Under the pieces are notes generated by a model that ran no database searches, was not told where the DNA came from, and saw nothing but the letters and a program-made list of their open reading frames with translations. A DNA stretch of 64,000 nucleotides from Latilactobacillus sakei subsp. sakei DSM 20017 = JCM 1157 (GTDB lineage: Bacteria; Bacillota; Bacilli; Lactobacillales; Lactobacillaceae). Both the position numbers and the translations under genes were made by a program. The stretch is from NCBI RefSeq assembly GCF_002370355.1, contig NZ_AP017929.1, forward strand, positions 372,001-436,000, in the 5' to 3' direction. Below are positions 1-64,000 of the stretch, in pieces. How positions within the stretch are numbered: the first letter of the stretch is position 1; each line of letters opens with the position of its first letter.

Positions 1-783
1 GAGGGGCCATCAAACTATATTATTAATCCAAATGAGTTATTGATCGTCCCTACTGATAAACAAGTGAATTTTGCAGCTAGTGTGCCAGAAACTATTGCAC
101 TACATCTTATTTTCCAGGCCGAATCAACTGCTTTAAACGATCTCTCTTATCATACGTTTTCAATTGCCGACGACACATTGCTCACACAAATCAGTCAGGA
201 GAGTCAAGAAATCGCAATATTACGGAGCCGTAAACCCGAAATTGCTCATGATGTTGAGATTGGCGAATTCTTTACTGTGTCCTGTGCACTTTTATACGCT
301 GATGTAACCCGCCTTTTATTAACACTCAGTGAACAAACGATTAAAACTCGTCTCCCTGAATCAGTTATTACCGAGCAACCCAGCCCAGACCGATCGCTAA
401 TATCAACTAAACAACAATTAGCTTATTCCAAAACAATTTCAGGCACACTTTATAAAAATCTCCTGGTTAATCAAATCATCACCTATATGCACCAAAACCT
501 TGAGCAAACAATGACCATTGATTCAATTGCTCAAGAGTTCTTGGTCGGTAGTGCTAACTTAAAAAAGATTTTTAAGCAAGAAACCGGCACAAGTATTATG
601 ACCTATTTTAAAACCATCAAAATGGACACCGCTAAAGAATGGCTAGCAGGCCATCAAAAAAGTATTACCGAAATTGCGAATCAACTTGGATTTAGCTCAT
701 CGCATCATTTTTCGACCGCTTTTAAAAAAAGCACTGGTCTTTCACCAACTGATTACTATAAACAGTTAATAACAATAAAATAA
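1..783 (+). CDS. AraC-family transcriptional regulator (5' end cut by window)
   Basis: The reading frame is open from base 1, so the start lies outside the window; a TTG at 40 is internal. The last ~100 residues form the two-helix-turn-helix AraC DNA-binding domain: a first HTH around 'MTIDSIAQEF', a second around 'SITEIANQLGFSSSHHFSTA' and the closing 'KSTGLSPTDYYK'. The upstream part resembles the cupin-like effector-binding half but is too incomplete to name a ligand. A terminator follows at once, so it is the last gene of its unit. Family assignment is secure; target genes are unknown. Confidence 0.88.
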   Translation, partial: EGPSNYIINPNELLIVPTDKQVNFAASVPETIALHLIFQAESTALNDLSYHTFSIADDTLLTQISQESQEIAILRSRKPEIAHDVEIGEFFTVSCALLYADVTRLLLTLSEQTIKTRLPESVITEQPSPDRSLISTKQQLAYSKTISGTLYKNLLVNQIITYMHQNLEQTMTIDSIAQEFLVGSANLKKIFKQETGTSIMTYFKTIKMDTAKEWLAGHQKSITEIANQLGFSSSHHFSTAFKKSTGLSPTDYYKQLITIK

Positions 784-813
784 CGACGCCTCTAACAGCG
801 TCGTTATTTTTTT
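782..813 (+). terminator. Rho-independent terminator after the AraC gene
   Basis: Eight-base arms AACGACGC / GCGTCGTT with an 8-nt loop, followed by a T run. It starts directly after the stop codon. Confidence 0.85.
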
Positions 814-892
814 ATTTATGATTCACTATCGTTGACAAAGTATCGTCTTAATGGTTTAATAATTTAAACCAACGAACGATTGGAGTTTTTTT

Positions 893-1225
893 ATGCCAAA
901 CTATCAAGCACTACAACAGGATCTAACCGATGTCAGTCAATTTTTAATTGCCTTAGGCGATCCAAAACGCCAAGCCATTATCATCCGCTTATTAGAGGAA
1001 AGTGATTGTGACGGGCTACAAGTCAGTGAACTTACTGAAGCAACCGGCTTATCGCGACCCGCGGTTTCACACCATCTCAAAGTCCTCAAGGATGCCAAAC
1101 TAATCGACTATCGCGCAGAAGGTACGAAGAACTTTTATTACCTCAATCACGATACGACCGAAATTGTAAAACTTAAACAATTTCTCGATAAAGTCACCCA
1201 AATTATGACCACCCATACAAAATAA
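893..1225 (+). CDS. ArsR/SmtB-family winged-helix regulator
   Basis: A 110-aa protein with a single winged-helix domain. The recognition helix region reads 'EATGLSRPAVSHHLKVLKDA', typical of ArsR repressors, followed by the beta wing 'YRAEGTKNFYYLN'. No CxC-type metal site is visible in helix 3, so it may sense something other than metal. The ATG is preceded by TTGGAG. It lies 12 bp upstream of an oxidoreductase gene on the same strand, which suggests an autoregulated two-gene operon. The inducer is unknown. Confidence 0.88.
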   Translation: MPNYQALQQDLTDVSQFLIALGDPKRQAIIIRLLEESDCDGLQVSELTEATGLSRPAVSHHLKVLKDAKLIDYRAEGTKNFYYLNHDTTEIVKLKQFLDKVTQIMTTHTK

Positions 1226-1237
1226 GGAGCGTTAATC

Positions 1238-2155
1238 ATGCAAACAATTCTAGGGAGCAGCGGCCAAATCGGCCAGGAACTCGCAAAAGAACTCTACAAA
1301 AACTATAGTCACGACATCAGACTTGTGAGCCGTAACCCGCGGAAGGTTAACCCTGAAGACCAACTCCACCCAGCTAATCTGCTCAATTTTGAAGAAACCA
1401 ATCAAGCAGTCGCAGGGAGCGAAATTGTTTATTTCACAGCCGGTTTACCTATGAATTCTGATATGTGGACCGCTCAATTTCCGATTATGATTGATAATGT
1501 GATTCGCGCCTGTCAGATCAATCACAGTAAATTAGTTTTCTTCGACAACACTTATATGTACGCTAAAAATGCAACACCACAAACTGAAGACAGTCCTTTC
1601 CAACCAGACGGTCAAAAGGCAACGGCTCGGGCAGAAATGGCACAAACCGTTATTGATGCTATGCAAGCGGGTCAAATAGAGGCTGTTATTTGCCGCGCCC
1701 CTGAATTTTACGGTCCCGCCAAAACCAATAGTATTACCAATACACTTCTTTTCAACAAAATCAAAGCCGGGCAAAAAGCACGTATTCCCGTTAGTGATCA
1801 ATTCTTGCGCACATTAATTTGGACACCAGATGCTAGCCGCGCCATGGCTTTAATTGGCAACACCCCTGATGCTTACGGTCAAACATGGCACCTTCCTTGT
1901 GCCGATAGCATTACTTACAAGGGCTTAGTTGAACTGATTCAAGAAATCACGTACCAACCTATATCCTATTCGATTATTAAAATGTGGCAATTCAAATTAG
2001 CAAGTTTCTTCAATCAAAATAGTCGCGAACTACAAGAGCTGCTCCCCCGTTATCAAGCCGACAACATCTTCGTTTCGGATAAATTCAAAACTCGCTTCCC
2101 TGAATTTAAAATTACATCGTTTGAAGAAGGCATTCGAGAGATATTGACGGTTTAA
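1238..2155 (+). CDS. NAD(P)-binding epimerase/dehydratase-like oxidoreductase
   Basis: A 305-aa protein with an N-terminal Rossmann fold; the glycine motif GSSGQIG sits at residues 6-12. It has the length and layout of extended short-chain dehydrogenases (NAD-dependent epimerase family), but a clear YxxxK catalytic pair is not evident, so it may be an atypical member such as an NmrA-like or nucleoside-diphosphate-sugar epimerase-like redox protein. AAGGAG lies 8 nt before the ATG. It follows the ArsR gene closely and is probably controlled by it. Substrate unknown. Confidence 0.75.
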   Translation: MQTILGSSGQIGQELAKELYKNYSHDIRLVSRNPRKVNPEDQLHPANLLNFEETNQAVAGSEIVYFTAGLPMNSDMWTAQFPIMIDNVIRACQINHSKLVFFDNTYMYAKNATPQTEDSPFQPDGQKATARAEMAQTVIDAMQAGQIEAVICRAPEFYGPAKTNSITNTLLFNKIKAGQKARIPVSDQFLRTLIWTPDASRAMALIGNTPDAYGQTWHLPCADSITYKGLVELIQEITYQPISYSIIKMWQFKLASFFNQNSRELQELLPRYQADNIFVSDKFKTRFPEFKITSFEEGIREILTV

Positions 2156-2171
2156 AAAGTATAATGTTAAA

Positions 2172-2206
2172 AATAGCGTCACCGAAAATATCGGTGGCGC
2201 TATTTT
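2172..2206. terminator. Bidirectional terminator between converging genes
   Basis: 14-base arms beginning AATAGCG and ending CGCTATT with a 5-nt AAATA loop and one G-U type pair, with T-rich sequence on both sides. It separates the oxidoreductase gene from the convergent regulator. Confidence 0.85.
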
Positions 2207-2210
2207 GTAT

Positions 2211-2888
2211 TTATGACTGATTAATTAATTTTAAATATCGATAGATACTTGGTTCCGAGGTGCCTAATATCTCAGCAACTTTTGATAAAGCACCTTTAAT
2301 TTTAAAAATACCTTTTTCATTTAATTTTCGACAAATTTCAATTTTCTTATCCTGCGTTAACTTAATACCTGGCTGCAGTGTATTGGGTGCTACTACCGCA
2401 TAAATGATTTCTTCAACACTCGAATGGAGCACTTCTTCATTTGTAACGACTTGGCGTTGCTGTTGATGTTCGCTAGCCACTGTAGGTACTGATGCCATTA
2501 ACGAATCCAGATTAGCAAGATTAATAAGATTATCAACCGCCGCTAAATATGGTTGCGCATTAAAATTAATACATAACAATCCCAACAAAACACCCTGATC
2601 ATCCTTAATGAAGTAAGTAGACCCTTGAATTTGCTGGTTTTTATCACTACTAGCCTTGTAATTAACCACAGCATCTTGTTTTTGATATATTTTATTCCTA
2701 ATAAGATCTAACGCGAAACCAGTGATCGGAGAATTTAAATTACGTCCGCTAATTTCAGCATTCTCAATCGCTGCAATATAGTACGAATCATCTTGATTAA
2801 TCCAGTGTAAAACAACTTCATAATTACTACCTAAAACTTGACCTAAAAAATGAACTAATCCTTGATATCTCTCTAATTCGCTAACCAT
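2211..2888 (-). CDS. YheO/DauR-like PAS and HTH transcriptional regulator
   Basis: The N-terminal ~120 residues match the YheO-like PAS domain ('SNYEVVLHWIN', 'NSPITGFALDLI', 'GLLCINFNA') and the C-terminal ~60 residues match the HTH_22 domain ('IFKIKGALSKVAEILGTSEPSIYRYL'). The start at 2888 is preferred because GGAGG at 2898-2902 lies 9 nt upstream; an ATG at 2897 abuts that Shine-Dalgarno site. It is divergent from the permease and cysteine desulfidase genes. Regulators of this family often control neighbouring amino-acid catabolism, so control of that operon is inferred. Confidence 0.85.
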   Translation of the reverse strand: MVSELERYQGLVHFLGQVLGSNYEVVLHWINQDDSYYIAAIENAEISGRNLNSPITGFALDLIRNKIYQKQDAVVNYKASSDKNQQIQGSTYFIKDDQGVLLGLLCINFNAQPYLAAVDNLINLANLDSLMASVPTVASEHQQQRQVVTNEEVLHSSVEEIIYAVVAPNTLQPGIKLTQDKKIEICRKLNEKGIFKIKGALSKVAEILGTSEPSIYRYLKLINQS

Positions 2889-2961
2889 CAGAACCATCCT
2901 CCATTCACAATAGTGTTGTTCTTAGTATCCTTTATAATACTTAATTTCTCGATAGATTACA

Positions 2962-3028
2962 AACATTTATTATAATAATAAATTATTATTGTAAAACAGA
3001 TTGCTCAGTTGTATACTTTGTTTATAAT
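2962..3028 (+). promoter_or_regulatory. AT-rich intergenic dyads and candidate promoter of the cysteine operon
   Basis: Interrupted AT-rich inverted repeats (ATTTATTATAATAATAAAT near 2965-2985) sit between the divergent regulator and permease genes. TTGCTC (3001-3006), a 16-nt spacer and TATAAT (3023-3028) form a candidate promoter. The dyad is a plausible regulator site but is low in complexity. Confidence 0.45.
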
Positions 3029-3048
3029 ACTTGAGAGGATGATTATAC

Positions 3049-3138
3049 ATGATTAAAAATCGGTTATTAATTCTTGATAAGCTTAATATCAGTGTTGTTT
3101 CTGTTACCTTCAAGAAGTGGCGACACTATTCTAAATAA
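3049..3138 (+). CDS. Possible 29-aa leader peptide upstream of the permease
   Basis: A short ORF starting MIKNRLLILDKL and ending FKKWRHYSK. GAGAGG lies 10 nt before its ATG. It sits just downstream of the candidate promoter and 46 bp before the permease start, where a leader peptide would be expected. It holds no cysteine, so classic cysteine-codon attenuation is not indicated. If transcription starts from the TATAAT at 3023-3028 the Shine-Dalgarno site would be at the very 5' end, which weakens the case. Confidence 0.3.
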   Translation: MIKNRLLILDKLNISVVSVTFKKWRHYSK

Positions 3139-3184
3139 TTACTAACTATTTATTAAATTCAAAATTAATGAAGGAGTGAGCAAT

Positions 3185-4510
3185 TTGGAAACAACTACAC
3201 AATCAACACCACATCTTTCGAGATCTCAAAAACATGCTGATAAGGCAGGCATGTCTTTAACGGAATGGCAGGCGGCCACTAAGTTTGACGGCACAGACTG
3301 GGGCTGGGTTTTTATGAGTATTGGTATGGCAATCGGTGCCGGCATTGTTTTTTTACCTGTTAAAGTCGGTTTAGTTGGCCTCTGGGTTTTCCTGGTTTCA
3401 GCTGTGATTGCTTATCCTGCTATGTATTTATTCCAAAAATTATTCATCAATACCTTAGCCGAATCTGAAAAATGCGAAGACTATCCTAGTGTTATCAGTA
3501 GTTATTTGGGTAAAAATTGGGGCTTCCTACTAGGTGTTCTCTACTTTTTAATGCTACTAATCTGGGTATTTGTTTATTCCACTGCGATTACAAATGATAG
3601 CGCTTCATTTTTACATTCCTTCCATGTTACTAAAACAGTCTGGTCAAATAACCCATTTTATGGGTTGATCGTTATTTGTTTGCTCGTCGCAATTGCTTCT
3701 CGTGCCGAAAAATTACTTTTCAAAATTTCATCCTTTATGGTTTGTACGAAACTAATCATTGTCTTTGTCCTCGGCGTTGTGATGATCCAACATTGGGATC
3801 TTAGAAATGTTGCAGCATTTCCTGATTTAGGTTACTTAATTAAACAAACAATCATCTTGCTTCCTTTCACACTCACTTCTATTTTATTCCTCCAATCCTT
3901 ATCACCAATGGTTATTTCGTTTAGATCCCACAATAAAAATATTGAAGTAGCACGCTATAAATCAATTCGTGCCATGAATATTGCCTTTTTCACACTATTT
4001 TTCGTTGTCTTCTTCTATGCCATTTCATTCAATCTTGCTTTAGGTCATGACCAAGCAGTTGAAGCTTACGAGAAGAACATCTCGACACTCGCCATTGCTG
4101 CTCAGAATATGAACGGTAATTCAATTAAAATTCTCAGTTTCATTTTAAATATTTTCGCTGTTATGACGGCCTTCTTTGGTGTCTTTCTTGGATTCCATGA
4201 AGCCTGTCAGGGAATTGCCGTTAATATTTTACATCGGATTATGCCAAAGCATAAGATTAACAAAAAGAACCTTAGCTTCGGTATTTTAATCTTCGCTATC
4301 CTAGTTTCTTGGAGCGCAATCTTACTAAATGCTCCCGTTTTAAGTTTTACATCATTATGTTCACCAATTTTCGGAATGATTGGTTGTTTAATCCCCGTCT
4401 ATCTTGTCTATCGTGTTCCCGCTCTCAATAAGCTCAAGGGTCCTAGCCTATATCTCATCGTTTTTACCGGTATTCTACTGATGATTTCACCGTTCTTAGC
4501 ATTCATTTAA
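3185..4510 (+). CDS. cyuP: HAAAP-family amino-acid permease, CyuP/SdaC-like
   Basis: A membrane protein of about 441 aa with around 11 hydrophobic segments. The first, 'GWVFMSIGMAIGAGIVFLP', carries the glycine-rich signature of hydroxy/aromatic amino-acid permeases (SdaC/YhaO type). The TTG at 3185 is the better start: AAGGAG (3171-3176) is 8 nt upstream, whereas GTG at 3176 overlaps it. It lies 23 bp before the L-cysteine desulfidase gene; the same pairing is known in E. coli (cyuPA, formerly yhaOM). Cysteine uptake is inferred from that pairing; serine transport is the main alternative. Confidence 0.82.
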   Translation: METTTQSTPHLSRSQKHADKAGMSLTEWQAATKFDGTDWGWVFMSIGMAIGAGIVFLPVKVGLVGLWVFLVSAVIAYPAMYLFQKLFINTLAESEKCEDYPSVISSYLGKNWGFLLGVLYFLMLLIWVFVYSTAITNDSASFLHSFHVTKTVWSNNPFYGLIVICLLVAIASRAEKLLFKISSFMVCTKLIIVFVLGVVMIQHWDLRNVAAFPDLGYLIKQTIILLPFTLTSILFLQSLSPMVISFRSHNKNIEVARYKSIRAMNIAFFTLFFVVFFYAISFNLALGHDQAVEAYEKNISTLAIAAQNMNGNSIKILSFILNIFAVMTAFFGVFLGFHEACQGIAVNILHRIMPKHKINKKNLSFGILIFAILVSWSAILLNAPVLSFTSLCSPIFGMIGCLIPVYLVYRVPALNKLKGPSLYLIVFTGILLMISPFLAFI

Positions 4511-4533
4511 AAAATAAATAAGGAGTGATTATT

Positions 4534-5829
4534 ATGTCTTTACAATCAAAACATTTCATTCAAGCCCTCAAAAATGGTGTCGTGCCCGCTACCGGTTGTA
4601 CTGAACCAATTGCCGTTGCCTTTGGGGCCGCAACTTGTATGGCCCAACTGACTAATCGCGAGATTCAAGCCATTGAGGTGCACGTTTCACCAAACGTGAT
4701 GAAAAATGCCCTAGCGGTTATGGTCCCTGGTACTGGCGAACCTGGTTTATTAGTTGCTGCGGCCGCGGGGGCAATTGCTGGTGACGCGACGGTTGGCCTC
4801 AGCGTTATTGAAGGCCTTCGCGCTACAGACTTACCAACCATTCTAGACCTCGCTCATTCTGGTAAAGTGACTGCTAAAACAGCACTTGTCCCTGACGATT
4901 TATATGTTGAAGTGACCATTAAAGATCTTGAAAATACGGTCACCGTTGCGATTGCTGGCAGCCATACCAATATCTTTTCTTTAAAAAAAGATAACCAAAT
5001 TTTAATTGACCACCCCCGTCCCGCGGCGCACGCGAGCTCTGAATCAAAACAATTTTTACAAACTATGAACTTTAAGGCTGTTTGGGATTTTGCCATGAAC
5101 GAACCATTGGAACACCTTCGTTTCATGAAAGAGGCGCACACCCTTAATTTAGCGCTTGCCCAAGATGGCTTTACGCACGACTATGGTCTTCAACTCGGCC
5201 AATCAATTAATGGTGCCAAACGTAATCACTTTGGTTCTGGCACTGAAAACGATCTTGGTAATCGGATGATTGCTTACGCGGCAGCGGCTTCCGATGCGCG
5301 CATGGGTGGTGCGCAATTACCTGCGATGTCCAACTCTGGTTCCGGTAATCAAGGCATCACAGCTACCATTCCGGTCAGCGTAGCGGCAGATGCCGTTCAG
5401 GCGACTGAGGAACAGCTGATTCGGGCACAAACATTATCCCATCTCACCGCCCTATACATTCACTCATTTTTGCCCGTCTTATCCGCCTTTTGCGCGACTG
5501 ATTCGGCCGCAATGGGGGCCGCGGCTGGTGTGGTTTATCTCTATGACGGAACTTACGAAGATGCTTGTCATGCGATTCAAAACATGGCTGGCGACGCGGC
5601 CGGGATGATCTGCGACGGGGCCGGCTGTGCTTGTGCCATGAAAGTCGCCACCGCCGTTTCCTCAATGTACCGCGGCGTTAACCTCGCCTTGCAAGGAATT
5701 GTTATTCCAAATAGTAACGGCATTGTCTGCCCAACAATCGATGAGACAATTCACGGCATCGGACGTTTAGGCACAGAAGGCCTTCGGGAAACAGACCCTG
5801 TGATTTTAGATATTATGTTAAATAAATAA
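4534..5829 (+). CDS. cyuA: L-cysteine desulfidase, CyuA/YhaM (UPF0597) family
   Basis: A 431-aa protein of the YhaM family, an iron-sulfur enzyme that degrades L-cysteine to pyruvate, ammonia and sulfide. The conserved GCTEP motif lies near residue 25, and the C-terminal cysteine cluster 'ICDGAGCACAMKV' fits the [4Fe-4S] ligands shared with L-serine dehydratases. Length matches the family (about 430-440). AGGAG (4521-4525) is 8 nt before the ATG at 4534; the GTG at 4525 overlaps it. It forms an operon with the permease upstream and is followed by a strong terminator. Confidence 0.88.
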   Translation: MSLQSKHFIQALKNGVVPATGCTEPIAVAFGAATCMAQLTNREIQAIEVHVSPNVMKNALAVMVPGTGEPGLLVAAAAGAIAGDATVGLSVIEGLRATDLPTILDLAHSGKVTAKTALVPDDLYVEVTIKDLENTVTVAIAGSHTNIFSLKKDNQILIDHPRPAAHASSESKQFLQTMNFKAVWDFAMNEPLEHLRFMKEAHTLNLALAQDGFTHDYGLQLGQSINGAKRNHFGSGTENDLGNRMIAYAAAASDARMGGAQLPAMSNSGSGNQGITATIPVSVAADAVQATEEQLIRAQTLSHLTALYIHSFLPVLSAFCATDSAAMGAAAGVVYLYDGTYEDACHAIQNMAGDAAGMICDGAGCACAMKVATAVSSMYRGVNLALQGIVIPNSNGIVCPTIDETIHGIGRLGTEGLRETDPVILDIMLNK

Positions 5830-5830
5830 A

Positions 5831-5878
5831 AGAACCGTCTTGCGTGCCTAATATTGGCATTCAAGACGGTTCTTTTAT
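5831..5878. terminator. Bidirectional terminator after the cysteine desulfidase gene
   Basis: Long stem with outer arms AGAACCGTCTTG / CAAGACGGTTCT and an inner GTGCC/GGCAT part; T-rich on both outer sides. It serves this gene and the convergent HAD pseudogene. Confidence 0.85.
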
Positions 5879-5881
5879 TGT

Positions 5882-6535
5882 TTAAATTAAATCAATTGTA
5901 GCTGTTAAATCTGCCACTTCATGTTGCATTACGGTTGTTGGTAAAGCCTGGGCTTGCTTGCGGTTAACCCAAATCCGTTGCCAATTCAGGCGCTGACAAG
6001 GAATGATATCCCACCAATAACCGGCAGCAATATGCAAATGCTCCTCGTTAGTCACCATTAATTGATCAGCAACTTGGCCAAAGAAATTAAGCGTTGGTTT
6101 ATAACAGTTTAATTGATCAGAGGTGTATAAATAATCAAATTCAACTGGGATTTGCGCCAAATTCTGCTTGAGAATTGGTAACGAAGCATCCGTCATAATT
6201 CCTAATTGAATCCCCTTAGCCTTCATTGTTTTCAAAAAATCGATGACTTCTGGGAAAACTTTTAAATTAGCCTGCACCGTTAACATTTGCGTTAAATCTG
6301 CATTCTCGTACTCATAATTGAAATCATGCGCACAATACCGCAAGGCTTGTTCGATGACCTGTTCGTAAGGCATGAAATATTCGCCATACATCATTCAATC
6401 TTCATACAGCTCAAAAGCTTTTTGAAAAAGTCCGCGATCAATCTGATGTTGCACGCCAATTTCTCCCGCAGCCTCATAAAATGGTGCCGTATCAACCAAC
6501 GTCCCATAACAATCAAAAGTGATTAATTTTATCAT
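5882..6535 (-). pseudogene. HAD-superfamily hydrolase with in-frame TGA
   Basis: From the ATG at 6535 the frame reads MIKLITFDCYGTLVDT, the HAD motif I with its nucleophile Asp (haloacid-dehalogenase type II class). At codon 47 a TGA (6397-6395) interrupts it, and the same frame continues to 5882 with motif II 'GIMTDAS' and the motif III lysine region 'SDQLNCYKP'. One C-to-T change in a CGA codon would explain the stop. Total length (~217 codons) fits the family. The 3' part has an internal ATG at 6394, but a product from it would lack the nucleophile. Confidence 0.85.
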
Positions 6536-6630
6536 CTGCCAACCAACCCTTCAGCCTATCATTTTCTAACTACCCCCTATTTTAAACCACTAATCCTCCA
6601 ACCACAATCGCGTTAACTTTCAAAATAAAA

Positions 6631-6659
6631 TTGACAAAATGTCATCAACTCATTACAAT
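6631..6659 (+). promoter_or_regulatory. Strong sigma-A type promoter of the XRE/membrane-protein pair
   Basis: TTGACA (6631-6636), 17-nt spacer, TACAAT (6654-6659). An AACTAGTT palindrome lies at about 6668-6675, near the expected transcription start, and is a possible operator for the XRE protein encoded just downstream. Confidence 0.75.
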
Positions 6660-6702
6660 TTGAAAGTAACTAGTTCATTACATTATGGAAGGAGTTCGTT
6701 AC

Positions 6703-6909
6703 GTGATTCAAAATCGCATTAAAGTCTTACGCGCTGAGCGCAACTGGACCCAGGCTGACCTCGCCGAACGAACCGGCATTTCCAGGCAAGCCGTGATTTC
6801 AATCGAAAAGTATAAATATACACCCTCATTAGAACTCGCTTTTAAGATTGCGCAGGTCTTTGGGGTCGAAATAACAACTGTCTTTTCACCAGAGGAGGAT
6901 TCAAAATGA
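6703..6909 (+). CDS. Short XRE-family HTH regulator
   Basis: A 68-aa one-domain protein: 'NRIKVLRAERNWTQADLAERTGISRQAVISIE' is a clear Cro/C1-type HTH. GTG at 6703 is the likely start, 8 nt after AAGGAG (6689-6694); an ATG at 6685 precedes that site. It overlaps the downstream membrane-protein gene by four bases (ATGA), so the two are translationally coupled. Such pairs of a short XRE protein and a small membrane protein are common in Firmicutes; their signal is generally unknown. Confidence 0.88.
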   Translation: MIQNRIKVLRAERNWTQADLAERTGISRQAVISIEKYKYTPSLELAFKIAQVFGVEITTVFSPEEDSK

Positions 6910-7229
6910 AGCAACTCATCATGTTAATTCTGATTATGCTGTTAGCAGTTTTCATCTTTTTAGATCTTCACTTCAAACACAATAAGTCGCGGGCCTACCA
7001 GAACGATGAACGCTGGCAATTAATCACCATCAAAGCCGCTAAGGTGATGGCTATTTTTCTTGATTCAATCGTTATTTTACTGGCACTGGCCATGACTTAT
7101 TTCTTACTAACTGATGGTGGTAGTGAAATGATGACCATCAGTGACGCTGTCAGCGATGCTTTTTACATCTACGCACTCAAGTATCCCGTTGAATATTGCG
7201 CCTACCGTTACTACGATCAAGTCCTATAA
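6906..7229 (+). CDS. Small membrane protein coupled to the XRE regulator
   Basis: A 107-aa protein with an N-terminal hydrophobic helix (residues ~4-20), a second near 46-68 and a weaker third near 83-95, ending in 'YCAYRYYDQVL'. The arrangement resembles DUF2178-like partners of short XRE regulators. The start overlaps the regulator stop as ATGA. It may act as the membrane sensor or target of the regulator; this is inference. Confidence 0.7.
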   Translation: MKQLIMLILIMLLAVFIFLDLHFKHNKSRAYQNDERWQLITIKAAKVMAIFLDSIVILLALAMTYFLLTDGGSEMMTISDAVSDAFYIYALKYPVEYCAYRYYDQVL

Positions 7230-7270
7230 TATTAAAACGTTAATTCGTTATAGAAAAGAGCCCCTTATTC

Positions 7271-8017
7271 ATGTCATTTATCCAATTGAGTTTTACATTA
7301 ATTCTGATTGGCGTGGCAGCCGGCATCGTTAGTACCGTCGGCGGTCTCGCATCACTCGTTTCATACCCAGCCCTACTCGCACTCGGGTTACCACCGGTCA
7401 CGGCCAATGTCACCAACACCGCGGGCTTAATCTTCACCGGCGTTGGCGCATCACTGGCTTCACGCAAGGAATTGAAACACCAAAAACGGGAACTCATCAC
7501 GCTTTTACCGTTAACCTTAATTGGCTGTATTGTGGGGGCCTTATTACTCTTTAAAATTCCAGCAGAAACATTCCAAAAAATTGTCCCCTTTTTCATTTTA
7601 TCTGCCGGCATTTTAATCCTCTTACCACGCCATCTCCAAGTTGGTCAACCCGCTAAATGGCAAGTTAGCCTCGCTTGGCTCGGTGTTTTCTTAGTCGGCA
7701 TTTACAGCGGCTACTTCGGTGCTGCTTCTGGTGTCTTGATGCTATCACTGCTCTCAGTCATCAGCCAAGCGCCTTTCCAAGAATATAACGCCACCAAAAA
7801 TCTAACGATGGGCCTCGCGAACTGTATCGCAACACTAGTCTACGCGCTTCAAACGACCATCAATTGGGGCCTTGTCTTGCCCCTTGGAATCGGCTTTTTG
7901 ATTGGCGGCCTCATTGGTCCCATCATCGTCCGTCTACTACCAGAACGCCTAACTAAAATTGGGATTGGCATCGCCGCACTAGGACTAGCAGTTAGTTTAT
8001 TTATGCAAGCCTATTAA
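7271..8017 (+). CDS. TauE/SafE-family membrane transporter
   Basis: A 248-aa protein with 7-8 hydrophobic helices. The N-terminal 'LIGVAAGIVSTVGGLASLVSYPALLALGLPP' region and the mirrored 'FLVGIYSGYFGAASGVLMLSLL' half are the duplicated glycine-rich motifs of the TauE/SafE (sulfite exporter-like) family. Members export sulfite, sulfoacetate or related organic anions; the substrate here is not determined. The Shine-Dalgarno site (AAAAGAG) is weak. It is followed by a strong terminator. Confidence 0.85.
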   Translation: MSFIQLSFTLILIGVAAGIVSTVGGLASLVSYPALLALGLPPVTANVTNTAGLIFTGVGASLASRKELKHQKRELITLLPLTLIGCIVGALLLFKIPAETFQKIVPFFILSAGILILLPRHLQVGQPAKWQVSLAWLGVFLVGIYSGYFGAASGVLMLSLLSVISQAPFQEYNATKNLTMGLANCIATLVYALQTTINWGLVLPLGIGFLIGGLIGPIIVRLLPERLTKIGIGIAALGLAVSLFMQAY

Positions 8018-8067
8018 AAAAAGTCTGTCATCATTTAGTATCCCACTAAATTTATGACAGACTTTTT
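8017..8067. terminator. Terminator after the TauE/SafE gene
   Basis: AAGTCTGTCAT ... ATGACAGACTT with an inner TTAGT/ACTAA pair and T/A runs on both sides; probably bidirectional with the convergent small membrane-protein gene. Confidence 0.85.
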
Positions 8068-8089
8068 TGTTAAAAGAGATTACGACAAC

Positions 8090-8245
8090 TTATTTTTTAC
8101 GGATATAATGCTTCAAAATAATCGCAATTGCTAACACAGTTACTAGTAATAGCGTCTTTTTAAAATCCGTCACAAATCTAAAAATAAGCACGCCAAATAG
8201 TAGTAAAACTATAATGGTAATTACTAAATCAACTATTCTCTTCAT
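8090..8245 (-). CDS. Small membrane protein in the PadR operon
   Basis: A 51-aa protein starting MKRIVDLVITIIVLLLFG, with two hydrophobic helices separated by 'FRFVTDFKK' and ending in 'KHYIRKK'. The ATG at 8245 overlaps the PadR stop as ATGA and is preceded by a GAGGGGA-like site. Two-helix proteins of this kind often accompany PadR regulators. No function can be assigned. Confidence 0.7.
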   Translation of the reverse strand: MKRIVDLVITIIVLLLFGVLIFRFVTDFKKTLLLVTVLAIAIILKHYIRKK

Positions 8246-8760
8246 TGTATCCCCTCTGCTAGTTGTTCTTGCAGCCACTCCAAATTAACTTCGTGGTGTC
8301 GTTTTGAGTTGGCCATCATTTTGATAAACATCGGTTGTAGATTGGTTGCGGTATTTAATGCCGCTTCAATCGCTTGGATTTTTTCCTTAGTTTGTGCAAT
8401 TTGGCTCTGCAAGAGTTCGCGCATTTGCGTTGGTTCAACTTGATCAGTGAATAGTAGTGGTGTGTAGAATGGGAAAGTAATCGGCTTATTCTGCCCGCCA
8501 TAATGGGCGAACTGTTTTTCAAAAGCCGCTTCTCCCCCCGCAGTCAGCACATAGCGATTTTTCTCGCGCTTATCACTGGCATCATCCACTATTTTTTCAA
8601 TCAATTGCTTTTCCGCTAGTTGTTGTAAGTTGTAGTAAAAAGAACCCTTCGTAAAGTTCAAAAAGAATTCGAAATAATTGTTTTCCATATCAGCTAATAA
8701 TTCGTAGCCATAAGCACCTGGCTTTTTCTTCAATAAACCCAAAATTAGAAACTGAATCAT
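8242..8760 (-). CDS. PadR-family transcriptional regulator
   Basis: A 172-aa protein. The N-terminal winged helix ('FLILGLLKKKPGAYGYELL', 'FTKGSFYYNLQQLAEKQLIE', 'KNRYVLTAGG') is diagnostic of PadR; the C-terminal ~70 residues form a dimerisation helix pair in the style of the longer PadR subfamily. Its ATG overlaps the stop of the esterase gene (ATGA) and its own stop overlaps the next ATG, so three genes are coupled. A perfect 20-bp palindrome at 9637-9656 is the likely operator. Confidence 0.9.
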   Translation of the reverse strand: MIQFLILGLLKKKPGAYGYELLADMENNYFEFFLNFTKGSFYYNLQQLAEKQLIEKIVDDASDKREKNRYVLTAGGEAAFEKQFAHYGGQNKPITFPFYTPLLFTDQVEPTQMRELLQSQIAQTKEKIQAIEAALNTATNLQPMFIKMMANSKRHHEVNLEWLQEQLAEGIQ

Positions 8761-9608
8761 TTGGCAGTCCCCTTGCCCGTTAATTGCGCGATGAATTCTG
8801 GATAGCTCATTTGTCCAAGTGCAAAAGCACGACTCAAGCGATACATCTTTTCCTGCGGGGTTTCTGGCCGTTGATAAAGTACTCCTAATTGAGCAGCTTC
8901 ATCTGGCAGTACCGCGAGGACATCCTCTTGGTTGGCAAAAGCAGCGTAATAGCGCAAGCCAAAGCGCCGTTGTGAGGCCGCATCGATGTGAATGCCATCA
9001 GGATTGGCCGTTAATTCGGCGGCGTTGACTAAGTAACTATGGGGATCTTGCGCAACCACGTTCGCCATTTCCCGATTAATGTCATTGAATTCTGTCGCAC
9101 TAGCGCCGAACCCTTCTTGGCCTAAAAAATCTGGTAATTGCCCGACAATAATGGGTAAGTCTGCTTGACCCAATGCTTGACGTAAATGACTAAAGACCGC
9201 CGTTAACTTGGCAGCATACGTTTGATAACCGCCTTTTAGACTATCGCTTTCCCCTTGGTGCCATAATACCCCAATTAACTCGCTAGATTCCTGTGCGAAT
9301 TTGGCTTCAGCAATCGCGTGGCGCATCAACATTTCGTCACTCGCCCACTCATCGATTGAACTGCCCCCTTCAGCACACGGAATTAAACCTAATTCTTCAT
9401 CCAGGTGCGCCTGGACCCAAGCCGCCGCAAATGATGCAGCCGGCCCAACACCCGCAACCTCGCGATCAAAATGAATTGGTTCGGCCATCATTTGCCAGCG
9501 CCCATTGCGCAACATCTTCACGCGCTCGTGCCGCAATCCCGGCACATCTTGAATAAATCCCCGCCCGGCCATATTTGACTGACCGACTAATAAAATTGAC
9601 TTCATCAT
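8757..9608 (-). CDS. SGNH/SASA-domain esterase (sialate O-acetylesterase-like)
   Basis: A 283-aa protein with all SASA/SGNH marks: block I 'LLVGQSNMAGRG' with the nucleophile Ser, the Gly block 'EGGSSIDEW', block III 'LWHQGESD', and the terminal Asp-x-x-His 'DGIHID'. Such enzymes deacetylate sugars on polysaccharides or glycans. No signal peptide is seen, so it is probably cytoplasmic. ATG at 9608 follows AGGAGG (9615-9620) by 6 nt; an upstream in-frame start would extend through promoter sequence. First gene of the PadR operon. Confidence 0.82.
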   Translation of the reverse strand: MMKSILLVGQSNMAGRGFIQDVPGLRHERVKMLRNGRWQMMAEPIHFDREVAGVGPAASFAAAWVQAHLDEELGLIPCAEGGSSIDEWASDEMLMRHAIAEAKFAQESSELIGVLWHQGESDSLKGGYQTYAAKLTAVFSHLRQALGQADLPIIVGQLPDFLGQEGFGASATEFNDINREMANVVAQDPHSYLVNAAELTANPDGIHIDAASQRRFGLRYYAAFANQEDVLAVLPDEAAQLGVLYQRPETPQEKMYRLSRAFALGQMSYPEFIAQLTGKGTAK

Positions 9609-9636
9609 AAAAATCCTCCTGAACTGATTTTTATAG

Positions 9637-9656
9637 CATAGTCTAATTAGACTATG
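9637..9656. promoter_or_regulatory. Perfect 20-bp palindrome, probable PadR operator
   Basis: CATAGTCTAATTAGACTATG is identical to its reverse complement and lies 28 bp upstream of the esterase start, next to a TATAAA-like -10 on the minus strand. Its place in the leader of the only PadR-containing operon here suggests autoregulation. Confidence 0.7.
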
Positions 9657-9660
9657 AATG

Positions 9661-9699
9661 CAAAAAGAAACCACAATTTAGATTTAAATTGTGGTTTCT
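9661..9699 (-). terminator. Terminator of the defence operon
   Basis: Perfect 15-base arms (9666-9680 and 9685-9699, AGAAACCACAATTTA type) with a 4-nt loop, followed in minus orientation by a T run at 9665-9662. It closes the minus-strand operon that runs from 14709. Confidence 0.85.
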
Positions 9700-9704
9700 A
9701 AATA

Positions 9705-9875
9705 TTAACGGCACTTTTTACACCATGATTGATTTCGTATAACGTTATTTCCCATGTCACGTCAACCAAACTCACTCAATGGCTTTTCTATCTGACATTT
9801 TGGGCAAATCCTGGTAGGTTCATTCCCGTTATAACCTGTGGTATTAACTTCTGTCTTTTTAAATTCTTGGTTCAT
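9705..9875 (-). pseudogene. Small zinc-ribbon protein with in-frame TGA
   Basis: From ATG 9875, 17 bp inside the 181-aa gene and after a GGTGG-like ribosome site, the frame gives 56 residues with two Cys pairs: 'RICPKCQIEKPLSEFG' and 'NQSWCKKCR'. A TGA at codon 38 (9764-9762) separates them. C-x2-C ... KPLSEF ... C-x2-C is the zinc-ribbon pattern found alone or in front of HNH nucleases. The conserved sequence on both sides of the stop indicates a recent nonsense change (a TGG or CGA codon). It is the last gene of the defence operon. Confidence 0.65.
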
Positions 9876-10404
9876 CTATTTCACCACCTAACTCATCTAT
9901 AAAATCATCCATGATTTGCTTATTTTCTTTATCCGTTAAATACTCATAAATCGAATCAAAAATATCCTCTTCTTTGTCTCCGTACTGAAAAATAATCTCA
10001 TCTACATATTCAATACCACCCAAAAAGTACTGATAGAACGTAGATACATTAGGAAGTTCAAAATACCGTTCACCATTTGTATTTTTTAAGAAAGCTTTTT
10101 TATTTAACACTTCTGTATACGGTTCATTCAAGCTATCAATTATCGTTAATAAACCAAAATCTCTATCCATTTCAACCATTGCCCTTTGATAAACAGTTCT
10201 AGATAAAGAACGTTTTTTCACCTCGCCATTGGGTCGATTATCCAAAGCTATTTTACTGCTGTTATTTATCCCCAATAAAGCTGTTAAAAACTGCACTCCT
10301 TCACCTGACAATCCATGATTGCTCAGAAAGTTATCACTTCTAGTGTATTCTTCAGTTTGATAATAAAAAGAAAAATCAGTTGGGTTCATCATATTATTAC
10401 TCAT
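9859..10404 (-). CDS. Unknown 181-aa acidic protein of the defence operon
   Basis: Not recognised. It is soluble and acidic, mostly helical in appearance, with a very acidic C-terminal third ('YGDKEEDIFDSIYEYLTDKE') and no membrane segment or catalytic motif that I can see. Its ATG overlaps the end of the DndD-like ATPase gene by eight bases, so it is co-translated with it and probably acts in the same complex or pathway. A role as a specificity or regulatory subunit is possible but is not shown by the sequence. Confidence 0.7.
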   Translation of the reverse strand: MSNNMMNPTDFSFYYQTEEYTRSDNFLSNHGLSGEGVQFLTALLGINNSSKIALDNRPNGEVKKRSLSRTVYQRAMVEMDRDFGLLTIIDSLNEPYTEVLNKKAFLKNTNGERYFELPNVSTFYQYFLGGIEYVDEIIFQYGDKEEDIFDSIYEYLTDKENKQIMDDFIDELGGEIDEPRI

Positions 10405-12439
10405 TTATTTCGTCATCCTCGTTTACATACTCTTCAACATTATTCGTATCAATTATTCGTGACACAACATTTCCCATCATATCCTTAGATAACTCATATG
10501 CACATGAGATATTATTGTGTATTCCAGTAATTAACTCATTTCGAAGCTGCGCTTTAAATGATAAGAAAATTAGTTGGTCAAACGAATTTAATATTCTACT
10601 ACTAATTTGTTTAATATGTTCTTCATCCAGATTAGAAAGTGCTGCATCCATAATAACTCCGCTACTTTGAATATCATCGAACTCCGCGTGTTGTTCAACA
10701 GTCATCAATAATGCTTTTAAAAATGATAGATACATCATTACATTTTGCCCTGTAGATAAAACCTCAGTCTCATCTTGCAATCGTTTATCATCTACTTTTT
10801 TATAGACTGTTAATTTATATTCTGAATCTAGTTCTACCTCGTAATGTTGATCCATTACCTCTGTGAGAACTAAGTTCATATTTTTTTCAATCGATTCACG
10901 AGCAATATTTTTCTTATTATCTAATTCTTCCTCAATCTCTAACTTCAATTGATTGAGCATTTTTAGTGATGCATTTACATTCCTATTATGTTGACTATTA
11001 AACTGTATTTTCTTTAGTTCTGAGCTAAGTTCATTAACAACTCGTTGGTTGCTTTCGATAGACTTTTCGTTAATATCAATATTATACAGAATACGGGCCT
11101 TAGTTGCTCTAAGATGTTCAATATCCACTTGATTTTTTGCTCCAATTTCCTCCTCTTTTTTTATAACTTTTTCAATCGCGTGCTCACCCTCCTTTCTTAA
11201 TTCTTCTAATTTTTTCTTAGCCAATACTAATTGATTATGATATTTCGTTATACTTTTTCGTAGACTTGGAAGATTAGCAAGAGAATTATATAAGCTCCTT
11301 AATGCATTTAAATAGTTAGCGTTGTCTTGAGGAAGTACTGATAACTCTCTCAGATGCTCTGCTTCAATACTACCTGTATGAACCTCACGTCCACAAATAC
11401 ATTTATGCCTTCTCAAAATATCTTCAACAACCGACTGATATAAGTTTTCAAATACTTCTGTCTGTTCCTCTTCCTTTGCAATAAACTTCTCATACTTTTT
11501 ATATGTTTTTGCAACTTCTAATTTTAGTAATAATTCAACAGCGCAGTCGTTAGCTCTTCTTCTTAATTCTTCTATTTCACGTTCTTGTGCAGATATTTTG
11601 GACTCAGCAATTTTCTTTACTTGAACTAACAATTCAAGTTTCTCAATACTTTTTTGTGCTTCAGTAGCAACTTCAATATCTTTCGTTAAACTCTCCACTT
11701 GGTTTTGACGTATCACAATCTCTTGTTTTAATTGTGTAATATTCTCCTCAGCACTAGCATACCGATCTAAAACCTCTTGCTCAGTAGAACCTATTGGTAC
11801 TAATTTCGCATGAACCTGCCCAATCACTGATCCTGATTTGGATTTGTTTCCCAAAAAATCTCTTGCCTGTTCAAGTTTTTTCAAACCCAACACACCTACT
11901 ATTGAATCCTTTAAATCATTTTTAAATTCTGTACTTCCAATTGGCTTTTCAACACGTTCCCCATCAAACATGTAAACATGTGCCAATCCAGTAGGAATCA
12001 TTTCCTGAATTCTTTTTAGTCCATCTTCAACTTTTATTGCACCGCGATTTTCTGTTTCTTCCCATAATTCAAAGCTATCGTCTGAATTTTTTGTAAGTTT
12101 TTGCATCTTACGGTTAAACATTCTAAATCTAACTGTTCTAACCGCTATATAATCTTTACCGTTATGTTGAAACTTAACTTGTACCGAAAGTGGCTGCTCA
12201 TCCATTTCACTCATATTATTTTCTACTGAGTAATTTAATAATTCTTCACTCTTAGGTAATTTTAAAACATTTGGACTTTCCCCATAAAAGCAAAAACGGA
12301 ACGCTTGTAAAAAAGTTGTTTTCCCAACACCGTTACGAGCAATGATTAACGTGATTTTTCGATCATTTATTGGGAATACAAATTTATTTTCACCCTTAAA
12401 TTGTCTAAAGTTAATCAGTTTTAGTTCTTTAAAAATCAT
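10397..12439 (-). CDS. DndD-like SMC/Rad50-type ATPase
   Basis: A 680-aa ATPase. Walker A 'ARNGVGKTT' lies near residues 33-42, followed by long coiled-coil arms with a central 'CICG' hook-like cysteine motif near residue 345, then the ABC signature 'LSTGQ' near 560 and a Walker B/D-loop 'VIMDAALSNLD' near 600. This order matches DndD and related SMC-like defence ATPases. The start overlaps the preceding 54-aa gene by 11 bases. No DndA, DndB, DndC or DndE gene is present, so DNA phosphorothioation is not expected; the ATPase probably serves a separate DNA-sensing or restriction complex with the helicase upstream. Confidence 0.82.
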   Translation of the reverse strand: MIFKELKLINFRQFKGENKFVFPINDRKITLIIARNGVGKTTFLQAFRFCFYGESPNVLKLPKSEELLNYSVENNMSEMDEQPLSVQVKFQHNGKDYIAVRTVRFRMFNRKMQKLTKNSDDSFELWEETENRGAIKVEDGLKRIQEMIPTGLAHVYMFDGERVEKPIGSTEFKNDLKDSIVGVLGLKKLEQARDFLGNKSKSGSVIGQVHAKLVPIGSTEQEVLDRYASAEENITQLKQEIVIRQNQVESLTKDIEVATEAQKSIEKLELLVQVKKIAESKISAQEREIEELRRRANDCAVELLLKLEVAKTYKKYEKFIAKEEEQTEVFENLYQSVVEDILRRHKCICGREVHTGSIEAEHLRELSVLPQDNANYLNALRSLYNSLANLPSLRKSITKYHNQLVLAKKKLEELRKEGEHAIEKVIKKEEEIGAKNQVDIEHLRATKARILYNIDINEKSIESNQRVVNELSSELKKIQFNSQHNRNVNASLKMLNQLKLEIEEELDNKKNIARESIEKNMNLVLTEVMDQHYEVELDSEYKLTVYKKVDDKRLQDETEVLSTGQNVMMYLSFLKALLMTVEQHAEFDDIQSSGVIMDAALSNLDEEHIKQISSRILNSFDQLIFLSFKAQLRNELITGIHNNISCAYELSKDMMGNVVSRIIDTNNVEEYVNEDDEINE

Positions 12440-12593
12440 ATTTTTTTCCCACCAATCTAACTACTTTATCTACTTTATCCCTTACAGATGTTTTTACACC
12501 TTCATTTATATACTCTTCAGCCACTTTTAAAAGAAGTTCTTTAGTTTCAACTAATTTCTCGTAGTCTACTGTATTTTCATTTTCTTCATTCAT
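12429..12593 (-). CDS. 54-aa protein between helicase and ATPase
   Basis: Starts MNEENENTVDYEKLVETKEL and ends 'VGKKYDF'; a charged, helical small protein without recognised motif. The ATG at 12593 is preceded by GGAGG (12603-12607) with 9-nt spacing and overlaps the helicase stop by eight bases; its 3' end overlaps the ATPase start by 11 bases. The tight coupling on both sides says it is a real gene and likely a small subunit or regulator. It does not resemble DndE. Confidence 0.7.
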   Translation of the reverse strand: MNEENENTVDYEKLVETKELLLKVAEEYINEGVKTSVRDKVDKVVRLVGKKYDF

Positions 12594-14709
12594 CTTCTTT
12601 TTCCTCCAAATATCTATCAAACAATTCTTGATATTCATCTAAGATTTCATTTCTATTTTTTGCAGCCTTTGAAAATTCTCCTATTCGTTTTAATTCTGTC
12701 ATATTTATTCCGTCATACTCGGATTCTTCTCCCAAAACGACCATATCATAAATAATGGCAATCTCTTTTCCCGCGGATTTTCTTAATAATCGACCTCTTC
12801 GTTGTATAAATTCACGCGGATTTCCCGAGCTCGCCATAATAATACCAATCGATATTTCAGGAATGTCGACCCCTTCATCTAATGCCTTAATAGCCACTAA
12901 AGTGTCTATTACACCATTTTTGAATGCATCAATTCTATCTTGTCTCTCATTACCATTCTCATCTTTAGTATATTGAGCAGCTAGAATTCCTTTACCCTTT
13001 AACATCTGATTTACAATTTCAATTTGTTTTTTACTTGCCTCAGTATTACTCTGATCTAGCTCATTTCCCTCGTCATCTCCAGCAATTCCTTCAGACAAGG
13101 AGGTTGCTCCACAATAGATCAACATATTTCTTTGATCTTTTAATTTATCAAGTAACGATTCCAACTTAATTATTTTGTCATATGCCCCATAAATAATTCT
13201 TGCTCTCTTAAAGAGTAACATCTGCGCCTCAAGTGACAACCCCTCTAAACTATTTTCGTCATCATTACCTAACATCTTCACTATTTTATGCGTTAACTCT
13301 TTATACTTTTCCATTTCATCATCAGATAGTCTAACTTTCACAGGATGGTACTCATATTGTGTTAGCTTTCCGTCTTCTATTGCTTTTTCTAAACTATATT
13401 CAGCTATAATACCTCCAAAGTAGTTAAACAAGCGGTCTGTTTTTTCTTCAGACATATAAATACTAGGGGTTGCTGAAAGTCCTAGTCGTCTTTCTACACT
13501 AGGCAGGCTATTCAATAAGTTATCAGTCCCCAGACGATGGCATTCATCCGCTAAAAAAACATAGTCCTTATTTAATTTCTTAATTTGACGCGTGAATTTT
13601 TCACCATGGAATGTTTGATTAGTCGTTACGATAAATAAGGGTTCATCCGGTTCAAGTTTCCAATAGTCTATTTTATTTTTTAATTGATTAACCCATTGGT
13701 TGTTTTCAGAATAACATTTCACTAAATTACCCCAGTAATTCAACAGCTCTTTAGACCATTGCTCTACTAACGTTTTATCAGGAACCGTAATTAAGAAAAC
13801 TTTTGCTCCTTCTTTTTTCATTAATTGATCGAACGCATAAATAGCAGTTTTTGTTTTACCGGTTCCTGTTGCAAATGCAATAATCCCCTTACTTTTTTCC
13901 ATCCACGTCTCTGCTGCAACTTTTTGATAATCATACGGATCGAATCCTAACCTTTCAGTCTCATTCTTCGGCTCATTCTGTTTTTCTAACCCACCATGTC
14001 TACTTAGTTTAGAATATAACGTTTTTATACTTTCATCTGTTTCATATTCACGAAGTACATCGTCATCTACTGCCTCCTGTAATGACAGCATGTGGTATTC
14101 GTTAAGGTTACCTTGCCAAGTATCCTCAAATTGTTCCTTAAATGTATCGATGTACAACTCTTGTCCGTTGATCCAGGATCTAAATGTACTAAACGATTCT
14201 AAATTGTGCTCTACAGAGCCTTGGGTTTCATTGTTAGATCCGTTTATTGCAATCGTATCTCCTAATTCGTCATAAAATAAAGCGATTTTTTCATGAAATA
14301 AACCTAAGTTATTGTTAGGAACGATAACTCTAACTTCCAATATACCGTCCATAATTAATCGATAGAGAATCTGTGCAGAGATTTGTGCATCATTCCCATC
14401 TAGTCTAAAATTCCTAAATAGTTCATTAAGAGATCCTGAAATAGAACTAATTTTATTAATAGAATCTAAAAAAACTTCCCCATCTTTTTTTGTTATAAAT
14501 GGTGAAATAATTAATCTTATTTTTCCGTTATTTTCTACAAATTTCTCTAATCCATCAATATATGCTATTAAAATATTAGATGAAAAATATCCAACCGCCC
14601 TATCATAACGTACAGCTTTGCTTAAGACTGGCACATAAAATTCATCTATTACTTGGTTGACTGTTGTTCGATATTGTATTTTTAAGTTTTTTAAATCAGT
14701 ACTAAACAT
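12586..14709 (-). CDS. PLD-domain / superfamily 2 helicase fusion
   Basis: A 707-aa two-part protein. Residues ~1-190 form a phospholipase-D-like nuclease domain with 'FHEKIALFYD' (HxK) near 137 and 'GSNNET' near 156. Residues ~260-700 form an SF2 helicase: Q-like 'FDPYDYQKVA', Walker A 'ATGTGKTKT' (~280), DECH box (~386), 'LSATPS' (~411) and motif VI 'QRRGRLLRKS' (~635). The architecture is shared with proteins annotated as phosphorothioation-dependent restriction enzymes. ATG 14709 has GGAGG 9 nt upstream; the GTG at 14748 has no such site. It heads the operon. A DNA translocase with nuclease activity is inferred. Confidence 0.85.
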   Translation of the reverse strand: MFSTDLKNLKIQYRTTVNQVIDEFYVPVLSKAVRYDRAVGYFSSNILIAYIDGLEKFVENNGKIRLIISPFITKKDGEVFLDSINKISSISGSLNELFRNFRLDGNDAQISAQILYRLIMDGILEVRVIVPNNNLGLFHEKIALFYDELGDTIAINGSNNETQGSVEHNLESFSTFRSWINGQELYIDTFKEQFEDTWQGNLNEYHMLSLQEAVDDDVLREYETDESIKTLYSKLSRHGGLEKQNEPKNETERLGFDPYDYQKVAAETWMEKSKGIIAFATGTGKTKTAIYAFDQLMKKEGAKVFLITVPDKTLVEQWSKELLNYWGNLVKCYSENNQWVNQLKNKIDYWKLEPDEPLFIVTTNQTFHGEKFTRQIKKLNKDYVFLADECHRLGTDNLLNSLPSVERRLGLSATPSIYMSEEKTDRLFNYFGGIIAEYSLEKAIEDGKLTQYEYHPVKVRLSDDEMEKYKELTHKIVKMLGNDDENSLEGLSLEAQMLLFKRARIIYGAYDKIIKLESLLDKLKDQRNMLIYCGATSLSEGIAGDDEGNELDQSNTEASKKQIEIVNQMLKGKGILAAQYTKDENGNERQDRIDAFKNGVIDTLVAIKALDEGVDIPEISIGIIMASSGNPREFIQRRGRLLRKSAGKEIAIIYDMVVLGEESEYDGINMTELKRIGEFSKAAKNRNEILDEYQELFDRYLEEKEDE

Positions 14710-14795
14710 ATCACTAGTCCTCCGAGTGTCATAGGATAAATTAATCACTAACTATTCTATAAGTGTTATTGTACCGCATTAGCTTTCTATTCACT

Positions 14796-14809
14796 ACAGT
14801 TATAACTGT
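14796..14809. promoter_or_regulatory. Palindrome upstream of the helicase operon
   Basis: ACAGTTATAACTGT is a perfect 14-bp palindrome. A TACAAT -10 candidate lies downstream of it in minus orientation (about 14773-14768). A possible repressor site for the defence operon; no cognate regulator is encoded in the island. Confidence 0.45.
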
Positions 14810-14831
14810 TATTCGTCACCTATTTTTAAGC

Positions 14832-14860
14832 AAAAAAATGGCTAGATTAATCTAGCCATT
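14832..14860 (-). terminator. Terminator of the DpnA-like methylase gene
   Basis: AATGGCTAGATTAATCTAGCCATT is a perfect palindrome (arms AATGGCTAGA with TTAA centre; 14837-14860) followed in minus orientation by a T run. It separates the methylase from the helicase operon, so these are independent transcription units. Confidence 0.85.
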
Positions 14861-14871
14861 AAATATAATAA

Positions 14872-15645
14872 TTATTTAATTTTTCCTAATTTTTCCTCTT
14901 GAAAATTTGATACTCTTTTTATTGCTATATTTAAATAATCTTGTGAGTTATCTATTCCAATCGTTCTTATCCCATTCCTTGCTCCTGCAACTGCAGTTGT
15001 TCCAGAACCTACAAATGGATCTAACAATATCATCCCAGAATCTGTGCTTGCTTTTACCATTCTATCAATAACAGACAATGGCTTTTGGGTTGGGTGTCTT
15101 CCGAATCGGCGCTCATAATTATTAATAGTTGGTGTCGTCCAAACATCCTTCATCTGACTACTATGATTTAATTCTTTCATTAAATCATAATTAAAGAATT
15201 GTTTTCCACTCTCTTTTTTTGCCCAAATAATAGTTTCAGTTGAATGTGTGAACATCCTCTTACTTAAATTAGGAGCTGGGTTGGACTTTTGCCAAGTAAT
15301 ATTATTTAATATCTTAAATCCATATTTTGGCAATAAATACCCTAATATGTATATATTATGCATCGAACCAAATACCCATATTGTACCATCTTTTTTTAAA
15401 ATTCGATCCGCAGATCGAATAAGTCTTGTATAAAATACCTCAGGCTTTACATCATTAATTTTATCCCACTCTCCTTTGTTGACGCTAACCATCTTACCTC
15501 CACTATTCGAAAAACCCCCGTTACTTAAAAAGTATGGAGGATCAGCAATAATTACATCCACTGAATTCGAGGGGAATCTTTGCATACACTCAAACGTGTC
15601 ACTACAGATCAATTTAACTAGTTCATCTTTGTAAACTTGTTTCAT
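14872..15645 (-). CDS. DpnA-like adenine DNA methyltransferase (beta class)
   Basis: A 257-aa methyltransferase with motif order of the beta class: catalytic 'DPPYFLSNGG' near residue 33 first and the AdoMet-binding 'DPFVGSGTT' near 210 last. The central 'NNITWQKSNPAPNLS', 'HSTETIIWA' and 'RHPTQKP' segments match DpnA, the second methylase of DpnII-type systems, which can modify single-stranded DNA at GATC. The start at 15645 is 8 nt after AGGTGG; a GTG at 15657 overlaps it. Divergent from the Dam-like methylase. GATC specificity is inferred from family. Confidence 0.88.
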   Translation of the reverse strand: MKQVYKDELVKLICSDTFECMQRFPSNSVDVIIADPPYFLSNGGFSNSGGKMVSVNKGEWDKINDVKPEVFYTRLIRSADRILKKDGTIWVFGSMHNIYILGYLLPKYGFKILNNITWQKSNPAPNLSKRMFTHSTETIIWAKKESGKQFFNYDLMKELNHSSQMKDVWTTPTINNYERRFGRHPTQKPLSVIDRMVKASTDSGMILLDPFVGSGTTAVAGARNGIRTIGIDNSQDYLNIAIKRVSNFQEEKLGKIK

Positions 15646-15861
15646 AATAATCACCACCTATTAAACCTATACACATTACTGCTTCATTTTTTTCATACTT
15701 AAGAAGTTTATTCTTGAGGTGCCCTGTCTTACCAATACTATTAAAGAAAATTAGAATTTAAATGAAGAAACAAAGTCCTTCAGGTCTCGAATAACACTAT
15801 TAAATCCCCCTATTTTGGTGTATCATTATACAAACATACGTTTTATATAGAGGTGAAAAAA

Positions 15862-16725
15862 ATGAATAAGAACCCACTTGTTAAGCCATTCGTGAAGTGG
15901 GCTGGTGGCAAACGTCAATTAATCCCCCAAATAACAAAGTATATGCCAAAAACTTTTGGAAGGTACTACGAACCTTTTGTTGGTGGAGGTGCTGTCTTTT
16001 TTCAACTGCAGTATAATAAATCTACTATTAATGACTTCAATACTGAACTTTTCCTTGCATATAATGCTGTTAGGGATAACATCGACGAATTAATTAGCAA
16101 CTTAAAAATTCACGAAGCAAATACCAGTAGTGACTATTATTATGAAGTTCGTGAGTGGGATAGAAATGGAATTATTGATACCAAATCAAATGTTGAACGT
16201 GCTGCTCGTTTTATATTTTTGAATAAAACCGGATTTAATGGCTTATTCAGAGTTAATAGTCAAAATCAAATCAACACACCCTATGGTAAATATAAAAACC
16301 CAGCAATCGTTAATGAGATAGTTCTACGACATGTAAGTAAATTTTTAAATAAATCAACTATCAAAATTATCAACGGCGACTTCGAAGATGCTGTCAAAGG
16401 GGCAAGAAGGGGAGATTTTATATATTTTGATCCTCCATACGCCCCAATGGTCAATGATCGGCAAAGCTTTGTAGGCTACACATTAAACGGTTTTGGCGCA
16501 GATGAACAAGAGCGTTTACGAGATCTTGTAGATCGTCTGACTGCCAAAGGCGTTAAAGTAATGCTCAGTAACTCCTCTGTCCCTTATATCCATGAAATTT
16601 ATGCTAATTATAAAGATACAACTGTAATTGTGCCGGCATCTCGTAGTATAAATTCAAAAGCAACAGGCAGAGGTAAAGTGGATGAAGTTTTAATCATGAA
16701 CTATAACTACCTTGATGAAAATTAA
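15862..16725 (+). CDS. DpnM/Dam-like adenine DNA methyltransferase (alpha class)
   Basis: A 287-aa protein with the alpha-class order: 'FVKWAGGKRQL' at residues ~10-20, 'YYEPFVGGGAVFF' AdoMet-binding motif, and catalytic 'FDPPYAP' near 189. 'KTGFNGLFRVNSQNQINTPYG' is also typical of DpnM/Dam enzymes, which methylate adenine in GATC. ATG at 15862 is 6 nt after GAGGTG; the GTG at 15853 overlaps that site. The endonuclease gene follows after 18 bp, so modification is made before restriction. Confidence 0.9.
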   Translation: MNKNPLVKPFVKWAGGKRQLIPQITKYMPKTFGRYYEPFVGGGAVFFQLQYNKSTINDFNTELFLAYNAVRDNIDELISNLKIHEANTSSDYYYEVREWDRNGIIDTKSNVERAARFIFLNKTGFNGLFRVNSQNQINTPYGKYKNPAIVNEIVLRHVSKFLNKSTIKIINGDFEDAVKGARRGDFIYFDPPYAPMVNDRQSFVGYTLNGFGADEQERLRDLVDRLTAKGVKVMLSNSSVPYIHEIYANYKDTTVIVPASRSINSKATGRGKVDEVLIMNYNYLDEN

Positions 16726-16743
16726 TCTAATAGAGGGATTGTT

Positions 16744-18015
16744 ATGACAAAAGCAAATGACGCTTGGACTCAATTATTTGATAAGTATCATATTCTAGAT
16801 CAAATAGATACTAATGGTATTTTTAATATCTCCGCAAAACAAATCAAAGAATTCTATGAACCTAGACTAATAACAAAGTATGATTGGTCATCTAGTTTAC
16901 CCGAGTTATTTAAGAAAAATAAGTTAGTAATACTACCTTCCTCACGTGGAACATATACAATCGGTAGATTCAAAGCATACCAGAAATTAAAATATGAAAA
17001 TATACGACCAATCGTTAAAACTCTCCCTTCTTGGGTAAGTACTTGGGACTCGTTTGGTATTACATCAGAAGCAGTAGCTTTAAATGTCGCAAAAGCCTCA
17101 GGTATGATTGATCACATCCTAATGAGCGATCAAAATTTCCCCGCTATTGATACAATAACAGGTCGCCTAAAATCCGGTGATTTAAATTACAAAATTGCTC
17201 AAAGAGACGGTTCTTTATACGATTTTCATGTTGCTAATGCTCAGGTAGAGATTGATGCAGGCTTTGAAAGCTTTGATAAACTGGCTATCGTTGAGGCGAA
17301 AACCCACATACCTGAAGATTTCATTATTCGTCAACTCTATCATCCTTTTCGTGTTTATAATACTTTAGGAACACAAAAACCAGTCATTCCTCTATACTTT
17401 ACTTTTGCTGATGATATATATACTTTTTATCAATATGATTTTACTGATGTCAATAATTACTCATCTATTAAAAAGGTTGAACAATACTCTTTTATATTAA
17501 ATCGAACCTTAAACCTAAATTCAGATGTAGTAAAACAGATATCTCACCAAAGCCCCATGCTTCCAGAATCAACAGAAATCGTATATCCTCAAGCCAATAC
17601 ATTTCAAACAGTTTTAGATATGATGCAGTATTTAGCTACTCCTATTGATAAAAAAACTCTTGCTGAAAAATTTAATTTCGATGTTCGGCAAAGTGATTAC
17701 TATGCAAATTCTCTTAGGTTCTTAGGGTTAGCAAAAAGGGAACATAGTAAGTATGTATTAACTGATTTAGGTCAATCAATCAATATTTTACCCAACTCTG
17801 ACTTCCGCAATGAAAAAATTATTAGACAAATACTTAGCCATATCACTTTTAAACTCGTTTTTGACTCCTATTTAAAAAATAATGGCGAATCTGATGATTC
17901 CTATATCGATAGTGTCCTCGCAGAATATGTACCAAATATTAGTGGAAAAACTATTCCTCGTAGACGTAGTACAGTGAAACAATGGATTAGTTGGATTTTT
18001 TCAGTAATTGAATAG
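16744..18015 (+). CDS. Probable type II restriction endonuclease of the DpnM/DpnA-like system
   Basis: A 423-aa protein. 'QVEIDAGFESFDKLAIVEAKTHIP' around residues 167-190 fits a PD-(D/E)xK nuclease core (acidic residues then E-A-K), followed by 'IRQLYHPFRVY'. The C-terminal ~150 residues resemble winged-helix DNA-binding units ('FNFDVRQSDYYANSLRFLGL'). It is far larger than DpnII or MboI (about 280-290 aa) and resembles instead the larger nuclease families kept as domains of unknown function in databases. Restriction function rests on position after the methylase and on this motif. The target site is inferred as GATC or a site containing it. Confidence 0.72.
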   Translation: MTKANDAWTQLFDKYHILDQIDTNGIFNISAKQIKEFYEPRLITKYDWSSSLPELFKKNKLVILPSSRGTYTIGRFKAYQKLKYENIRPIVKTLPSWVSTWDSFGITSEAVALNVAKASGMIDHILMSDQNFPAIDTITGRLKSGDLNYKIAQRDGSLYDFHVANAQVEIDAGFESFDKLAIVEAKTHIPEDFIIRQLYHPFRVYNTLGTQKPVIPLYFTFADDIYTFYQYDFTDVNNYSSIKKVEQYSFILNRTLNLNSDVVKQISHQSPMLPESTEIVYPQANTFQTVLDMMQYLATPIDKKTLAEKFNFDVRQSDYYANSLRFLGLAKREHSKYVLTDLGQSINILPNSDFRNEKIIRQILSHITFKLVFDSYLKNNGESDDSYIDSVLAEYVPNISGKTIPRRRSTVKQWISWIFSVIE

Positions 18016-18189
18016 TATTAGCATCCCAAACTATAATTCCTATAATTAACAATACCTATTTTTAGAATCCGGCGTATATTTTAAAGCGTCACTATTCGTT
18101 TAATTGAGTCTTGCACCAGTAGGGCGTTTTTATACTTTTAATCTCCAAAAAAATCCGTATAAGTAATAACATAATCCTCAAAAACCACA

Positions 18190-18218
18190 AAAAAACGGCC
18201 CCGTTTAGGGACCGTTTT
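18190..18218. terminator. Terminator between the restriction island and the transporter gene
   Basis: AAAACGG-CCCC-GTTTA-GGGACCGTTTT hairpin with A and T runs on both sides. The ~170 bases between the endonuclease stop and this hairpin hold nothing I can identify. Confidence 0.75.
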
Positions 18219-18225
18219 TTATCCA

Positions 18226-19593
18226 TTAAGTTAGCGGATTTTCATCCATCGCTGGTAAATATCTACCTGCCAATCCGGCAATCAGTGTTAAGAAGCCAAC
18301 GCTAATCAGACCGGCTAGGTGAATTAACTGACTGGTGGTGTCCGACATTGCGACACTGCCACTGATTTGAGCAATCACGGTCGTCATGTCTTGTTGCCGC
18401 ATTACGGCTAAGCCCATCAAGCCAATAATCAAGATAAATTGCATCAGGATACTACCTAGATACGTATTCCGATATTTAACGATTAAGGTTTGCGCGGGCG
18501 TTGTGACACCGGTGTAATAAGCGCGGTGATTCAAAAGAATGCTGTTAGCACTGCCAAAGAAACTAATTAATAAGATGCCTAATAAAATTAGATGCGGCGT
18601 AATCATCAACCAAGCACCCACCACAAAACCCAGTAGTTGGACTTTTAAATCTGATAACTTCGAAAAGCGCCCTTGCACGCTCTTTCGAATAACTTGGGCT
18701 AGAATCATCCCCGCACCGTAAGTAACATAGGCCCCTATCATCAAGCCCTGATTTTGGATCGCGACAAATATATAGAGCATTAAGAACGTTTCAAACGCCC
18801 CGTTAATTAAGGCCGCAATCAAGAGCCAACCTGGCATCTTCGTTTTAGTACCACGCGTGATGATCACCCGCAAGACTAGCGCGACTAAACCAATGACAGC
18901 AACGGTAATTAATAACCAGACAAATCGGGCTTCAAAAAGGCGCAGATATCTCAGCGCAAAAGCCATCGCGGTTGCCCAGACAAATAGTTCCAAGTTATTA
19001 AGTGATTTGGTTTGTGCGACAAATACTGATTCATCAAGTTGCTTCACAAATGGTTCGAAGCGTTGCATCCCGACAAAGCCAATCAATACAAATAGCATGA
19101 TAACAATAAAGACTAACCGATATGAAAAATGACTAGCGATGGTCAATAGACCAACTGTTACTAAGCTAAAAGCCAATAACGTTTTAATTTCGGTCCCCAT
19201 CAGATGCCATTTCCAGACTACCCGCTCGTGATAATAAACACCTTCATAGGTCGGCATAATCACACTGGCGCTGGCGCCCAAAATAAAGGCCGCAATATCC
19301 GTTAAATATAACCACGGCGAAATGGCTAACACGAATAAGGCCCCAGCAGCTAATAACATGCTGATACTGGTTATTTTAAACGAATTCTGCACGTGACCCA
19401 GACTATTCACGAATAATAAGCCAGTTTTCAACGCGGTATAAAATAAGATATACGGCATATAGGATGCCGCGGTATGACCGCTATGTAACATCGTTAAGCC
19501 AATCAGCGGTAAGATCTGAATCAGTTTTGCAACCGCAAAAACGAGCCCTTGTTTGATTTTTTCACTGGTTTCTAATTGTTTACCATTTACCAT
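18226..19593 (-). CDS. Polytopic membrane protein, MFS-like
   Basis: A 455-aa protein with about 12-14 hydrophobic helices and short loops, in the size range of major facilitator transporters. I see no diagnostic MFS motif A or substrate signature, so the family call is by topology only. ATG at 19593 is preceded by AGGG at suitable spacing; the TTG at 19596 is one codon longer. It stands alone between two terminators. Confidence 0.6.
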   Translation of the reverse strand: MVNGKQLETSEKIKQGLVFAVAKLIQILPLIGLTMLHSGHTAASYMPYILFYTALKTGLLFVNSLGHVQNSFKITSISMLLAAGALFVLAISPWLYLTDIAAFILGASASVIMPTYEGVYYHERVVWKWHLMGTEIKTLLAFSLVTVGLLTIASHFSYRLVFIVIMLFVLIGFVGMQRFEPFVKQLDESVFVAQTKSLNNLELFVWATAMAFALRYLRLFEARFVWLLITVAVIGLVALVLRVIITRGTKTKMPGWLLIAALINGAFETFLMLYIFVAIQNQGLMIGAYVTYGAGMILAQVIRKSVQGRFSKLSDLKVQLLGFVVGAWLMITPHLILLGILLISFFGSANSILLNHRAYYTGVTTPAQTLIVKYRNTYLGSILMQFILIIGLMGLAVMRQQDMTTVIAQISGSVAMSDTTSQLIHLAGLISVGFLTLIAGLAGRYLPAMDENPLT

Positions 19594-19680
19594 CAATCAT
19601 CCCTACTTCCATTGACTAGATGGTACCTTATATTGCGCCTAATTTCAAAGACCTGACGTTAAAAGCCTGAATTATTGCAC

Positions 19681-19722
19681 AAAAAAACACCGTAAGTTGT
19701 CGAAACAATTTGCGGTGTTTTT
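19681..19722. terminator. Terminator after guaA
   Basis: 15-base arms AACACCGTAAGTTGT / ACAATTTGCGGTGTT around a CGAA tetraloop, with T-rich flanks on both sides. Confidence 0.85.
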
Positions 19723-19732
19723 AATTGAGAAT

Positions 19733-21286
19733 CTATTCCCATTCCACTGTTGAAGGTGGCTTGCTCGTGATATCGTACACGATACGGTTGACGTGATCGA
19801 CTTCGTTAACGATTCGCACAGAAACCTTTTGCAAGATATCCCATGGAATACGTGAGAAGTCGGCTGTCATGCCGTCGATTGAGTTAACAGCACGGATACC
19901 AACTGTGTAGTCGTATGTCCGGCCATCACCCATGACACCCACACTACGGATGCCTGGTAAGACTGTAAAGTATTGCCATACGGTTTTATCTAAACCAGCG
20001 AGTGCAAATTCTTCACGAAGAATTAAATCACTATCGCGGACAATCTTCAATTTATCTTCAGTCACTTCGCCAAGGACACGAATACCAAGGCCAGGACCTG
20101 GGAATGGTTGGCGCCATACGAGTTCATATGGCATGCCTAATTTTTCGCCAAGGTCACGAACTTCATCTTTAAATAATGTATTTAAAGGTTCAATTAAGCT
20201 AAATTGCATGTCTTCTGGTAAACCACCAACGTTATGATGTGATTTGATGGTTGTCGCAGTACTTGTACCACTTTCAATAATGTCAGTGTATAAAGTCCCT
20301 TGCGCTAAGAAGTCAATCCCGTTTAACTTAGTTGCTTCTTCGTCAAACACTTGGATAAATTCGTTACCAATGATCTTCCGTTTCTTTTCTGGATCAGAAA
20401 CGCCAGCGAGTTTGCTCATGAAACGTTCTTTAGCGTCAACTTGGATGATGTTCAAGCCAAATTTACCGCCAAGGCTTTCCATAACTTGTTCAACTTCGCC
20501 TTTTCTGAGTAAGCCGTGATCAACAAAGATGCTGACCAATTGGTCGCCAATTGCGCGGTGTAATAACACCCCAACAACAGAAGAATCAACACCACCTGAA
20601 AGACCAAGAAGGACTTTCTTGTCACCGACTTGTTCGCGAATCTTTTCGATTTGCATGTCGATGAAATCGTTCATTGTCCAGTTGTCTTGGGCCCCACAGA
20701 CGCCAAATGCAAAGTTCTTCAAGATATCGTTCCCAAATTCAGTGTTTTGCACTTCAGTATGGAATTGAATCCCGTAAATATGTTTGTCGCGGTTTTCAAT
20801 TGCTGTAAATGGTGTATTATCACTTTCAGCAACTGTCACGTAACCTTCTGGAATTGCAGTCACTTTATCACCATGACTCATCCATACTGTTTGTTTTTCA
20901 GGAAGACCTTTGAATAAGTCACTGTCTTTGTCAGTCACTGTAATTTCAGCCTTACCATATTCACGTTCTGTTGATGCTTCAACATTACCGCCATTTTTGA
21001 AACTGATCAACTGCATCCCGTAACAAATACCGAGAATTGGAATCCCTAATTCAAAAATTTCGGGGTCAACTGAAAAGGCACCATCATCGTAAACACTCAT
21101 TGGGCCGCCAGAGAAAATAATTCCTTTAGGGGCGATCTTCTTGATTTCTGCTGCTGTTGTCGTGTTAGGCAACAATTCAGAGAAAATCCCGAATTCACGG
21201 ATACGACGTGTAATCAATTGATTATACTGACTACCGTAATCTAAAACGATAATCTTATCGAAATCTTGCATGTCCTTTTGGGCCAA
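19733..21286 (-). CDS. guaA: GMP synthase (glutamine-hydrolysing)
   Basis: A 517-aa enzyme converting XMP to GMP. The N-terminal class I glutamine amidotransferase has 'GICYGMQ' with the catalytic Cys and 'IQFHTEV'; the ATP pyrophosphatase domain has the PP-loop 'GLSGGVDSS'; the C-terminal dimerisation domain ends 'PPSTVEWE'. TTG at 21286 ([11 protein letters not shown]) is preferred: AAGGAG lies 8 nt upstream, and the length equals that of lactobacillar GuaA. A promoter and a stem-loop precede it. Confidence 0.97.
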
Positions 21287-21313
21287 ACAACTCACTCCTT
21301 TTTTATTAAAGCC

Positions 21314-21344
21314 GAGTAAAACTTAAATGGTCCTCGTTTTACTC
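21314..21344 (-). promoter_or_regulatory. Leader stem-loop upstream of guaA
   Basis: Perfect 9-base arms (21314-21322 and 21336-21344, GAGTAAAAC type) with a 13-nt loop in the guaA 5' leader, just before the Shine-Dalgarno site. No purine-riboswitch consensus is seen. It may affect translation or mRNA stability. Confidence 0.5.
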
Positions 21345-21384
21345 AGCTCGATTAGTAACGCTAAAACTTTTTTATAATGTATCT

Positions 21385-21413
21385 ATTCTACTGATTAATC
21401 ATGAAAACGTCAA
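21385..21413 (-). promoter_or_regulatory. guaA promoter
   Basis: On the minus strand TTGACG (21413-21408), a 17-nt spacer and TAGAAT (21390-21385). The transcript would start near 21378 and include the stem-loop. Confidence 0.65.
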
Positions 21414-21452
21414 TGGATGACAGCCATTCCTGTGAAAAAACTCATTCTACTA

Positions 21453-22382
21453 TCAATATTTTCGTAGAAATACCTTATCAATCAGGTGATGTTTGGTTTT
21501 ATGCAAAATTAAATCGGCGCGGTTTCTTGTTGGTAAAATATAGTCGTTCAAATTACGTAAATCGATGTCGCGCCAGACACGCCGGGCCATCTTAAAGGCG
21601 CTGGCGCGATCACTAATCGCATAAGGATAATAATAGTTCGTTGGGTCATCCTTCGCGAGATCTAATAAGAGGTCAAAGCGTTCTAGAAACCACTTCTCAA
21701 TTAAACTTGGATTGGCATCCACGTAAACTGAAAAGTCGAAAAAATCACTGACGTAAATTTGTTCGGTTGTCGGTAATTGTAAAACGTTGATCCCTTCGAC
21801 GATTAAAATATCGGGATCATCGATGATATCAAACTCATTCGGGATAATATCGTAGATTTGATGTGAATACTTGGGCGCTTTAACCGGCGCCACGTTATTT
21901 TTCACAGCGTTCAAGAAGCTGATTAACTGCGGCATATCGTAACTTTCGGGGAACCCTTTTTTATCGAGAATCCCTTTTTGTTTCAATTCAGAGGTTGAAT
22001 ATAAAAAGCCATCGGTCGTAATCATTTGGACCGTCTTATCTGGATAGACCCGACTCAGTAATAGCTGCAATAGACGCGCGGTGGTACTCTTACCAACCGC
22101 GACACTACCGGCGATGCCGATAATGAACGGTGTTTTGTGCGGTTTGATTTCTAAAAATTCAGACTGCTTAATTTGATTTTCTTGGAATTGTTCATACTTC
22201 ATTTGTAATAAATGACGGAGTGGCACGTAAATGTCACTGACATCCGTTAACGAGATGCGGTCGTTTAAGCCGCTGACTTGCTGTAATTCATCGTCCGTAA
22301 TGGCGGTGTATTTTTCGCCACGGCCGTGAAAATAACGCCATTCTTCTCGCGAGATTTCGTAATAGTTCATCTCGTTTTTCAT
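21453..22382 (-). CDS. coaA: Pantothenate kinase, type I
   Basis: A 309-aa P-loop kinase; 'GIAGSVAVGKSTTARLLQ' is the Walker A of bacterial type I pantothenate kinase, and 'TDGFLYSTSELKQKGILDKKGFPESYD' is a family hallmark. It commits pantothenate to coenzyme A. Length agrees with the family (about 305-316). The ATG follows GGGAGG. The gene lies upstream of guaA on the same strand but with its own leader gap. Confidence 0.96.
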   Translation of the reverse strand: MKNEMNYYEISREEWRYFHGRGEKYTAITDDELQQVSGLNDRISLTDVSDIYVPLRHLLQMKYEQFQENQIKQSEFLEIKPHKTPFIIGIAGSVAVGKSTTARLLQLLLSRVYPDKTVQMITTDGFLYSTSELKQKGILDKKGFPESYDMPQLISFLNAVKNNVAPVKAPKYSHQIYDIIPNEFDIIDDPDILIVEGINVLQLPTTEQIYVSDFFDFSVYVDANPSLIEKWFLERFDLLLDLAKDDPTNYYYPYAISDRASAFKMARRVWRDIDLRNLNDYILPTRNRADLILHKTKHHLIDKVFLRKY

Positions 22383-22442
22383 GCTTTAATCCTCCCAGGG
22401 CTTAACTAACTGCTAAACGGTTACATTTTACCATAATTAACA

Positions 22443-22478
22443 CAAAAAAAGGCACTCACCAAGCAATTTGATGAGTCC
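22443..22478 (-). terminator. Terminator of helD
   Basis: In minus orientation GGACTCATC ... GGTGAGTGCC followed by seven T residues (22449-22443). Confidence 0.75.
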
Positions 22479-22489
22479 CTCTAGTCGTA

Positions 22490-24781
22490 TTATTTTGTTA
22501 ATGTATATTTTTCTGGATCGACATTATCAATCAGTGGTGAGAGTGCATCAGTGGCTAACAAGGTCAAGCGATGCATTGCTCTTGAACAAATCGTGTAGAG
22601 CAATTGCCGTTGATCTTCATGATTGTAGTTGGCGGCACTGATTTGCCAGCCAATAATGGCATCGAATTCCAAACCTTTAGCTAAGAAACTTGGGACCACT
22701 AATGTCCCGGCTGCTAAACGTTGGTTTTCGGAACGAATCAAGGTGACTTTGGTTCCCGTTTCCTTGAGCATCTTCGTCAATTCTTGGGCTTGCACCAATG
22801 TCTTGGTAATAATCGCCGTCGATAATTTATCCGCTTCATTTGCTGCTAATTGGCGGTTGACATCAGCCACTAACTCAGCTTCTGATTGGCGCACAATCAA
22901 GTTTGGTTTATCGCCAACTCGGTTGAAGGCTTCGATGGCTTGGCCACCTTTTAATAAGCCCTTGGTAAAGTCGGTCACTTGTTGCGTTGACCGGTATGAA
23001 CGTGTTAATTGCACCACTTTTGTATTTTGGGCATCAAATAATTGTTGGACTTGTTGCAAGAGATTTGTGCTATTACCTTTAGTGAAAATCGCTTGGTTCA
23101 AATCGCCCAATAATGTGAAGCGCGCCTTAGGGAAGTGGAGCTTCAAGAAGGCCAATTCATAAGGCGTGTAATCTTGAATTTCATCGATGAAGACAAAACG
23201 CATATCACGTTCGCCTTTTTTACCCGTCATCAAATCGTAGAGGTGAAGATAAGGTGTGACATCTTGCAACGTCATCTGCTTAGCCTTCAATTGTGCGACA
23301 AAATGAGTGACGTGGTCTTGCCATTGCTCTTCTGTAATATCAAAATCGGCTAACTTCACAAGTTGTGGCACAACCCGTAAGAAGTGAATATATTGCGCCT
23401 GGATGCTTAAGAAGCGATTGCGTTGAATAGACCGGCGAACGGGTTTGAACGCTTCTAGCACGATCTGCTTAGCAATAAACTTGCTTTCAGCATCACCCGT
23501 CTTGAAATCTTTACCAGACATCAATTCGCGGATTTCTTCATCACTCATATTCTCGGCTTGCTCAGTCACCCAGTCGGCCTTAGTTTCGTGATCGACCTTG
23601 TGGCTCAATGTCCGCAACAAACTTTCTTTAGTCGCATCTAATCGATTGCCGAGATGGTAGTTTTCATTAAACCGGTAATAAACCTCGCTGATGTGTTCCT
23701 TCGTAATCAAGACGCGGCCCTTGACCTTCATATCGCGGAAGCGCATGTCGGCTTTTTCAAGATGTGCAGCGTACTTTTTAACAGCCTTATAAAAGACGAG
23801 ACTTTCTTTCAAGCGACTAATCCGGCCATCGGTTTCGTTAACTGGTGTTTCGAATTGATCAAAGAGGCTCTGGACCGCCATGTTTGGTAGCCGGCGCGCC
23901 ACATATTGGAAGTAAGTCATTTGAATCATATTTTGTTCGCCCAATTCAGGCAACACATCTGCGATGTAGTCGTTGAATAATTGGTTAGGCGAGAACATGA
24001 TTACTTGGCTCGAATCTAAATTGCCCCGATAGCGATAGAGTAAAAACGCGATGCGTTGCAAGATAGCTGACGTTTTCCCTGAGCCAGCTGCCCCTTGAAC
24101 GAATAACAAATCAGCATCGGTATTACGGATAATCTGATTTTGTTCACGTTGAATCGTCGTCACGATACTCTTCATCTGTGTATCAGATTTTTCACCTAAC
24201 ACTTCTAATAACATTTGATCGCCAATCGTTTCTTGCGTATCAAATAAAGCCTTGATTTGGCCATCTTCAATCAAAAATTGACGCTTAAGTGAGATATTCA
24301 CATCTTGCGGACCGTCTGGTGTTTGGTACGTCACAGCGCCCGTCTTACCTTCATAGTAAATTGATGAAATTGGTGCCCGCCAATCATAAATTAAGAAATG
24401 ATCGTCGGTATCTGTAAATGAGCCTAACCCGATATAAATTGATTCGGATTTAGGTTCACCCTTTTCTTGAAAATCAACACGGGCAAAGTATGGCGTCTTT
24501 TCCATCTTTTGCAAGGTTGCCAATTGCCGTGAAGATTGTTGCCACGAGTGATTGCGTTCTTGTAGCATTTGCCGCTGCTGTTCAATCGAAACGGCGGTTT
24601 CAGTCATCGCGGAATCGTTATTGAAGTTAAGGCGAACGTCGTTGAAGAAGTTCTCGTTAATTTCTTTTTCTTCCGATTTTGCGCGCTTAACAGCCCCTTC
24701 AAAATGGGTCTCAGCTTTTTTAATTAAACCAATAATTTCTGTTAATCGGCTTTGTTCCAATGATTTCTGTACGTCAGTCAA
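22490..24781 (-). CDS. helD: HelD-type RNA polymerase-recycling ATPase (UvrD-like helicase family)
   Basis: A 763-aa UvrD/Rep-like protein that removes stalled RNA polymerase. The N-terminal coiled-coil arm (residues ~1-90) precedes the 'YIGLGSF' and 'IYDWRAPISSIYY' segments typical of HelD, Walker A 'GAAGSGKTS' is near residue 230, motif II 'VFIDEIQDYTP' and motif III 'LLGDLNQAIF' follow, with a C-terminal UvrD-like half. The TTG at 24781 has GGAGG 8 nt upstream. Single-gene unit with its own terminator. Confidence 0.93.
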   Translation of the reverse strand: MTDVQKSLEQSRLTEIIGLIKKAETHFEGAVKRAKSEEKEINENFFNDVRLNFNNDSAMTETAVSIEQQRQMLQERNHSWQQSSRQLATLQKMEKTPYFARVDFQEKGEPKSESIYIGLGSFTDTDDHFLIYDWRAPISSIYYEGKTGAVTYQTPDGPQDVNISLKRQFLIEDGQIKALFDTQETIGDQMLLEVLGEKSDTQMKSIVTTIQREQNQIIRNTDADLLFVQGAAGSGKTSAILQRIAFLLYRYRGNLDSSQVIMFSPNQLFNDYIADVLPELGEQNMIQMTYFQYVARRLPNMAVQSLFDQFETPVNETDGRISRLKESLVFYKAVKKYAAHLEKADMRFRDMKVKGRVLITKEHISEVYYRFNENYHLGNRLDATKESLLRTLSHKVDHETKADWVTEQAENMSDEEIRELMSGKDFKTGDAESKFIAKQIVLEAFKPVRRSIQRNRFLSIQAQYIHFLRVVPQLVKLADFDITEEQWQDHVTHFVAQLKAKQMTLQDVTPYLHLYDLMTGKKGERDMRFVFIDEIQDYTPYELAFLKLHFPKARFTLLGDLNQAIFTKGNSTNLLQQVQQLFDAQNTKVVQLTRSYRSTQQVTDFTKGLLKGGQAIEAFNRVGDKPNLIVRQSEAELVADVNRQLAANEADKLSTAIITKTLVQAQELTKMLKETGTKVTLIRSENQRLAAGTLVVPSFLAKGLEFDAIIGWQISAANYNHEDQRQLLYTICSRAMHRLTLLATDALSPLIDNVDPEKYTLTK

Positions 24782-24874
24782 AGCAAATGCCTCCCTGTTT
24801 TAAATAAATAGCCCTACCAGTTTAACACTTAATTCACATGAGTGCGAGTCAATCGGCCTACTGGCTGTTATCAG

Positions 24875-25222
24875 CTATAAACCAGCATAAAAGCCGGCTG
24901 CAGCCACCAACAGACCCAATCCATAGGTCAAAAGCCAGTAACCAAAGAAAATATGATACCGGCGCCGAAACCACAATTGGCTCAGTTCACTATTTAAGGT
25001 TGAAAAGGTCGTATACCCGCCAAGCACACCGACGCCTAAAAAGAGCGTCACCGGCTGACTTAATTGAGATGCGGTCAACCAGCCCAGACAAAAGCTACCG
25101 GTTAGATTGATTAAAAAGGTCATCAGTGGGAATTCACTAGCGACGTGATTCCCAATTCGCGTCAATTGATACCGCAAAATGGCGCCCAGCGCTGCCCCCA
25201 AACCAACTAATAAAATGGTCAT
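24875..25222 (-). CDS. crcB: Fluoride exporter FluC/CrcB, second subunit
   Basis: A 115-aa four-helix membrane protein. '[12 protein letters not shown]', '[12 protein letters not shown]' and '[16 protein letters not shown]' are the conserved FluC motifs, including the Asn and Phe-box residues that line the fluoride path. It overlaps the upstream paralogue by four bases (ATGA). Such adjacent pairs form heterodimers in lactic acid bacteria. Confidence 0.93.
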
Positions 25223-25626
25223 TGTGAGACCTCCTGTTCTTCAGGGTTGTGTGTCAATTTAACCGCCCAGTAATCCGCTAGTAAACTCAACAAGACGCCC
25301 CCGATCATGCTAATCCCGACATACCAAGCAAAGGCTGACCATTGTTGCTGATTTACCAATCGAATCGCGTCGACGCTAAAGCTCGAAAACGTTGTGAAAG
25401 CACCAAAAAAGCCAGTCCCAATTGCCAAGGCTAATTGGTCACACAAATGTAAGCGTGCCACGATATAGCGCATCAAAAATGGTAGGCAAAACGCCCCAAT
25501 TAAATTGACGCACAAAGTCCCATACGGAAACCCAGTTGGCTGATTCAATACCAATCCGATTAAATAACGCAAGATACCACCGAAAAAGGCAAAGCTGCCA
25601 ACGGCTAAACTCTCTTTTATTTTCAT
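25219..25626 (-). CDS. crcB: Fluoride exporter FluC/CrcB, first subunit
   Basis: A 135-aa paralogue of the following gene with 'GGILRYLIG', '[12 protein letters not shown]' and '[16 protein letters not shown]'. The start at 25626 (MKIKESLAV) has an AGGTCA-like site upstream; a longer version would add a hydrophilic 16-residue stretch not usual in this family. No fluoride riboswitch is recognised in the 110-base leader. Confidence 0.92.
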
Positions 25627-25762
25627 AATCGTGACCTGACCTCTTCTTGTTTTTATTCCTTCCATACTAACCAAGTTTGACCGAATTGTAAATTGACCTT
25701 TAATTTTTAAAGTATCTAGTGTATCCTCTTAAACAACTTTGTATTTCGAAAGGATGTTAGTC

Positions 25763-27601
25763 ATGACTAACCTTGCACTTGTCATCGTTTTATTAGCGGC
25801 TTTAATGACGCCGCTTCTGATGGCTAAATTTAAAATGTCCTATCTGCCCACCGCCGTCGCCGAAATTATCGTCGGCATTATTTTAGGGACGAGTGGCTTC
25901 CATTTAATCGTCTCCACCCCGACTTTAACGGAACTCTCAACGCTGGGCGTGACCGTTTTGATTTTCTTAAGTGGGATGGAAATCGATTTTGACCTCTTTA
26001 AAAAACAACCCACACCAACTGACCCCCAACTAAAAGTTCAACCGAGTCCAGTCAGATTAGCGATTACCAGTTTTGCCTTTATCTTGCTGATTTCATTTGG
26101 CTTAAGTGGTTTACTCGCTTGGAGTGGCCTCTTTAAAGATATTGGTCTGGCAACCATCCTCTTTTCAACGATTGCCCTCGGTGTCGTAATTGCCGCGCTC
26201 AAGGAAAAGGAACTGCTTAGCCAACCACTCGGTCAAACAATTCTCTTGATTGCGGTGTTGGGCGAAATCATTCCGTTGGTCGCATTGACGGTTTATTCAT
26301 CCCTCAATAACCCCGGTTCGAAAAGTCTCTGGCTCCTATCATTAATTTTCGTTGCTGCGATTTATTTGTTAGTCCGCTTCAAAGGCGTCTATCATTTCTT
26401 CGCCCGGATTGATAAATCCACCACGCAACTCGACATCCGTTTGGCTTTCTTCTTAATCATTACACTCGTGTCAATTGCTGAAGAAGTCGGCGCCGAAAGT
26501 ATTTTAGGGGCCTTCTTAGCCGGAATGGTCATGAAATTATTACGGCCACGCGAAGAAACAACCGATAAGTTAACCTCCATCGGTTACGGCTTTTTCATCC
26601 CGATCTTTTTCATCATGACGGGTGCTAAATTGGACCTGCCAGCACTCTTAGCGGATCGTAAATCGTTGTCGTTAATCCCCTTTTTCTTCATCGGTTTTAT
26701 GCTCTCCAAAGCAGCTACCTACTGGGTTTTAAAACGGCGCTTTAAACAAACTAATGCGATTGCAGGTACTTTTTTAAGTGCGACAACAATTACGTTGGTC
26801 TTGCCCATTTTAACGGTGGGTCTAAACTTAAAAACCATTACCGAACAACAATCCGGGGCCTTCACCTTGGCTGCCATTTTAAGTTGTATCCTCGGTCCAA
26901 TCCTATTCAATCGCTTCTATCAACCAACACCCGAAGATTTACCGCGCAAACGCGTTAAGTTTATCGGCGCCAACATTATGACGATTCCCATTGCCCAACA
27001 ACTATCAAACGGGCTTTATACCACACAACTCTTCACTGATAACCAAGGCAATTACGAAATCTACCACAGTGCCGCTGACCTGACCTTACTACCAGATCTC
27101 AGTGAGGATAGCCTTGTGACATCCGGTGCTTTTGATGCCGATATTATCATCCTCGGTTATCTGAACCATGAACAAAATTATCGCCTCGCCCAACTAGCAC
27201 TTGACGCTAAGGTGCCCCGGATTATCGCCCGGTTTGAAGCAAAGGATATCTTAGATGAAAAATACGATCAACTTAAGGAACAAGGTGTTGAAGTCTTCAA
27301 TACTTACGAAGCCAATATCAGCTTACTGCGGAGTTTAATTGAAACACCATCGACGCTTCAAATCATCGACAATACCGATGCCGGACTCTTCGAAGTGACC
27401 GTCCAAAACCGACGCTTCACTGGCTTACAGATTTCCAACTTACCATTTGTGGACCAAGTTACTATTAGCCGAATTTACCGCAATCAGGAACTGATTATGC
27501 CACATGGTGACACGCAAATTCACTTGAACGATCACTTGATATTAACCGGTAACAAAAAAGCTGTACCAGCGATTAGACGGCAATTAGAAACCCGCAACTA
27601 A
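25763..27601 (+). CDS. CPA2-type cation/proton antiporter with C-terminal TrkA-like domains
   Basis: A 612-aa protein. Residues ~1-390 form a Na+/H+ exchanger domain with about 12 helices ('GMEIDFDLFKK', 'EVGAESILGAFLAGMVMKLL'). Residues ~400-530 resemble a degenerate TrkA-N domain ('VKFIGANIMTIPIAQQL') and ~540-610 a TrkA-C ligand domain ending 'HLILTGNKKAVPAIRRQL'. ATG at 25763 is 8 nt after AAAGGA. Role in Na+ or K+ efflux and pH control is inferred from family. Confidence 0.88.
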   Translation: MTNLALVIVLLAALMTPLLMAKFKMSYLPTAVAEIIVGIILGTSGFHLIVSTPTLTELSTLGVTVLIFLSGMEIDFDLFKKQPTPTDPQLKVQPSPVRLAITSFAFILLISFGLSGLLAWSGLFKDIGLATILFSTIALGVVIAALKEKELLSQPLGQTILLIAVLGEIIPLVALTVYSSLNNPGSKSLWLLSLIFVAAIYLLVRFKGVYHFFARIDKSTTQLDIRLAFFLIITLVSIAEEVGAESILGAFLAGMVMKLLRPREETTDKLTSIGYGFFIPIFFIMTGAKLDLPALLADRKSLSLIPFFFIGFMLSKAATYWVLKRRFKQTNAIAGTFLSATTITLVLPILTVGLNLKTITEQQSGAFTLAAILSCILGPILFNRFYQPTPEDLPRKRVKFIGANIMTIPIAQQLSNGLYTTQLFTDNQGNYEIYHSAADLTLLPDLSEDSLVTSGAFDADIIILGYLNHEQNYRLAQLALDAKVPRIIARFEAKDILDEKYDQLKEQGVEVFNTYEANISLLRSLIETPSTLQIIDNTDAGLFEVTVQNRRFTGLQISNLPFVDQVTISRIYRNQELIMPHGDTQIHLNDHLILTGNKKAVPAIRRQLETRN

Positions 27602-27674
27602 TCCTTGTTAACACTCGCACATTTCCTTTAATAGGTTTATAATGAAACTATCATAATTAAAGGATGGTGCAGAT

Positions 27675-28577
27675 ATGAAACAAGGAACAACGATCCTCAC
27701 ATTGGATAATGGTTATCATTTGTGGACGAACACGCAAGGAACAGGCGATATTCACTTACTTTGCTTACACGGTGGCCCTGGTGGCAATCACGAATACTGG
27801 GAAAACTTCGGTAAGGAATTAGCTGATCTTGGTGTGCAAGTACACATGTACGACCAACTTGGTTCATTTTATTCTGATCAACCTGATTACTCAAAACCAG
27901 GCAATGACCAACTATTAACTTACGATTACTTCCTAGACGAAGTTGAAGAAGTCCGTCAAAAACTCGGCATCGACAACTTCTACTTAATCGGCCAATCATG
28001 GGGTGGCGCATTAGTTCAAATGTACGCTGCTAAATACGGCCAACACTTGAAGGGTGCCATCATCTCAAGTATGGTTGATGAAATCGACGAATATGTGACA
28101 AACATCAACAAAATTCGCGAAGATATCATGACCCCTGAACAATTAAAATTCATGCAAGACTGTGAAGCTAAGAACGATTACGATAACGACGAATACCAAG
28201 CACTTGTTGACAAATTAAACGCTGGTTACGTTGATCGTAAACAACCATTAGCTATCTCACATTTAATCCCAACAATGGCAACAGACGTTTATGGCGTCTT
28301 CCAAGGCGACAACGAATTCGTTGTGACTGGTAAATTGAAGGACTGGCACTTCCGTGACCAACTCCACAAGATTACTGTCCCAACATTAATCACATTTGGC
28401 GAACACGAAACAATGCCAATCGCAACAGCTAAGATCATGGCTGAAAAGATTCCACATTCACGTTTGGTGACAACACCAAATGGTGGTCATCATCATATGA
28501 TTGATAACGCCCCAGTATACTTCGACCACTTGAAGACATTCATCAAGGACGTAGAAAGTGGCAACTTCAAAGACTAG
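27675..28577 (+). CDS. pepI: Proline iminopeptidase (alpha/beta hydrolase, S33 family)
   Basis: A 300-aa cytosolic peptidase releasing N-terminal proline. 'HGGPGG' (oxyanion region, ~residue 32) and the nucleophile elbow 'GQSWGG' (Ser near 107) are the S33 hallmarks; the terminal catalytic His lies in 'GGHHHMID'. Length equals lactobacillar PepI. Codon use is strongly biased to preferred codons, suggesting high expression. It stands alone; a tandem hairpin repeat lies directly downstream. Confidence 0.92.
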   Translation: MKQGTTILTLDNGYHLWTNTQGTGDIHLLCLHGGPGGNHEYWENFGKELADLGVQVHMYDQLGSFYSDQPDYSKPGNDQLLTYDYFLDEVEEVRQKLGIDNFYLIGQSWGGALVQMYAAKYGQHLKGAIISSMVDEIDEYVTNINKIREDIMTPEQLKFMQDCEAKNDYDNDEYQALVDKLNAGYVDRKQPLAISHLIPTMATDVYGVFQGDNEFVVTGKLKDWHFRDQLHKITVPTLITFGEHETMPIATAKIMAEKIPHSRLVTTPNGGHHHMIDNAPVYFDHLKTFIKDVESGNFKD

Positions 28578-28615
28578 AGTGCTGATTCGAACGTTTTGGC
28601 TTTGAGGATTAACAG

Positions 28616-28660
28616 AAAAATGGAAATGATGGTGTTCTTCAACCATCATTTCCATTTTTT
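28616..28660 (+). terminator. Hairpin A of the tandem repeat, terminator-like
   Basis: Perfect 18-base arms (28616-28633 and 28642-28659) around GTTCTTCA, ending in six T residues. Probable terminator of pepI. Confidence 0.8.
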
Positions 28661-28741
28661 AGTTAACCGGAAAAGGCAGTTCGAAAAGCACGTTTCAGAA
28701 CAAAGTGCTGACTGGCGTGCTTAGTAATTGAGCATTAATAC

Positions 28742-28786
28742 AAAAATGGTAATGACGGTGTTTTTCAACCATCATTACCATTTTTT
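28742..28786 (+). terminator. Hairpin B of the tandem repeat, terminator-like
   Basis: Arms 28742-28759 and 28768-28785 around GTTTTTCA. Against hairpin A one A-T pair is swapped to T-A on both arms (a compensated change) and one C-A mismatch is introduced. Confidence 0.75.
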
Positions 28787-28862
28787 AGTTAACCGGAAAA
28801 GGTAGTTCGAGAAGCACGTTTGAAGTGCGTTTGAAACGGATAGCTTCTGAGCATTAACACCC

Positions 28863-28940
28863 AAAAAAGCACCTAGGATTTGGTGATAATCCCCCGCAGT
28901 CATTGCCTAGCGGATTTTCATCATAGCTTAGGTGCTTTTT
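28863..28940. terminator. Bidirectional terminator before the MarR gene
   Basis: AAAAAAGCACCTA (28863) pairs with TAGGTGCTTTTT (to 28940) across a structured 50-nt interior that contains CCTAG/CTAG-like short pairs. A-run and T-run flanks make it work for the minus-strand MarR gene and for read-through from the left. Confidence 0.7.
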
Positions 28941-28950
28941 ACTTTTTAAA

Positions 28951-29409
28951 TTAGGCTTGTTGCTGTGCTTTTTTTGAAAGGTAATTATAAAAACAATCCG
29001 TACTTTTGAAAAGCGGCATTAGTTCCTGATTAATTTCGCCAATCATTTCTTTAAATAAAGCTTCAAAATCATCTTCCAGCTCTTCAATTAACTGTTCACC
29101 TAATGGTGTTAGACAAATAAAAACTTTCCGTTGATCTTCAATATCGCTCCGCTTTTTAGTAATCAATTTCTTTTTATAGAGGACATTGACCTTGCGCGAA
29201 ATCGCCGGACTCGTAATATCAAACATCCGGGACAGCTTTGTCACTTCAATACTAGGGATTCGCTTTAGTTCTCGCATAATCAAATATTGGTCATAACTAA
29301 GATCATGGCTTACCGTAATATGATTAATTTTATGATAGATTTGACCAATTTTAAGGTACCATTCATTAAACTGATCTACACTGATTGCAGTGCTTACTTT
29401 GTTTGCCAT
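28951..29409 (-). CDS. MarR-family transcriptional regulator
   Basis: A 152-aa winged-helix protein: 'VTKLSRMFDITSPAISRKVNVLYKKKLITKKRSDIEDQRKVFICLT' spans the recognition helix and the wing with the conserved D-x-R. Flanking helices form the dimer interface. It is divergent from a histidine-phosphatase gene across a 214-bp gap. Ligand and targets unknown. Confidence 0.9.
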   Translation of the reverse strand: MANKVSTAISVDQFNEWYLKIGQIYHKINHITVSHDLSYDQYLIMRELKRIPSIEVTKLSRMFDITSPAISRKVNVLYKKKLITKKRSDIEDQRKVFICLTPLGEQLIEELEDDFEALFKEMIGEINQELMPLFKSTDCFYNYLSKKAQQQA

Positions 29410-29553
29410 TCAAAATCATCCCTTTTTATTAATATCGTTAAAAATATACTTTTGTAAAATACAATATTAATAAAAGTTATCATACATATTCCAACTTTTA
29501 AAGATATACGCTCATTCGTTAAATTAATAATCCTGATATTAGTATTAACTATG

Positions 29554-29565
29554 TTTCATGTGAAA
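29554..29565. promoter_or_regulatory. TTTCATGTGAAA motif, copy 1
   Basis: Lies in the 214-bp gap between the MarR and phosphatase genes. The same 12-mer occurs at 35784. The extended 16-mer differs from the Firmicute parS consensus at three positions. Confidence 0.35.
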
Positions 29566-29623
29566 ATGAAGCGCTATCTATGCTAGAATAGAATTAATTA
29601 AAGCTTTCGATGGAGGTCATTAC

Positions 29624-30280
29624 ATGAAACGCATTACACTCTACTTAGTTCGTCACGGACAAACTTTCTTCAACCGCTACAACCGGATGCAAGGCTGGTC
29701 CGATTCACCCCTTACCGAAAAAGGCATCGCAGACGCTGAACTAGCCGGCAAACAACTTTCAAAGGTGAACTTCGCCCAGGCTTACTCAAGTGATCGCAGT
29801 CGCGCGATGGATACGGCTAAGATTATTCTTAAAAAGAGTTTCTACCTCGATACACCCTATACAATCACCCCTCATTTCCGCGAAGAATTCTACGGTTACT
29901 ATGAAGGTGAAGATTCAGCGAAAGCTTGGTACATGACTGGCGCTAGCCACGACGCTAAAACTTTCAAAGAAATCATTACGAAGTACTCACTCGATGCTTC
30001 AAAAGACTTCATGAAAGAAGCTGATCCTTTTAACGACGCTGAAAATGCGGCCGAATATTGGGCCCGCGTTGGTAAAGGCTTCAAACAAATTCGCTCAGAA
30101 TGTTCAGATGGCGATAATGTCTTGATGGTCAGTCATGGCACAACCATTCGCAGTATCGTCGGCAAATTTGGCAATGGTCAATTTGACGTAACGGTGAGCC
30201 CGATGAACGGTAGTATCACAAAAGTGGTCCTCACTGATGAAGGCGTCACAGTTCAAAGTTATAATGAATTAACCCTTTAA
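29624..30280 (+). CDS. Histidine phosphatase family protein (phosphoglycerate mutase-like)
   Basis: A 218-aa protein with the phosphohistidine motif 'LVRHGQTFFNR' at residues ~8-18, 'SDRSRAMDTA', the acidic 'EEFYGYYEG' and the second His in 'MVSHGTTI'. These four elements define the family of cofactor-dependent mutases and broad phosphatases. The truncated mid-part suggests a phosphatase rather than glycolytic mutase. The ATG follows GGAGG. Substrate unknown. Confidence 0.88.
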   Translation: MKRITLYLVRHGQTFFNRYNRMQGWSDSPLTEKGIADAELAGKQLSKVNFAQAYSSDRSRAMDTAKIILKKSFYLDTPYTITPHFREEFYGYYEGEDSAKAWYMTGASHDAKTFKEIITKYSLDASKDFMKEADPFNDAENAAEYWARVGKGFKQIRSECSDGDNVLMVSHGTTIRSIVGKFGNGQFDVTVSPMNGSITKVVLTDEGVTVQSYNELTL

Positions 30281-30287
30281 AATATCA

Positions 30288-30330
30288 AAAGAAGCGCTGA
30301 AGACCAATTTGGTTTTCAGCGCTTCTTTTA
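30288..30330. terminator. Bidirectional terminator between phosphatase and LacI genes
   Basis: AAAAGAAGCGCTGAA ... TTCAGCGCTTCTTTT with an inner GACC/GGTT pair, and A/T runs on both sides. Confidence 0.88.
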
Positions 30331-31356
30331 TTAGTGTTGATATAAATTAACGACTGATTGTCTGATGACCATTTCTGGATCAACAATTTTTTGTTCAACG
30401 TCTGATTGCTCGCCTTCAACAATCGCCATTAATTTAGCGACACCCATTTCGATGATTTGGGCAGTCGGTTTTTTAATTGTCGTCAATGACGGCGTAATAA
30501 ATTTGGCATATGCCATATCATCAAACCCGATAAATGAGATATCGCGTGGAATCTGATAACCAAGTTCAACACAGGCACTAATCGCACCAACCGCCATATC
30601 ATCATTCTCACAAATAACACAGGACGGAATATTACCACTCGCCAGAATCTCCCGCATCAATTCATGGCCACTCTCTGGTCGATAATCGCCGACTTTAATT
30701 AGTGTCGGGTCAACTGCAATGCCATTCGCCTCAACAGCTTGCATGAACCCATTAGTCCGCTGGACGGATGATTCGAACGAATCAATGCCCCGGATCAACG
30801 CTAGCTTACGGTGGCCCATTTGAATCGCATAATTAGTGGCTAACTCACCACCTAATCGATCGCCAATCGCATAATTATTAATGTCATCACGTTCGATCAC
30901 CCGGTTCAAAACAACTAACGGTAAGCCTAGGTTATGAACATATTCAATAAAATCATAATCAGATTTAGACTGACTAATAACGATAATCCCATCGTAGTTA
31001 TTAATTGAAATATACTGCCCAGCCATCGCTTTGGCGACACTATTAATCGAAAGCGAATAACTCTTGGGCAGTACCGATTGCGCTTGGGCCACAACATCAG
31101 TCATAAAGCTATTAGAAGTCCCTGTTTCAAGGTTGGTAAAGAAAATCCCAATCATATAAGACCGATTTGTCACTAGACTCTTCGCGTTAATATTAGGCAC
31201 ATAGCCGATCTCCTTGGCGATCGCTAAAATTTTCTCCTTCGTGGCTGGTTTTACCAGCTCACTATCATTCAGTGCTCGTGAAACCGTCATATGCGAGACG
31301 TTTGCAAGTTGTGCAATCGTTCGAATCGTGACGGTTGTCTTATCAGCCTTTTTCAC
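30331..31356 (-). CDS. LacI-family repressor, probably of uxaC
   Basis: A 341-aa repressor: N-terminal HTH 'TIRTIAQLANVSHMTVSRALND' and hinge 'IGYVPN', then a periplasmic-binding-like effector domain ('IGIFFTNLETG', 'ISFIGFDDMAYAKFITPSLTTI'). GTG at 31356 is 8 nt after AAAGGAAG; a longer frame upstream lacks a ribosome site. It lies downstream of uxaC on the same strand, behind a terminator. A LacI-type operator at 32907-32920 in the uxaC leader points to a hexuronate-responsive control. Confidence 0.88.
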   Translation of the reverse strand: MKKADKTTVTIRTIAQLANVSHMTVSRALNDSELVKPATKEKILAIAKEIGYVPNINAKSLVTNRSYMIGIFFTNLETGTSNSFMTDVVAQAQSVLPKSYSLSINSVAKAMAGQYISINNYDGIIVISQSKSDYDFIEYVHNLGLPLVVLNRVIERDDINNYAIGDRLGGELATNYAIQMGHRKLALIRGIDSFESSVQRTNGFMQAVEANGIAVDPTLIKVGDYRPESGHELMREILASGNIPSCVICENDDMAVGAISACVELGYQIPRDISFIGFDDMAYAKFITPSLTTIKKPTAQIIEMGVAKLMAIVEGEQSDVEQKIVDPEMVIRQSVVNLYQH

Positions 31357-31426
31357 GCCGCATGCTTCCTTTCTGTACGCTCTTAGAACATTGTACCAGA
31401 AATCATTGCGCACGCTGAATATAAAA

Positions 31427-31461
31427 AAGAAGCCGCGATAATTCATCGCAGGCTTCTTTCA
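31427..31461 (-). terminator. Terminator of uxaC
   Basis: AAAGAAGCCTGCGAT ... ATCGCGGCTTCTTTTTT in minus orientation, between uxaC and the LacI gene. Confidence 0.85.
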
Positions 31462-31467
31462 TTTATT

Positions 31468-32883
31468 TTAAAAAAAGTCGAAATAATCGTGCGCATTATT
31501 ATAGGCAATATTTTGAACAACACGCCCTAATTCTGCAGCATCGTTTGGCACACGACCTTGTTCTACCAAGCGGCCATAGAAGCTACATAAAACACGTCTG
31601 AAGTATTCGTGGCGTGGATATGATAGGAAACTCCGGGAATCCGTCAACATCCCAACAAAGTGTGGTAGGAGGCTCTGTTGTGCGAAGACTTGTAACTGTT
31701 GGGTCATCCCTTCGGCGGTATCATTGAACCACCAGCCGGCGCCCAATTGTAATTTTTGCGTTGTCCCACCCTGGAAACAGCCCATCATGGTTGCCAATTC
31801 TAACCAATCATTACTGTTTAGTGAGTAGAAAATTGACTTAGGCACGTCTTCAGTTTGTTGCATCTTCGTGTAGAGTGCGCTGATATGTTTAACAATGTCA
31901 GGTTGTGTCCCGACAGCATCATAACCCGTGTCAGGACCAATTTTAGCGAACATTGGGCGGTTTAAATCACGATCAGAATTGATATGGAATTGCATCGTCC
32001 AGTTGAATTGCGTATTGAGTTTCATCAATGCTTCTAACAACATCGTCAAATATTGATTAATTTCGTGTTCACTGAGTGCAGCGTTATTAATCCCTTTAGC
32101 AACAATCGCATCCAATTCCGCTTGAGTCGCTTCTTCAAAATGGTAAGTCAATAGCGAATGATCCGATAAGCGCCCGCCCGTTTCATTGAAAAATTCGAAC
32201 CGTTGCGTCAAAGCTGTTACAATCGTTTCAAAATCATGAATCTCAACCCCAGCTACTTTTCCAAGGGTCTTCAAATAATCACCAAAACCGTCACGATCAA
32301 TTTGCATCAATTGATCAGGGCGCATTGCGGGTAACGTCTTAAAGCCGTTGGCAGCTTCTTCCGGTTTTAATAACTGATGGTAGTGTAAGTCAGAAGCAGG
32401 ATCATCAGTTGTGCAGACCACTTGTACATTTGAATTTTTTATCAATTGACGTGGTTTGAAGTCGTCTGTTTGTAAGAGTTGGTTGGCCTTTTCCCAGATA
32501 CGGGGTGCTGATTCCGCTGTTAAACGTTCATCGATGTGGAAAAAGCGGCGTAATTCCAAATGCGTCCATTCGTAAAGTGGATTACCGTAGGCATTTTCGA
32601 TTGTCTTAGCCCATTCGATAAATTTTAAATAATCATCGCCATCACCGGTGATATATTTTTCATCAACGCCGTTGGCACGCATTAAACGCCACTTGTAGTG
32701 ATCGCCGTACGTCCCTTCGTTCAACCAGATGCGAGTGATGTTGGTATAGTTCTTATTTTGATAGATTTCTGAAGGGTTCAAATGGCAGTGAAAGTCGATA
32801 ATCGGCATTTGCGCTGCATAATCGTGGTATAACGTCTTGGCCATGTCATTGTCTAAGAGAAAATCATCATCTAATAATTGCAT
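31468..32883 (-). CDS. uxaC: Glucuronate/galacturonate isomerase
   Basis: A 471-aa uronate isomerase, first step of D-glucuronate and D-galacturonate breakdown. '[13 protein letters not shown]' near residue 30 holds the metal-ligand HxH of the amidohydrolase fold, and '[10 protein letters not shown]' and '[20 protein letters not shown]' are family signatures. AAGGAG lies 9 nt before the ATG. No other hexuronate gene is in the window, so the remaining enzymes must be elsewhere or absent. Confidence 0.95.
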
Positions 32884-32906
32884 ATCTTAACGCTCCTTCA
32901 TCGTCA

Positions 32907-32920
32907 TGTTATCGTTAACA
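32907..32920. promoter_or_regulatory. LacI-type operator in the uxaC leader
   Basis: TGTTATCGTTAACA: half-sites TGTTA and TAACA around a CG centre, as usual for LacI-family operators. It lies about 24-37 bases upstream of the uxaC start. Confidence 0.65.
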
Positions 32921-32971
32921 TTTAATGCGAAATAAAAAAGAAAAACCGCGCGTCTTTTCTTCAACATCAAT

Positions 32972-33000
32972 AATATAGCGCTTTCATAAGCGATTGTCAA
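32972..33000 (-). promoter_or_regulatory. uxaC promoter with embedded cre site
   Basis: Minus strand: TTGACA (33000-32995), 17-nt spacer, TATATT (32977-32972). A cre-like TGAAAGCGCTATAT (32986-32973) fills the spacer and overlaps the -10, so CcpA binding should block RNA polymerase. Confidence 0.75.
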
Positions 33001-33014
33001 TCCTTCTTCCAATC

Positions 33015-33063
33015 CAAAAAAGGCCTGTCAAGCGCTTTGAACTGCGCTTAACAGGCCTTTTTT
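33015..33063 (-). terminator. Terminator of the ABC transporter operon
   Basis: AAAAAAGGCCTGT-AAGCGC ... GCGCTT-ACAGGCCTTTTTT, a two-part stem with an 8-nt loop just after the permease stop. Confidence 0.88.
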
Positions 33064-33065
33064 AT

Positions 33066-34886
33066 TTATTCCCCAAATTTAGTTTCTTTTAAAACAATGC
33101 CCCGATATAACCACGTTGTCACCACATAGTACACGGCATATAACACGATGAAAATACTGAATGGAATCCAAATTTGATTGTATGGATCGATCATTAATTC
33201 TTTGAACATTTGTAAGCCGAACAAGACGTGCACGACACCAACAATCCCTGGTAATAGGAATAATGCGCCGATTTCTTTGGCAATCGATTGCTTCAAGAGG
33301 CTTTGACGAACGCCAATTTTAGCCAACATCGTATAGCGTTTCACGTCACTAGCCGCACCCGATAAAATTTTGAACATTAGGCAACTAGCTAACATTGCTA
33401 AGAAAGCAATCCCTAAGAAGAAGCCCATGAATTCAAGACCACTGAAAACGCCGTTAGCCATCTTATAGCTGACATACTTACTACTATCAGCTTCTGGGTT
33501 AGCCTTCAACTCTGGATTGGCTTTGAGTTGTTCTTGATATAACTTCTTAATGACAGGTAAGTTAGCGCTAAAGTCTTGCACATCGTAGGTTTTAACAACC
33601 TTGGTTGGCGCTGCGATTTGTGCAAAGACCTCATTAGAAACAAGTTTAACTGCTTTAGCCGTTTGACTTGGTACTTGAATTGATCTGAAGAGATAGGTAT
33701 CCCCTGTTTGAAGTTCACGTAATGGGACTTGGCGAACTTTTGTCTCGGTAGAAACGCTACCCGTCTTACCATATTCCATAGTCAATAACGGTGTTTGTTT
33801 TAGTTGAGCAGTCCGGTAATAAACTGTCTTCGCATCTTCTTTCACTTGATACGTCGCCGTTTGTTTAACCCCTTTGAGATCCTTAGTCAGTGTCAAAGCT
33901 TTTTGAGTGGGTTGATTTAAAACCACGTCATAGGCAGATGCTGAGTCAGCAATCTTGGGAATTTCATTTTGATAACCAATTCCGACCGTAATCGCACCTA
34001 ATGCAAGTGCAAAAAGCATCGCTACTAAAGCCAACATTTTTGTGTAATCCTTAATTCGGAAACTCAATTGCGCTAACGTGAAGTTATTTAAACCCTTATT
34101 CCGCAACTTTTCATTGCGTTTTAAGAGCATCAATAACCAACCGAAAAAGGCGTTAAATAGGAAATAGGTCCCTAAAACAATTGTCACTAAGGCAATCACT
34201 AAGCCCATCACTTGGAACGTTGCGATTGCAATCATCATGTAATAACCAACCGCTAAGAAGACAAGGCCTAAAACGATTTGAATTAAGCGCGTAACTTTAT
34301 TTTCCTTAATGCGGTTTGGTTGTTGATCATCATGGAGTAATTGTAAGACAGGTGTTTTCAATAATTGATATTGGTTAACAACCGCCGCAATGATGAATAA
34401 AACGATGAAGAAAATCAAGGTGGTAATCACCGCTGGTAAGTAGAGTGGTGAGAAATGCTTGATATGCATGTCTAATCGAGAAAGTAAGAATTGGCTCACA
34501 ACTTGCGTTAATCCAATCCCAATCGCCGTCCCAATTAACGTGGCAGCCGTCCCAATGACGAGCGTTTCAGCTGCAATCAATTGGGCAATCTTGCGCCCTT
34601 TGGCACCCAACATCATGAACATCCCGTAATCACGGCGCCGCATACTCATCAAGAAACTATTGGCGTAGATAATGTAGACCAGTGTGATAATGCCGAGTAA
34701 GACGGAACCAATTTGGAAGACAATCGCTGCCATGCCAATTGGGGAATTACTCGTCACAAAATCCTTATTAGTCGCTAATGCTTCGAACATGTAAAAAATG
34801 GCACTCGACATAATTAGGCCCGAAAAAAGGACTAAATAGTCTTTAAACCGGCCTTTAATGCCGGTTAATGATAATTTCCATAGCAT
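33066..34886 (-). CDS. BceB/FtsX-type ABC transporter permease
   Basis: A 606-aa membrane protein: a first helix, an FtsX domain with three helices ('YIIYANSFLMSMRRRDYGMFMMLGAKG'), further helices, a large extracellular domain (residues ~310-480) and a C-terminal FtsX-like domain ('FKILSGAASDVKRYTMLAKIGV'). The large extracellular insert is the mark of BceB-type permeases, which protect the cell wall cycle against peptide antibiotics. No linked two-component system is present. It follows the ATPase gene by 14 bp. Confidence 0.87.
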   Translation of the reverse strand: MLWKLSLTGIKGRFKDYLVLFSGLIMSSAIFYMFEALATNKDFVTSNSPIGMAAIVFQIGSVLLGIITLVYIIYANSFLMSMRRRDYGMFMMLGAKGRKIAQLIAAETLVIGTAATLIGTAIGIGLTQVVSQFLLSRLDMHIKHFSPLYLPAVITTLIFFIVLFIIAAVVNQYQLLKTPVLQLLHDDQQPNRIKENKVTRLIQIVLGLVFLAVGYYMMIAIATFQVMGLVIALVTIVLGTYFLFNAFFGWLLMLLKRNEKLRNKGLNNFTLAQLSFRIKDYTKMLALVAMLFALALGAITVGIGYQNEIPKIADSASAYDVVLNQPTQKALTLTKDLKGVKQTATYQVKEDAKTVYYRTAQLKQTPLLTMEYGKTGSVSTETKVRQVPLRELQTGDTYLFRSIQVPSQTAKAVKLVSNEVFAQIAAPTKVVKTYDVQDFSANLPVIKKLYQEQLKANPELKANPEADSSKYVSYKMANGVFSGLEFMGFFLGIAFLAMLASCLMFKILSGAASDVKRYTMLAKIGVRQSLLKQSIAKEIGALFLLPGIVGVVHVLFGLQMFKELMIDPYNQIWIPFSIFIVLYAVYYVVTTWLYRGIVLKETKFGE

Positions 34887-34900
34887 ATTTAGTCTTCCTC

Positions 34901-35659
34901 CTAGTGGTTAAATGTTCCTAATGTATCCAAAACTTCTTGGTAAAAGGCTTCACGTGTTTTGTCACCACGCACTAATTCTTGTCCAATTTGACCGTCTTTG
35001 ATGAAGAGAATCCGTTGGCAATAACTTGCTGAGAATGGATCATGAGTCACCAATAAGATTGAAACGCGTTGTTCTTCGTTTAATTGGGCCATTGTATCCA
35101 ATAATTCACGGGCGCTCTTAGAATCAAGCGCACCAGTTGGTTCGTCCCCAAAAAGAATGGCTGGATTATGCACTAAAGCCCGGGCAGCAGCCACTCGTTG
35201 CTTTTGTCCACCTGATAATTCGGTTGGGTACTTATTCAAAATCGCATCAATTGATAACGTTTTGGCAATTGTTGTAATTTTTTCGCGGACCTTTTTACCA
35301 GTCACGTTTTGGAGCGTTAATGGTAATGCCATATTTTCGTAAGCTGTTAAGTTTTCAAGTAAGTTAAAATCTTGGAACATAAAGCCGATTTCTTGAGCTC
35401 TAAAGTCAGCTAATGCATTGCCTTTTAAGCGGCTAATTTCTTGATCGTTAATCTTCACTTCACCGGCGGTTGGTTTATCTAAAGTTGATAGGATATTTAA
35501 AAGCGTTGTTTTCCCTGAACCAGAAGCACCCATAATGCCGACGAATTCGCCACGTTGCACATCAAAGGTCACGCCTTTTAAAGCTGTATATTGTTTTTCG
35601 TTAGCTTTACCGTACGTTTTTTGTACATCTTTTACGCTAACAACTGTTGGTGTATCCAT
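34901..35659 (-). CDS. BceA-type ABC transporter ATPase
   Basis: A 252-aa ATPase with Walker A 'GASGSGKTT', Q-loop 'FMFQDFNLL', signature 'LSGGQKQRVAAARAL', Walker B 'ILFGDEPTGALD' and H-loop 'LLVTHD'. It belongs to the LolD/MacB-like family that pairs with FtsX-type permeases. ATG preceded by GGAGG. It forms a two-gene operon with the permease; bacitracin- or bacteriocin-type peptide detoxification is the usual role. Confidence 0.92.
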   Translation of the reverse strand: MDTPTVVSVKDVQKTYGKANEKQYTALKGVTFDVQRGEFVGIMGASGSGKTTLLNILSTLDKPTAGEVKINDQEISRLKGNALADFRAQEIGFMFQDFNLLENLTAYENMALPLTLQNVTGKKVREKITTIAKTLSIDAILNKYPTELSGGQKQRVAAARALVHNPAILFGDEPTGALDSKSARELLDTMAQLNEEQRVSILLVTHDPFSASYCQRILFIKDGQIGQELVRGDKTREAFYQEVLDTLGTFNH

Positions 35660-35783
35660 AGTTAAATGCCTCCAAATTTCATTAATACAACTAGTATATC
35701 GGATTAAATAACTTATCGCCTGTTTTTAAAATGACAATTCGCTAGATTAAAATAACAAGTTTGTAAGGTTCACTTTTTAAAAA

Positions 35784-35795
35784 TTTCATGTGAAA
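35784..35795. promoter_or_regulatory. TTTCATGTGAAA motif, copy 2
   Basis: Identical 12-mer to that at 29554, here in the gap between the divergent ABC ATPase and APC permease genes. Confidence 0.35.
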
Positions 35796-35875
35796 CATCA
35801 AAAAAATTTTGTCTTCCTAATTATCTTTGACTATAATAGAAACATTGCTATTTTCAGAAAAGGGGTATTTTTGTA

Positions 35876-37312
35876 ATGGATGAAATTGAACCAAAAAAGA
35901 AATACATTACCTGGCAAGTCCTCGCTTTAATGGATTTTGTCACGGTAATTGGCTTCGATGATATTATTTATAACTTTCAAAACCAAGGGATGGCGGTTGT
36001 CTTCTCATGGATCGTGCTATTATTCGCTTATGTCTTACCTTATGAATTAATGGTTGGCCACTTAGGCTCAGCTTTCAGTAAAGATGGCGGTGGTTTATCC
36101 AGTTGGATGCGCCATACCAGTGGGGATGTTTGGGGTTACCTCACTGCTTGGTGTTACTGGGTTGCCAGTTTGCCTTACTTAGTCGATGTTGCCAACTCAA
36201 TGGTCGTTTCCTTCTTCTGGATTATCATGGGGAACGGTAATATTGAAGATAAGTTGTCACGGGCGACATTTGCACTCTTAACAGCCGCTATCACTATTTT
36301 ATTCATCTTCTTCCAACATAAATTTACAGCGTCACTGCAAATCCTCAGTATTGTTGGGGGTGGCGCAATGTTTATCATGACGATTTTATTCGTTCTCATG
36401 ACATTTGCCGGCCTATTTAACGGCGCCCCTATCGCCACACAACCAATGAACTGGCATACTTTTATTCCTAAATTCGATTTACATTACTTCTCAACCATCG
36501 GCCTTTTAATTTTCGCCATGAACGGTGCCGAATTAGTCGCACCATATGTCAGCGAAATGAAAGATGGCAAAAAAGATTTCCCTAAAGCCATGATGGCCCT
36601 CGCTTTAATGACAGCCTTCTTAACAATCTTCGGCTCATTTGCGATTGGTGTCTTCTTCGATGCCAACCATTTACCTAATGATTTAAAAATGAACGGTTCT
36701 TACTACGCGTTCTTAGCGCTAGGTCAACAATTCCATATGGGCAAAGTCTTGCTCTACATCTTCGCCGTTACACAAGCCATCTACATGGGCGCGCAACTCG
36801 CTATGTTACTCGATGGTGGGACCCGAATCTTCTTATCTGATACTGCTAAGAAGTTCTTACCTAAGGCCCTCACAAAGACTAACAAGCAAGGCTTACCAAT
36901 CAACGGTTACTGGTTAACGACTGGGATTTGTACTTTCGTGCTAGCTTCAAGTGCCTTCTTACCCGCCATCAACGATATCTTTAATTGGTTGTTGAATATC
37001 AACGGCATCGTCTCACCATTTGTTACTTGCTTCATCTTCGTCGCCTTCTTACGGGTCCGCTTCAACAGCGACAAATACCCATCAGAATATACGTACATTA
37101 AAAACAAACCTTGGGCGATTATTGTTGGTTTCTGGTGCTTGCTTATCACCGCATTAGGGACAATCTTCAGTATCTTCCCACAGGATGCCACACCAGGCAC
37201 TTCTAAATACACCCACGAATTGATCTTAAACGTCGTGGTTTCCGTTTCATTAATGGGCTTAGGGGTCATCCTCCCATTAATCGCTAAGTATCAACGAAAA
37301 AAAACAGCTTAA
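35876..37312 (+). CDS. APC-family amino-acid permease
   Basis: A 478-aa protein with about 12 helices; 'WQVLALMDFVTVIGFDDIIYNFQNQG' at the N-terminus and 'DGGGLSSWMRHTSGDVWGYLTAWCYW' match amino acid/polyamine/organocation permeases. The substrate is not evident; glutamate- or polyamine-related exchange is common in this subgroup. TTGTAATG is preceded by AGGGGT, a moderate ribosome site. Convergent with another APC gene across a terminator. Confidence 0.85.
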   Translation: MDEIEPKKKYITWQVLALMDFVTVIGFDDIIYNFQNQGMAVVFSWIVLLFAYVLPYELMVGHLGSAFSKDGGGLSSWMRHTSGDVWGYLTAWCYWVASLPYLVDVANSMVVSFFWIIMGNGNIEDKLSRATFALLTAAITILFIFFQHKFTASLQILSIVGGGAMFIMTILFVLMTFAGLFNGAPIATQPMNWHTFIPKFDLHYFSTIGLLIFAMNGAELVAPYVSEMKDGKKDFPKAMMALALMTAFLTIFGSFAIGVFFDANHLPNDLKMNGSYYAFLALGQQFHMGKVLLYIFAVTQAIYMGAQLAMLLDGGTRIFLSDTAKKFLPKALTKTNKQGLPINGYWLTTGICTFVLASSAFLPAINDIFNWLLNINGIVSPFVTCFIFVAFLRVRFNSDKYPSEYTYIKNKPWAIIVGFWCLLITALGTIFSIFPQDATPGTSKYTHELILNVVVSVSLMGLGVILPLIAKYQRKKTA

Positions 37313-37313
37313 A

Positions 37314-37360
37314 TAAAAACGGCTAAGACCTGTGATTTTACAAGGGCTTAGCCGTTTTTT
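37314..37360. terminator. Bidirectional terminator between two APC genes
   Basis: AAAACGGCTAAG ... CTTAGCCGTTTT with an inner CC/GG pair and A/T runs on both sides. Confidence 0.88.
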
Positions 37361-37362
37361 AT

Positions 37363-38715
37363 TTAAGCTTGATGATATTTCTTTTCTAAGTAGTAATAGA
37401 TTGGTAAGCCAATCAATGTGATTCCCAACCCGATTAAGGCTAAGATCGTTTGCGTGAATAAGGTGTTAATCACAATAAACGTTCCCCCTAAAATCGCGAT
37501 TAATGGGACTACTGGATATAAAACTGCTTTGTAAGGCCGTTTCATTTCTGGTTCGCGTTTACGCAAGATAATCACTGCGGCAAAGGTCATCACATAGAAT
37601 ATCCAGATGACAAAGATTAACATATCGGTCAAGGTATTAAAACCACCCACAAAAATCATGCCGATCGCAATCACTAATTGTAAAATCCCGCATAAAATTG
37701 GAATGCCAGCTTTTGATAAGCGGCTAAGTTGTTTGCTAAATGGTAAGTGTTGTTCAGTTGCCATCGCATATGGCACACGCATCCCGGTCATTGTATAACC
37801 GTTAATTGCACCATAAACTGAAATTAAGATCCCAATGGTTACTAGCTTACCACCAAAACCGCCGAATAAATGGCCAGCCACTTCAGCAGCGGCATTTTCG
37901 TTACCAGCAATCTGTGAGATTGGTAAGACTAGTAGGAAGACTGCGTTAACTAAGAGGTAAACCACCATTGTTCCAAAAAGACCTAACAAAATTGATTTTG
38001 GTAAATCCTTTTCAGGATGGCGCATTTCCCCGGCAATATTCCCAACATGAATCCAGCCATCATAGGCAAATAATGTTGCTAATACCCCATTACCCAATGC
38101 TGATAAGACATTATTCGATGTACCCGTTCCTGCTACAGTAAAGAGTGAAACGTGACTTGCGTTAGTCCCCGGGTTAATTAACCCAAAAATAATAATAATA
38201 GCTAAAGGAATTAATTTAAAGACAGTCGTAAAGGATTGAACAAAGCCACCCACACGACTTCCAAAGAAGTTCATAATTGTTAAACTCGTTGCGACAATGA
38301 CTGCAACCGGAATTTGCCAGCTAGGCGCCCATCCAAATAAATTCAAACATTGTGTCGCAAAAATAATTGATAATGCAGCAATATTGGCCGGGAAATAAAC
38401 CGTTGTTTGCGCCCAACCTAGTAGGAAGGCTGCGACACTGCCATAAGTTTTCTCAATATAGCGCATCATACCGCCGGTTTCTGGAATCGCAGCTGCCAGT
38501 TCAGCAGCCGTTAAGCCCGCACAAATCGTGATGATACCACCAAGCAACCAGGCCAACATTGTTAGCCCCGTTGAACCTGTGACTTCTGTTACTGATGATG
38601 CTTTAAAAAAGACGCCTGCGCCGATAACAGTCCCCATTACTGTTGATAAGGCGGCCGTAAAGCCGACTGTTCGATTTAATTCTTGAGGTGGTGTTTGCGT
38701 TTTGATATCAATCAC
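37363..38715 (-). CDS. APC-family amino-acid permease, SteT/LAT-like
   Basis: A 450-aa protein with 12 helices: 'VGFTAALSTVMGTVIGAGVFFKASSV' (TM1), 'AAIPETGGMMRYIEKTYG', 'YDGWIHVGNIAGEMRHPEKDLPKSI' are typical of the LAT-type exchangers such as the serine/threonine exchanger SteT. The GTG start at 38715 overlaps AAGGAG; an upstream AGGA gives an alternative site, and the exact start is uncertain by a few codons. Separate from the ROK gene upstream by 58 bp. Confidence 0.87.
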   Translation of the reverse strand: MIDIKTQTPPQELNRTVGFTAALSTVMGTVIGAGVFFKASSVTEVTGSTGLTMLAWLLGGIITICAGLTAAELAAAIPETGGMMRYIEKTYGSVAAFLLGWAQTTVYFPANIAALSIIFATQCLNLFGWAPSWQIPVAVIVATSLTIMNFFGSRVGGFVQSFTTVFKLIPLAIIIIFGLINPGTNASHVSLFTVAGTGTSNNVLSALGNGVLATLFAYDGWIHVGNIAGEMRHPEKDLPKSILLGLFGTMVVYLLVNAVFLLVLPISQIAGNENAAAEVAGHLFGGFGGKLVTIGILISVYGAINGYTMTGMRVPYAMATEQHLPFSKQLSRLSKAGIPILCGILQLVIAIGMIFVGGFNTLTDMLIFVIWIFYVMTFAAVIILRKREPEMKRPYKAVLYPVVPLIAILGGTFIVINTLFTQTILALIGLGITLIGLPIYYYLEKKYHQA

Positions 38716-38773
38716 TCCTTCCTAGATATAAAAAAACATTAGTTATCATATTTTAAACTAAAATAAATGACAG

Positions 38774-39661
38774 TTAAAGCATTTTCTGCGGGTAACACTG
38801 TTGAAAATCAACCAATGCTCCCATTAGGTTAGCATCGTCTTGATACTGACTCGCTAAAAGTGGTGTTTCAAATGGTGCTAACTGAACTTGCGTTAATAAT
38901 TTGCGACGTTCAATTTCAATATGAGGGACTAAAAAATCAATCTTTTCAAGACCGCCCCCTAAAATAATGGCTTCTGGATCAAAACAATATTGTAAATTAT
39001 AAATAGCTTGCGCTAAATGTTGATAAAAGGCCGTAGTCACTTGGTGTGCCAAAGAATTGCCTTGTCTCGCCAAAGCAAAAATTTCCGTTCCCGTCAGTTC
39101 AGCATGGGCTTGTTGATTATATTGTTGCGTTAAATAGGTAATGGTTCCCACCTCACTTAGCGGATGACCATCAACCATTAACATCGCACCAAATTCACCA
39201 CTAAACAGATGCGAGCCATGTTGAATGTGTCCATCAATAATGACCGCACCCCCAACGTCTGAGTCAATCGCCAAATATAAAACGTTCTGTAAGCCCTCTG
39301 CTGAACCACTGCCTAATTCGGCCAAGGCTGCACAATTAATCTCATTTTCCATAATGACGGGTAATCCAAATCGCATTTCTAATGCACCTTGAATTTCAAA
39401 ATTATGAATGTACGGGAGGGCACTGGCACCTTCAATAATCCCAGTCGCTTTATTGACTGCCCCGGGTGTGCTCATTCCCACGCCGACGATTTGATCTGAC
39501 AATTGATATGTCCGAACAATTTTGGTCAACGCTGCGTAATAAGCATTTAGCGATTTAGGGGTCGCAACCATTCCCTGCTTTGTTAACTTATGAGCAGTAC
39601 CATCCCATAAGGCAAATTTAATGGTTGTTCCCCCAACATCAATCAGCGCTAAATTAGCCAT
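38774..39661 (-). CDS. ROK-family sugar kinase
   Basis: A 295-aa protein with 'LIDVGGTTIKFALWD' (phosphate 1 loop) and 'DSDVGGAVIIDG' of the ROK family. The usual ExGH and zinc-binding CxCGxxGC elements are not clear ('FSGEFGAMLMVDG' holds the region), as in some N-acetylmannosamine- or glucose-like kinases of lactobacilli. No HTH, so it is an enzyme and not a repressor. ATG at 39661 follows a GGGGGG stretch by 7-8 nt. Confidence 0.82.
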   Translation of the reverse strand: MANLALIDVGGTTIKFALWDGTAHKLTKQGMVATPKSLNAYYAALTKIVRTYQLSDQIVGVGMSTPGAVNKATGIIEGASALPYIHNFEIQGALEMRFGLPVIMENEINCAALAELGSGSAEGLQNVLYLAIDSDVGGAVIIDGHIQHGSHLFSGEFGAMLMVDGHPLSEVGTITYLTQQYNQQAHAELTGTEIFALARQGNSLAHQVTTAFYQHLAQAIYNLQYCFDPEAIILGGGLEKIDFLVPHIEIERRKLLTQVQLAPFETPLLASQYQDDANLMGALVDFQQCYPQKML

Positions 39662-39698
39662 TCTCAAATCCCCCCCAATTATTATTTAAGATAACAAT

Positions 39699-39731
39699 TG
39701 TTAACTTTTGAACTTAATCAAAAAGTTAACA
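39699..39731. promoter_or_regulatory. 11-bp inverted repeat with 11-bp spacer
   Basis: TGTTAACTTTT (39699-39709) and AAAAGTTAACA (39721-39731) are exact inverted copies; each arm contains GTTAAC. No T-run follows, so it reads as an operator in the gap between the ROK and fucO-like genes. Confidence 0.6.
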
Positions 39732-39740
39732 CCTCGTTCT

Positions 39741-39754
39741 TTGTAACGCTTTCA
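39741..39754. promoter_or_regulatory. cre-like site 1 upstream of fucO-like gene
   Basis: TTGTAACGCTTTCA; its reverse complement TGAAAGCGTTACAA matches the CcpA consensus at 13 of 14 positions. Confidence 0.6.
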
Positions 39755-39832
39755 TTCTAACATAAAATACCCCATACCGCTATTCTACTTAGAATGGACA
39801 ATTCTATTGCTTTGTCCGCTGTGTTTCGCTTC

Positions 39833-39846
39833 GGTAAGCGTTATCA
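39833..39846. promoter_or_regulatory. cre-like site 2 upstream of fucO-like gene
   Basis: GGTAAGCGTTATCA matches the CcpA consensus at 13 of 14 positions, 41 bases before the start codon. Together with site 1 it suggests carbon catabolite repression of the reductase. Confidence 0.65.
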
Positions 39847-39886
39847 TTGAATTGTGAAATAATTCAGAATAAGGAGCACCATCATT

Positions 39887-41056
39887 ATGAAAACAAACTT
39901 TGATTTTTTAATGCCTAGCGTTAACTTTTTTGGCCCTGGCGTCATCGAAAAGATTGGTGATCGCACCAAAATGTTAAATATTACCAAACCTTTAATCGTG
40001 ACTGATACTTTTTTAGAAGGTGTTCCTGATGGTCCTGTCGCCCAAACACTCGCTTCATTGGATCAAGCCGGTGTTCAATACAGCATCTTTAACGGTGTTG
40101 AACCTAATCCTAAAGTCCGCAATATTCAAGCCGGCAAGGCGCAATACCTCGCTGATGGTTGTGATGGCCTCATTACTGTCGGGGGTGGTTCCGCTCACGA
40201 TTGTGGTAAAGGAATTGGTATCTTGCTCACTAACGGTGACGACATTACCAAATTAGCTGGGATTGAGACCTTAGAAAACGCCCTACCACCACTATTAGCG
40301 GTTAATACAACTGCCGGAACAGGTTCAGAATTAACCCGCCACTGCGTTATTACAAATGAAGAAACCCATCTTAAATTTGTCGTCGTTTCTTGGCGGAATA
40401 TTCCGCTCGTTTCATTTAACGATCCAATGTTAATGTTAGATGTTCCCGCTAAATTAACGGCTGCAACCGGGATGGACGCCTTTGTCCAAGCCATCGAACC
40501 CTACGTTTCAACCAACCGTAATGCGATTACTGATGGCCAATGTCTCCAAGCCATCAAGTTGATTGAAGAAAGCTTGCGCGAAGCTGTTGCTAACGGCCAT
40601 AACATCGAAGCGCGGACCAAGATGTGCGAAGCTGAAATGTTAGCAGGCATGGCTTTCAACAACGCTGATCTTGGTTACGTGCACGCAATGGCCCATCAAT
40701 TAGGTGGCCAATATGATGCTCCTCATGGTGTTTGTTGTGCCCTCTTATTACCAATCGTTGAAGAATTCAACATCGTCGCTTGTCCCGACCGTTTTGCAGA
40801 ATTAGCACGCGCGATGGGCGAAAATACGGATGGTCTTTCAACAAGAGATGCCGCTGAACTTGCTATCAAAGGGATGCGCCAAATGGCAGCCGATGTTGGT
40901 ATTCCAACTAGCATCAAAGCAATCGGTGCTAAACCAGCCGATTTCGAAATGATGGCCGAAAATGCTTTGAAAGACGGCAACGCCTTTTCAAACCCACGTA
41001 AGGCAACTAAAGCAGAAATCGTTGCCCTTTTCCAAAAGGCATATGACGCTGAATAA
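39887..41056 (+). CDS. fucO: Iron-dependent lactaldehyde reductase (1,2-propanediol oxidoreductase)
   Basis: A 389-aa group III alcohol dehydrogenase. 'GGGSAHDCGKGIG' binds NAD, and 'ATGMDAFVQAIEPYVS' plus 'VHAMAHQLGGQYDAPHGVC' hold the iron-ligand histidines. FucO-type enzymes reduce L-lactaldehyde to 1,2-propanediol, which is exactly the by-product of the rhamnose pathway encoded next door. AAGGAG precedes the ATG. Other Fe-ADH substrates cannot be excluded; the neighbourhood supports the lactaldehyde role. Confidence 0.85.
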   Translation: MKTNFDFLMPSVNFFGPGVIEKIGDRTKMLNITKPLIVTDTFLEGVPDGPVAQTLASLDQAGVQYSIFNGVEPNPKVRNIQAGKAQYLADGCDGLITVGGGSAHDCGKGIGILLTNGDDITKLAGIETLENALPPLLAVNTTAGTGSELTRHCVITNEETHLKFVVVSWRNIPLVSFNDPMLMLDVPAKLTAATGMDAFVQAIEPYVSTNRNAITDGQCLQAIKLIEESLREAVANGHNIEARTKMCEAEMLAGMAFNNADLGYVHAMAHQLGGQYDAPHGVCCALLLPIVEEFNIVACPDRFAELARAMGENTDGLSTRDAAELAIKGMRQMAADVGIPTSIKAIGAKPADFEMMAENALKDGNAFSNPRKATKAEIVALFQKAYDAE

Positions 41057-41075
41057 ACTTTCAATTAATATATTA

Positions 41076-41118
41076 ATACGAGATTAAATCTATTTAATTT
41101 TTAGTCTCGTATTTTTTA
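41076..41118 (+). terminator. Terminator of the fucO-like gene
   Basis: TACGAGATTAAA ... TTTAGTCTCGTA followed by a T run. Confidence 0.8.
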
Positions 41119-41150
41119 TACCTATGATTACTGTTAAAAACTCTAAACCA

Positions 41151-41194
41151 AAAAATACTGTGCAGATGAATTTAAACATCTACACAGTATTTTT
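41151..41194. terminator. Terminator of the rhamnose operon
   Basis: AAAATACTGTG-AGATG ... CATCT-CACAGTATTTTT, a two-part stem just beyond the zinc alcohol dehydrogenase stop. Confidence 0.88.
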
Positions 41195-41207
41195 ATAGTC
41201 TATTTAA

Positions 41208-42326
41208 TTAAAGTTGATAATTCTTATCAATAATTAGAATTGGTTTTATTGTTTCCCCAGTTTTTGAATCTTGACTTGCTTGATTAATATCTTCGAAGTC
41301 ATAAAATTTTTCAGTTTTATCAAATGGGAACATCCCTTGACGGTAGAATTCAATTAAACGCGGAATGTCGATTTGTGGGATTGAATCGCCCATATTAACG
41401 CCAACGACTGATTTATCGTTAACGCATAAATCGTTCCAAGTATCGAGATCGATGTGGTTAGGGGTAACAGCGATTGTTGCTGAAACACCACCTTGGCAAA
41501 GGGCTTTGATTGAGTCTTCCATGACTGGTGTAATCCCAGTGGTGTCGACACAGAAGTTCACACCACGGCCGTTAGTGAGCGCTTGAATAGCTGCGACAAC
41601 ATCGTCTGTTTGACGGCTGTTAATGGTATCAGTGGCGCCAAGTTCTTTAGCGAGTGCCAAGCGTTCGTCGATAATGTCGACTGCGATGACTTTGGTACAG
41701 CCAGAAATTTTACCGGCCATCATTGCGGCTAAACCAACGGCCCCTGTACCGAAGACGGCGATTGTATCACCAGGTTTTGGTTTTAAAGTATTTAAAACAG
41801 TACCACTACCAGTGACGTAGCCACAACCAAGAGGTCCGAGTTCACGTAAATCTAAATCATCAGGCACTTTAACGGCATTTCTTTCACGAACGACAGTCGT
41901 TGTGGTGAATGATGATTGATCAAACATATCAGCAACATGGTGTTCGTTTTCAGTAAAGTGAGAACTACCGTCTGGACGTACACCAGAAAGGTTATTTTCA
42001 GCATAATTTAAACATTGGGTTGGCACCCCTTTAAGACAGTTTTCGCAAATACCACAAGCATAAAATGACAGAACGACATGATCGCCAACTTTTAAACTTT
42101 GGACATTTGAGCCAACTTTTTCAACAATCCCGGAACCTTCATGACCAAGCACAATTGGATAACCAATGATTGCGTCGCCTTTGCGGAGTGCTTCATCAGA
42201 ATGACAAATGCCACTTGCGACCATGTGGACTTGAACATCATCTGGATGGAGTGGGGCTAATTCAATATTATCTTTAATGACAAATGGTCCACCTTTTTCT
42301 TCAACAACTGCAGCTTTAATTTTCAT
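41208..42326 (-). CDS. Zinc-dependent alcohol dehydrogenase
   Basis: A 372-aa medium-chain dehydrogenase: catalytic zinc site 'GICHSDE' and 'GHEGSGIVEKVG', the structural zinc cysteines in 'ACGICENCLKGVPTQC', and the NAD motif 'FGTGAVGLAAMM'. ATG at 42326 follows AGGAAGG by 8-9 nt; the ATG at 42347 lacks a good site. It ends the rhamnose operon, 26 bp after rhaD, so lactaldehyde or a related alcohol/aldehyde is the likely substrate. Similar to NAD-dependent aryl-alcohol dehydrogenases. Confidence 0.86.
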   Translation of the reverse strand: MKIKAAVVEEKGGPFVIKDNIELAPLHPDDVQVHMVASGICHSDEALRKGDAIIGYPIVLGHEGSGIVEKVGSNVQSLKVGDHVVLSFYACGICENCLKGVPTQCLNYAENNLSGVRPDGSSHFTENEHHVADMFDQSSFTTTTVVRERNAVKVPDDLDLRELGPLGCGYVTGSGTVLNTLKPKPGDTIAVFGTGAVGLAAMMAGKISGCTKVIAVDIIDERLALAKELGATDTINSRQTDDVVAAIQALTNGRGVNFCVDTTGITPVMEDSIKALCQGGVSATIAVTPNHIDLDTWNDLCVNDKSVVGVNMGDSIPQIDIPRLIEFYRQGMFPFDKTEKFYDFEDINQASQDSKTGETIKPILIIDKNYQL

Positions 42327-42352
42327 TTTAAATACCTTCCTACCCAATAAAT

Positions 42353-43170
42353 TTAGTCCAAATAACCTTCATGAGGGGTAACGTTAAACGCCTGTGCTAA
42401 GTCTTTTAAATCTTGATCCGTGATTGTTTGTTCAATATGTCCGCCTTGGGTTTGAATAATGGTCCAAATTTGAGCAGCTTTTTCAATTGTTTCAATTAAT
42501 CCAAATGCTTCATCGATTGTGCTACCTGTCGCAAAAATACCATGTTGTGGCCAAATAACGGTTCGATAAGTTTCTAATTTATGCGCTGTTTCTTCCCCTA
42601 TCTTAACCGTTCCTGGTACCATCCAAGGAATAATACCAATGCCTTCTGGGAAAACAACTAATGACTCTGTTTGCATCTTCCATAAGATACGACTCATTTC
42701 ACGTTCATCTAACTTTTGTGTAAATGTCATGGCTATTAGGTTTGTTGGATGACAGTGCATGACAACTCTTTGATTATTATCCATTTTTAAACGTACTTGA
42801 TGTCCCATTAGATGTGTTGGAAATTCACTAGTAGGTGCAGCACCATCTGAATATCCCCACATTAAGTCAACACTAGTACCATCTTCATTAATTCTAACTA
42901 GTCCTAAATCACGTTCTGGAAAATCAATAATATTTTTAAAATATCTTCCTGTTGCTGTTACTAAGAAATACATGCCTGCTAAATCTTTACCATTAAAATC
43001 AATTGGGATGGTCCGTTTAACGGTTTCAATATCTGTGTATCCTGTTAATTCTTCAGGTAAAATTCGATAGCTAACATTACCACCGTTGCGCTCGTCCCAT
43101 CCATGATCAAATAGACGATACGTAATTTTTTTACTTCTTCAACAAATGGTGAATCTATAAACTTCGTCAT
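42353..43170 (-). pseudogene. rhaD: Rhamnulose-1-phosphate aldolase, frameshifted near the N-terminus
   Basis: Class II aldolase that splits L-rhamnulose-1-phosphate into dihydroxyacetone phosphate and L-lactaldehyde. The start (43170, after AAAGGGG) reads MTKFIDSPFVEEVKK, then at an A7 tract (43132-43126) the frame is lost; the next frame continues 'TYRLFDHGWDERNGGNVSYR' and holds the zinc site 'HCHPTN' and 'PQHG'. One extra A restores a ~272-aa protein of normal length. An internal ATG at 42973 opens a 206-aa product that lacks the NGGN substrate loop. Either a mutation, slippage-controlled gene or sequence error. Confidence 0.88.
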
Positions 43171-43187
43171 TTTATAATCCCCTTTGA

Positions 43188-44450
43188 TTAGCGTTTGAAC
43201 TGAACGTTATTTTCATAATCTTTAATATTATCCAACCAATCTTCTCCAACTGGTACATTATTTCTAACACAGAATTCATCCCAAACAGCACCAAATGGAT
43301 ATGATTTTAATTCTTCTGTCACTGCTAGACGTTTTGTATAGTCGCCTTGTTCTTCTGCTTTCTTTAAATCATCAATTGGTGCCAACATTGCTTGTAGAAT
43401 AGCTTTTTGAGAAGCACGCGCACCAACGACCCATGCAGAAACACGATTAATAGTTGCATCAAAGAAATCTAACCCAATATTAGTACGCCCTAATAAGTCA
43501 TCTCTAACCAGTGAACGCATAATTCGGATTAAAGCATCATCAAAGATAACTACATGATCACTATCCCAACGTACTGGACGTGAAACATGAAGCATTAAAC
43601 CTTTACCAAATGGTAAGAATGCCGAAAACTTATCTGAAACATCTTCTGTTGGATGGAAGTGACCAGCATCAATTGTCCATAATTTTTGACGTGTTAAAGC
43701 ATAATTTTCATAGAATTCATGTGAGCCAACAGTGTATGACTCAACACCAGTTCCAAACAATTTACCTTCGAAAGCTTCAATTGTATTTTTTTCATCCATT
43801 GGTTCTTTAATGATTTCGTCTAATGAAGCCATTAAACGGCGACGTGGTGATATTTTATCAATTGGATTATCTTTATAACCATCTGGCACCCAAAAATTAT
43901 TAACAGATTGTTGTCCTAATTCTTTACCGAAATATTCAGCAATTCTACGGCTTCGTTTACCATGTTCAATCCAAAAATCGCGTACATTTTTATCTGGGCT
44001 TGCTAAAGTGAAGCCATCTTTCAACATTGGGTGTGAGAAGAATGTCCCGTTCATGTCAAGACCAACACCCTCTTTTTTAGCCCAGTCAACCCAATATTTG
44101 AAATCTTCTGGTTCTAATTCATCTAAATCTTTTGGCTTATCCGTTACAGCATAAGTAGCGTGTAATTGTACTTTATGCTTCCCTGGAATCAATGATAGGC
44201 CTTCAGATAAATCTGAACTCAATTGATCTGGGGTTGTTGCTAATCCTGGATAATTCCCGCTAACACCAATACCGCCTGTCAATTCTTGGTTAGGGAATAG
44301 GAATCCATGAATATCATCACCTTGCCAACAATGAATTGATAATTTTACCTTAGCTAAGTCTTCTAATGCCTTTTCTGTATCAACACCTAATGCAGCATAA
44401 CGTTCTTTTGCTAATTCATAGCTCTTTTTAACATTTTCTTCTTTATTCAT
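43188..44450 (-). CDS. rhaA: L-rhamnose isomerase
   Basis: A 420-aa enzyme interconverting L-rhamnose and L-rhamnulose. 'KLSIHCWQGDDIHGF' near residue 35 and 'WTIDAGHFHPTEDVSDK' carry the conserved metal/substrate residues of RhaA. AGGAGG precedes the ATG. Gene order rhaM-rhaA-rhaD on the same strand, gaps of about 20 bp. Confidence 0.96.
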   Translation of the reverse strand: MNKEENVKKSYELAKERYAALGVDTEKALEDLAKVKLSIHCWQGDDIHGFLFPNQELTGGIGVSGNYPGLATTPDQLSSDLSEGLSLIPGKHKVQLHATYAVTDKPKDLDELEPEDFKYWVDWAKKEGVGLDMNGTFFSHPMLKDGFTLASPDKNVRDFWIEHGKRSRRIAEYFGKELGQQSVNNFWVPDGYKDNPIDKISPRRRLMASLDEIIKEPMDEKNTIEAFEGKLFGTGVESYTVGSHEFYENYALTRQKLWTIDAGHFHPTEDVSDKFSAFLPFGKGLMLHVSRPVRWDSDHVVIFDDALIRIMRSLVRDDLLGRTNIGLDFFDATINRVSAWVVGARASQKAILQAMLAPIDDLKKAEEQGDYTKRLAVTEELKSYPFGAVWDEFCVRNNVPVGEDWLDNIKDYENNVQFKR

Positions 44451-44470
44451 TTCAAAAACCTCCTATATTT

Positions 44471-44785
44471 TTACGCTAAGTGGAATACTTCATTTAAGTC
44501 TAGTGCTACAGGACTACTGTTTGGGTTTGTTTTCATAAGTGGTTCCATGTAAACCCACCATTTTTTGCAAATATCTGTATTAGCTATTTTGTTATATTGA
44601 TCTACATTCGAAACTTCAAGATAAGCAAATAACTCACCATTTTCACGATTTAAAAAGATAGAATAATTGGTCGCACCATATTTCTTTAATGCTTCCTTCA
44701 TTTCTGGCCATAGTTCATTATGACGTCGTTCATATTCATCATATTGATCCGGATAAACATACATAATCTGTGCAATTCGTTTCAT
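44471..44785 (-). CDS. rhaM: L-rhamnose mutarotase
   Basis: A 104-aa protein that interconverts alpha- and beta-L-rhamnose. '[20 protein letters not shown]'-like N-terminus holds the conserved His and '[17 protein letters not shown]' the C-terminal Trp pair of the family. It overlaps the rhaB stop by four bases (ATGA). Confidence 0.94.
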
Positions 44786-46251
44786 TCGCCTGTTCCCTCA
44801 CTTTTTCGATTAATATAATTTTGATATGCTTCTAACACTTCTCCATAATAATTTTCACGAGGAACAAAATGTCTAATTCCATTAGAAGCGCTTACAATTG
44901 ACCTTGCAGCAGATACATTTTTTATATCACCTAGCGCAATCATCTGAACTAGAATATTACCAATTGCAGTTGCCTCACCAGGGCCAGCTTCGACTCTCAC
45001 TGACGCCAAATCACTTGTTAGTTGGTTTAAGAATGCTACATTGCTACCACCACCAACAATATTTAGAACGTTAATTGGTTTCTTAGTAATCCGCGCTAAT
45101 TTTTGTAGTTCGTTCGCGTAAAATAGCGCTAGATTTGAGTAAACAGTGTTTACTAATTCACCTGTTGTATCAGGGACCTTTTGTTTCGTTTCCTGACAAT
45201 ATGCCTTGATTTCATCAATCATGCTGCTTGGATTTTTAAAACGTTCATCATTAATATCAATAAATTGTTGAAATGGTTCAACCTTTTCAGCTGCTTCAGC
45301 CATTTCTGCAAAACTAAATTTATTATTTTGTTCTTTTCGAATACTCTGAATAATCCAAAGTCCCATGATATTTTTTAAAAATCGATAAGTACCGTATGCT
45401 CCCCATTCATTTGTATAATTTTTTTTAAATGCTTCTTCACCATTTTCAGGTACATCCAACTCTCGACCAAGCAGTGACCATGTTCCTGAACTCAAAAATG
45501 CCCAGTCATCACCTTTTCCGGGTGTTCCAACGACGGCAGAAGCTGTATCGTGTGTTGTTGTCGTTACAACTTCACATTTTGGTATATCATATTGTCGATA
45601 CCATTTATGTGACAATTTTCCTAATTTTGTTCCTGCATCTACTAATTTTGGAAATTGATCATCAGTTACATTTACCTTCTTTAATAAATCATCATCAAAT
45701 AATCCTTGACGAAGATTCATCATTTGTGTTGTAGAGGCATTCGTTACTTCCGTAACTGCGTTTCCCGTTAAAACATAACCAATATAATCTGGTATCATCA
45801 TAATTCGATCAGTTTTATCAAGTAACTCATTATCTTCTTCATATAACTGGTATAGTGTATTAAAATCCAAAAATTGAATGCCCGTTTTTTTATAAATATA
45901 TTCTTTAGAATACTCAGATGTTAATTCTTGAATACTATTAGCAGTACGACTATCACGATAACTACATGGATCTTGTAGTTTCCGTCCATCATCGCCAATT
46001 AATACATAATCGACTGCCCATGTATCAATTCCTAAAACTGCGTTTTCGATGCCTTGTTTTTTTGCGATTTCTAAGCCTTTAAATATTTCATCAATTAATC
46101 GGTCAATATCCCACCGATCATGGCCATTTTCTTTGATGAATCCATTCGAAAACCGATGCAACTCTTTAAGTTCTAATTTTTGATCTACTAGTTGACCCAA
46201 CATCAATCGTCCACTAGAAGCCCCAATATCAACTGCAATATAATTTTTCAA
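44782..46251 (-). CDS. rhaB: L-rhamnulokinase
   Basis: A 489-aa FGGY-type kinase: N-terminal '[12 protein letters not shown]' phosphate loop and '[12 protein letters not shown]', C-terminal '[21 protein letters not shown]'. It phosphorylates L-rhamnulose at C1. The TTG at 46251 ([10 protein letters not shown]) is 8 nt after AGGAG, while the GTG at 46260 overlaps it. Second gene of the rhamnose operon. Confidence 0.95.
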
Positions 46252-46296
46252 ATAAATCACTCCTAACGCATAATACTCTTGAGTATTTGATTCACA

Positions 46297-47556
46297 TTAT
46301 TTTTTTGAACCATACCGTTCTTCTGTTATTTCGTCTAATGATTTACCACGTGTATGTGGTGCCCAGATAACACCAATCACTAATGAAATTGCTAAAAAGA
46401 TAACAATCATAGTGCCAGCGTATTTAAATCCTAGAGAAGCCATTATTGGTGGGAAAATAATCGACCAAATACCAGCTGAAGCTCTAACAACAAAAAACAT
46501 TACACCTTGAGAACCTGCACGATAACGTGTTGGGAATAACTCTGTTGCCCATAATGCGTAGAAAGCTTGTGCACCAAATCCTGCAGATAGTCCCCAAAGT
46601 AATACAAATCCCCATAGAGTAGTCCATCCCATACCGCCAAAGGTAATTAAAACCCAAGCTAACATTGCCATTAAGGCACCTATACCGTACATTAATCGAT
46701 GACTAACGCGATCGCCCAATTTAGCAAAGATGAAATATCCAGTCATTGAAGTTAAAATCCAAACGACCGCTGATAATAAGTTAGCTTGCATATTTGTTAA
46801 ACCACCAACAGTTGAATAGATGTATGGCATGAAAAATCCTTGAACACCTGCTGCTAAATTCCACAATGCATAAACCCCGATTAAATATAAAATCGTTTTA
46901 ACGTTAACGATATTAGAGAATAATTCTTTATAAGGATGCGGTTTAATACCACTAGCATTTTCTTTTTGCTTTTGTTCTTGCCAATCGGAAGACTCTTCCA
47001 ATCCCCTTTGCATCATCCATGCAATGAGCGCAACTACAAACAACGAGCCAAAAATAATTCGATTACCTAAAAGGCCAAGAGGTGATAAAACTACACCTAG
47101 TACAAAAATAATAGCTGGTCCCATCGACCAAGCAAATTGTGATATCCCGATATTATGTGCCCGATTGCTCGATTGAGAGGTTTCTGCAATATACGTCCAT
47201 GATGCTGGTACACCAGCACCCACAGATATCCCAGTTACCATAAAGCCTGTCAATAACATCGGAAAGTTAAATGACACCATAACAATTAAGACGCCTAACA
47301 TATAAACCAACATATTGTACGTATAGATAAATTTACGACCATATTTATCAGATAATCGACCGCCAATTAAAGCACCCACAGCGGCACCAAAAGCATTCGC
47401 ACTTAGAGCCCCTAACAATCCGACTTCAAAACTACTAAGTCCTAATGCTTTTGTCCATAATGCAAGTCCACTTGCACCAGCAACAATTGAGCCTGAATCT
47501 AAATAGTTTGTTAACGAAACGGCTATTACGGATTTAAGCTTACTTTTTTCTGGCAT
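46297..47556 (-). CDS. MFS sugar transporter, probable L-rhamnose permease
   Basis: A 419-aa, 12-helix protein of the major facilitator superfamily: 'GGRLSDKYGRKFIY' is motif A and 'WATELFPTRYRAGSQG' is the PESPR-like sugar-porter motif at the end of TM10. Unlike E. coli RhaT it is of the sugar-porter type. The ATG at 47556 has AGGAG 9 nt upstream. First gene of the rhamnose operon, so rhamnose uptake is inferred. Confidence 0.85.
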   Translation of the reverse strand: MPEKSKLKSVIAVSLTNYLDSGSIVAGASGLALWTKALGLSSFEVGLLGALSANAFGAAVGALIGGRLSDKYGRKFIYTYNMLVYMLGVLIVMVSFNFPMLLTGFMVTGISVGAGVPASWTYIAETSQSSNRAHNIGISQFAWSMGPAIIFVLGVVLSPLGLLGNRIIFGSLFVVALIAWMMQRGLEESSDWQEQKQKENASGIKPHPYKELFSNIVNVKTILYLIGVYALWNLAAGVQGFFMPYIYSTVGGLTNMQANLLSAVVWILTSMTGYFIFAKLGDRVSHRLMYGIGALMAMLAWVLITFGGMGWTTLWGFVLLWGLSAGFGAQAFYALWATELFPTRYRAGSQGVMFFVVRASAGIWSIIFPPIMASLGFKYAGTMIVIFLAISLVIGVIWAPHTRGKSLDEITEERYGSKK

Positions 47557-47581
47557 AGATCTCATCTCCTAATATCATTTT

Positions 47582-47595
47582 AGAAATCGCTTACA
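47582..47595. promoter_or_regulatory. cre-like site upstream of the rhamnose operon
   Basis: Reverse complement TGTAAGCGATTTCT matches the CcpA consensus at 13 of 14 positions. Lies 26 bases before the permease start, within the likely promoter or leader. Confidence 0.6.
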
Positions 47596-47677
47596 AGTTA
47601 TATTTAACTTCATTGCTCAAAATGTTACAATGTCATTTAAAGAGAACTAAAGTATCATTTTCACAGGGGGAAATATT

Positions 47678-48679
47678 ATGAACTCTAGTATTCTTAATCT
47701 TTTAACGGCTGAAACAACCATCGAAAAAGAGCAGAAAAAAAATAACCATTATATTGCGGATATTCCTTCATATGCACGTCTTAATAAATCTTCTGATTTT
47801 ACGCTTCAAAATAAATATTTTTTCGCTAATAAGGATATTTATATTAGTAAACATAATCGTTATGCAGATTATCCCGCACATACACATCAATTTTTAGAGA
47901 TAAATTACATGGTATCTGGTAACTGTCATCAAACTGTTGATGGTCGTGAGATTCTCTTACACCAACACGATTTATTATTAATTGATATTGGCTGTACACA
48001 CACTATAAAAAAACTAAACACTAACGATATTATGATTAATATTCTTTTTCAAAATACTAATATTTCAATTGACTGGTTAAATAATCTTAAAAAAAGCCAA
48101 AGCCTACTTTATTCACTACTCCTTAATCGTAGTTACGGGGAAGAAAATATTAACCATTTCATCCTCTTCAAACATAATAATCACTCCCAAATAAACTCTG
48201 TGATCGAAAATCTAGTTAATGAATACGTCAAAAAACGTCCTTTCTATAACGAAGTAATTTCATCTTACCTTCAAATTTTATTAACCGAACTTGTTAGAAA
48301 TTATCAGATTAAACCAACTAGTACACTAAGCTCCTCTCAAAAGACAGTCACTGAGGTTTTACATGATATTGAACACCATTATCGTGAAATAACACTAACT
48401 AAAGAGGCTGCCAAGCTAGGTTATAATAAAAATTATCTAAGCAACCTTTTAAAAAATAAAACAGGGAAATCATTTTCAGGTTTATTAACCTACCAACGTT
48501 TAATTAACGCCCGATTACTACTAACGTCTACTAACCAACCTATCCGAGATATTATGGAACAAGTTGGCATTACAAATAAAACTTTTTTCTATAAAAAATA
48601 TAAAGAACAATATTCAGAACTACCCGGAAAAACTCGTACCAGTCCTAAGAAAATCCTCCCTACTTTCTCAAATAATTAA
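47678..48679 (+). CDS. rhaR: AraC-family activator, probable rhamnose regulator
   Basis: A 333-aa protein with an N-terminal cupin-like sensor ('YPAHTHQFLEINYMVSGNCHQTVDG') and a C-terminal AraC double HTH ('LTKEAAKLGYNKNYLSNLLKNKTGKSF', 'PIRDIMEQVGITNKTFFYKKYKEQY'). It is divergent from the rhamnose operon across 121 bp. AGGGGG precedes the ATG. Activation by L-rhamnose is inferred from position and from RhaR/RhaS practice. Confidence 0.86.
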   Translation: MNSSILNLLTAETTIEKEQKKNNHYIADIPSYARLNKSSDFTLQNKYFFANKDIYISKHNRYADYPAHTHQFLEINYMVSGNCHQTVDGREILLHQHDLLLIDIGCTHTIKKLNTNDIMINILFQNTNISIDWLNNLKKSQSLLYSLLLNRSYGEENINHFILFKHNNHSQINSVIENLVNEYVKKRPFYNEVISSYLQILLTELVRNYQIKPTSTLSSSQKTVTEVLHDIEHHYREITLTKEAAKLGYNKNYLSNLLKNKTGKSFSGLLTYQRLINARLLLTSTNQPIRDIMEQVGITNKTFFYKKYKEQYSELPGKTRTSPKKILPTFSNN

Positions 48680-48697
48680 TGTATACTTCTTGCTTCA

Positions 48698-48726
48698 TTG
48701 GCTTTTTAATTGTTTCATGTTACACT
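48698..48726 (+). promoter_or_regulatory. Candidate hflX promoter
   Basis: TTGGCT (48698-48703), 17-nt spacer, TACACT (48721-48726). Transcription from about 48733 would give a ~245-nt leader. Confidence 0.55.
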
Positions 48727-48732
48727 TAACGG

Positions 48733-48759
48733 GAAAACAGCCGTTAAATCGGCCGTTTT
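48733..48759 (+). other. First leader hairpin of hflX
   Basis: AAAAC-GCCG ... CGGC-GTTTT, immediately downstream of the expected start. The following sequence is not a T run, so it is probably a stability or anti-structure element. Confidence 0.5.
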
Positions 48760-48793
48760 AACCAACTAGATTTTTTAAAGGAGCGTCAACAAC

Positions 48794-48835
48794 ATGTCAA
48801 CTCAATTTGATCGTCCAGGTTTAATAATTGAATAA
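48794..48835 (+). CDS. 13-aa upstream ORF in the hflX leader
   Basis: Encodes MSTQFDRPGLIIE. A good AAAGGAG site (48777-48783) lies 10 nt upstream. A T7 run (48846-48852) follows its stop. Placed before a terminator and anti-terminator, it fits a translated sensor for ribosome stalling. Confidence 0.6.
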   Translation: MSTQFDRPGLIIE

Positions 48836-48858
48836 CTGTTTGGTCTTTTTTTAAGGGC

Positions 48859-48927
48859 GCTTCTATTGACTCTATTTTTATAATACTGCTAATTAACGAT
48901 AAGAAGCTGCCTACCAGCTTCTTTTTT
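48859..48927 (+). terminator. Attenuator of hflX: terminator with competing anti-terminator
   Basis: Perfect 9-base stem AAGAAGCTG (48901-48909) / CAGCTTCTT (48915-48923) with a 5-nt loop and T6 run: a strong intrinsic terminator 52 bases before hflX. Upstream GCTTCT (48859-48864) is exactly complementary to AGAAGC (48902-48907) in the terminator arm and can form the competing anti-terminator. Confidence 0.7.
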
Positions 48928-48979
48928 AATGCAGAAGATTCCCTTAAAGAGGGCCAACTTAACAAAAAAGGAGTCTCAT

Positions 48980-50251
48980 ATGCAAGAAACAAAAATGGCA
49001 CAAAAACGAGTATTAATTACTGGCGTTAGCAATCGCCAAACAAACTTTGACTATACAATGCGTGAATTAGGCGAATTAGCCCGCGCTGATAACTTAGAAG
49101 TGGTTGGTGAAGTACGCCAAAACATCGATCAAGCTAGTCACCGAACTTATTTTGGTAAGGGTAAAGTCCAAGAAATCAAGGCTGAAGCTGCTCAAGCCGA
49201 TGCTGATATCATTGTCGTTAACGATGAACTATCCCCTTCACAAATTAGAAACCTTGAAAAAGAATTAGAAATGAGTATTCTGGATCGCACACAGTTGATT
49301 CTAGAAATCTTTGCTAGCCGCGCTAAGACTAAGGAAGCCCAACTACAAGTTGCGATTGCCGAAGCAAAATACCAATTACCACGTTTACACCCTTCAAAAA
49401 ACAAACTGGATCAACAAGGTGGCGGTGGTTCAACTAACCGTGGGGCCGGTGAAACACAACTTGAATTAGATCGTCGTTTAATTGAAAAACGGATTACTAA
49501 ATTAAAGGGTGAATTAGCCCAAATTGATCAACAACAAGAAGTCCAACGTCGTCAACGGACTAAAAATGCGGTCCCTGTTGTGGCACTCGTTGGTTATACC
49601 AATGCTGGTAAATCAACAACGATGAACCGTATTTTACAACGTTTGAATCCAGACACACCTGAAAAACAAGTTTTTGAAAAGGACATGTTATTTGCAACCC
49701 TTGATACAAGTGTTCGCGAAATTGTTCTTCCTAACAAGCAGAAATTCTTATTAAGTGATACGGTTGGTTTCGTTACTAAATTACCTCATCACTTGATCCA
49801 GGCTTTCAAATCAACCTTGGCTGAAGCCGCGGGTGCTGATCTATTGATTCACGTTGTCGATTATTCAGACCCTAATTACCTCGATATGATGAAAACAACA
49901 CAAGAAACACTCGACTCATTAGGTGTTAAGGATATTCCGGTCATTGAAGCTTACAATAAAGCTGATTTAAAACCTGATACCCGCTACCCAGAAGTCGATG
50001 GCACACAAATCGTTTACTCTGCACGTGATGAGGTTGCCATTGATGCTTTAATCGCGCTCATCAACAAGCAACTCTTTGAACAATATCCAACGCTTGATTT
50101 CCTCATTCCATTTACAGAAGGCCAAGCGGTTGCTTACTTAAGCGAACGCGCCAACATTCTGGAACAAAGTTATGAAGAAGAAGGGACTAAAATTCGGGCA
50201 CAAATCAGCCCTGATTTACTAGGTGCCGTTCAAAAATATGTTCAAGAATAA
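48980..50251 (+). CDS. hflX: HflX-family ribosome-splitting GTPase
   Basis: A 423-aa GTPase: N-terminal HflX domain with 'GKGKVQEIKAEA' and the linker 'GGGGSTNRGAGETQLE', then the G domain with 'VALVGYTNAGKST' (G1), 'DTVGFVTKLPHHL' (G3) and 'AYNKADL' (G4). It rescues stalled ribosomes. ATG at 48980 follows AAGGAG by 6 nt; the ATG at 48929 is part of the attenuator region. Its leader carries an attenuator-like element. Confidence 0.94.
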   Translation: MQETKMAQKRVLITGVSNRQTNFDYTMRELGELARADNLEVVGEVRQNIDQASHRTYFGKGKVQEIKAEAAQADADIIVVNDELSPSQIRNLEKELEMSILDRTQLILEIFASRAKTKEAQLQVAIAEAKYQLPRLHPSKNKLDQQGGGGSTNRGAGETQLELDRRLIEKRITKLKGELAQIDQQQEVQRRQRTKNAVPVVALVGYTNAGKSTTMNRILQRLNPDTPEKQVFEKDMLFATLDTSVREIVLPNKQKFLLSDTVGFVTKLPHHLIQAFKSTLAEAAGADLLIHVVDYSDPNYLDMMKTTQETLDSLGVKDIPVIEAYNKADLKPDTRYPEVDGTQIVYSARDEVAIDALIALINKQLFEQYPTLDFLIPFTEGQAVAYLSERANILEQSYEEEGTKIRAQISPDLLGAVQKYVQE

Positions 50252-50255
50252 CTAA

Positions 50256-50299
50256 AAAAATAGCGTCGAAAACAGTAATTGTTTTCGACGCTATTTTTT
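50256..50299. terminator. Bidirectional terminator after hflX
   Basis: AAAATAGCGTCGAAAAC ... TTTTCGACGCTATTTTTTT around a short loop. Confidence 0.9.
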
Positions 50300-50302
50300 T
50301 GA

Positions 50303-50743
50303 TTATTGATATTTTTGAAAAACTTTATCCGCTGCTTGCATAATCCGTTGCACATCAGCCGAATCAATTTTAGGGGCGATTACTGGGCCATCTTGTTCAT
50401 AGGCACTTGAAATCGCTTCTAAGGCCTTTTGCGCACGTGGACTTAACATCACGTATTGTTTTGTCCGTTCGCTATCGCGCATCCCTAAGAGCCAGCCAGC
50501 ATCCTTTAAACGATAGAGGTCTTCTTCAACCAATCCCGCACTGAATACAATTTGTGCATCAACATATCGACCCGTTATCATCTCATTAATCCGTTGTAAT
50601 AAGATAGCATCGTCTAAACTGATATTAACGTCACGGCAAATTTCTTCTAGGTGGTCAAAATAACTAAGACTTGCCATACCGGCTTGAACCGTTTTAATCA
50701 TTTCGCTTACAGGATCTTTTCTATTTAGGTAATATACTGACAT
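50303..50743 (-). CDS. Winged-helix-like protein, MarR-type fold possible
   Basis: A 146-aa protein not recognised at family level. 'ISLDDAILLQRINEMITGRYVDAQIVF' and 'GLVEEDLYRLKDAGWLLGMRDSERTKQYVMLSPRAQKALEAI' look like a winged helix with a C-terminal dimer helix, as in MarR proteins. No other motif. The ATG is preceded by a weak TGGGG site. Ends at a terminator shared with hflX. Confidence 0.6.
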   Translation of the reverse strand: MSVYYLNRKDPVSEMIKTVQAGMASLSYFDHLEEICRDVNISLDDAILLQRINEMITGRYVDAQIVFSAGLVEEDLYRLKDAGWLLGMRDSERTKQYVMLSPRAQKALEAISSAYEQDGPVIAPKIDSADVQRIMQAADKVFQKYQ

Positions 50744-50908
50744 TTTGATAACCCCACTTCGTTCGGTATTAACAACCTTACTTGATTATCTTTATTCTAT
50801 ACCAGCGGGTAGCGAATAAATCTCGGGGTTTTTTTAGATTTGAAAAATATCGCGAAACAATCATTAATCATTAGCATCAACAATGTTTAAAAAGTTGTAA
50901 TAGTTTGA

Positions 50909-53900
50909 TTAGCGATTGGTTATCGTAAAGACAATCGGCTTTTTAAGCGGGTCATAGCCCTTAGTTGCCGATACTTGCACCAAACGGTACGTATCAGGAT
51001 CGAGATGTGTGATGCGAACTTGACCATGTTCATCGCTCTTCAAGTTTTCGACAAGCACCTTACCACTTTGATTTTGTAATTCATATTTCGCTCCAACCAA
51101 AGCTTGGTTCGTATTGCCATCTACTTGATTTACAATGACTGTCCCTTGTGACTGATGACTTTCAATCGTCACCTGTTTAAGTTGCGCATCCTGTTTAATT
51201 TCGATGATTTGATTGTTAGTTTGTTTTTGATAGCCAGGTGCCGCCGTCAATTGTACGAGTCGATATTGACCAGGTGTGAGGTCGTCAACTACGACTTGAC
51301 CAGTTGCACCCACTACAATTTCTGGCCGAACCACCTGACCAGCTAACGTTTCCAATCGATAAGTTGCACCAGCAATCGCTAACTGCGTTTTCTGATCCCT
51401 ATCGATCAATACAAAACTCCCCAATTTAACATCGGGTGCTTGTTGCTCAGCCTTAATGGCGACCGTTGCTGTTTTGCGATCCGTAATGGCCACCTTTGTC
51501 ACTGCCGGATTAATTTCATACCCAGTTGGTGCCTTGATTTCTTGAACAGTATATTGCCCCACTGCTAGCTGGGTTAATTTAATCTGTCCTTGACTATCAG
51601 TTTGATAATAACCGACTTCTCGACCACTTTGATCCTTAACCTCAAAGTAGGCCTTTGCAATCGGTGCGCCCTTTTTAGTTGTATGCTTAATCAGTAACTG
51701 CCCCATTTGCGCTTCATCTGTTACCGTTAGTTGTGTTGCTCGCGGTGATTTTTCAGACAACGCTACAATTCTAGGTTCAGTTGCTAACCGGTAACCAAGT
51801 GGTGCTTCCACTTCAGTTACGCGATAGCGCCCTGGTTTTTGGTCCCGCAACTCAGCCCGACCGGTTTGATCCGTTTCAACTTTAGTCATCTGACCAGTTT
51901 TCAGTGACTCGACTTAAAGACAGCACCTGATAAAGGTTGCCCTTTTAAGTTGGTTTTGTTAATCGTTAAGGTTTGCAATGGCATCTCAATTCGATTAGCT
52001 TGTAATTGTAACTGATTTTCACCATAGCGGCTGACATCTAATTGACTTTGATCAAACGACAATTGATACCCGGTCGGTACTTGTAAAACCTCAACCCGAT
52101 AGTGCCCCGTACTTGCATTGGGGAGTATAGCCTGTCCGAATCGATCAGTTGTCAATTCCCAAACGGTCTGACCTTGGTCATCTGGTTGATCGGCAGTTAG
52201 TCGCAGTAAAACACCAGCAACGCCTTGCAAGTGATTATCTAAAATCTGGATGCGCAATGGACTGATTGGCGCAGTCACTTCACGTTTATCAGCAAAGCGG
52301 ACTTGGTATAACCGTTTTTCATGGGCTTTAATCGTCACAAACTGAGGTGTTTGATCCAACTGATAGCCAGTTGGGGCTTTTGTTTCCTGAATCTGATACC
52401 GTCCTGGGTTCAACTCAGTAAAGTGTAGTTGCCCGGACACCGTCTTTTGCGTTTGTGTCCGCCCAGTTGCCAGATTAGTTAATTTAAAGGCCGCATCGTC
52501 TAACCCTTGCCCTTGTTGATTGGTTTTATGCACGATAATTTGCTGCTTTTCAGTCACCTTTAGCCGCTGATTATCAACTGTTACTTCAGTATTTTGTGTC
52601 CCATCAGCACCCACAATCGCCGTTTGAATCGCTGCTAGTGGCTCGTAGCCCGCAGCATTGGCAATTTGCTCGTAAGTTATTTCACCTGTTGGTACTTGCT
52701 TAATGGTCACTTCACCATCTTGATTCGTCTTTTGCGAAACAAAAACAGTTTGACCGTTATCCGCCGGCGTTGCTGTCGTTAAAGTAAAAGCAGCTTTGGC
52801 TAACGGTTGATGCGTTGCGGCATCGCGAACTCTAAAAGTAACATCCGCTACCGTTCGTTGCAATTGCCAATCTACGGTATTCTGATGGTCATTACTAATT
52901 GTTAATGACTGAACAGCAGTGGTTGGCTGATAACCCGTCACCGTTGATTCTTGCGTCACTTGATAGTCGCCTACTGGGACAGCTGCCAAAGTAGCTTTAC
53001 CAGTCGCCGTTGTCGTAACTGTTCGCTCATAACTTTCTTTAGAACCCACCAGTTTGAGCTTTAGTTGAACGCCAGCCAGCGCTTTTCCTTGCGCATTAGA
53101 CGCATTCAAAGTAACGTCATGTTTCGCATCCGTTCGTTGTATCTGATGAACAAACGAAACAGCTGTTGTTTCCTGATCGAGGGTTATTTCCTGGGAAATG
53201 TTAGCCAATTGATAGCCATCCGGTACTGCAACTTCTCGAATCTGATAGCGTCCCGCGGGTAATTGCCCAACTGTTACTTGCCCGTTATCATCAGTTTGAA
53301 CGGTCCGGTATTGTTCATTAGCCATCGTCGTAACACGATAGCTCACATGTGGTAAAGCTATTCCGGATTCTGAAAGACTGGTAATCTTTAACATTTTAGT
53401 CTGGCTAATTGCCGAAAAATTGACCTGCGCCGTTTTATCTTTAGTAACCGTGATAACTTGATCATTAGCGCCTACAACACTGTAATGAGGGATCATCTTT
53501 GTAACGGAAACGCGATAATCGCCAGTTGGTAAGCTTGTCCAATTCACCTGTCCATGATTATCAGTCGTTCCAGTCTTCTGATAAGTTGCATCCTTAACTG
53601 ACTGTAAATGTAGCTGAACACCGACAAGCGGATCACCAGTTGTTTGGTCCGTAACTGTTGTCATCATCTCTCCTTTGGTCTTGCCAAAAACAACCGTCGT
53701 CGTCAACGATTGATTAGCGCTAACCGTGACAGTCGGTGCCCACTGTGGTTCACTACTATCTGGGTGAAAAATTACCTTCAATTGATAACGTCCCGTTGGT
53801 AATGTCAACTTAGTCCAACCCTTGTCATCACTTGCTGGTGCTGTGTAACTTTCATTTGTTTTTTGATTAACCGCCATTAAAACAACACCAGACACCGGTG

Positions 53901-54360
53901 TGCCGTCTTGTAATTGCGTCTTAACAACTAAGTCGCCTTGACTCGCATCAGTGTAGTATAAGTGATAGAAATTAGCTTGATCCGCAGCAATTTCAATTAG
54001 TTCATTAGACTTTTCCAATTGATACCCAGTTGGTGCAGCAATTGAGCTAACGTGATATTTTCCAGGCATGATGCCACGAACGGTATGTCCTGTTAGTGTC
54101 TCAACGACTGTTTTGAAAAAACCACGATTATCTGAACTTAACGTATAGTCGTATTTACCATTCTCTGATTTTAAATTGATTTTAGCATTGGGAACAGCTT
54201 GTTCATTATCATCAAGCCCACGAATTACAAAAGATTCAATTGGTGATTGTTTCTTAGTATCGGTTGCCGCTGCTAATGCGGATATATCAAAAAGGCTCAG
54301 CATTAGGCTAACAACCGTCAAAATAACCGTTAGTTTCCGAAAATAATGCTGTTGCTTCAA
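50909..54360 (-). pseudogene. Cna-B/SpaA-type surface adhesin, frameshifted and without anchor
   Basis: A secreted protein of about 1,150 codons: signal peptide 'KLTVILTVVSLMLSLFDISALA' region, then about a dozen ~80-95-residue SpaA/Cna-B repeats with 'TGxY ... E...APxGY' strands. Frame one ends at 51901 ('SGAVFKSSH'); frame two opens at once ('VESLKTGQMTKVETD') and ends at 50909. One missing base near 51912 explains the break. The C-terminus ends in 'PIVFTITNR' with no LPxTG, hydrophobic segment or charged tail, so it cannot be sortase-anchored. TTG at 54360 after GAGGTGA is the likely start. Confidence 0.82.
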
Positions 54361-54370
54361 TTCTATCACC

Positions 54371-55131
54371 TCATTCAATTTCATTTTGAACAGCGTATAC
54401 CCCTTGTCCTGCTAGTGCACCAAAGACCGCCCCGACTTGAGTTGTTGCGCCGCCAGATGGTGTATTAGGGCTCATACTTTGTTGGAACATCGCGATATCT
54501 TTTTCAACTTGAGCGTGATGCTTCAAAAAATCTGCTTGTTGTTGATCTTGATTTGCATTATCTTGCCCTTGTTGATTCCCATGTCCTTGGCTGCTTGCCT
54601 TAGCATGTTTCTTAATCTTTTTTTTGCGATTTTATGGGTATTTTTAGCTGTATTAGCGGTTGTTGCCTCAGCAGCTTTAGCTTGATCCTGGGTCGTTTGC
54701 GCAACGGATTGCGCCGCTGTTGATTTATCGCTTGCATTAGTCGCTTTTTGAGCTGCACGTTGTTGCTCTTCTGCTACTTCTTGCGTATTTGCTGTCTTAG
54801 ATTGATCCTGCTGTGCTGCAGGAACTTGTTGGGCCGTTGTTGTCGATTGATTAGTCGTTTGTTGATCAGGTTGCGTCTTTGAAACTGGCTGCTCTGTTTG
54901 GGCAGACGAACTTGAAGACTGTGAGTCTGATGATGACTCAATCACCTTTGTCGGATAGTTTTTAACCGTAATATTCAATTCATTACCCGTTAAAGCATCT
55001 GAATTTTCTTTTCCAACAGCGGTATCTGCTGCTGATACTTTTTGAACTTGTTGCATCAAAAAAGTTTGTGAAAAACGATAAACGCCTAAACTAAGAATTG
55101 TTAAGGCGAGAATCTGCTTGCCTGATTTCAT
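54371..55131 (-). pseudogene. Secreted or membrane-anchored Ser/Thr/Gln-rich protein, frameshifted at an A8 tract
   Basis: The N-terminus has one hydrophobic segment ('ILALTILSLGVYRF'), followed by a Ser, Gln, Thr and Ala-rich stretch (residues ~70-165). At poly-A (about 54620-54627) the frame shifts; the other frame continues 'KKHAKASSQGHGNQQGQD' with the same Gln-rich bias to 54371, where it ends 'GQGVYAVQNEIE'. One more A gives a continuous ~250-aa protein. The ATG overlaps the Mga-like stop (ATGA) and the end overlaps the adhesin start region. Confidence 0.7.
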
Positions 55132-56177
55132 AGTTTCCCCTTTTTAATCGCGACCACTAAATCCCCAAATTGCTGCCAGTTCAAAATAGTAGGCGGATTC
55201 TTCCAAATTAATTGTTCACAGGTCAACGTGCTTGAGTAAAAATCAGATAGGTAGAGGTCCGTCCGTTCATCAACGGTCGTTTGCACTTCGATATTCAGAT
55301 TGTTAAAGTAGTTGACTGTTTTCTTCATATACTGATTATAGAGTCTACCTTGTGAGAAATCCACACAAATATAAACACGATCTTTTAATATTTCGAGCGG
55401 AATATCTTCAATACAGGCAAACATGTAATCATAATACAAACTCGCCTGTTTACGCCAATCCAAATCCGTTTCTTGTTTGGTCGTAAACGTCAAAATAATT
55501 TGATGAAATAGTGGATTTGCTTCTGCAAAATAGGTCAATTGTTGTTCATCAATAAAGGTTGTTGGTTCTGTGTAAAAAGTTAAATGCTTTGCATGAATTT
55601 GATCTAAATCATGCGCTAAGTTAGCCAGAATATTTTGAGCTTGTTCACTATGCGCTTCATCTTTCATCAAGACGTGCTCAACTTTGCTAACAAATTGGCC
55701 GGTCTTTTGCGACACACCATTTTTAAGGTCCGGTGTTAAATAGTCAATTTCAAGTGGTACATAACTTTCGGTAAATAAAAACGTCAGTAGACCTTCCGCT
55801 TCCACTTCTAGCGGAATTCGTAATAACTGATAGTTAGTCGTCAGCATGCTCAATACCGGCTGCCATAGTTGCGGTTGTTGCGTCTTAAAATCAGGCGCTA
55901 ATAAGGGGGCAGTTAACGCGTTTTTTCCCCGTAATCGCAATGATTGTACCTTGAGATAAGTCTCCAACTTTGTAATTGTCGTTGGTAGTAGATTAATCTG
56001 AAACTGATCGCGCATCGTCACTAACATCTGGTCGACAGTTTCTTGGAATAACGCCAATGGTTTTTCAATGCCATTAAAGTAACTATAATAGATTTCAAAA
56101 ACAAACTGGCGAATCTGCATTTCTGGGCCAATCAACTGATTTTTTTTGAATTGAAGATTAAAATGATCTGCGACTTC
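55128..56177 (-). pseudogene. Mga-like virulence-type regulator, N-terminus lost to IS30
   Basis: The frame is open through the IS border at 56178 and gives a fragment with 'EVADHFNLQFKKNQLIGPEMQIRQFVFEIYYSYF', as in the PRD-like part of Mga regulators, then the EIIB-like C-terminal part ('VYICVDFSQGRLYNQYMKK'). The HTH-bearing N-terminal ~160 residues are missing. On the far side of the IS a GGAGG site and ATG CTA TTT (57229-57221) remain, probably the old start. It would have regulated the two downstream surface-protein genes. Confidence 0.75.
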
Positions 56178-57220
56178 GGTAGATTGTAAAATTAATCCGA
56201 ACGCTGTTCGGACAAAAAAGATCAGCTTCCTTTAAAATGGTGTTTACCACAAACCCATCTTTTAGGAGCTGATCTTTTGTCTAGTATAACCTATTCCGAA
56301 CGAATTAAAATCGAAACCTTTTGTGAACTAGGGCTGTCCAATATCCAAATGGGCGTTCGACTGAACCGATCACCGTCAACAATTTCTTATGAATTATCTC
56401 GATGTCAACCTTATCAGGCTGAATTAGCACAAACAGATGCCGAATACAAGCGATCACGATGTGGTCGGAAAACTAAGCTGAGCGATGAGTTAAAGCAAAA
56501 AATTCTCAACCATTTACGTCTAAGCTGGTCACCAGGAATGATTGCTCACGAATTTAAACTAGCTACTAAATCTATTTATAATTGGCTAAATCAGGGGAGA
56601 ATTGGTTTCTCCTTGAATGATCTACCTGAACATGGCGTACGCCAACGGCGTAACGTTGACCAACGATCCAAATATAATCAATCTTTGGGGCGATCAATTG
56701 AACAGCGTCCCATGATGATTAATCAACGTAATCGCATCGGCGATTTTGAACTAGATACAGTCGTTGGTCCTCATGGGCATAGTAAGGCAGTTTTATTAAC
56801 TTTAATCGATCGCAAATCACGGTTCCTTTGGGCATACCGGTTAAAAGATCGGACGACAGCGACTGTTAATGAAGCACTAACTAAGTTCCTAACCACTTTT
56901 AATGGTCCGGTGCACAGCTTTACTGTGGACCGTGGCACTGAGTTTAGTGGGCTAGTATCACTTGAATCACAATATGGTATTAAGACCTATTACTGCCATG
57001 CTTATACGCCAGCTGAACGTGGTAGTAATGAACGCTTTAATCGGAATTTACGTTATTTTTATCCTAAAGGGACTCGTTTTGAGCACATTAGTGCTCAAGA
57101 TTTAACGACGACGTTACTCCAAATTAACCAGCGACCGCTTAAAATACTCGACTGGCAAACACCGTATCAGGTTATGCTGACAAATTTGTCCAAAAATTCG
57201 GATTAAATTTGCAATCTACC
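56178..57220 (+). mobile_element. IS30-family insertion sequence (copy 1)
   Basis: 1,043 bp with terminal inverted repeats starting GGTAGATTG and sharing TTAATCCGAA at positions 15-24 of the ends. No target duplication is seen (left flank ACTTC, right flank AAATAGC), which fits an insertion followed by deletion of adjacent DNA. Resembles ISLsa1-type elements. Confidence 0.88.
56277..57206 (+). CDS. IS30-family transposase
   Basis: A 309-aa DDE transposase: N-terminal HTH 'MGVRLNRSPSTISYELSRC', second HTH 'WSPGMIAHEFKLATKSIYNWL', and the catalytic core 'DFELDTVVG', 'FTVDRGTEF', 'TPAERGSNERFNR'. TTG start with AGGAG 8 nt upstream. Frame intact, so the element may be active. Confidence 0.92.
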   Translation: MSSITYSERIKIETFCELGLSNIQMGVRLNRSPSTISYELSRCQPYQAELAQTDAEYKRSRCGRKTKLSDELKQKILNHLRLSWSPGMIAHEFKLATKSIYNWLNQGRIGFSLNDLPEHGVRQRRNVDQRSKYNQSLGRSIEQRPMMINQRNRIGDFELDTVVGPHGHSKAVLLTLIDRKSRFLWAYRLKDRTTATVNEALTKFLTTFNGPVHSFTVDRGTEFSGLVSLESQYGIKTYYCHAYTPAERGSNERFNRNLRYFYPKGTRFEHISAQDLTTTLLQINQRPLKILDWQTPYQVMLTNLSKNSD

Positions 57221-57293
57221 AAATAGCATTCTTATCCTCCTTTGAACTACCTCAGTTTGTTTAATATTAGCTAACAGTTTATCTTTAAATGAC

Positions 57294-57338
57294 AAAAAAA
57301 GCTCTGACAAATGAGTCAACTCATTTGTCAGAGCTTTT
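57294..57338 (-). terminator. Terminator of the cupin gene
   Basis: AAAGCTCTGACAAATGAGT and its exact complement around a CA centre (19-base arms), followed in minus orientation by T residues. Confidence 0.88.
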
Positions 57339-57371
57339 TCGGCTATGGACTATATCAAAATAACTAGACGC

Positions 57372-57824
57372 TTATTCGCCAGTACCTTCTAGTTGTCCTT
57401 CTTGCTTAATAGCATCTTCTTTAGTTGTTTCTGTAACCCCGTGTTCATGTTTGACTGGTGAATAGATCGAGTAGCACTTCATAACTTTATCACCAGCATT
57501 AATAACATTATGCCAAGTGTTATCGGGAACAACAACTGCTTCACCAGGATAGACCTTGCGATCAACTGTCAGCTTGTTCTTATCTTTACCCATTTGGACA
57601 TGACCGACCCCATCAACTAGATAGATAAATTGATCATTGCCATGATGAATCTCCATTCCGATATCGCCGCCATGCGGTGGAATTGCCATCAAAGTAACTT
57701 GAAAATGATCACCTGTCCATAACGTCGTCCGATAGTTGTCATTTTGCATGGCAGCTTCTTTCAAATCAATTGCAAATGGAGCAGCACCATAATCTTTTAA
57801 TTCGATTTTTTTCTTCTGCATCAT
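57372..57824 (-). CDS. Cupin-domain protein
   Basis: A 150-aa single cupin: motif 1 'GDIGMEIHHGNDQFIYLVDGVG' and motif 2 'PGEAVVVPDNTWHNVINAG' supply His/Glu metal ligands. Cupins of this size are often dioxygenase- or isomerase-like or regulatory; no substrate is suggested. GGAAGGGG precedes the ATG pair. The gene stands alone between IS30 and IS remnants. Confidence 0.85.
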   Translation of the reverse strand: MMQKKKIELKDYGAAPFAIDLKEAAMQNDNYRTTLWTGDHFQVTLMAIPPHGGDIGMEIHHGNDQFIYLVDGVGHVQMGKDKNKLTVDRKVYPGEAVVVPDNTWHNVINAGDKVMKCYSIYSPVKHEHGVTETTKEDAIKQEGQLEGTGE

Positions 57825-57959
57825 TCATGACCCCTTCCGAGTTCTATTATAGCACAAATAAATAAAGGTAGACCTAATATGAATTTGCGGTTAGCCGAAT
57901 AATGATTTTTGTTTCTTTAACCTAGTTGCGCTTGTTATTTATCCGTTAGCCCATGTCAA

Positions 57960-58065
57960 TTAATGCTACTTAAAAAAACAGTCTAGACATCTGCTGTTTG
58001 TCTAAGCTATTTCTTTCTTGAACTGTGCTGGAGAAACGGTCCCCAGCTGTTTTTTTATTTTTAGG
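57960..58065 (-). mobile_element. 3' remnant of an IS3-family element
   Basis: On the minus strand the frame 'KKQLGTVSPAQFKKEIA' and stop (to 58002) is the usual C-terminal end of IS3-type OrfB, followed by an IS-end-like TGTCTAGAC sequence. The rest of the element is gone. The ~130 bases on its left, to the cupin gene, hold nothing identified. Confidence 0.6.
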
Positions 58066-58118
58066 AGTTGTTTATTATGAAGCTGTCAATCAATTAAAAG
58101 TCTAACGATGACTACCTA

Positions 58119-58442
58119 TTAGTCAGTCATTACTTTTTTGTCAAAAACTTCTATGTTGCCTAAACCACCATACCAATCGTACCACGGAGTTGCACCTTCA
58201 TTCAAAATGTCATTCAATTCTGTAACATTCTGCTTTCCTTGCTTGTTAAGCCATTCAAGTAAACCAGTGCGACCTTTCTGCGCATATACCTCAACGCCCT
58301 CAAGCCAGGTTGCACGCCCACCTAAAATACCATTATACTTCGTATGCGATTGCCCTGCGAAAGTTAGTTCATTGCGGAATGTCTCAGCACTGACACCTGC
58401 TGATAGATAAATAAATGGTCGATCAACTGCATCATTAGCTGT
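58119..58442 (-). pseudogene. lacD: 3' fragment of tagatose-1,6-bisphosphate aldolase
   Basis: About 105 codons in frame with the IS border: 'DRPFIYLSAGVSAETFRNEL', 'YNGILGGRATWLEGVEVY' and the end 'IEVFDKKVMTD' match the C-terminal third of LacD. The first two thirds, including the Schiff-base Lys region, are missing; the IS at 58443 cuts the gene. An ORF start at 58454 comes from the IS end and is not a true start. Confidence 0.78.
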
Positions 58443-58497
58443 AAAGTGCTCCATAATTGTTAGACAAGAAATCTAATAGTTATGGAGCACTTTTTCT

Positions 58498-59031
58498 ATG
58501 GTCAAATATAGTTAAGAATTAAAAGCAGAAGTCGTTAGTGAATATCTTCAAGGTGACATTAGTATCAGTCTTCTTTCAAAGAAACGTAACTTGCCTCGAA
58601 TACAAGTAGGTAGATGGATACAAAACTTTCGTTTGAGCGGCGCAGACGCTCTTAAACGAAGAAGAGTTAAACGAAGTTTCTCAGTTGAGTTTAAAGTTGA
58701 TGTGATAAACTACTATCAAACTCATGATGAAACTTTAGCCGAAGTATCCGCAAAATTTGATGTTAATTCTTGTCAAATCAGTCTTTGGAGGACAGCCTTC
58801 AATCAGTATGGTATAGAAGCCTTGAAGCCTCATCCGAAAGGCAGAAAAACCAAAGTGAAACATAATCAGAAGAAATTACGTAAGTTAGTAAACAAGAACG
58901 AAATCGATCAACTTCGTGAAGAATTGACGAAAAAGAATCAAGAATTATATGATGCAAAATTGGAGAACGAAATCTTAAAAAAATCAATGACCCTGTTCGG
59001 AACCTCAAAGGACGAAAGAAAACACAAATAG
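58498..59031 (+). pseudogene. IS3 orfA with early stop
   Basis: Frame MVKYS-stop-ELKAEVVSEYL, then an intact HTH ('LAEVSAKFDVNSCQISLWRTAF') and leucine-zipper-like end 'LYDAKLENEILKKS'. A TAA at codon 6 truncates it; restart at 58591 would lose the N-terminal helix. Confidence 0.82.
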
Positions 59032-59929
59032 TTGATCAGATCAGGGTCGAACAAGAGTCTCTTCCGAAATCTAACCGGTATAAAGTCGGCGATATTCTTA
59101 AGACCATTGGACTTAAGAAAGCGACTTATCATGATGAACGTAAACGTATCAAAAATTATGTAGATAAGTATGAAGATGTAAAAGTAGAGATACTAAAAAT
59201 TGCCGAAAGCGGAAGATATCGCGGACGTCTAACCTACGGTTATCGTCGCGTTCAAGAAGAGCTCATTAAATTAGATATCCATCTATCAGACGCCGTAGTG
59301 CGTCGTTTGATGGATATCTAATTTAATGTTCAAGTAAGCCTTTATAACCGCCACAGAAATGGTAGATATTCATCTTATAAAGGTACAGTTGGAAAAGTGG
59401 CCCGTAACGTTCTACATCAGCATTTTAATGAAACCGTACCTTTCAAAGTATTACATACCGATGTTACACAAGTACGCTTGGCCGATACTAAGTGGGCTTA
59501 CGTTTCAGCTATTACTGACGAAGCAAGCAAGGAAGTTTTAGCATTTCAAGTAAGTAATGGTCCTAACAGTAAACTAATTATGGATACACTCGATGAACTC
59601 ACAGAAAATATTCCGGAAGGAATAAAACCAATAATTCATTCAGATCAAGGTTGGCATTATCAATTGAATTACTATACCGATAAACTCTCTGAAAAAAATT
59701 TATACAAAGCATGTCTCGTAAGGGAAACTGTCTTGATAATGCGCCAATTGAAAGCTTCTTTCATCTTCTTAAAACAGAATGTCTTAATGGATTTCCACAG
59801 TGTAAAGATATTGGAGAATTCAAGGAAATCACAAAGAATTACATCGATTGGTTTAACAATCGACGAATATCACAGAAAACAAAAGGCATGACTCCCTGCG
59901 AATACAGGGAACATGCCTTAGCAGTTTAA
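59028..59929 (+). pseudogene. IS3 orfB with stop and frameshift
   Basis: Integrase-core frame: 'YRGRLTYGYRRVQEEL' then TAA; the core continues with 'VLHTDVTQVRLADTKWAY' (Asp) and 'IIHSDQGWHYQ' (Asp), then changes frame to 'MSRKGNCLDNAPIESFFHLLKTE' (Glu). The last frame ends 'CEYREHALAV' at 59929. Confidence 0.82.
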
Positions 59930-60032
59930 AAATATTCAATTTTGTCTAACTTTTGTGTTGCACTTTAGTATATTGTTTCTGTGCTAGTATTTTTTGTTAA
60001 AAATCAGCTGTTGAGTCAGGAGGACCAAATAA

Positions 60033-60362
60033 ATGCAAAAAAATTCAGAATTACTTTTAAACAAGATGAGTAAAGCGTATATGGATCCTGAGGTCGAAGA
60101 AATACCGGAGCTTCAAAAATATTTACTGATTTGTGCTTCAAAGCTTAATAACGACGAATCTTATAGTAAAGTTGTTGTTGAATTGTCCAGCAAGATTTCT
60201 GCTTATTATCTGAGACATCACAATGTTCCAAAGAGTGTGTTGGAAGTTTACAACTTCATCAAATCTGAGGTACCAGCGGGTAAAATAGATGCTGCTGAAA
60301 TGAGAAAACATGTAATGGGTTTAGCCATATTGTCTTTTCCTATTAACTTTGGTCCGTTTTAA
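60033..60362 (+). CDS. Orphan class II bacteriocin immunity protein
   Basis: A 109-aa soluble helical protein with the layout of enterocin A/sakacin-type immunity proteins: several amphipathic helices and a C-terminal 'MGLAILSFPINFGPF'. CAGGAGG lies before the ATG. No bacteriocin precursor with a double-glycine leader is near; the gene sits between a dead IS3 element and an IS30 element. It may protect against bacteriocins made by neighbours. The assignment is by pattern and has no strict motif. Confidence 0.65.
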   Translation: MQKNSELLLNKMSKAYMDPEVEEIPELQKYLLICASKLNNDESYSKVVVELSSKISAYYLRHHNVPKSVLEVYNFIKSEVPAGKIDAAEMRKHVMGLAILSFPINFGPF

Positions 60363-60366
60363 CAAT

Positions 60367-61401
60367 TGGCAAATTACAAGTTTAATCCGAACAAGCCCGG
60401 AATCTTTCAATGGCAGTCTGTTGATGATGTATTTTTAATGGTCGTTGATTAATTAGTTCAAGTGCTGCTAGGATCTCATCAGTCGTTACTTGGCTAAAAT
60501 TGGTCTTTTTCGGGAAGAACCAGCGTAACCGTCTATTAAAATATTCATTGGAACCTCGCTCCCATGGTGAATATGGATGGCAAAAATAAACTTTGATCTG
60601 ATAATCCTGTTCTAAGGCCTGATAATTGGCAAACTCTTTACCATGATCAACAGTAATGGATTTTACTTGGGGACCGAAGGCCCCCATAAACTTGCCAAAG
60701 GCGGTGTTTAGAGCCTTAGCCGTTCTATTAGGGGCTTTGATGGCCCATAGAAGTCGGGTCTTACGTTCTACGAATGTAACCAGACATGATCGTGACTCAC
60801 TTCGACTAGAAAGCACCGTATCTACTTCCCAATGACCAAAAGCTAACCGTTGATTAACAGTTGTTGGCCGTTGTTCGATGGAAGTCCCACTTGTAAATTT
60901 CCCACGATTTTCGCTCACTCGGTGCTGGCGGACATTCCGATTGGGTAGATCAGTCAATTTGAAGGGGAGCCAGCCACGATTAAGCCAATTATAAATTGAC
61001 GCAGTGCTCAAGTTATAAGCGGCCGCAATGGTTTCTGGTGACCAGGTTAATCGTAAGTGATTGGTAATTAAAGTCGCTAATGCTGCCGTCAGCATCGAAC
61101 GACGACCGCAATTCCGCCTTTTGCGATCTGCATCTTGCTGAGCTAATTCTGGATCATAAGGTTTAACTCGGTCCAACTCATAGCTAATCGTAGCTTTGGC
61201 GACGCCTAAGGCGTCAGCCATTACTTGGTAAGATTTATTCCCCTCATTGACCAGTTGTGCTAGTGCGCCACGTTGAAAACGTGATAAAGTAGATGTACCC
61301 AAAGTAATCACTCCCTATATTGGTTGGAATTAGCTACTACCATTGTAAGTGATTGCTTTGGGCTTTTTAATTTCTGTTCGGATTAATTATAGAATTTGCC
61401 A
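60367..61401 (-). mobile_element. IS30-family insertion sequence (copy 2, different type)
   Basis: 1,035 bp with ends TGGCAAATT ... AATTTGCCA and shared TTAATCCGAACA. The transposase differs clearly from copy 1. No target duplication is visible. It ends 4 bases after the immunity gene stop and cuts an acetyltransferase gene on its other side. Confidence 0.85.
60382..61302 (-). CDS. IS30-family transposase
   Basis: A 306-aa transposase with two HTHs ('ADALGVAKATISYELDRV', 'WSPETIAAAYNLSTASIYNWL') and DDE core 'HWEVDTVLS', 'ITVDHGKEF', 'SPWERGSNEYFNR'. TTG at 61302 has AGGGAG 8 nt upstream; GTG at 61311 overlaps that site. Intact frame. Confidence 0.9.
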   Translation of the reverse strand: MGTSTLSRFQRGALAQLVNEGNKSYQVMADALGVAKATISYELDRVKPYDPELAQQDADRKRRNCGRRSMLTAALATLITNHLRLTWSPETIAAAYNLSTASIYNWLNRGWLPFKLTDLPNRNVRQHRVSENRGKFTSGTSIEQRPTTVNQRLAFGHWEVDTVLSSRSESRSCLVTFVERKTRLLWAIKAPNRTAKALNTAFGKFMGAFGPQVKSITVDHGKEFANYQALEQDYQIKVYFCHPYSPWERGSNEYFNRRLRWFFPKKTNFSQVTTDEILAALELINQRPLKIHHQQTAIERFRACSD

Positions 61402-61588
61402 TAGCCAATAAACAATAGCTACTTGTTAGCGTTTCATGCCACAAATCAAAATCAGGATTACTTTGAATCCACTCATTTAATTCAGCTTGACTATAGTCTT
61501 TTCTGTTTACTCGTTGAATAGTGCTATTAAACAATGTTACGATAGCTGGCAAATACTTGCGATTGTATCTAATCAAACAAATAGCCAT
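61367..61588 (-). pseudogene. GNAT acetyltransferase, 5' fragment truncated by IS30
   Basis: The first ~62 residues of a GNAT-like protein ('LIRYNRKYLPAIVTLFNSTI', 'KDYSQAELNEW', 'ETLTSSYCLLAMANS'), then a few codons of IS sequence and stop. The acetyl-CoA-binding half is not found on the other side of the IS. ATG at 61588 with AGGGGG upstream; 12 bp after the grpB-like gene stop. Confidence 0.65.
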
Positions 61589-61600
61589 TTTATTCACCCC

Positions 61601-62125
61601 CTATTTCAGCAACCCACAGCGTTGATAGATTTCGGAAATCACGACACCCTTCATATCTAAATATCCTTCAATATCAGTTGGAAACTTTTTCGCTGCTGCT
61701 CGTTTTATCTCACCATACTTCTGGCAATCAGGTTGATTATTTCTAAGATGATCTCGAAAAGTGACATGACGGTTTAATTCTACAGAATGCTTTGGACATA
61801 CATAAATATGGTGCTCCATAAATTGATTTTTTTGATCAATTTCATAAGAAAAAGCTTCCCGCTCCGTAATACCTAAATCCCCCTCATACTCATACCCTAA
61901 AGATGCCAAGCCAGATTTTACAGCCTCAAATTTACTGTAATCCTCAATCACAATATCAATGTCAATAATTGGTTTAGCACACAAACCTTCAACTGAAGTA
62001 CTTCCGACATGTTCAATTCGAATAATGTCTGCGGATATCTTTTTTAAGATATCTGTTTTGATTTTTTCAAATTCCTTTGCCCAATCTTCACTATAATTAG
62101 CGACGACAACATTCTCTACTCGCAT
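61601..62125 (-). CDS. GrpB family nucleotidyltransferase-like protein
   Basis: A 174-aa UPF0157/GrpB protein: 'RIEHVGSTSVEGLCAKPIIDIDIVIED' carries the GS and D-x-D of the polymerase-beta-like fold, and 'HHIYVC', 'FRDHLRNNP'-like segment follow. Function of the family is unclear; members occur alone or with CoaE. GGAG precedes the ATG. A truncated acetyltransferase gene follows it on the same strand. Confidence 0.88.
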   Translation of the reverse strand: MRVENVVVANYSEDWAKEFEKIKTDILKKISADIIRIEHVGSTSVEGLCAKPIIDIDIVIEDYSKFEAVKSGLASLGYEYEGDLGITEREAFSYEIDQKNQFMEHHIYVCPKHSVELNRHVTFRDHLRNNQPDCQKYGEIKRAAAKKFPTDIEGYLDMKGVVISEIYQRCGLLK

Positions 62126-62464
62126 TATCCTACTCCCACCTTATAAAGATTAAACAACATTCACTCCAAGTTCCTCAAAAAATGTCATTGCTTGTTCTTT
62201 AGTAATCGTCATTCCACTTATAAGATCCATAGAAAACAATAAATCACTCAATTTCAAATTACTAAAATTTAAGCCATCAAGTCTAGTGTATAAAAAATTA
62301 TTTTTGGACAATAGACACTTTGTTAACGATAACTCCTTATGTTTTATCCTAATAAACTCAACTTCTATTAATTGACAATCTTCGTACTTAGTAAAAATGA
62401 AGTTAGACTTGTTAAACAGTGCTTGCTTAAAATGCTCCTATGTCAATAAATGGCACATCTTTTT

Positions 62465-63232
62465 CTAAACACTCGTTCTAATTCTGTCGGAATTAAACCA
62501 ACTGATGTAATTTGAGGTTCGGATTACCAAGTCCTCAAAATTGGAAAAAGTTGTTTGAAAGGCAAACTCTCTCTTCAACAATGAGTGAAAAGCTTCAATT
62601 GGCCCATTATCATAAGGATAACCTTGTTTTGAGTATGAGTGGCTAATCTGATGCCGTTCAAGTAAAGTTTCAACTTCGTTGCTGGTGTACTGTGAACCCA
62701 TGTCAGAGTGAAAATATTGTGGCTTTTGATGATATTCAAGCGCCTGATTAATCGTTTCTACAACTAACGTCGCCTCCATCTGACGACCAATCTTGAAAGC
62801 AAGAACTTGATGAACCTTTGGTTCGTAAATAGAACTGAGATAAACCCAGGTTCCTGGACGTAATTCCAAATAAGTAATGTCAGCACGCCATATCCTTGCA
62901 TTGGGCTGGTGCTTGATTAAATTGGGGCGTTGTGAATGATCCACATGAGTGCCAGGTTTTTTAAATCGCCGATTCATTAAAGAGTGAATCTCCATTTCCC
63001 TCATTAATCGTAAAATTCGTTTTGACCCAACACAGATGCCTGACTTGCGAAGCACCATCGTTATTCGTGGATAACCATAGGCACGATAATTATTTTCCCA
63101 AATCAATTTAATTTTTTCTTTGAGTTGATTATCAACACGTTCGTGTTGACTAGGTTGATATCTTTTCCAATGGTAATAGGTGCTGCGCGGTAATTTCAGT
63201 GCCGAAAGAATAATTGATAAGCGGTGTCGCAA
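62465..63232 (-). CDS. IS3-family transposase OrfB
   Basis: Integrase core with 'YRAYGYPRITMVL' (HTH_21 part), Asp in 'WRADITYLELRPG', Asp in 'YFHSDMGSQYTSNE' and Glu in 'NGPIEAFHSLLKREF'. It ends 32 bp before the right repeat, at 'SDRIRTSV'. The frame extends upstream to overlap orfA, where a GGGAAAG slip site would allow the usual -1 fusion. Confidence 0.88.
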   Translation of the reverse strand: MRHRLSIILSALKLPRSTYYHWKRYQPSQHERVDNQLKEKIKLIWENNYRAYGYPRITMVLRKSGICVGSKRILRLMREMEIHSLMNRRFKKPGTHVDHSQRPNLIKHQPNARIWRADITYLELRPGTWVYLSSIYEPKVHQVLAFKIGRQMEATLVVETINQALEYHQKPQYFHSDMGSQYTSNEVETLLERHQISHSYSKQGYPYDNGPIEAFHSLLKREFAFQTTFSNFEDLVIRTSNYISWFNSDRIRTSV

Positions 63233-63270
63233 TAACTGATCTTCTATGAAGACAAGGCAATTAATTCGTC

Positions 63271-63534
63271 CTAATGCTTTCCCAGTAACACCGCCGCAGC
63301 TTTTAAAATTTCGAGTTCCTCCTTTAATCGCTGATTTTCCTTTTGAAGTTGTTTGAATTCTTTGGACGTTACTTCAGTACCGTCTTCTAGCTCAACTGAT
63401 TTAGCGCCTTTAACCCAGTTATGAATTGCGGCTGGAGAAACACCGTATTCCTCGGAAAGCGAGCGAATAGATCTTTTCTCTTCACGATGCATCTTCACAA
63501 TGCTGGCTTTAAAATCATCTTGATATCGTTTCAT
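63271..63534 (-). CDS. IS3-family transposase OrfA
   Basis: An 87-aa HTH protein: 'SIRSLSEEYGVSPAAIHNWVKG' and a leucine-zipper end 'LQKENQRLKEELEILKAAAVLL'. TAGGAG lies before the ATG. Ends in GGGAAAGCATTAG, a possible -1 slip point into orfB. Confidence 0.88.
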   Translation of the reverse strand: MKRYQDDFKASIVKMHREEKRSIRSLSEEYGVSPAAIHNWVKGAKSVELEDGTEVTSKEFKQLQKENQRLKEELEILKAAAVLLGKH

Positions 63535-64000
63535 TGGAATGCTCCTATCTTGTTTTATTAATTATGGCACAACTGTTCAGAAATTTATGTACCAAATACT
63601 AGGGTAGGAGCAAAATTTGAAGATATAAATTGGATACCATCAAATTCTGATTGTGTAAAATCGACTTCATCTAGATCACAATCAACCATTGAAATATTAT
63701 TAAATGATGAATTCGAAAAGTTCACATGTCTAAATGTGCAGTTAATAAAAGTGATATTGGTAAAATTGGAATGTGTCATTTTCACATTTGTAAGTTCAAC
63801 ATTTTCAAATTTCACTTCATTCAACTCTATTTTAGAACTTGCCATATGTTCATATGATAATTTAATTCGCTTTCTAATGTGAATTCTTTCTAGAAAATAT
63901 ACATTAATCTTGTATTGTTCAGCGTCTAATTATACGCCTATTTCAATTTGTTGTTTGATTCGGAAGAGTGTCGCTTTAGAAGTATTAAAAGCTTCAGTGG

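Follow-up and report, generated by a model that had tools for sequence, protein, structure and literature searches.

A solitary PbeABCD operon beside predicted GATC adenine methylases in Latilactobacillus sakei

Introduction

In the DndCDEA-PbeABCD system of Haloterrigena jeotgali A29, PbeABCD works with the phosphorothioate (PT) motif G-PS-ATC (Xiong et al. 2019, PMC6459918). All four pbe genes mattered in this tested system, viral DNA was not degraded, and modified virus escaped. Protection was lost without the writer, and loss of dnd gave no growth defect, unlike in R-M systems (PMC6459918). In the survey by the same authors, 320 of the 553 PbeAC pairs have no dndCD within 10 kb, with Lactobacillus named among the carriers of such solitary Pbe; methylases lie within 10 kb in 155 of the 320, and 165 of the 553 have no writer of any kind within that distance. 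Two options were raised for solitary Pbe, namely that it is inactive or that it is paired with methylation (PMC6459918).

Rakesh et al. 2024 (PMC10853773) reread pbeABCD as an HKD-nuclease/SF2 helicase, a small disordered protein, a CxC ABC ATPase and a DndE cognate. In their account, the DndE cognate (PbeD) has two ribbon-helix-helix units, PbeC is sister to DndD, PbeB is proposed to be the trigger sensor, and the systems are described as occurring without Dnd and with cytosine methylases.

Here we describe an operon of this type in a window of 64,000 nucleotides from Latilactobacillus sakei subsp. sakei DSM 20017 = JCM 1157. Its PbeABCD identity and the existence of Dnd-less Pbe are already known; the new element is the methylase partner that we propose.

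Results

ORF and translation analysis resolved four minus-strand genes that overlap head to tail and together span 9859-14709 (Table 1). A preliminary description of this DNA had claimed such a tightly overlapped operon, encoding a PLD/SF2 fusion, a 54-aa protein, an ATPase with a CxC hook and an LSTGQ signature, and a 181-aa protein, and we recovered all four genes. It had also suggested that the system might be undescribed or a variant of a two-gene system. We rejected this idea, because a defence-profile search (PADLOC) calls PbeA and PbeC, so that the operon matches a catalogued system largely in full, and two papers (PMC6459918, PMC10853773) describe it as four-gene PbeABCD or CxC-ATPase systems. 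The small genes have no match to their own PADLOC models; PbeB and PbeD were therefore assigned by their place and by homologues at the equivalent place in relatives. The order A-B-C-D in one operon is the canonical PbeABCD order, and it recurs in the operons of relatives in other genomes. Gene order, domain types and approximate sizes are those of the H. jeotgali A29 system, whose PbeB has 66 aa and PbeD 152 aa. Likewise, the CxC hook, the HKD-SF2 fusion, the small disordered protein and the presumed DndE-like partner parallel the systems of PMC10853773. The operon is almost certainly the catalogued PbeABCD system.

Table 1. Positions of the pbe operon and its neighbours in the window.
Feature	Position	Strand	Description
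Inserted defence islet (whole)	9692..18184		8.5 kb; GC 31-35%, flanks about 39-43%
Terminator-like stem-loop	9666..9699	-	Downstream of pbe operon and zinc-ribbon remnant
Broken small zinc-ribbon gene	9705..9875	-	In-frame TGA at 9762-9764 (translation)
pbeD	9859..10404	-	181 aa; presumed DndE-like DNA-binding partner of PbeC
pbeC	10397..12439	-	DndD-related CxC-hook ABC ATPase, 680 aa
pbeB	12429..12593	-	Small charged protein, 54 aa; placed by position
pbeA	12586..14709	-	N-terminal PLD/HKD nuclease domain and SF2 helicase, 707 aa
Terminator-like stem-loop	14837..14860	-	Between methylase gene and pbe operon
CcrM/DpnA-like N6-adenine DNA methylase	14872..15645	-	Pfam N6_N4_Mtase 6.7e-46; CcrM model 213 bits, below cut-off
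Dam/DpnM-like N6-adenine DNA methylase	15862..16725	+	Predicted GATC; TIGR00571 289.6 bits, over cut-off
Type II restriction enzyme	16744..18015	+	DUF6996-DUF6997-DUF7226 (Pfam); PADLOC REase_II E 9.8e-67

PbeA starts at an ATG at 14709 with GGAGG upstream, and matches its PADLOC model PDLC02707 over 681 residues (E 8.5e-202). Its match to NCBIfam TIGR04095, the 'DNA phosphorothioation system restriction enzyme' domain (E 1.7e-123), scores 413 bits and so stays below the cut-off of 600 bits. With the Pfam domains PLDc_2, ResIII and Helicase_C, the protein presents the PLD/HKD nuclease fused to an SF2 helicase that is expected of PbeABCD. It contains a single HxK...GSNNE motif (H139, K141, G157-E161) and the helicase motifs ATGTGKT and DECH. 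Upon alignment, the HxK/GSNNE, Walker A and DECH positions are invariant or near-invariant among relatives, the nearest of which in other genera share 48-61% identity. Its profile finds some match in 14 of 398 family genomes, and a full-length one only in the window and in genome G346. Partial matches to PLD-helicases of about 870-910 aa (L007-L014) and to helicase-only proteins (L003-L006) were excluded from the counts of full-length Pbe, and a scan of viral contigs returned mostly distant helicase matches.

PbeC matches PADLOC PDLC02741 (E 1.9e-64) ahead of any DndD model (DndD E 1.7e-33), and against NCBIfam DndD (TIGR03185) it scores 105 bits, below the cut-off of 245.85. These matches uphold the claimed relation to DndD; the score below cut-off and the presence of the CxCG hook do not fit a true DndD modification ATPase. 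The protein combines an SMC/Rad50-type N-terminus with a Walker A motif, a CICG hook and an LSTGQ signature. Across seven aligned relatives this core (CxCG, Walker A, S-G signature and DA Walker B) is invariant, and the closest relatives from other genera are 37-45% identical to the window protein. A search of the PDB at E 1e-3 gave no sequence relative of PbeC. Because a contig scan using PbeC yielded one relative only, we used whole-genome family searches instead.

The 54-aa gene overlaps both pbeA and pbeC and stands where PbeABCD systems carry, between the A and C genes, a short protein that evolves fast. It found no family match of its own in the PADLOC search; the pbe operon on the Leuconostoc plasmid encodes a homologue (E 1.9e-9), and Enterococcus has a 53-aa gene in the pbeB position. 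PbeD is 36-46% identical to genes in the matching position of four relatives' pbe operons, and three of the 30 members of its family, the window copy not among them, match the PADLOC PbeD model. A PbeD profile applied to viral contigs showed no conserved stretch. A relation between PbeD and DndE is weakly supported: the profile match is weak (hhalign probability 27%, E 6.7e-4), and the AF2 model, built from two sequences, repeats a beta-alpha-alpha unit twice at low confidence (mean pLDDT 39).

The zinc ribbon that the preliminary description had included in the operon is not an intact gene. Because its frame is broken by a stop, and an intact homologue that adjoins dam on the Leuconostoc plasmid (L062:17271-17438) has Trp at the same position, the ORF is most likely a remnant. 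We rejected it as a fifth operon gene on account of this internal stop and of its absence, by pattern, at other Pbe loci, the dam-side Leuconostoc copy being the sole exception. Two terminator-like stem-loops were found where shuffled sequences give an expectation of 2.1, and the terminator reading of either one thus rests on its position.

The operon is part of an inserted islet, which contains exactly the pbe genes, the zinc-ribbon remnant, the two methylases and the restriction enzyme. Its flanks align collinearly with the sister species G093 (L111) at about 95-96%; there, unrelated DNA takes the place of the islet. At the equivalent site, sister species hold a Dsr2-like SIR2 (G093), a C5 R-M system (G062) and PDC-M49 (G025). 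The insertion site therefore is a defence hotspot, which Pbe and the methylases occupy together. The claimed defence-island setting next to an R-M system agrees with these data, the R-M genes lying immediately upstream of pbe. The two methylases and the restriction enzyme (14872-18015) had been given no weight in the earlier account, and they belong to the pbe islet.

The closest solved structure to the window's Dam is DpnM (2dpm, E 5.7e-85), and its recognition segment NGLxRxN...PxGxY agrees with those of DpnM and E. coli Dam. In Dam enzymes this segment reads GATC, the target of DpnII and Dam, and GATC specificity is predicted for the window methylases by homology. The other Dam proteins linked to Pbe share the NGLxRxN...PxG core, with the tyrosine varying in some and Leuconostoc reading NGLWREN. 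Homologues of the CcrM/DpnA-like methylase adjoin DpnII and Dam at two relatives' loci (L015 and L065), both of which have the PF04556 DpnII endonuclease. In its Dam/DpnM-like and DpnA-like methylases the window thus resembles DpnII-type R-M systems (DpnM, DpnA, DpnB), of which these relatives' loci carry the true DpnII. By contrast, the window's restriction enzyme is of the DUF6996/6997/7226 type rather than PF04556, and its two methylases are divergently transcribed. N6-adenine methylases of the Dam/DpnM and DpnA types also differ from the cytosine-5 and cytosine-N4 methylases named in PMC10853773.

DndC was not found in the whole genome of the strain at E 1e-3, nor in any of 17 Lactobacillales genomes tested, including this one, at E 1e-15, and at the locus we saw no PT writer, Dnd or Ssp, beside the operon. 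The lack of Dnd modification genes, as claimed from the window, thus extends to DndC in the whole genome. This sets the locus apart from DndCDEA-PbeABCD, and GATC-type adenine methylases are in the islet instead. Phosphorothioation is probably not what marks self DNA in this strain. The earlier picture of a stand-alone DNA-sensing nuclease system fits in so far as this is a DNA-directed defence operon without Dnd. Its 'stand-alone' part is open to doubt: in relatives a modification writer is often adjacent, and here the neighbouring methylase pair plausibly takes that place.

We next consider the Bacillota outside Lactobacillales, where 37 genomes have PbeA at E 1e-100. PT writers adjoin Pbe in 22 of them, divided evenly between Dnd (11) and Ssp (11): DndC is present in 12 genomes and lies within 15 kb of pbeA in 11, and SspB/C/D-like genes lie within about 9 kb in 11. 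Pbe therefore often keeps its writer next door. No Dam over the cut-off was found near Pbe in any of the 37. On plasmids of other phyla, Pbe is accompanied by SspABCD in Rhizobium and by a DNA methylase at or near the operon in Halococcus, Halobaculum, Haloprofundus and Aurantiacibacter. An Ssp-Pbe pairing was not found named in the literature searched, a scope that does not include the 2020 ABC-ATPase survey. At eight of the 37 loci, a protein of 958-1320 aa is encoded directly upstream of PbeA, in several cases with a sigma70-region-4-like helix-turn-helix.

Among the sampled Lactobacillales, five genomes have full-length PbeA. All five carry a Dam-family gene, within 6 kb of Pbe in four; the contig that carries pbe in the fifth (G680) breaks off inside pbeC. 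The background frequency of Dam is 27 of 197 Lactobacillales genomes (28 of 198 counting the window's own). As a control for proximity, none of 22 Dam-carrying genomes with HsdR has both within 10 kb (Fisher p 2.8e-4, or 0.0015 with the window excluded), a comparison made imperfect by fragmented assemblies. On Lactobacillales Pbe plasmids, Dam lies within about 6 kb in three of four; on the remaining one, the L. plantarum plasmid pL11478-1, Dam is absent within 9 kb of Pbe. The Pbe copies of the three L. plantarum plasmids are near-identical, so these plasmids do not count as independent. The data hold only about six independent Lactobacillales instances, and genus-wide searches for further Lactobacillales Pbe loci added no new independent case. 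Another PLD-helicase locus (G277) has Dam about 7 kb away.

The restriction enzymes next to these Dam genes are of several kinds. Enterococcus diestrammenae and pLQ802 have DpnII (PF04556), the window and G346 have DUF6997, Leuconostoc has a PDDEXK-like fragment, and next to the Dam of G595 no such enzyme was seen. The PbeA of G346 is closest to the L. plantarum protein (55%), yet the Dam of G346 is the outlier (37-39%). Such discordant identities suggest that Pbe and Dam were paired repeatedly rather than inherited together once.

Discussion

The operon is very probably a defence system. Taken as a whole, the locus is best explained as a solitary PbeABCD anti-virus system with islet N6-adenine methylation at GATC as its probable self mark, a reading that we consider likely. 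That it acts against viruses and that PbeC and PbeD scan DNA is inferred from published work on relatives. By analogy, PbeC, the CxC ATPase, and the DndE-like PbeD would search DNA for a short motif and read whether it is modified. Where invading DNA lacks the modification, their complex would load PbeA; the helicase of PbeA would then translocate, and its PLD/HKD domain would nick or cut, or block replication in some other way. PbeB, obligatory in the archaeal system, may be a small adaptor or regulator that is likewise required here. The Dam/DpnM-like and DpnA-like methylases of the islet's DpnII-style R-M system would place the N6-adenine mark at GATC. That GATC methylation in particular serves as the self mark of this PbeABCD, which we infer from genomic context and small samples, has in our view slightly less than an even chance. 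The R-M system has its own restriction enzyme, and the methylases may therefore serve that enzyme only; moreover, defence genes cluster anyway, which weakens a functional reading of Pbe-Dam proximity. More tentatively still, PbeABCD may be a reader-effector with an exchangeable writer, which in Lactobacillales paired repeatedly with Dam/DpnM of different R-M systems, N6-methyl GATC replacing PT at GATC as the self mark.

The main rival treats the R-M system as mere fellow cargo. PbeABCD would then work without a modification partner and sense a feature of the invader or of replication, such as ends, forks or, via PbeB, a phage protein. The terminator-like stem between pbe and the methylase suggests separate transcription, and Rakesh et al. 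(PMC10853773) propose a sensor role for PbeB; the survey loci devoid of any nearby writer and the harmless loss of dnd, unlike that of R-M, point the same way (PMC6459918). Against it, the tested system no longer protected once the writer was gone, and PT-modified virus was spared (PMC6459918), PT writers adjoin more than half of the Pbe loci in the other Bacillota, and Dam recurs by Lactobacillales Pbe with different restriction enzymes. We therefore hold partner-free action to be unlikely.

Xiong et al. also raised the option of an inactive solitary Pbe (PMC6459918), and a dead or dormant relic that lost its dnd writer would be in line with the broken zinc-ribbon gene beside it and with the Leuconostoc pbeC, which an IS30 element splits. 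In the window, however, all four pbe genes are open and overlapping. Intact genes with catalytic positions kept at 48-61% (PbeA) and 37-45% (PbeC) identity to other genera indicate continued selection, and we regard a relic as quite improbable. The Rad50/SbcC-like ATPase and the XPB-like similarity of the helicase could also recall a housekeeping SMC or repair complex. Such a role is extremely improbable given the patchy distribution of PbeA in the family, the low-GC islet at a site of other defence systems in sister species, and the presence of Pbe on plasmids.

The preferred reading, a solitary PbeABCD with a methylation self mark, can be tested directly in safe lactic acid bacteria, thanks to the shared GATC site, the pairing with Dam in Lactobacillales and that with Ssp in other Bacillota. 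The self mark of solitary PbeABCD, over half of the original survey, or whether such systems act at all, is the question that the naming authors left. If true, a single effector family would recognise two marks of different chemistry at the same motif, and a second restriction layer would ride on the methylase of a classical R-M system. The locus thus joins a known PbeABCD identity to a testable clue to the partners of solitary Pbe.

The defence hotspot and plasmid copies of pbe

The defence hotspot is bounded on one side by a SASA-family esterase gene and on the other by a 456-aa membrane protein/guaA, and the defence systems between them differ among sister species (the window's islet versus loci L111, L112 and L113). 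In two different families, variable defence DNA is flanked by a NUDIX gene and large helicase pair; the L111 helicase beside the NUDIX gene matches PADLOC mREase_IV.

The L. plantarum plasmid NZ_CP040377 (L064) carries pbeABCD twice, as near-identical copies in direct orientation, and an IS30-family element splits pbeC on the Leuconostoc plasmid CP065973 (L062). In the window's PbeC, alanine follows the Walker B aspartate (residues 598-599), replacing the usual catalytic glutamate; every one of the seven aligned PbeC proteins has the same DA pair.

Coordinates of Pbe-associated features
Feature	Locus	Position
Hotspot islet	window	9692-18184
pbeC	window	10397-12439
IS30-family element	L062	12953-13964
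pbeABCD, 249-aa protein gene, Dam gene (in order, one strand)	L068 (G595)	3168-9959
Large pbeA-upstream protein	L071	5457-8729
Same	L072	4491-8453
Same	L070, L074, L086, L089, L094, L099	
NUDIX + large helicase pair	L068	1-2502
Same	L111	5985-9293
Same	L113	7709-11020

Possible companions of Pbe

A protein of 958-1320 aa, encoded immediately 5' of pbeA in eight Bacillota genomes, is possibly another companion of Pbe; three of the eight match the Pfam sigma70-region-4 helix-turn-helix, and others are partially similar. The cleanest candidate Pbe-Dam unit lies in G595, where a 249-aa protein without assigned function separates pbeABCD from Dam, and no restriction enzyme was seen in the 3 kb examined beyond the Dam gene.

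SspBCD genes adjoin PbeABCD at Bacillota loci L091, L095, L097, L100, L101, L103 and L104, lie alongside it at L073, L075, L076 and L088, and stand side by side with it on a Rhizobium plasmid (L180). They encode a DUF4007 protein, an SspC-like ATPase and a PAPS reductase, usually accompanied by a cysteine desulfurase. In the literature searched, we found no paper naming such a pairing. Because SspBCD sits next to PbeABCD at these loci, many Pbe loci without dnd are partnered by Ssp, the other phosphorothioation writer.
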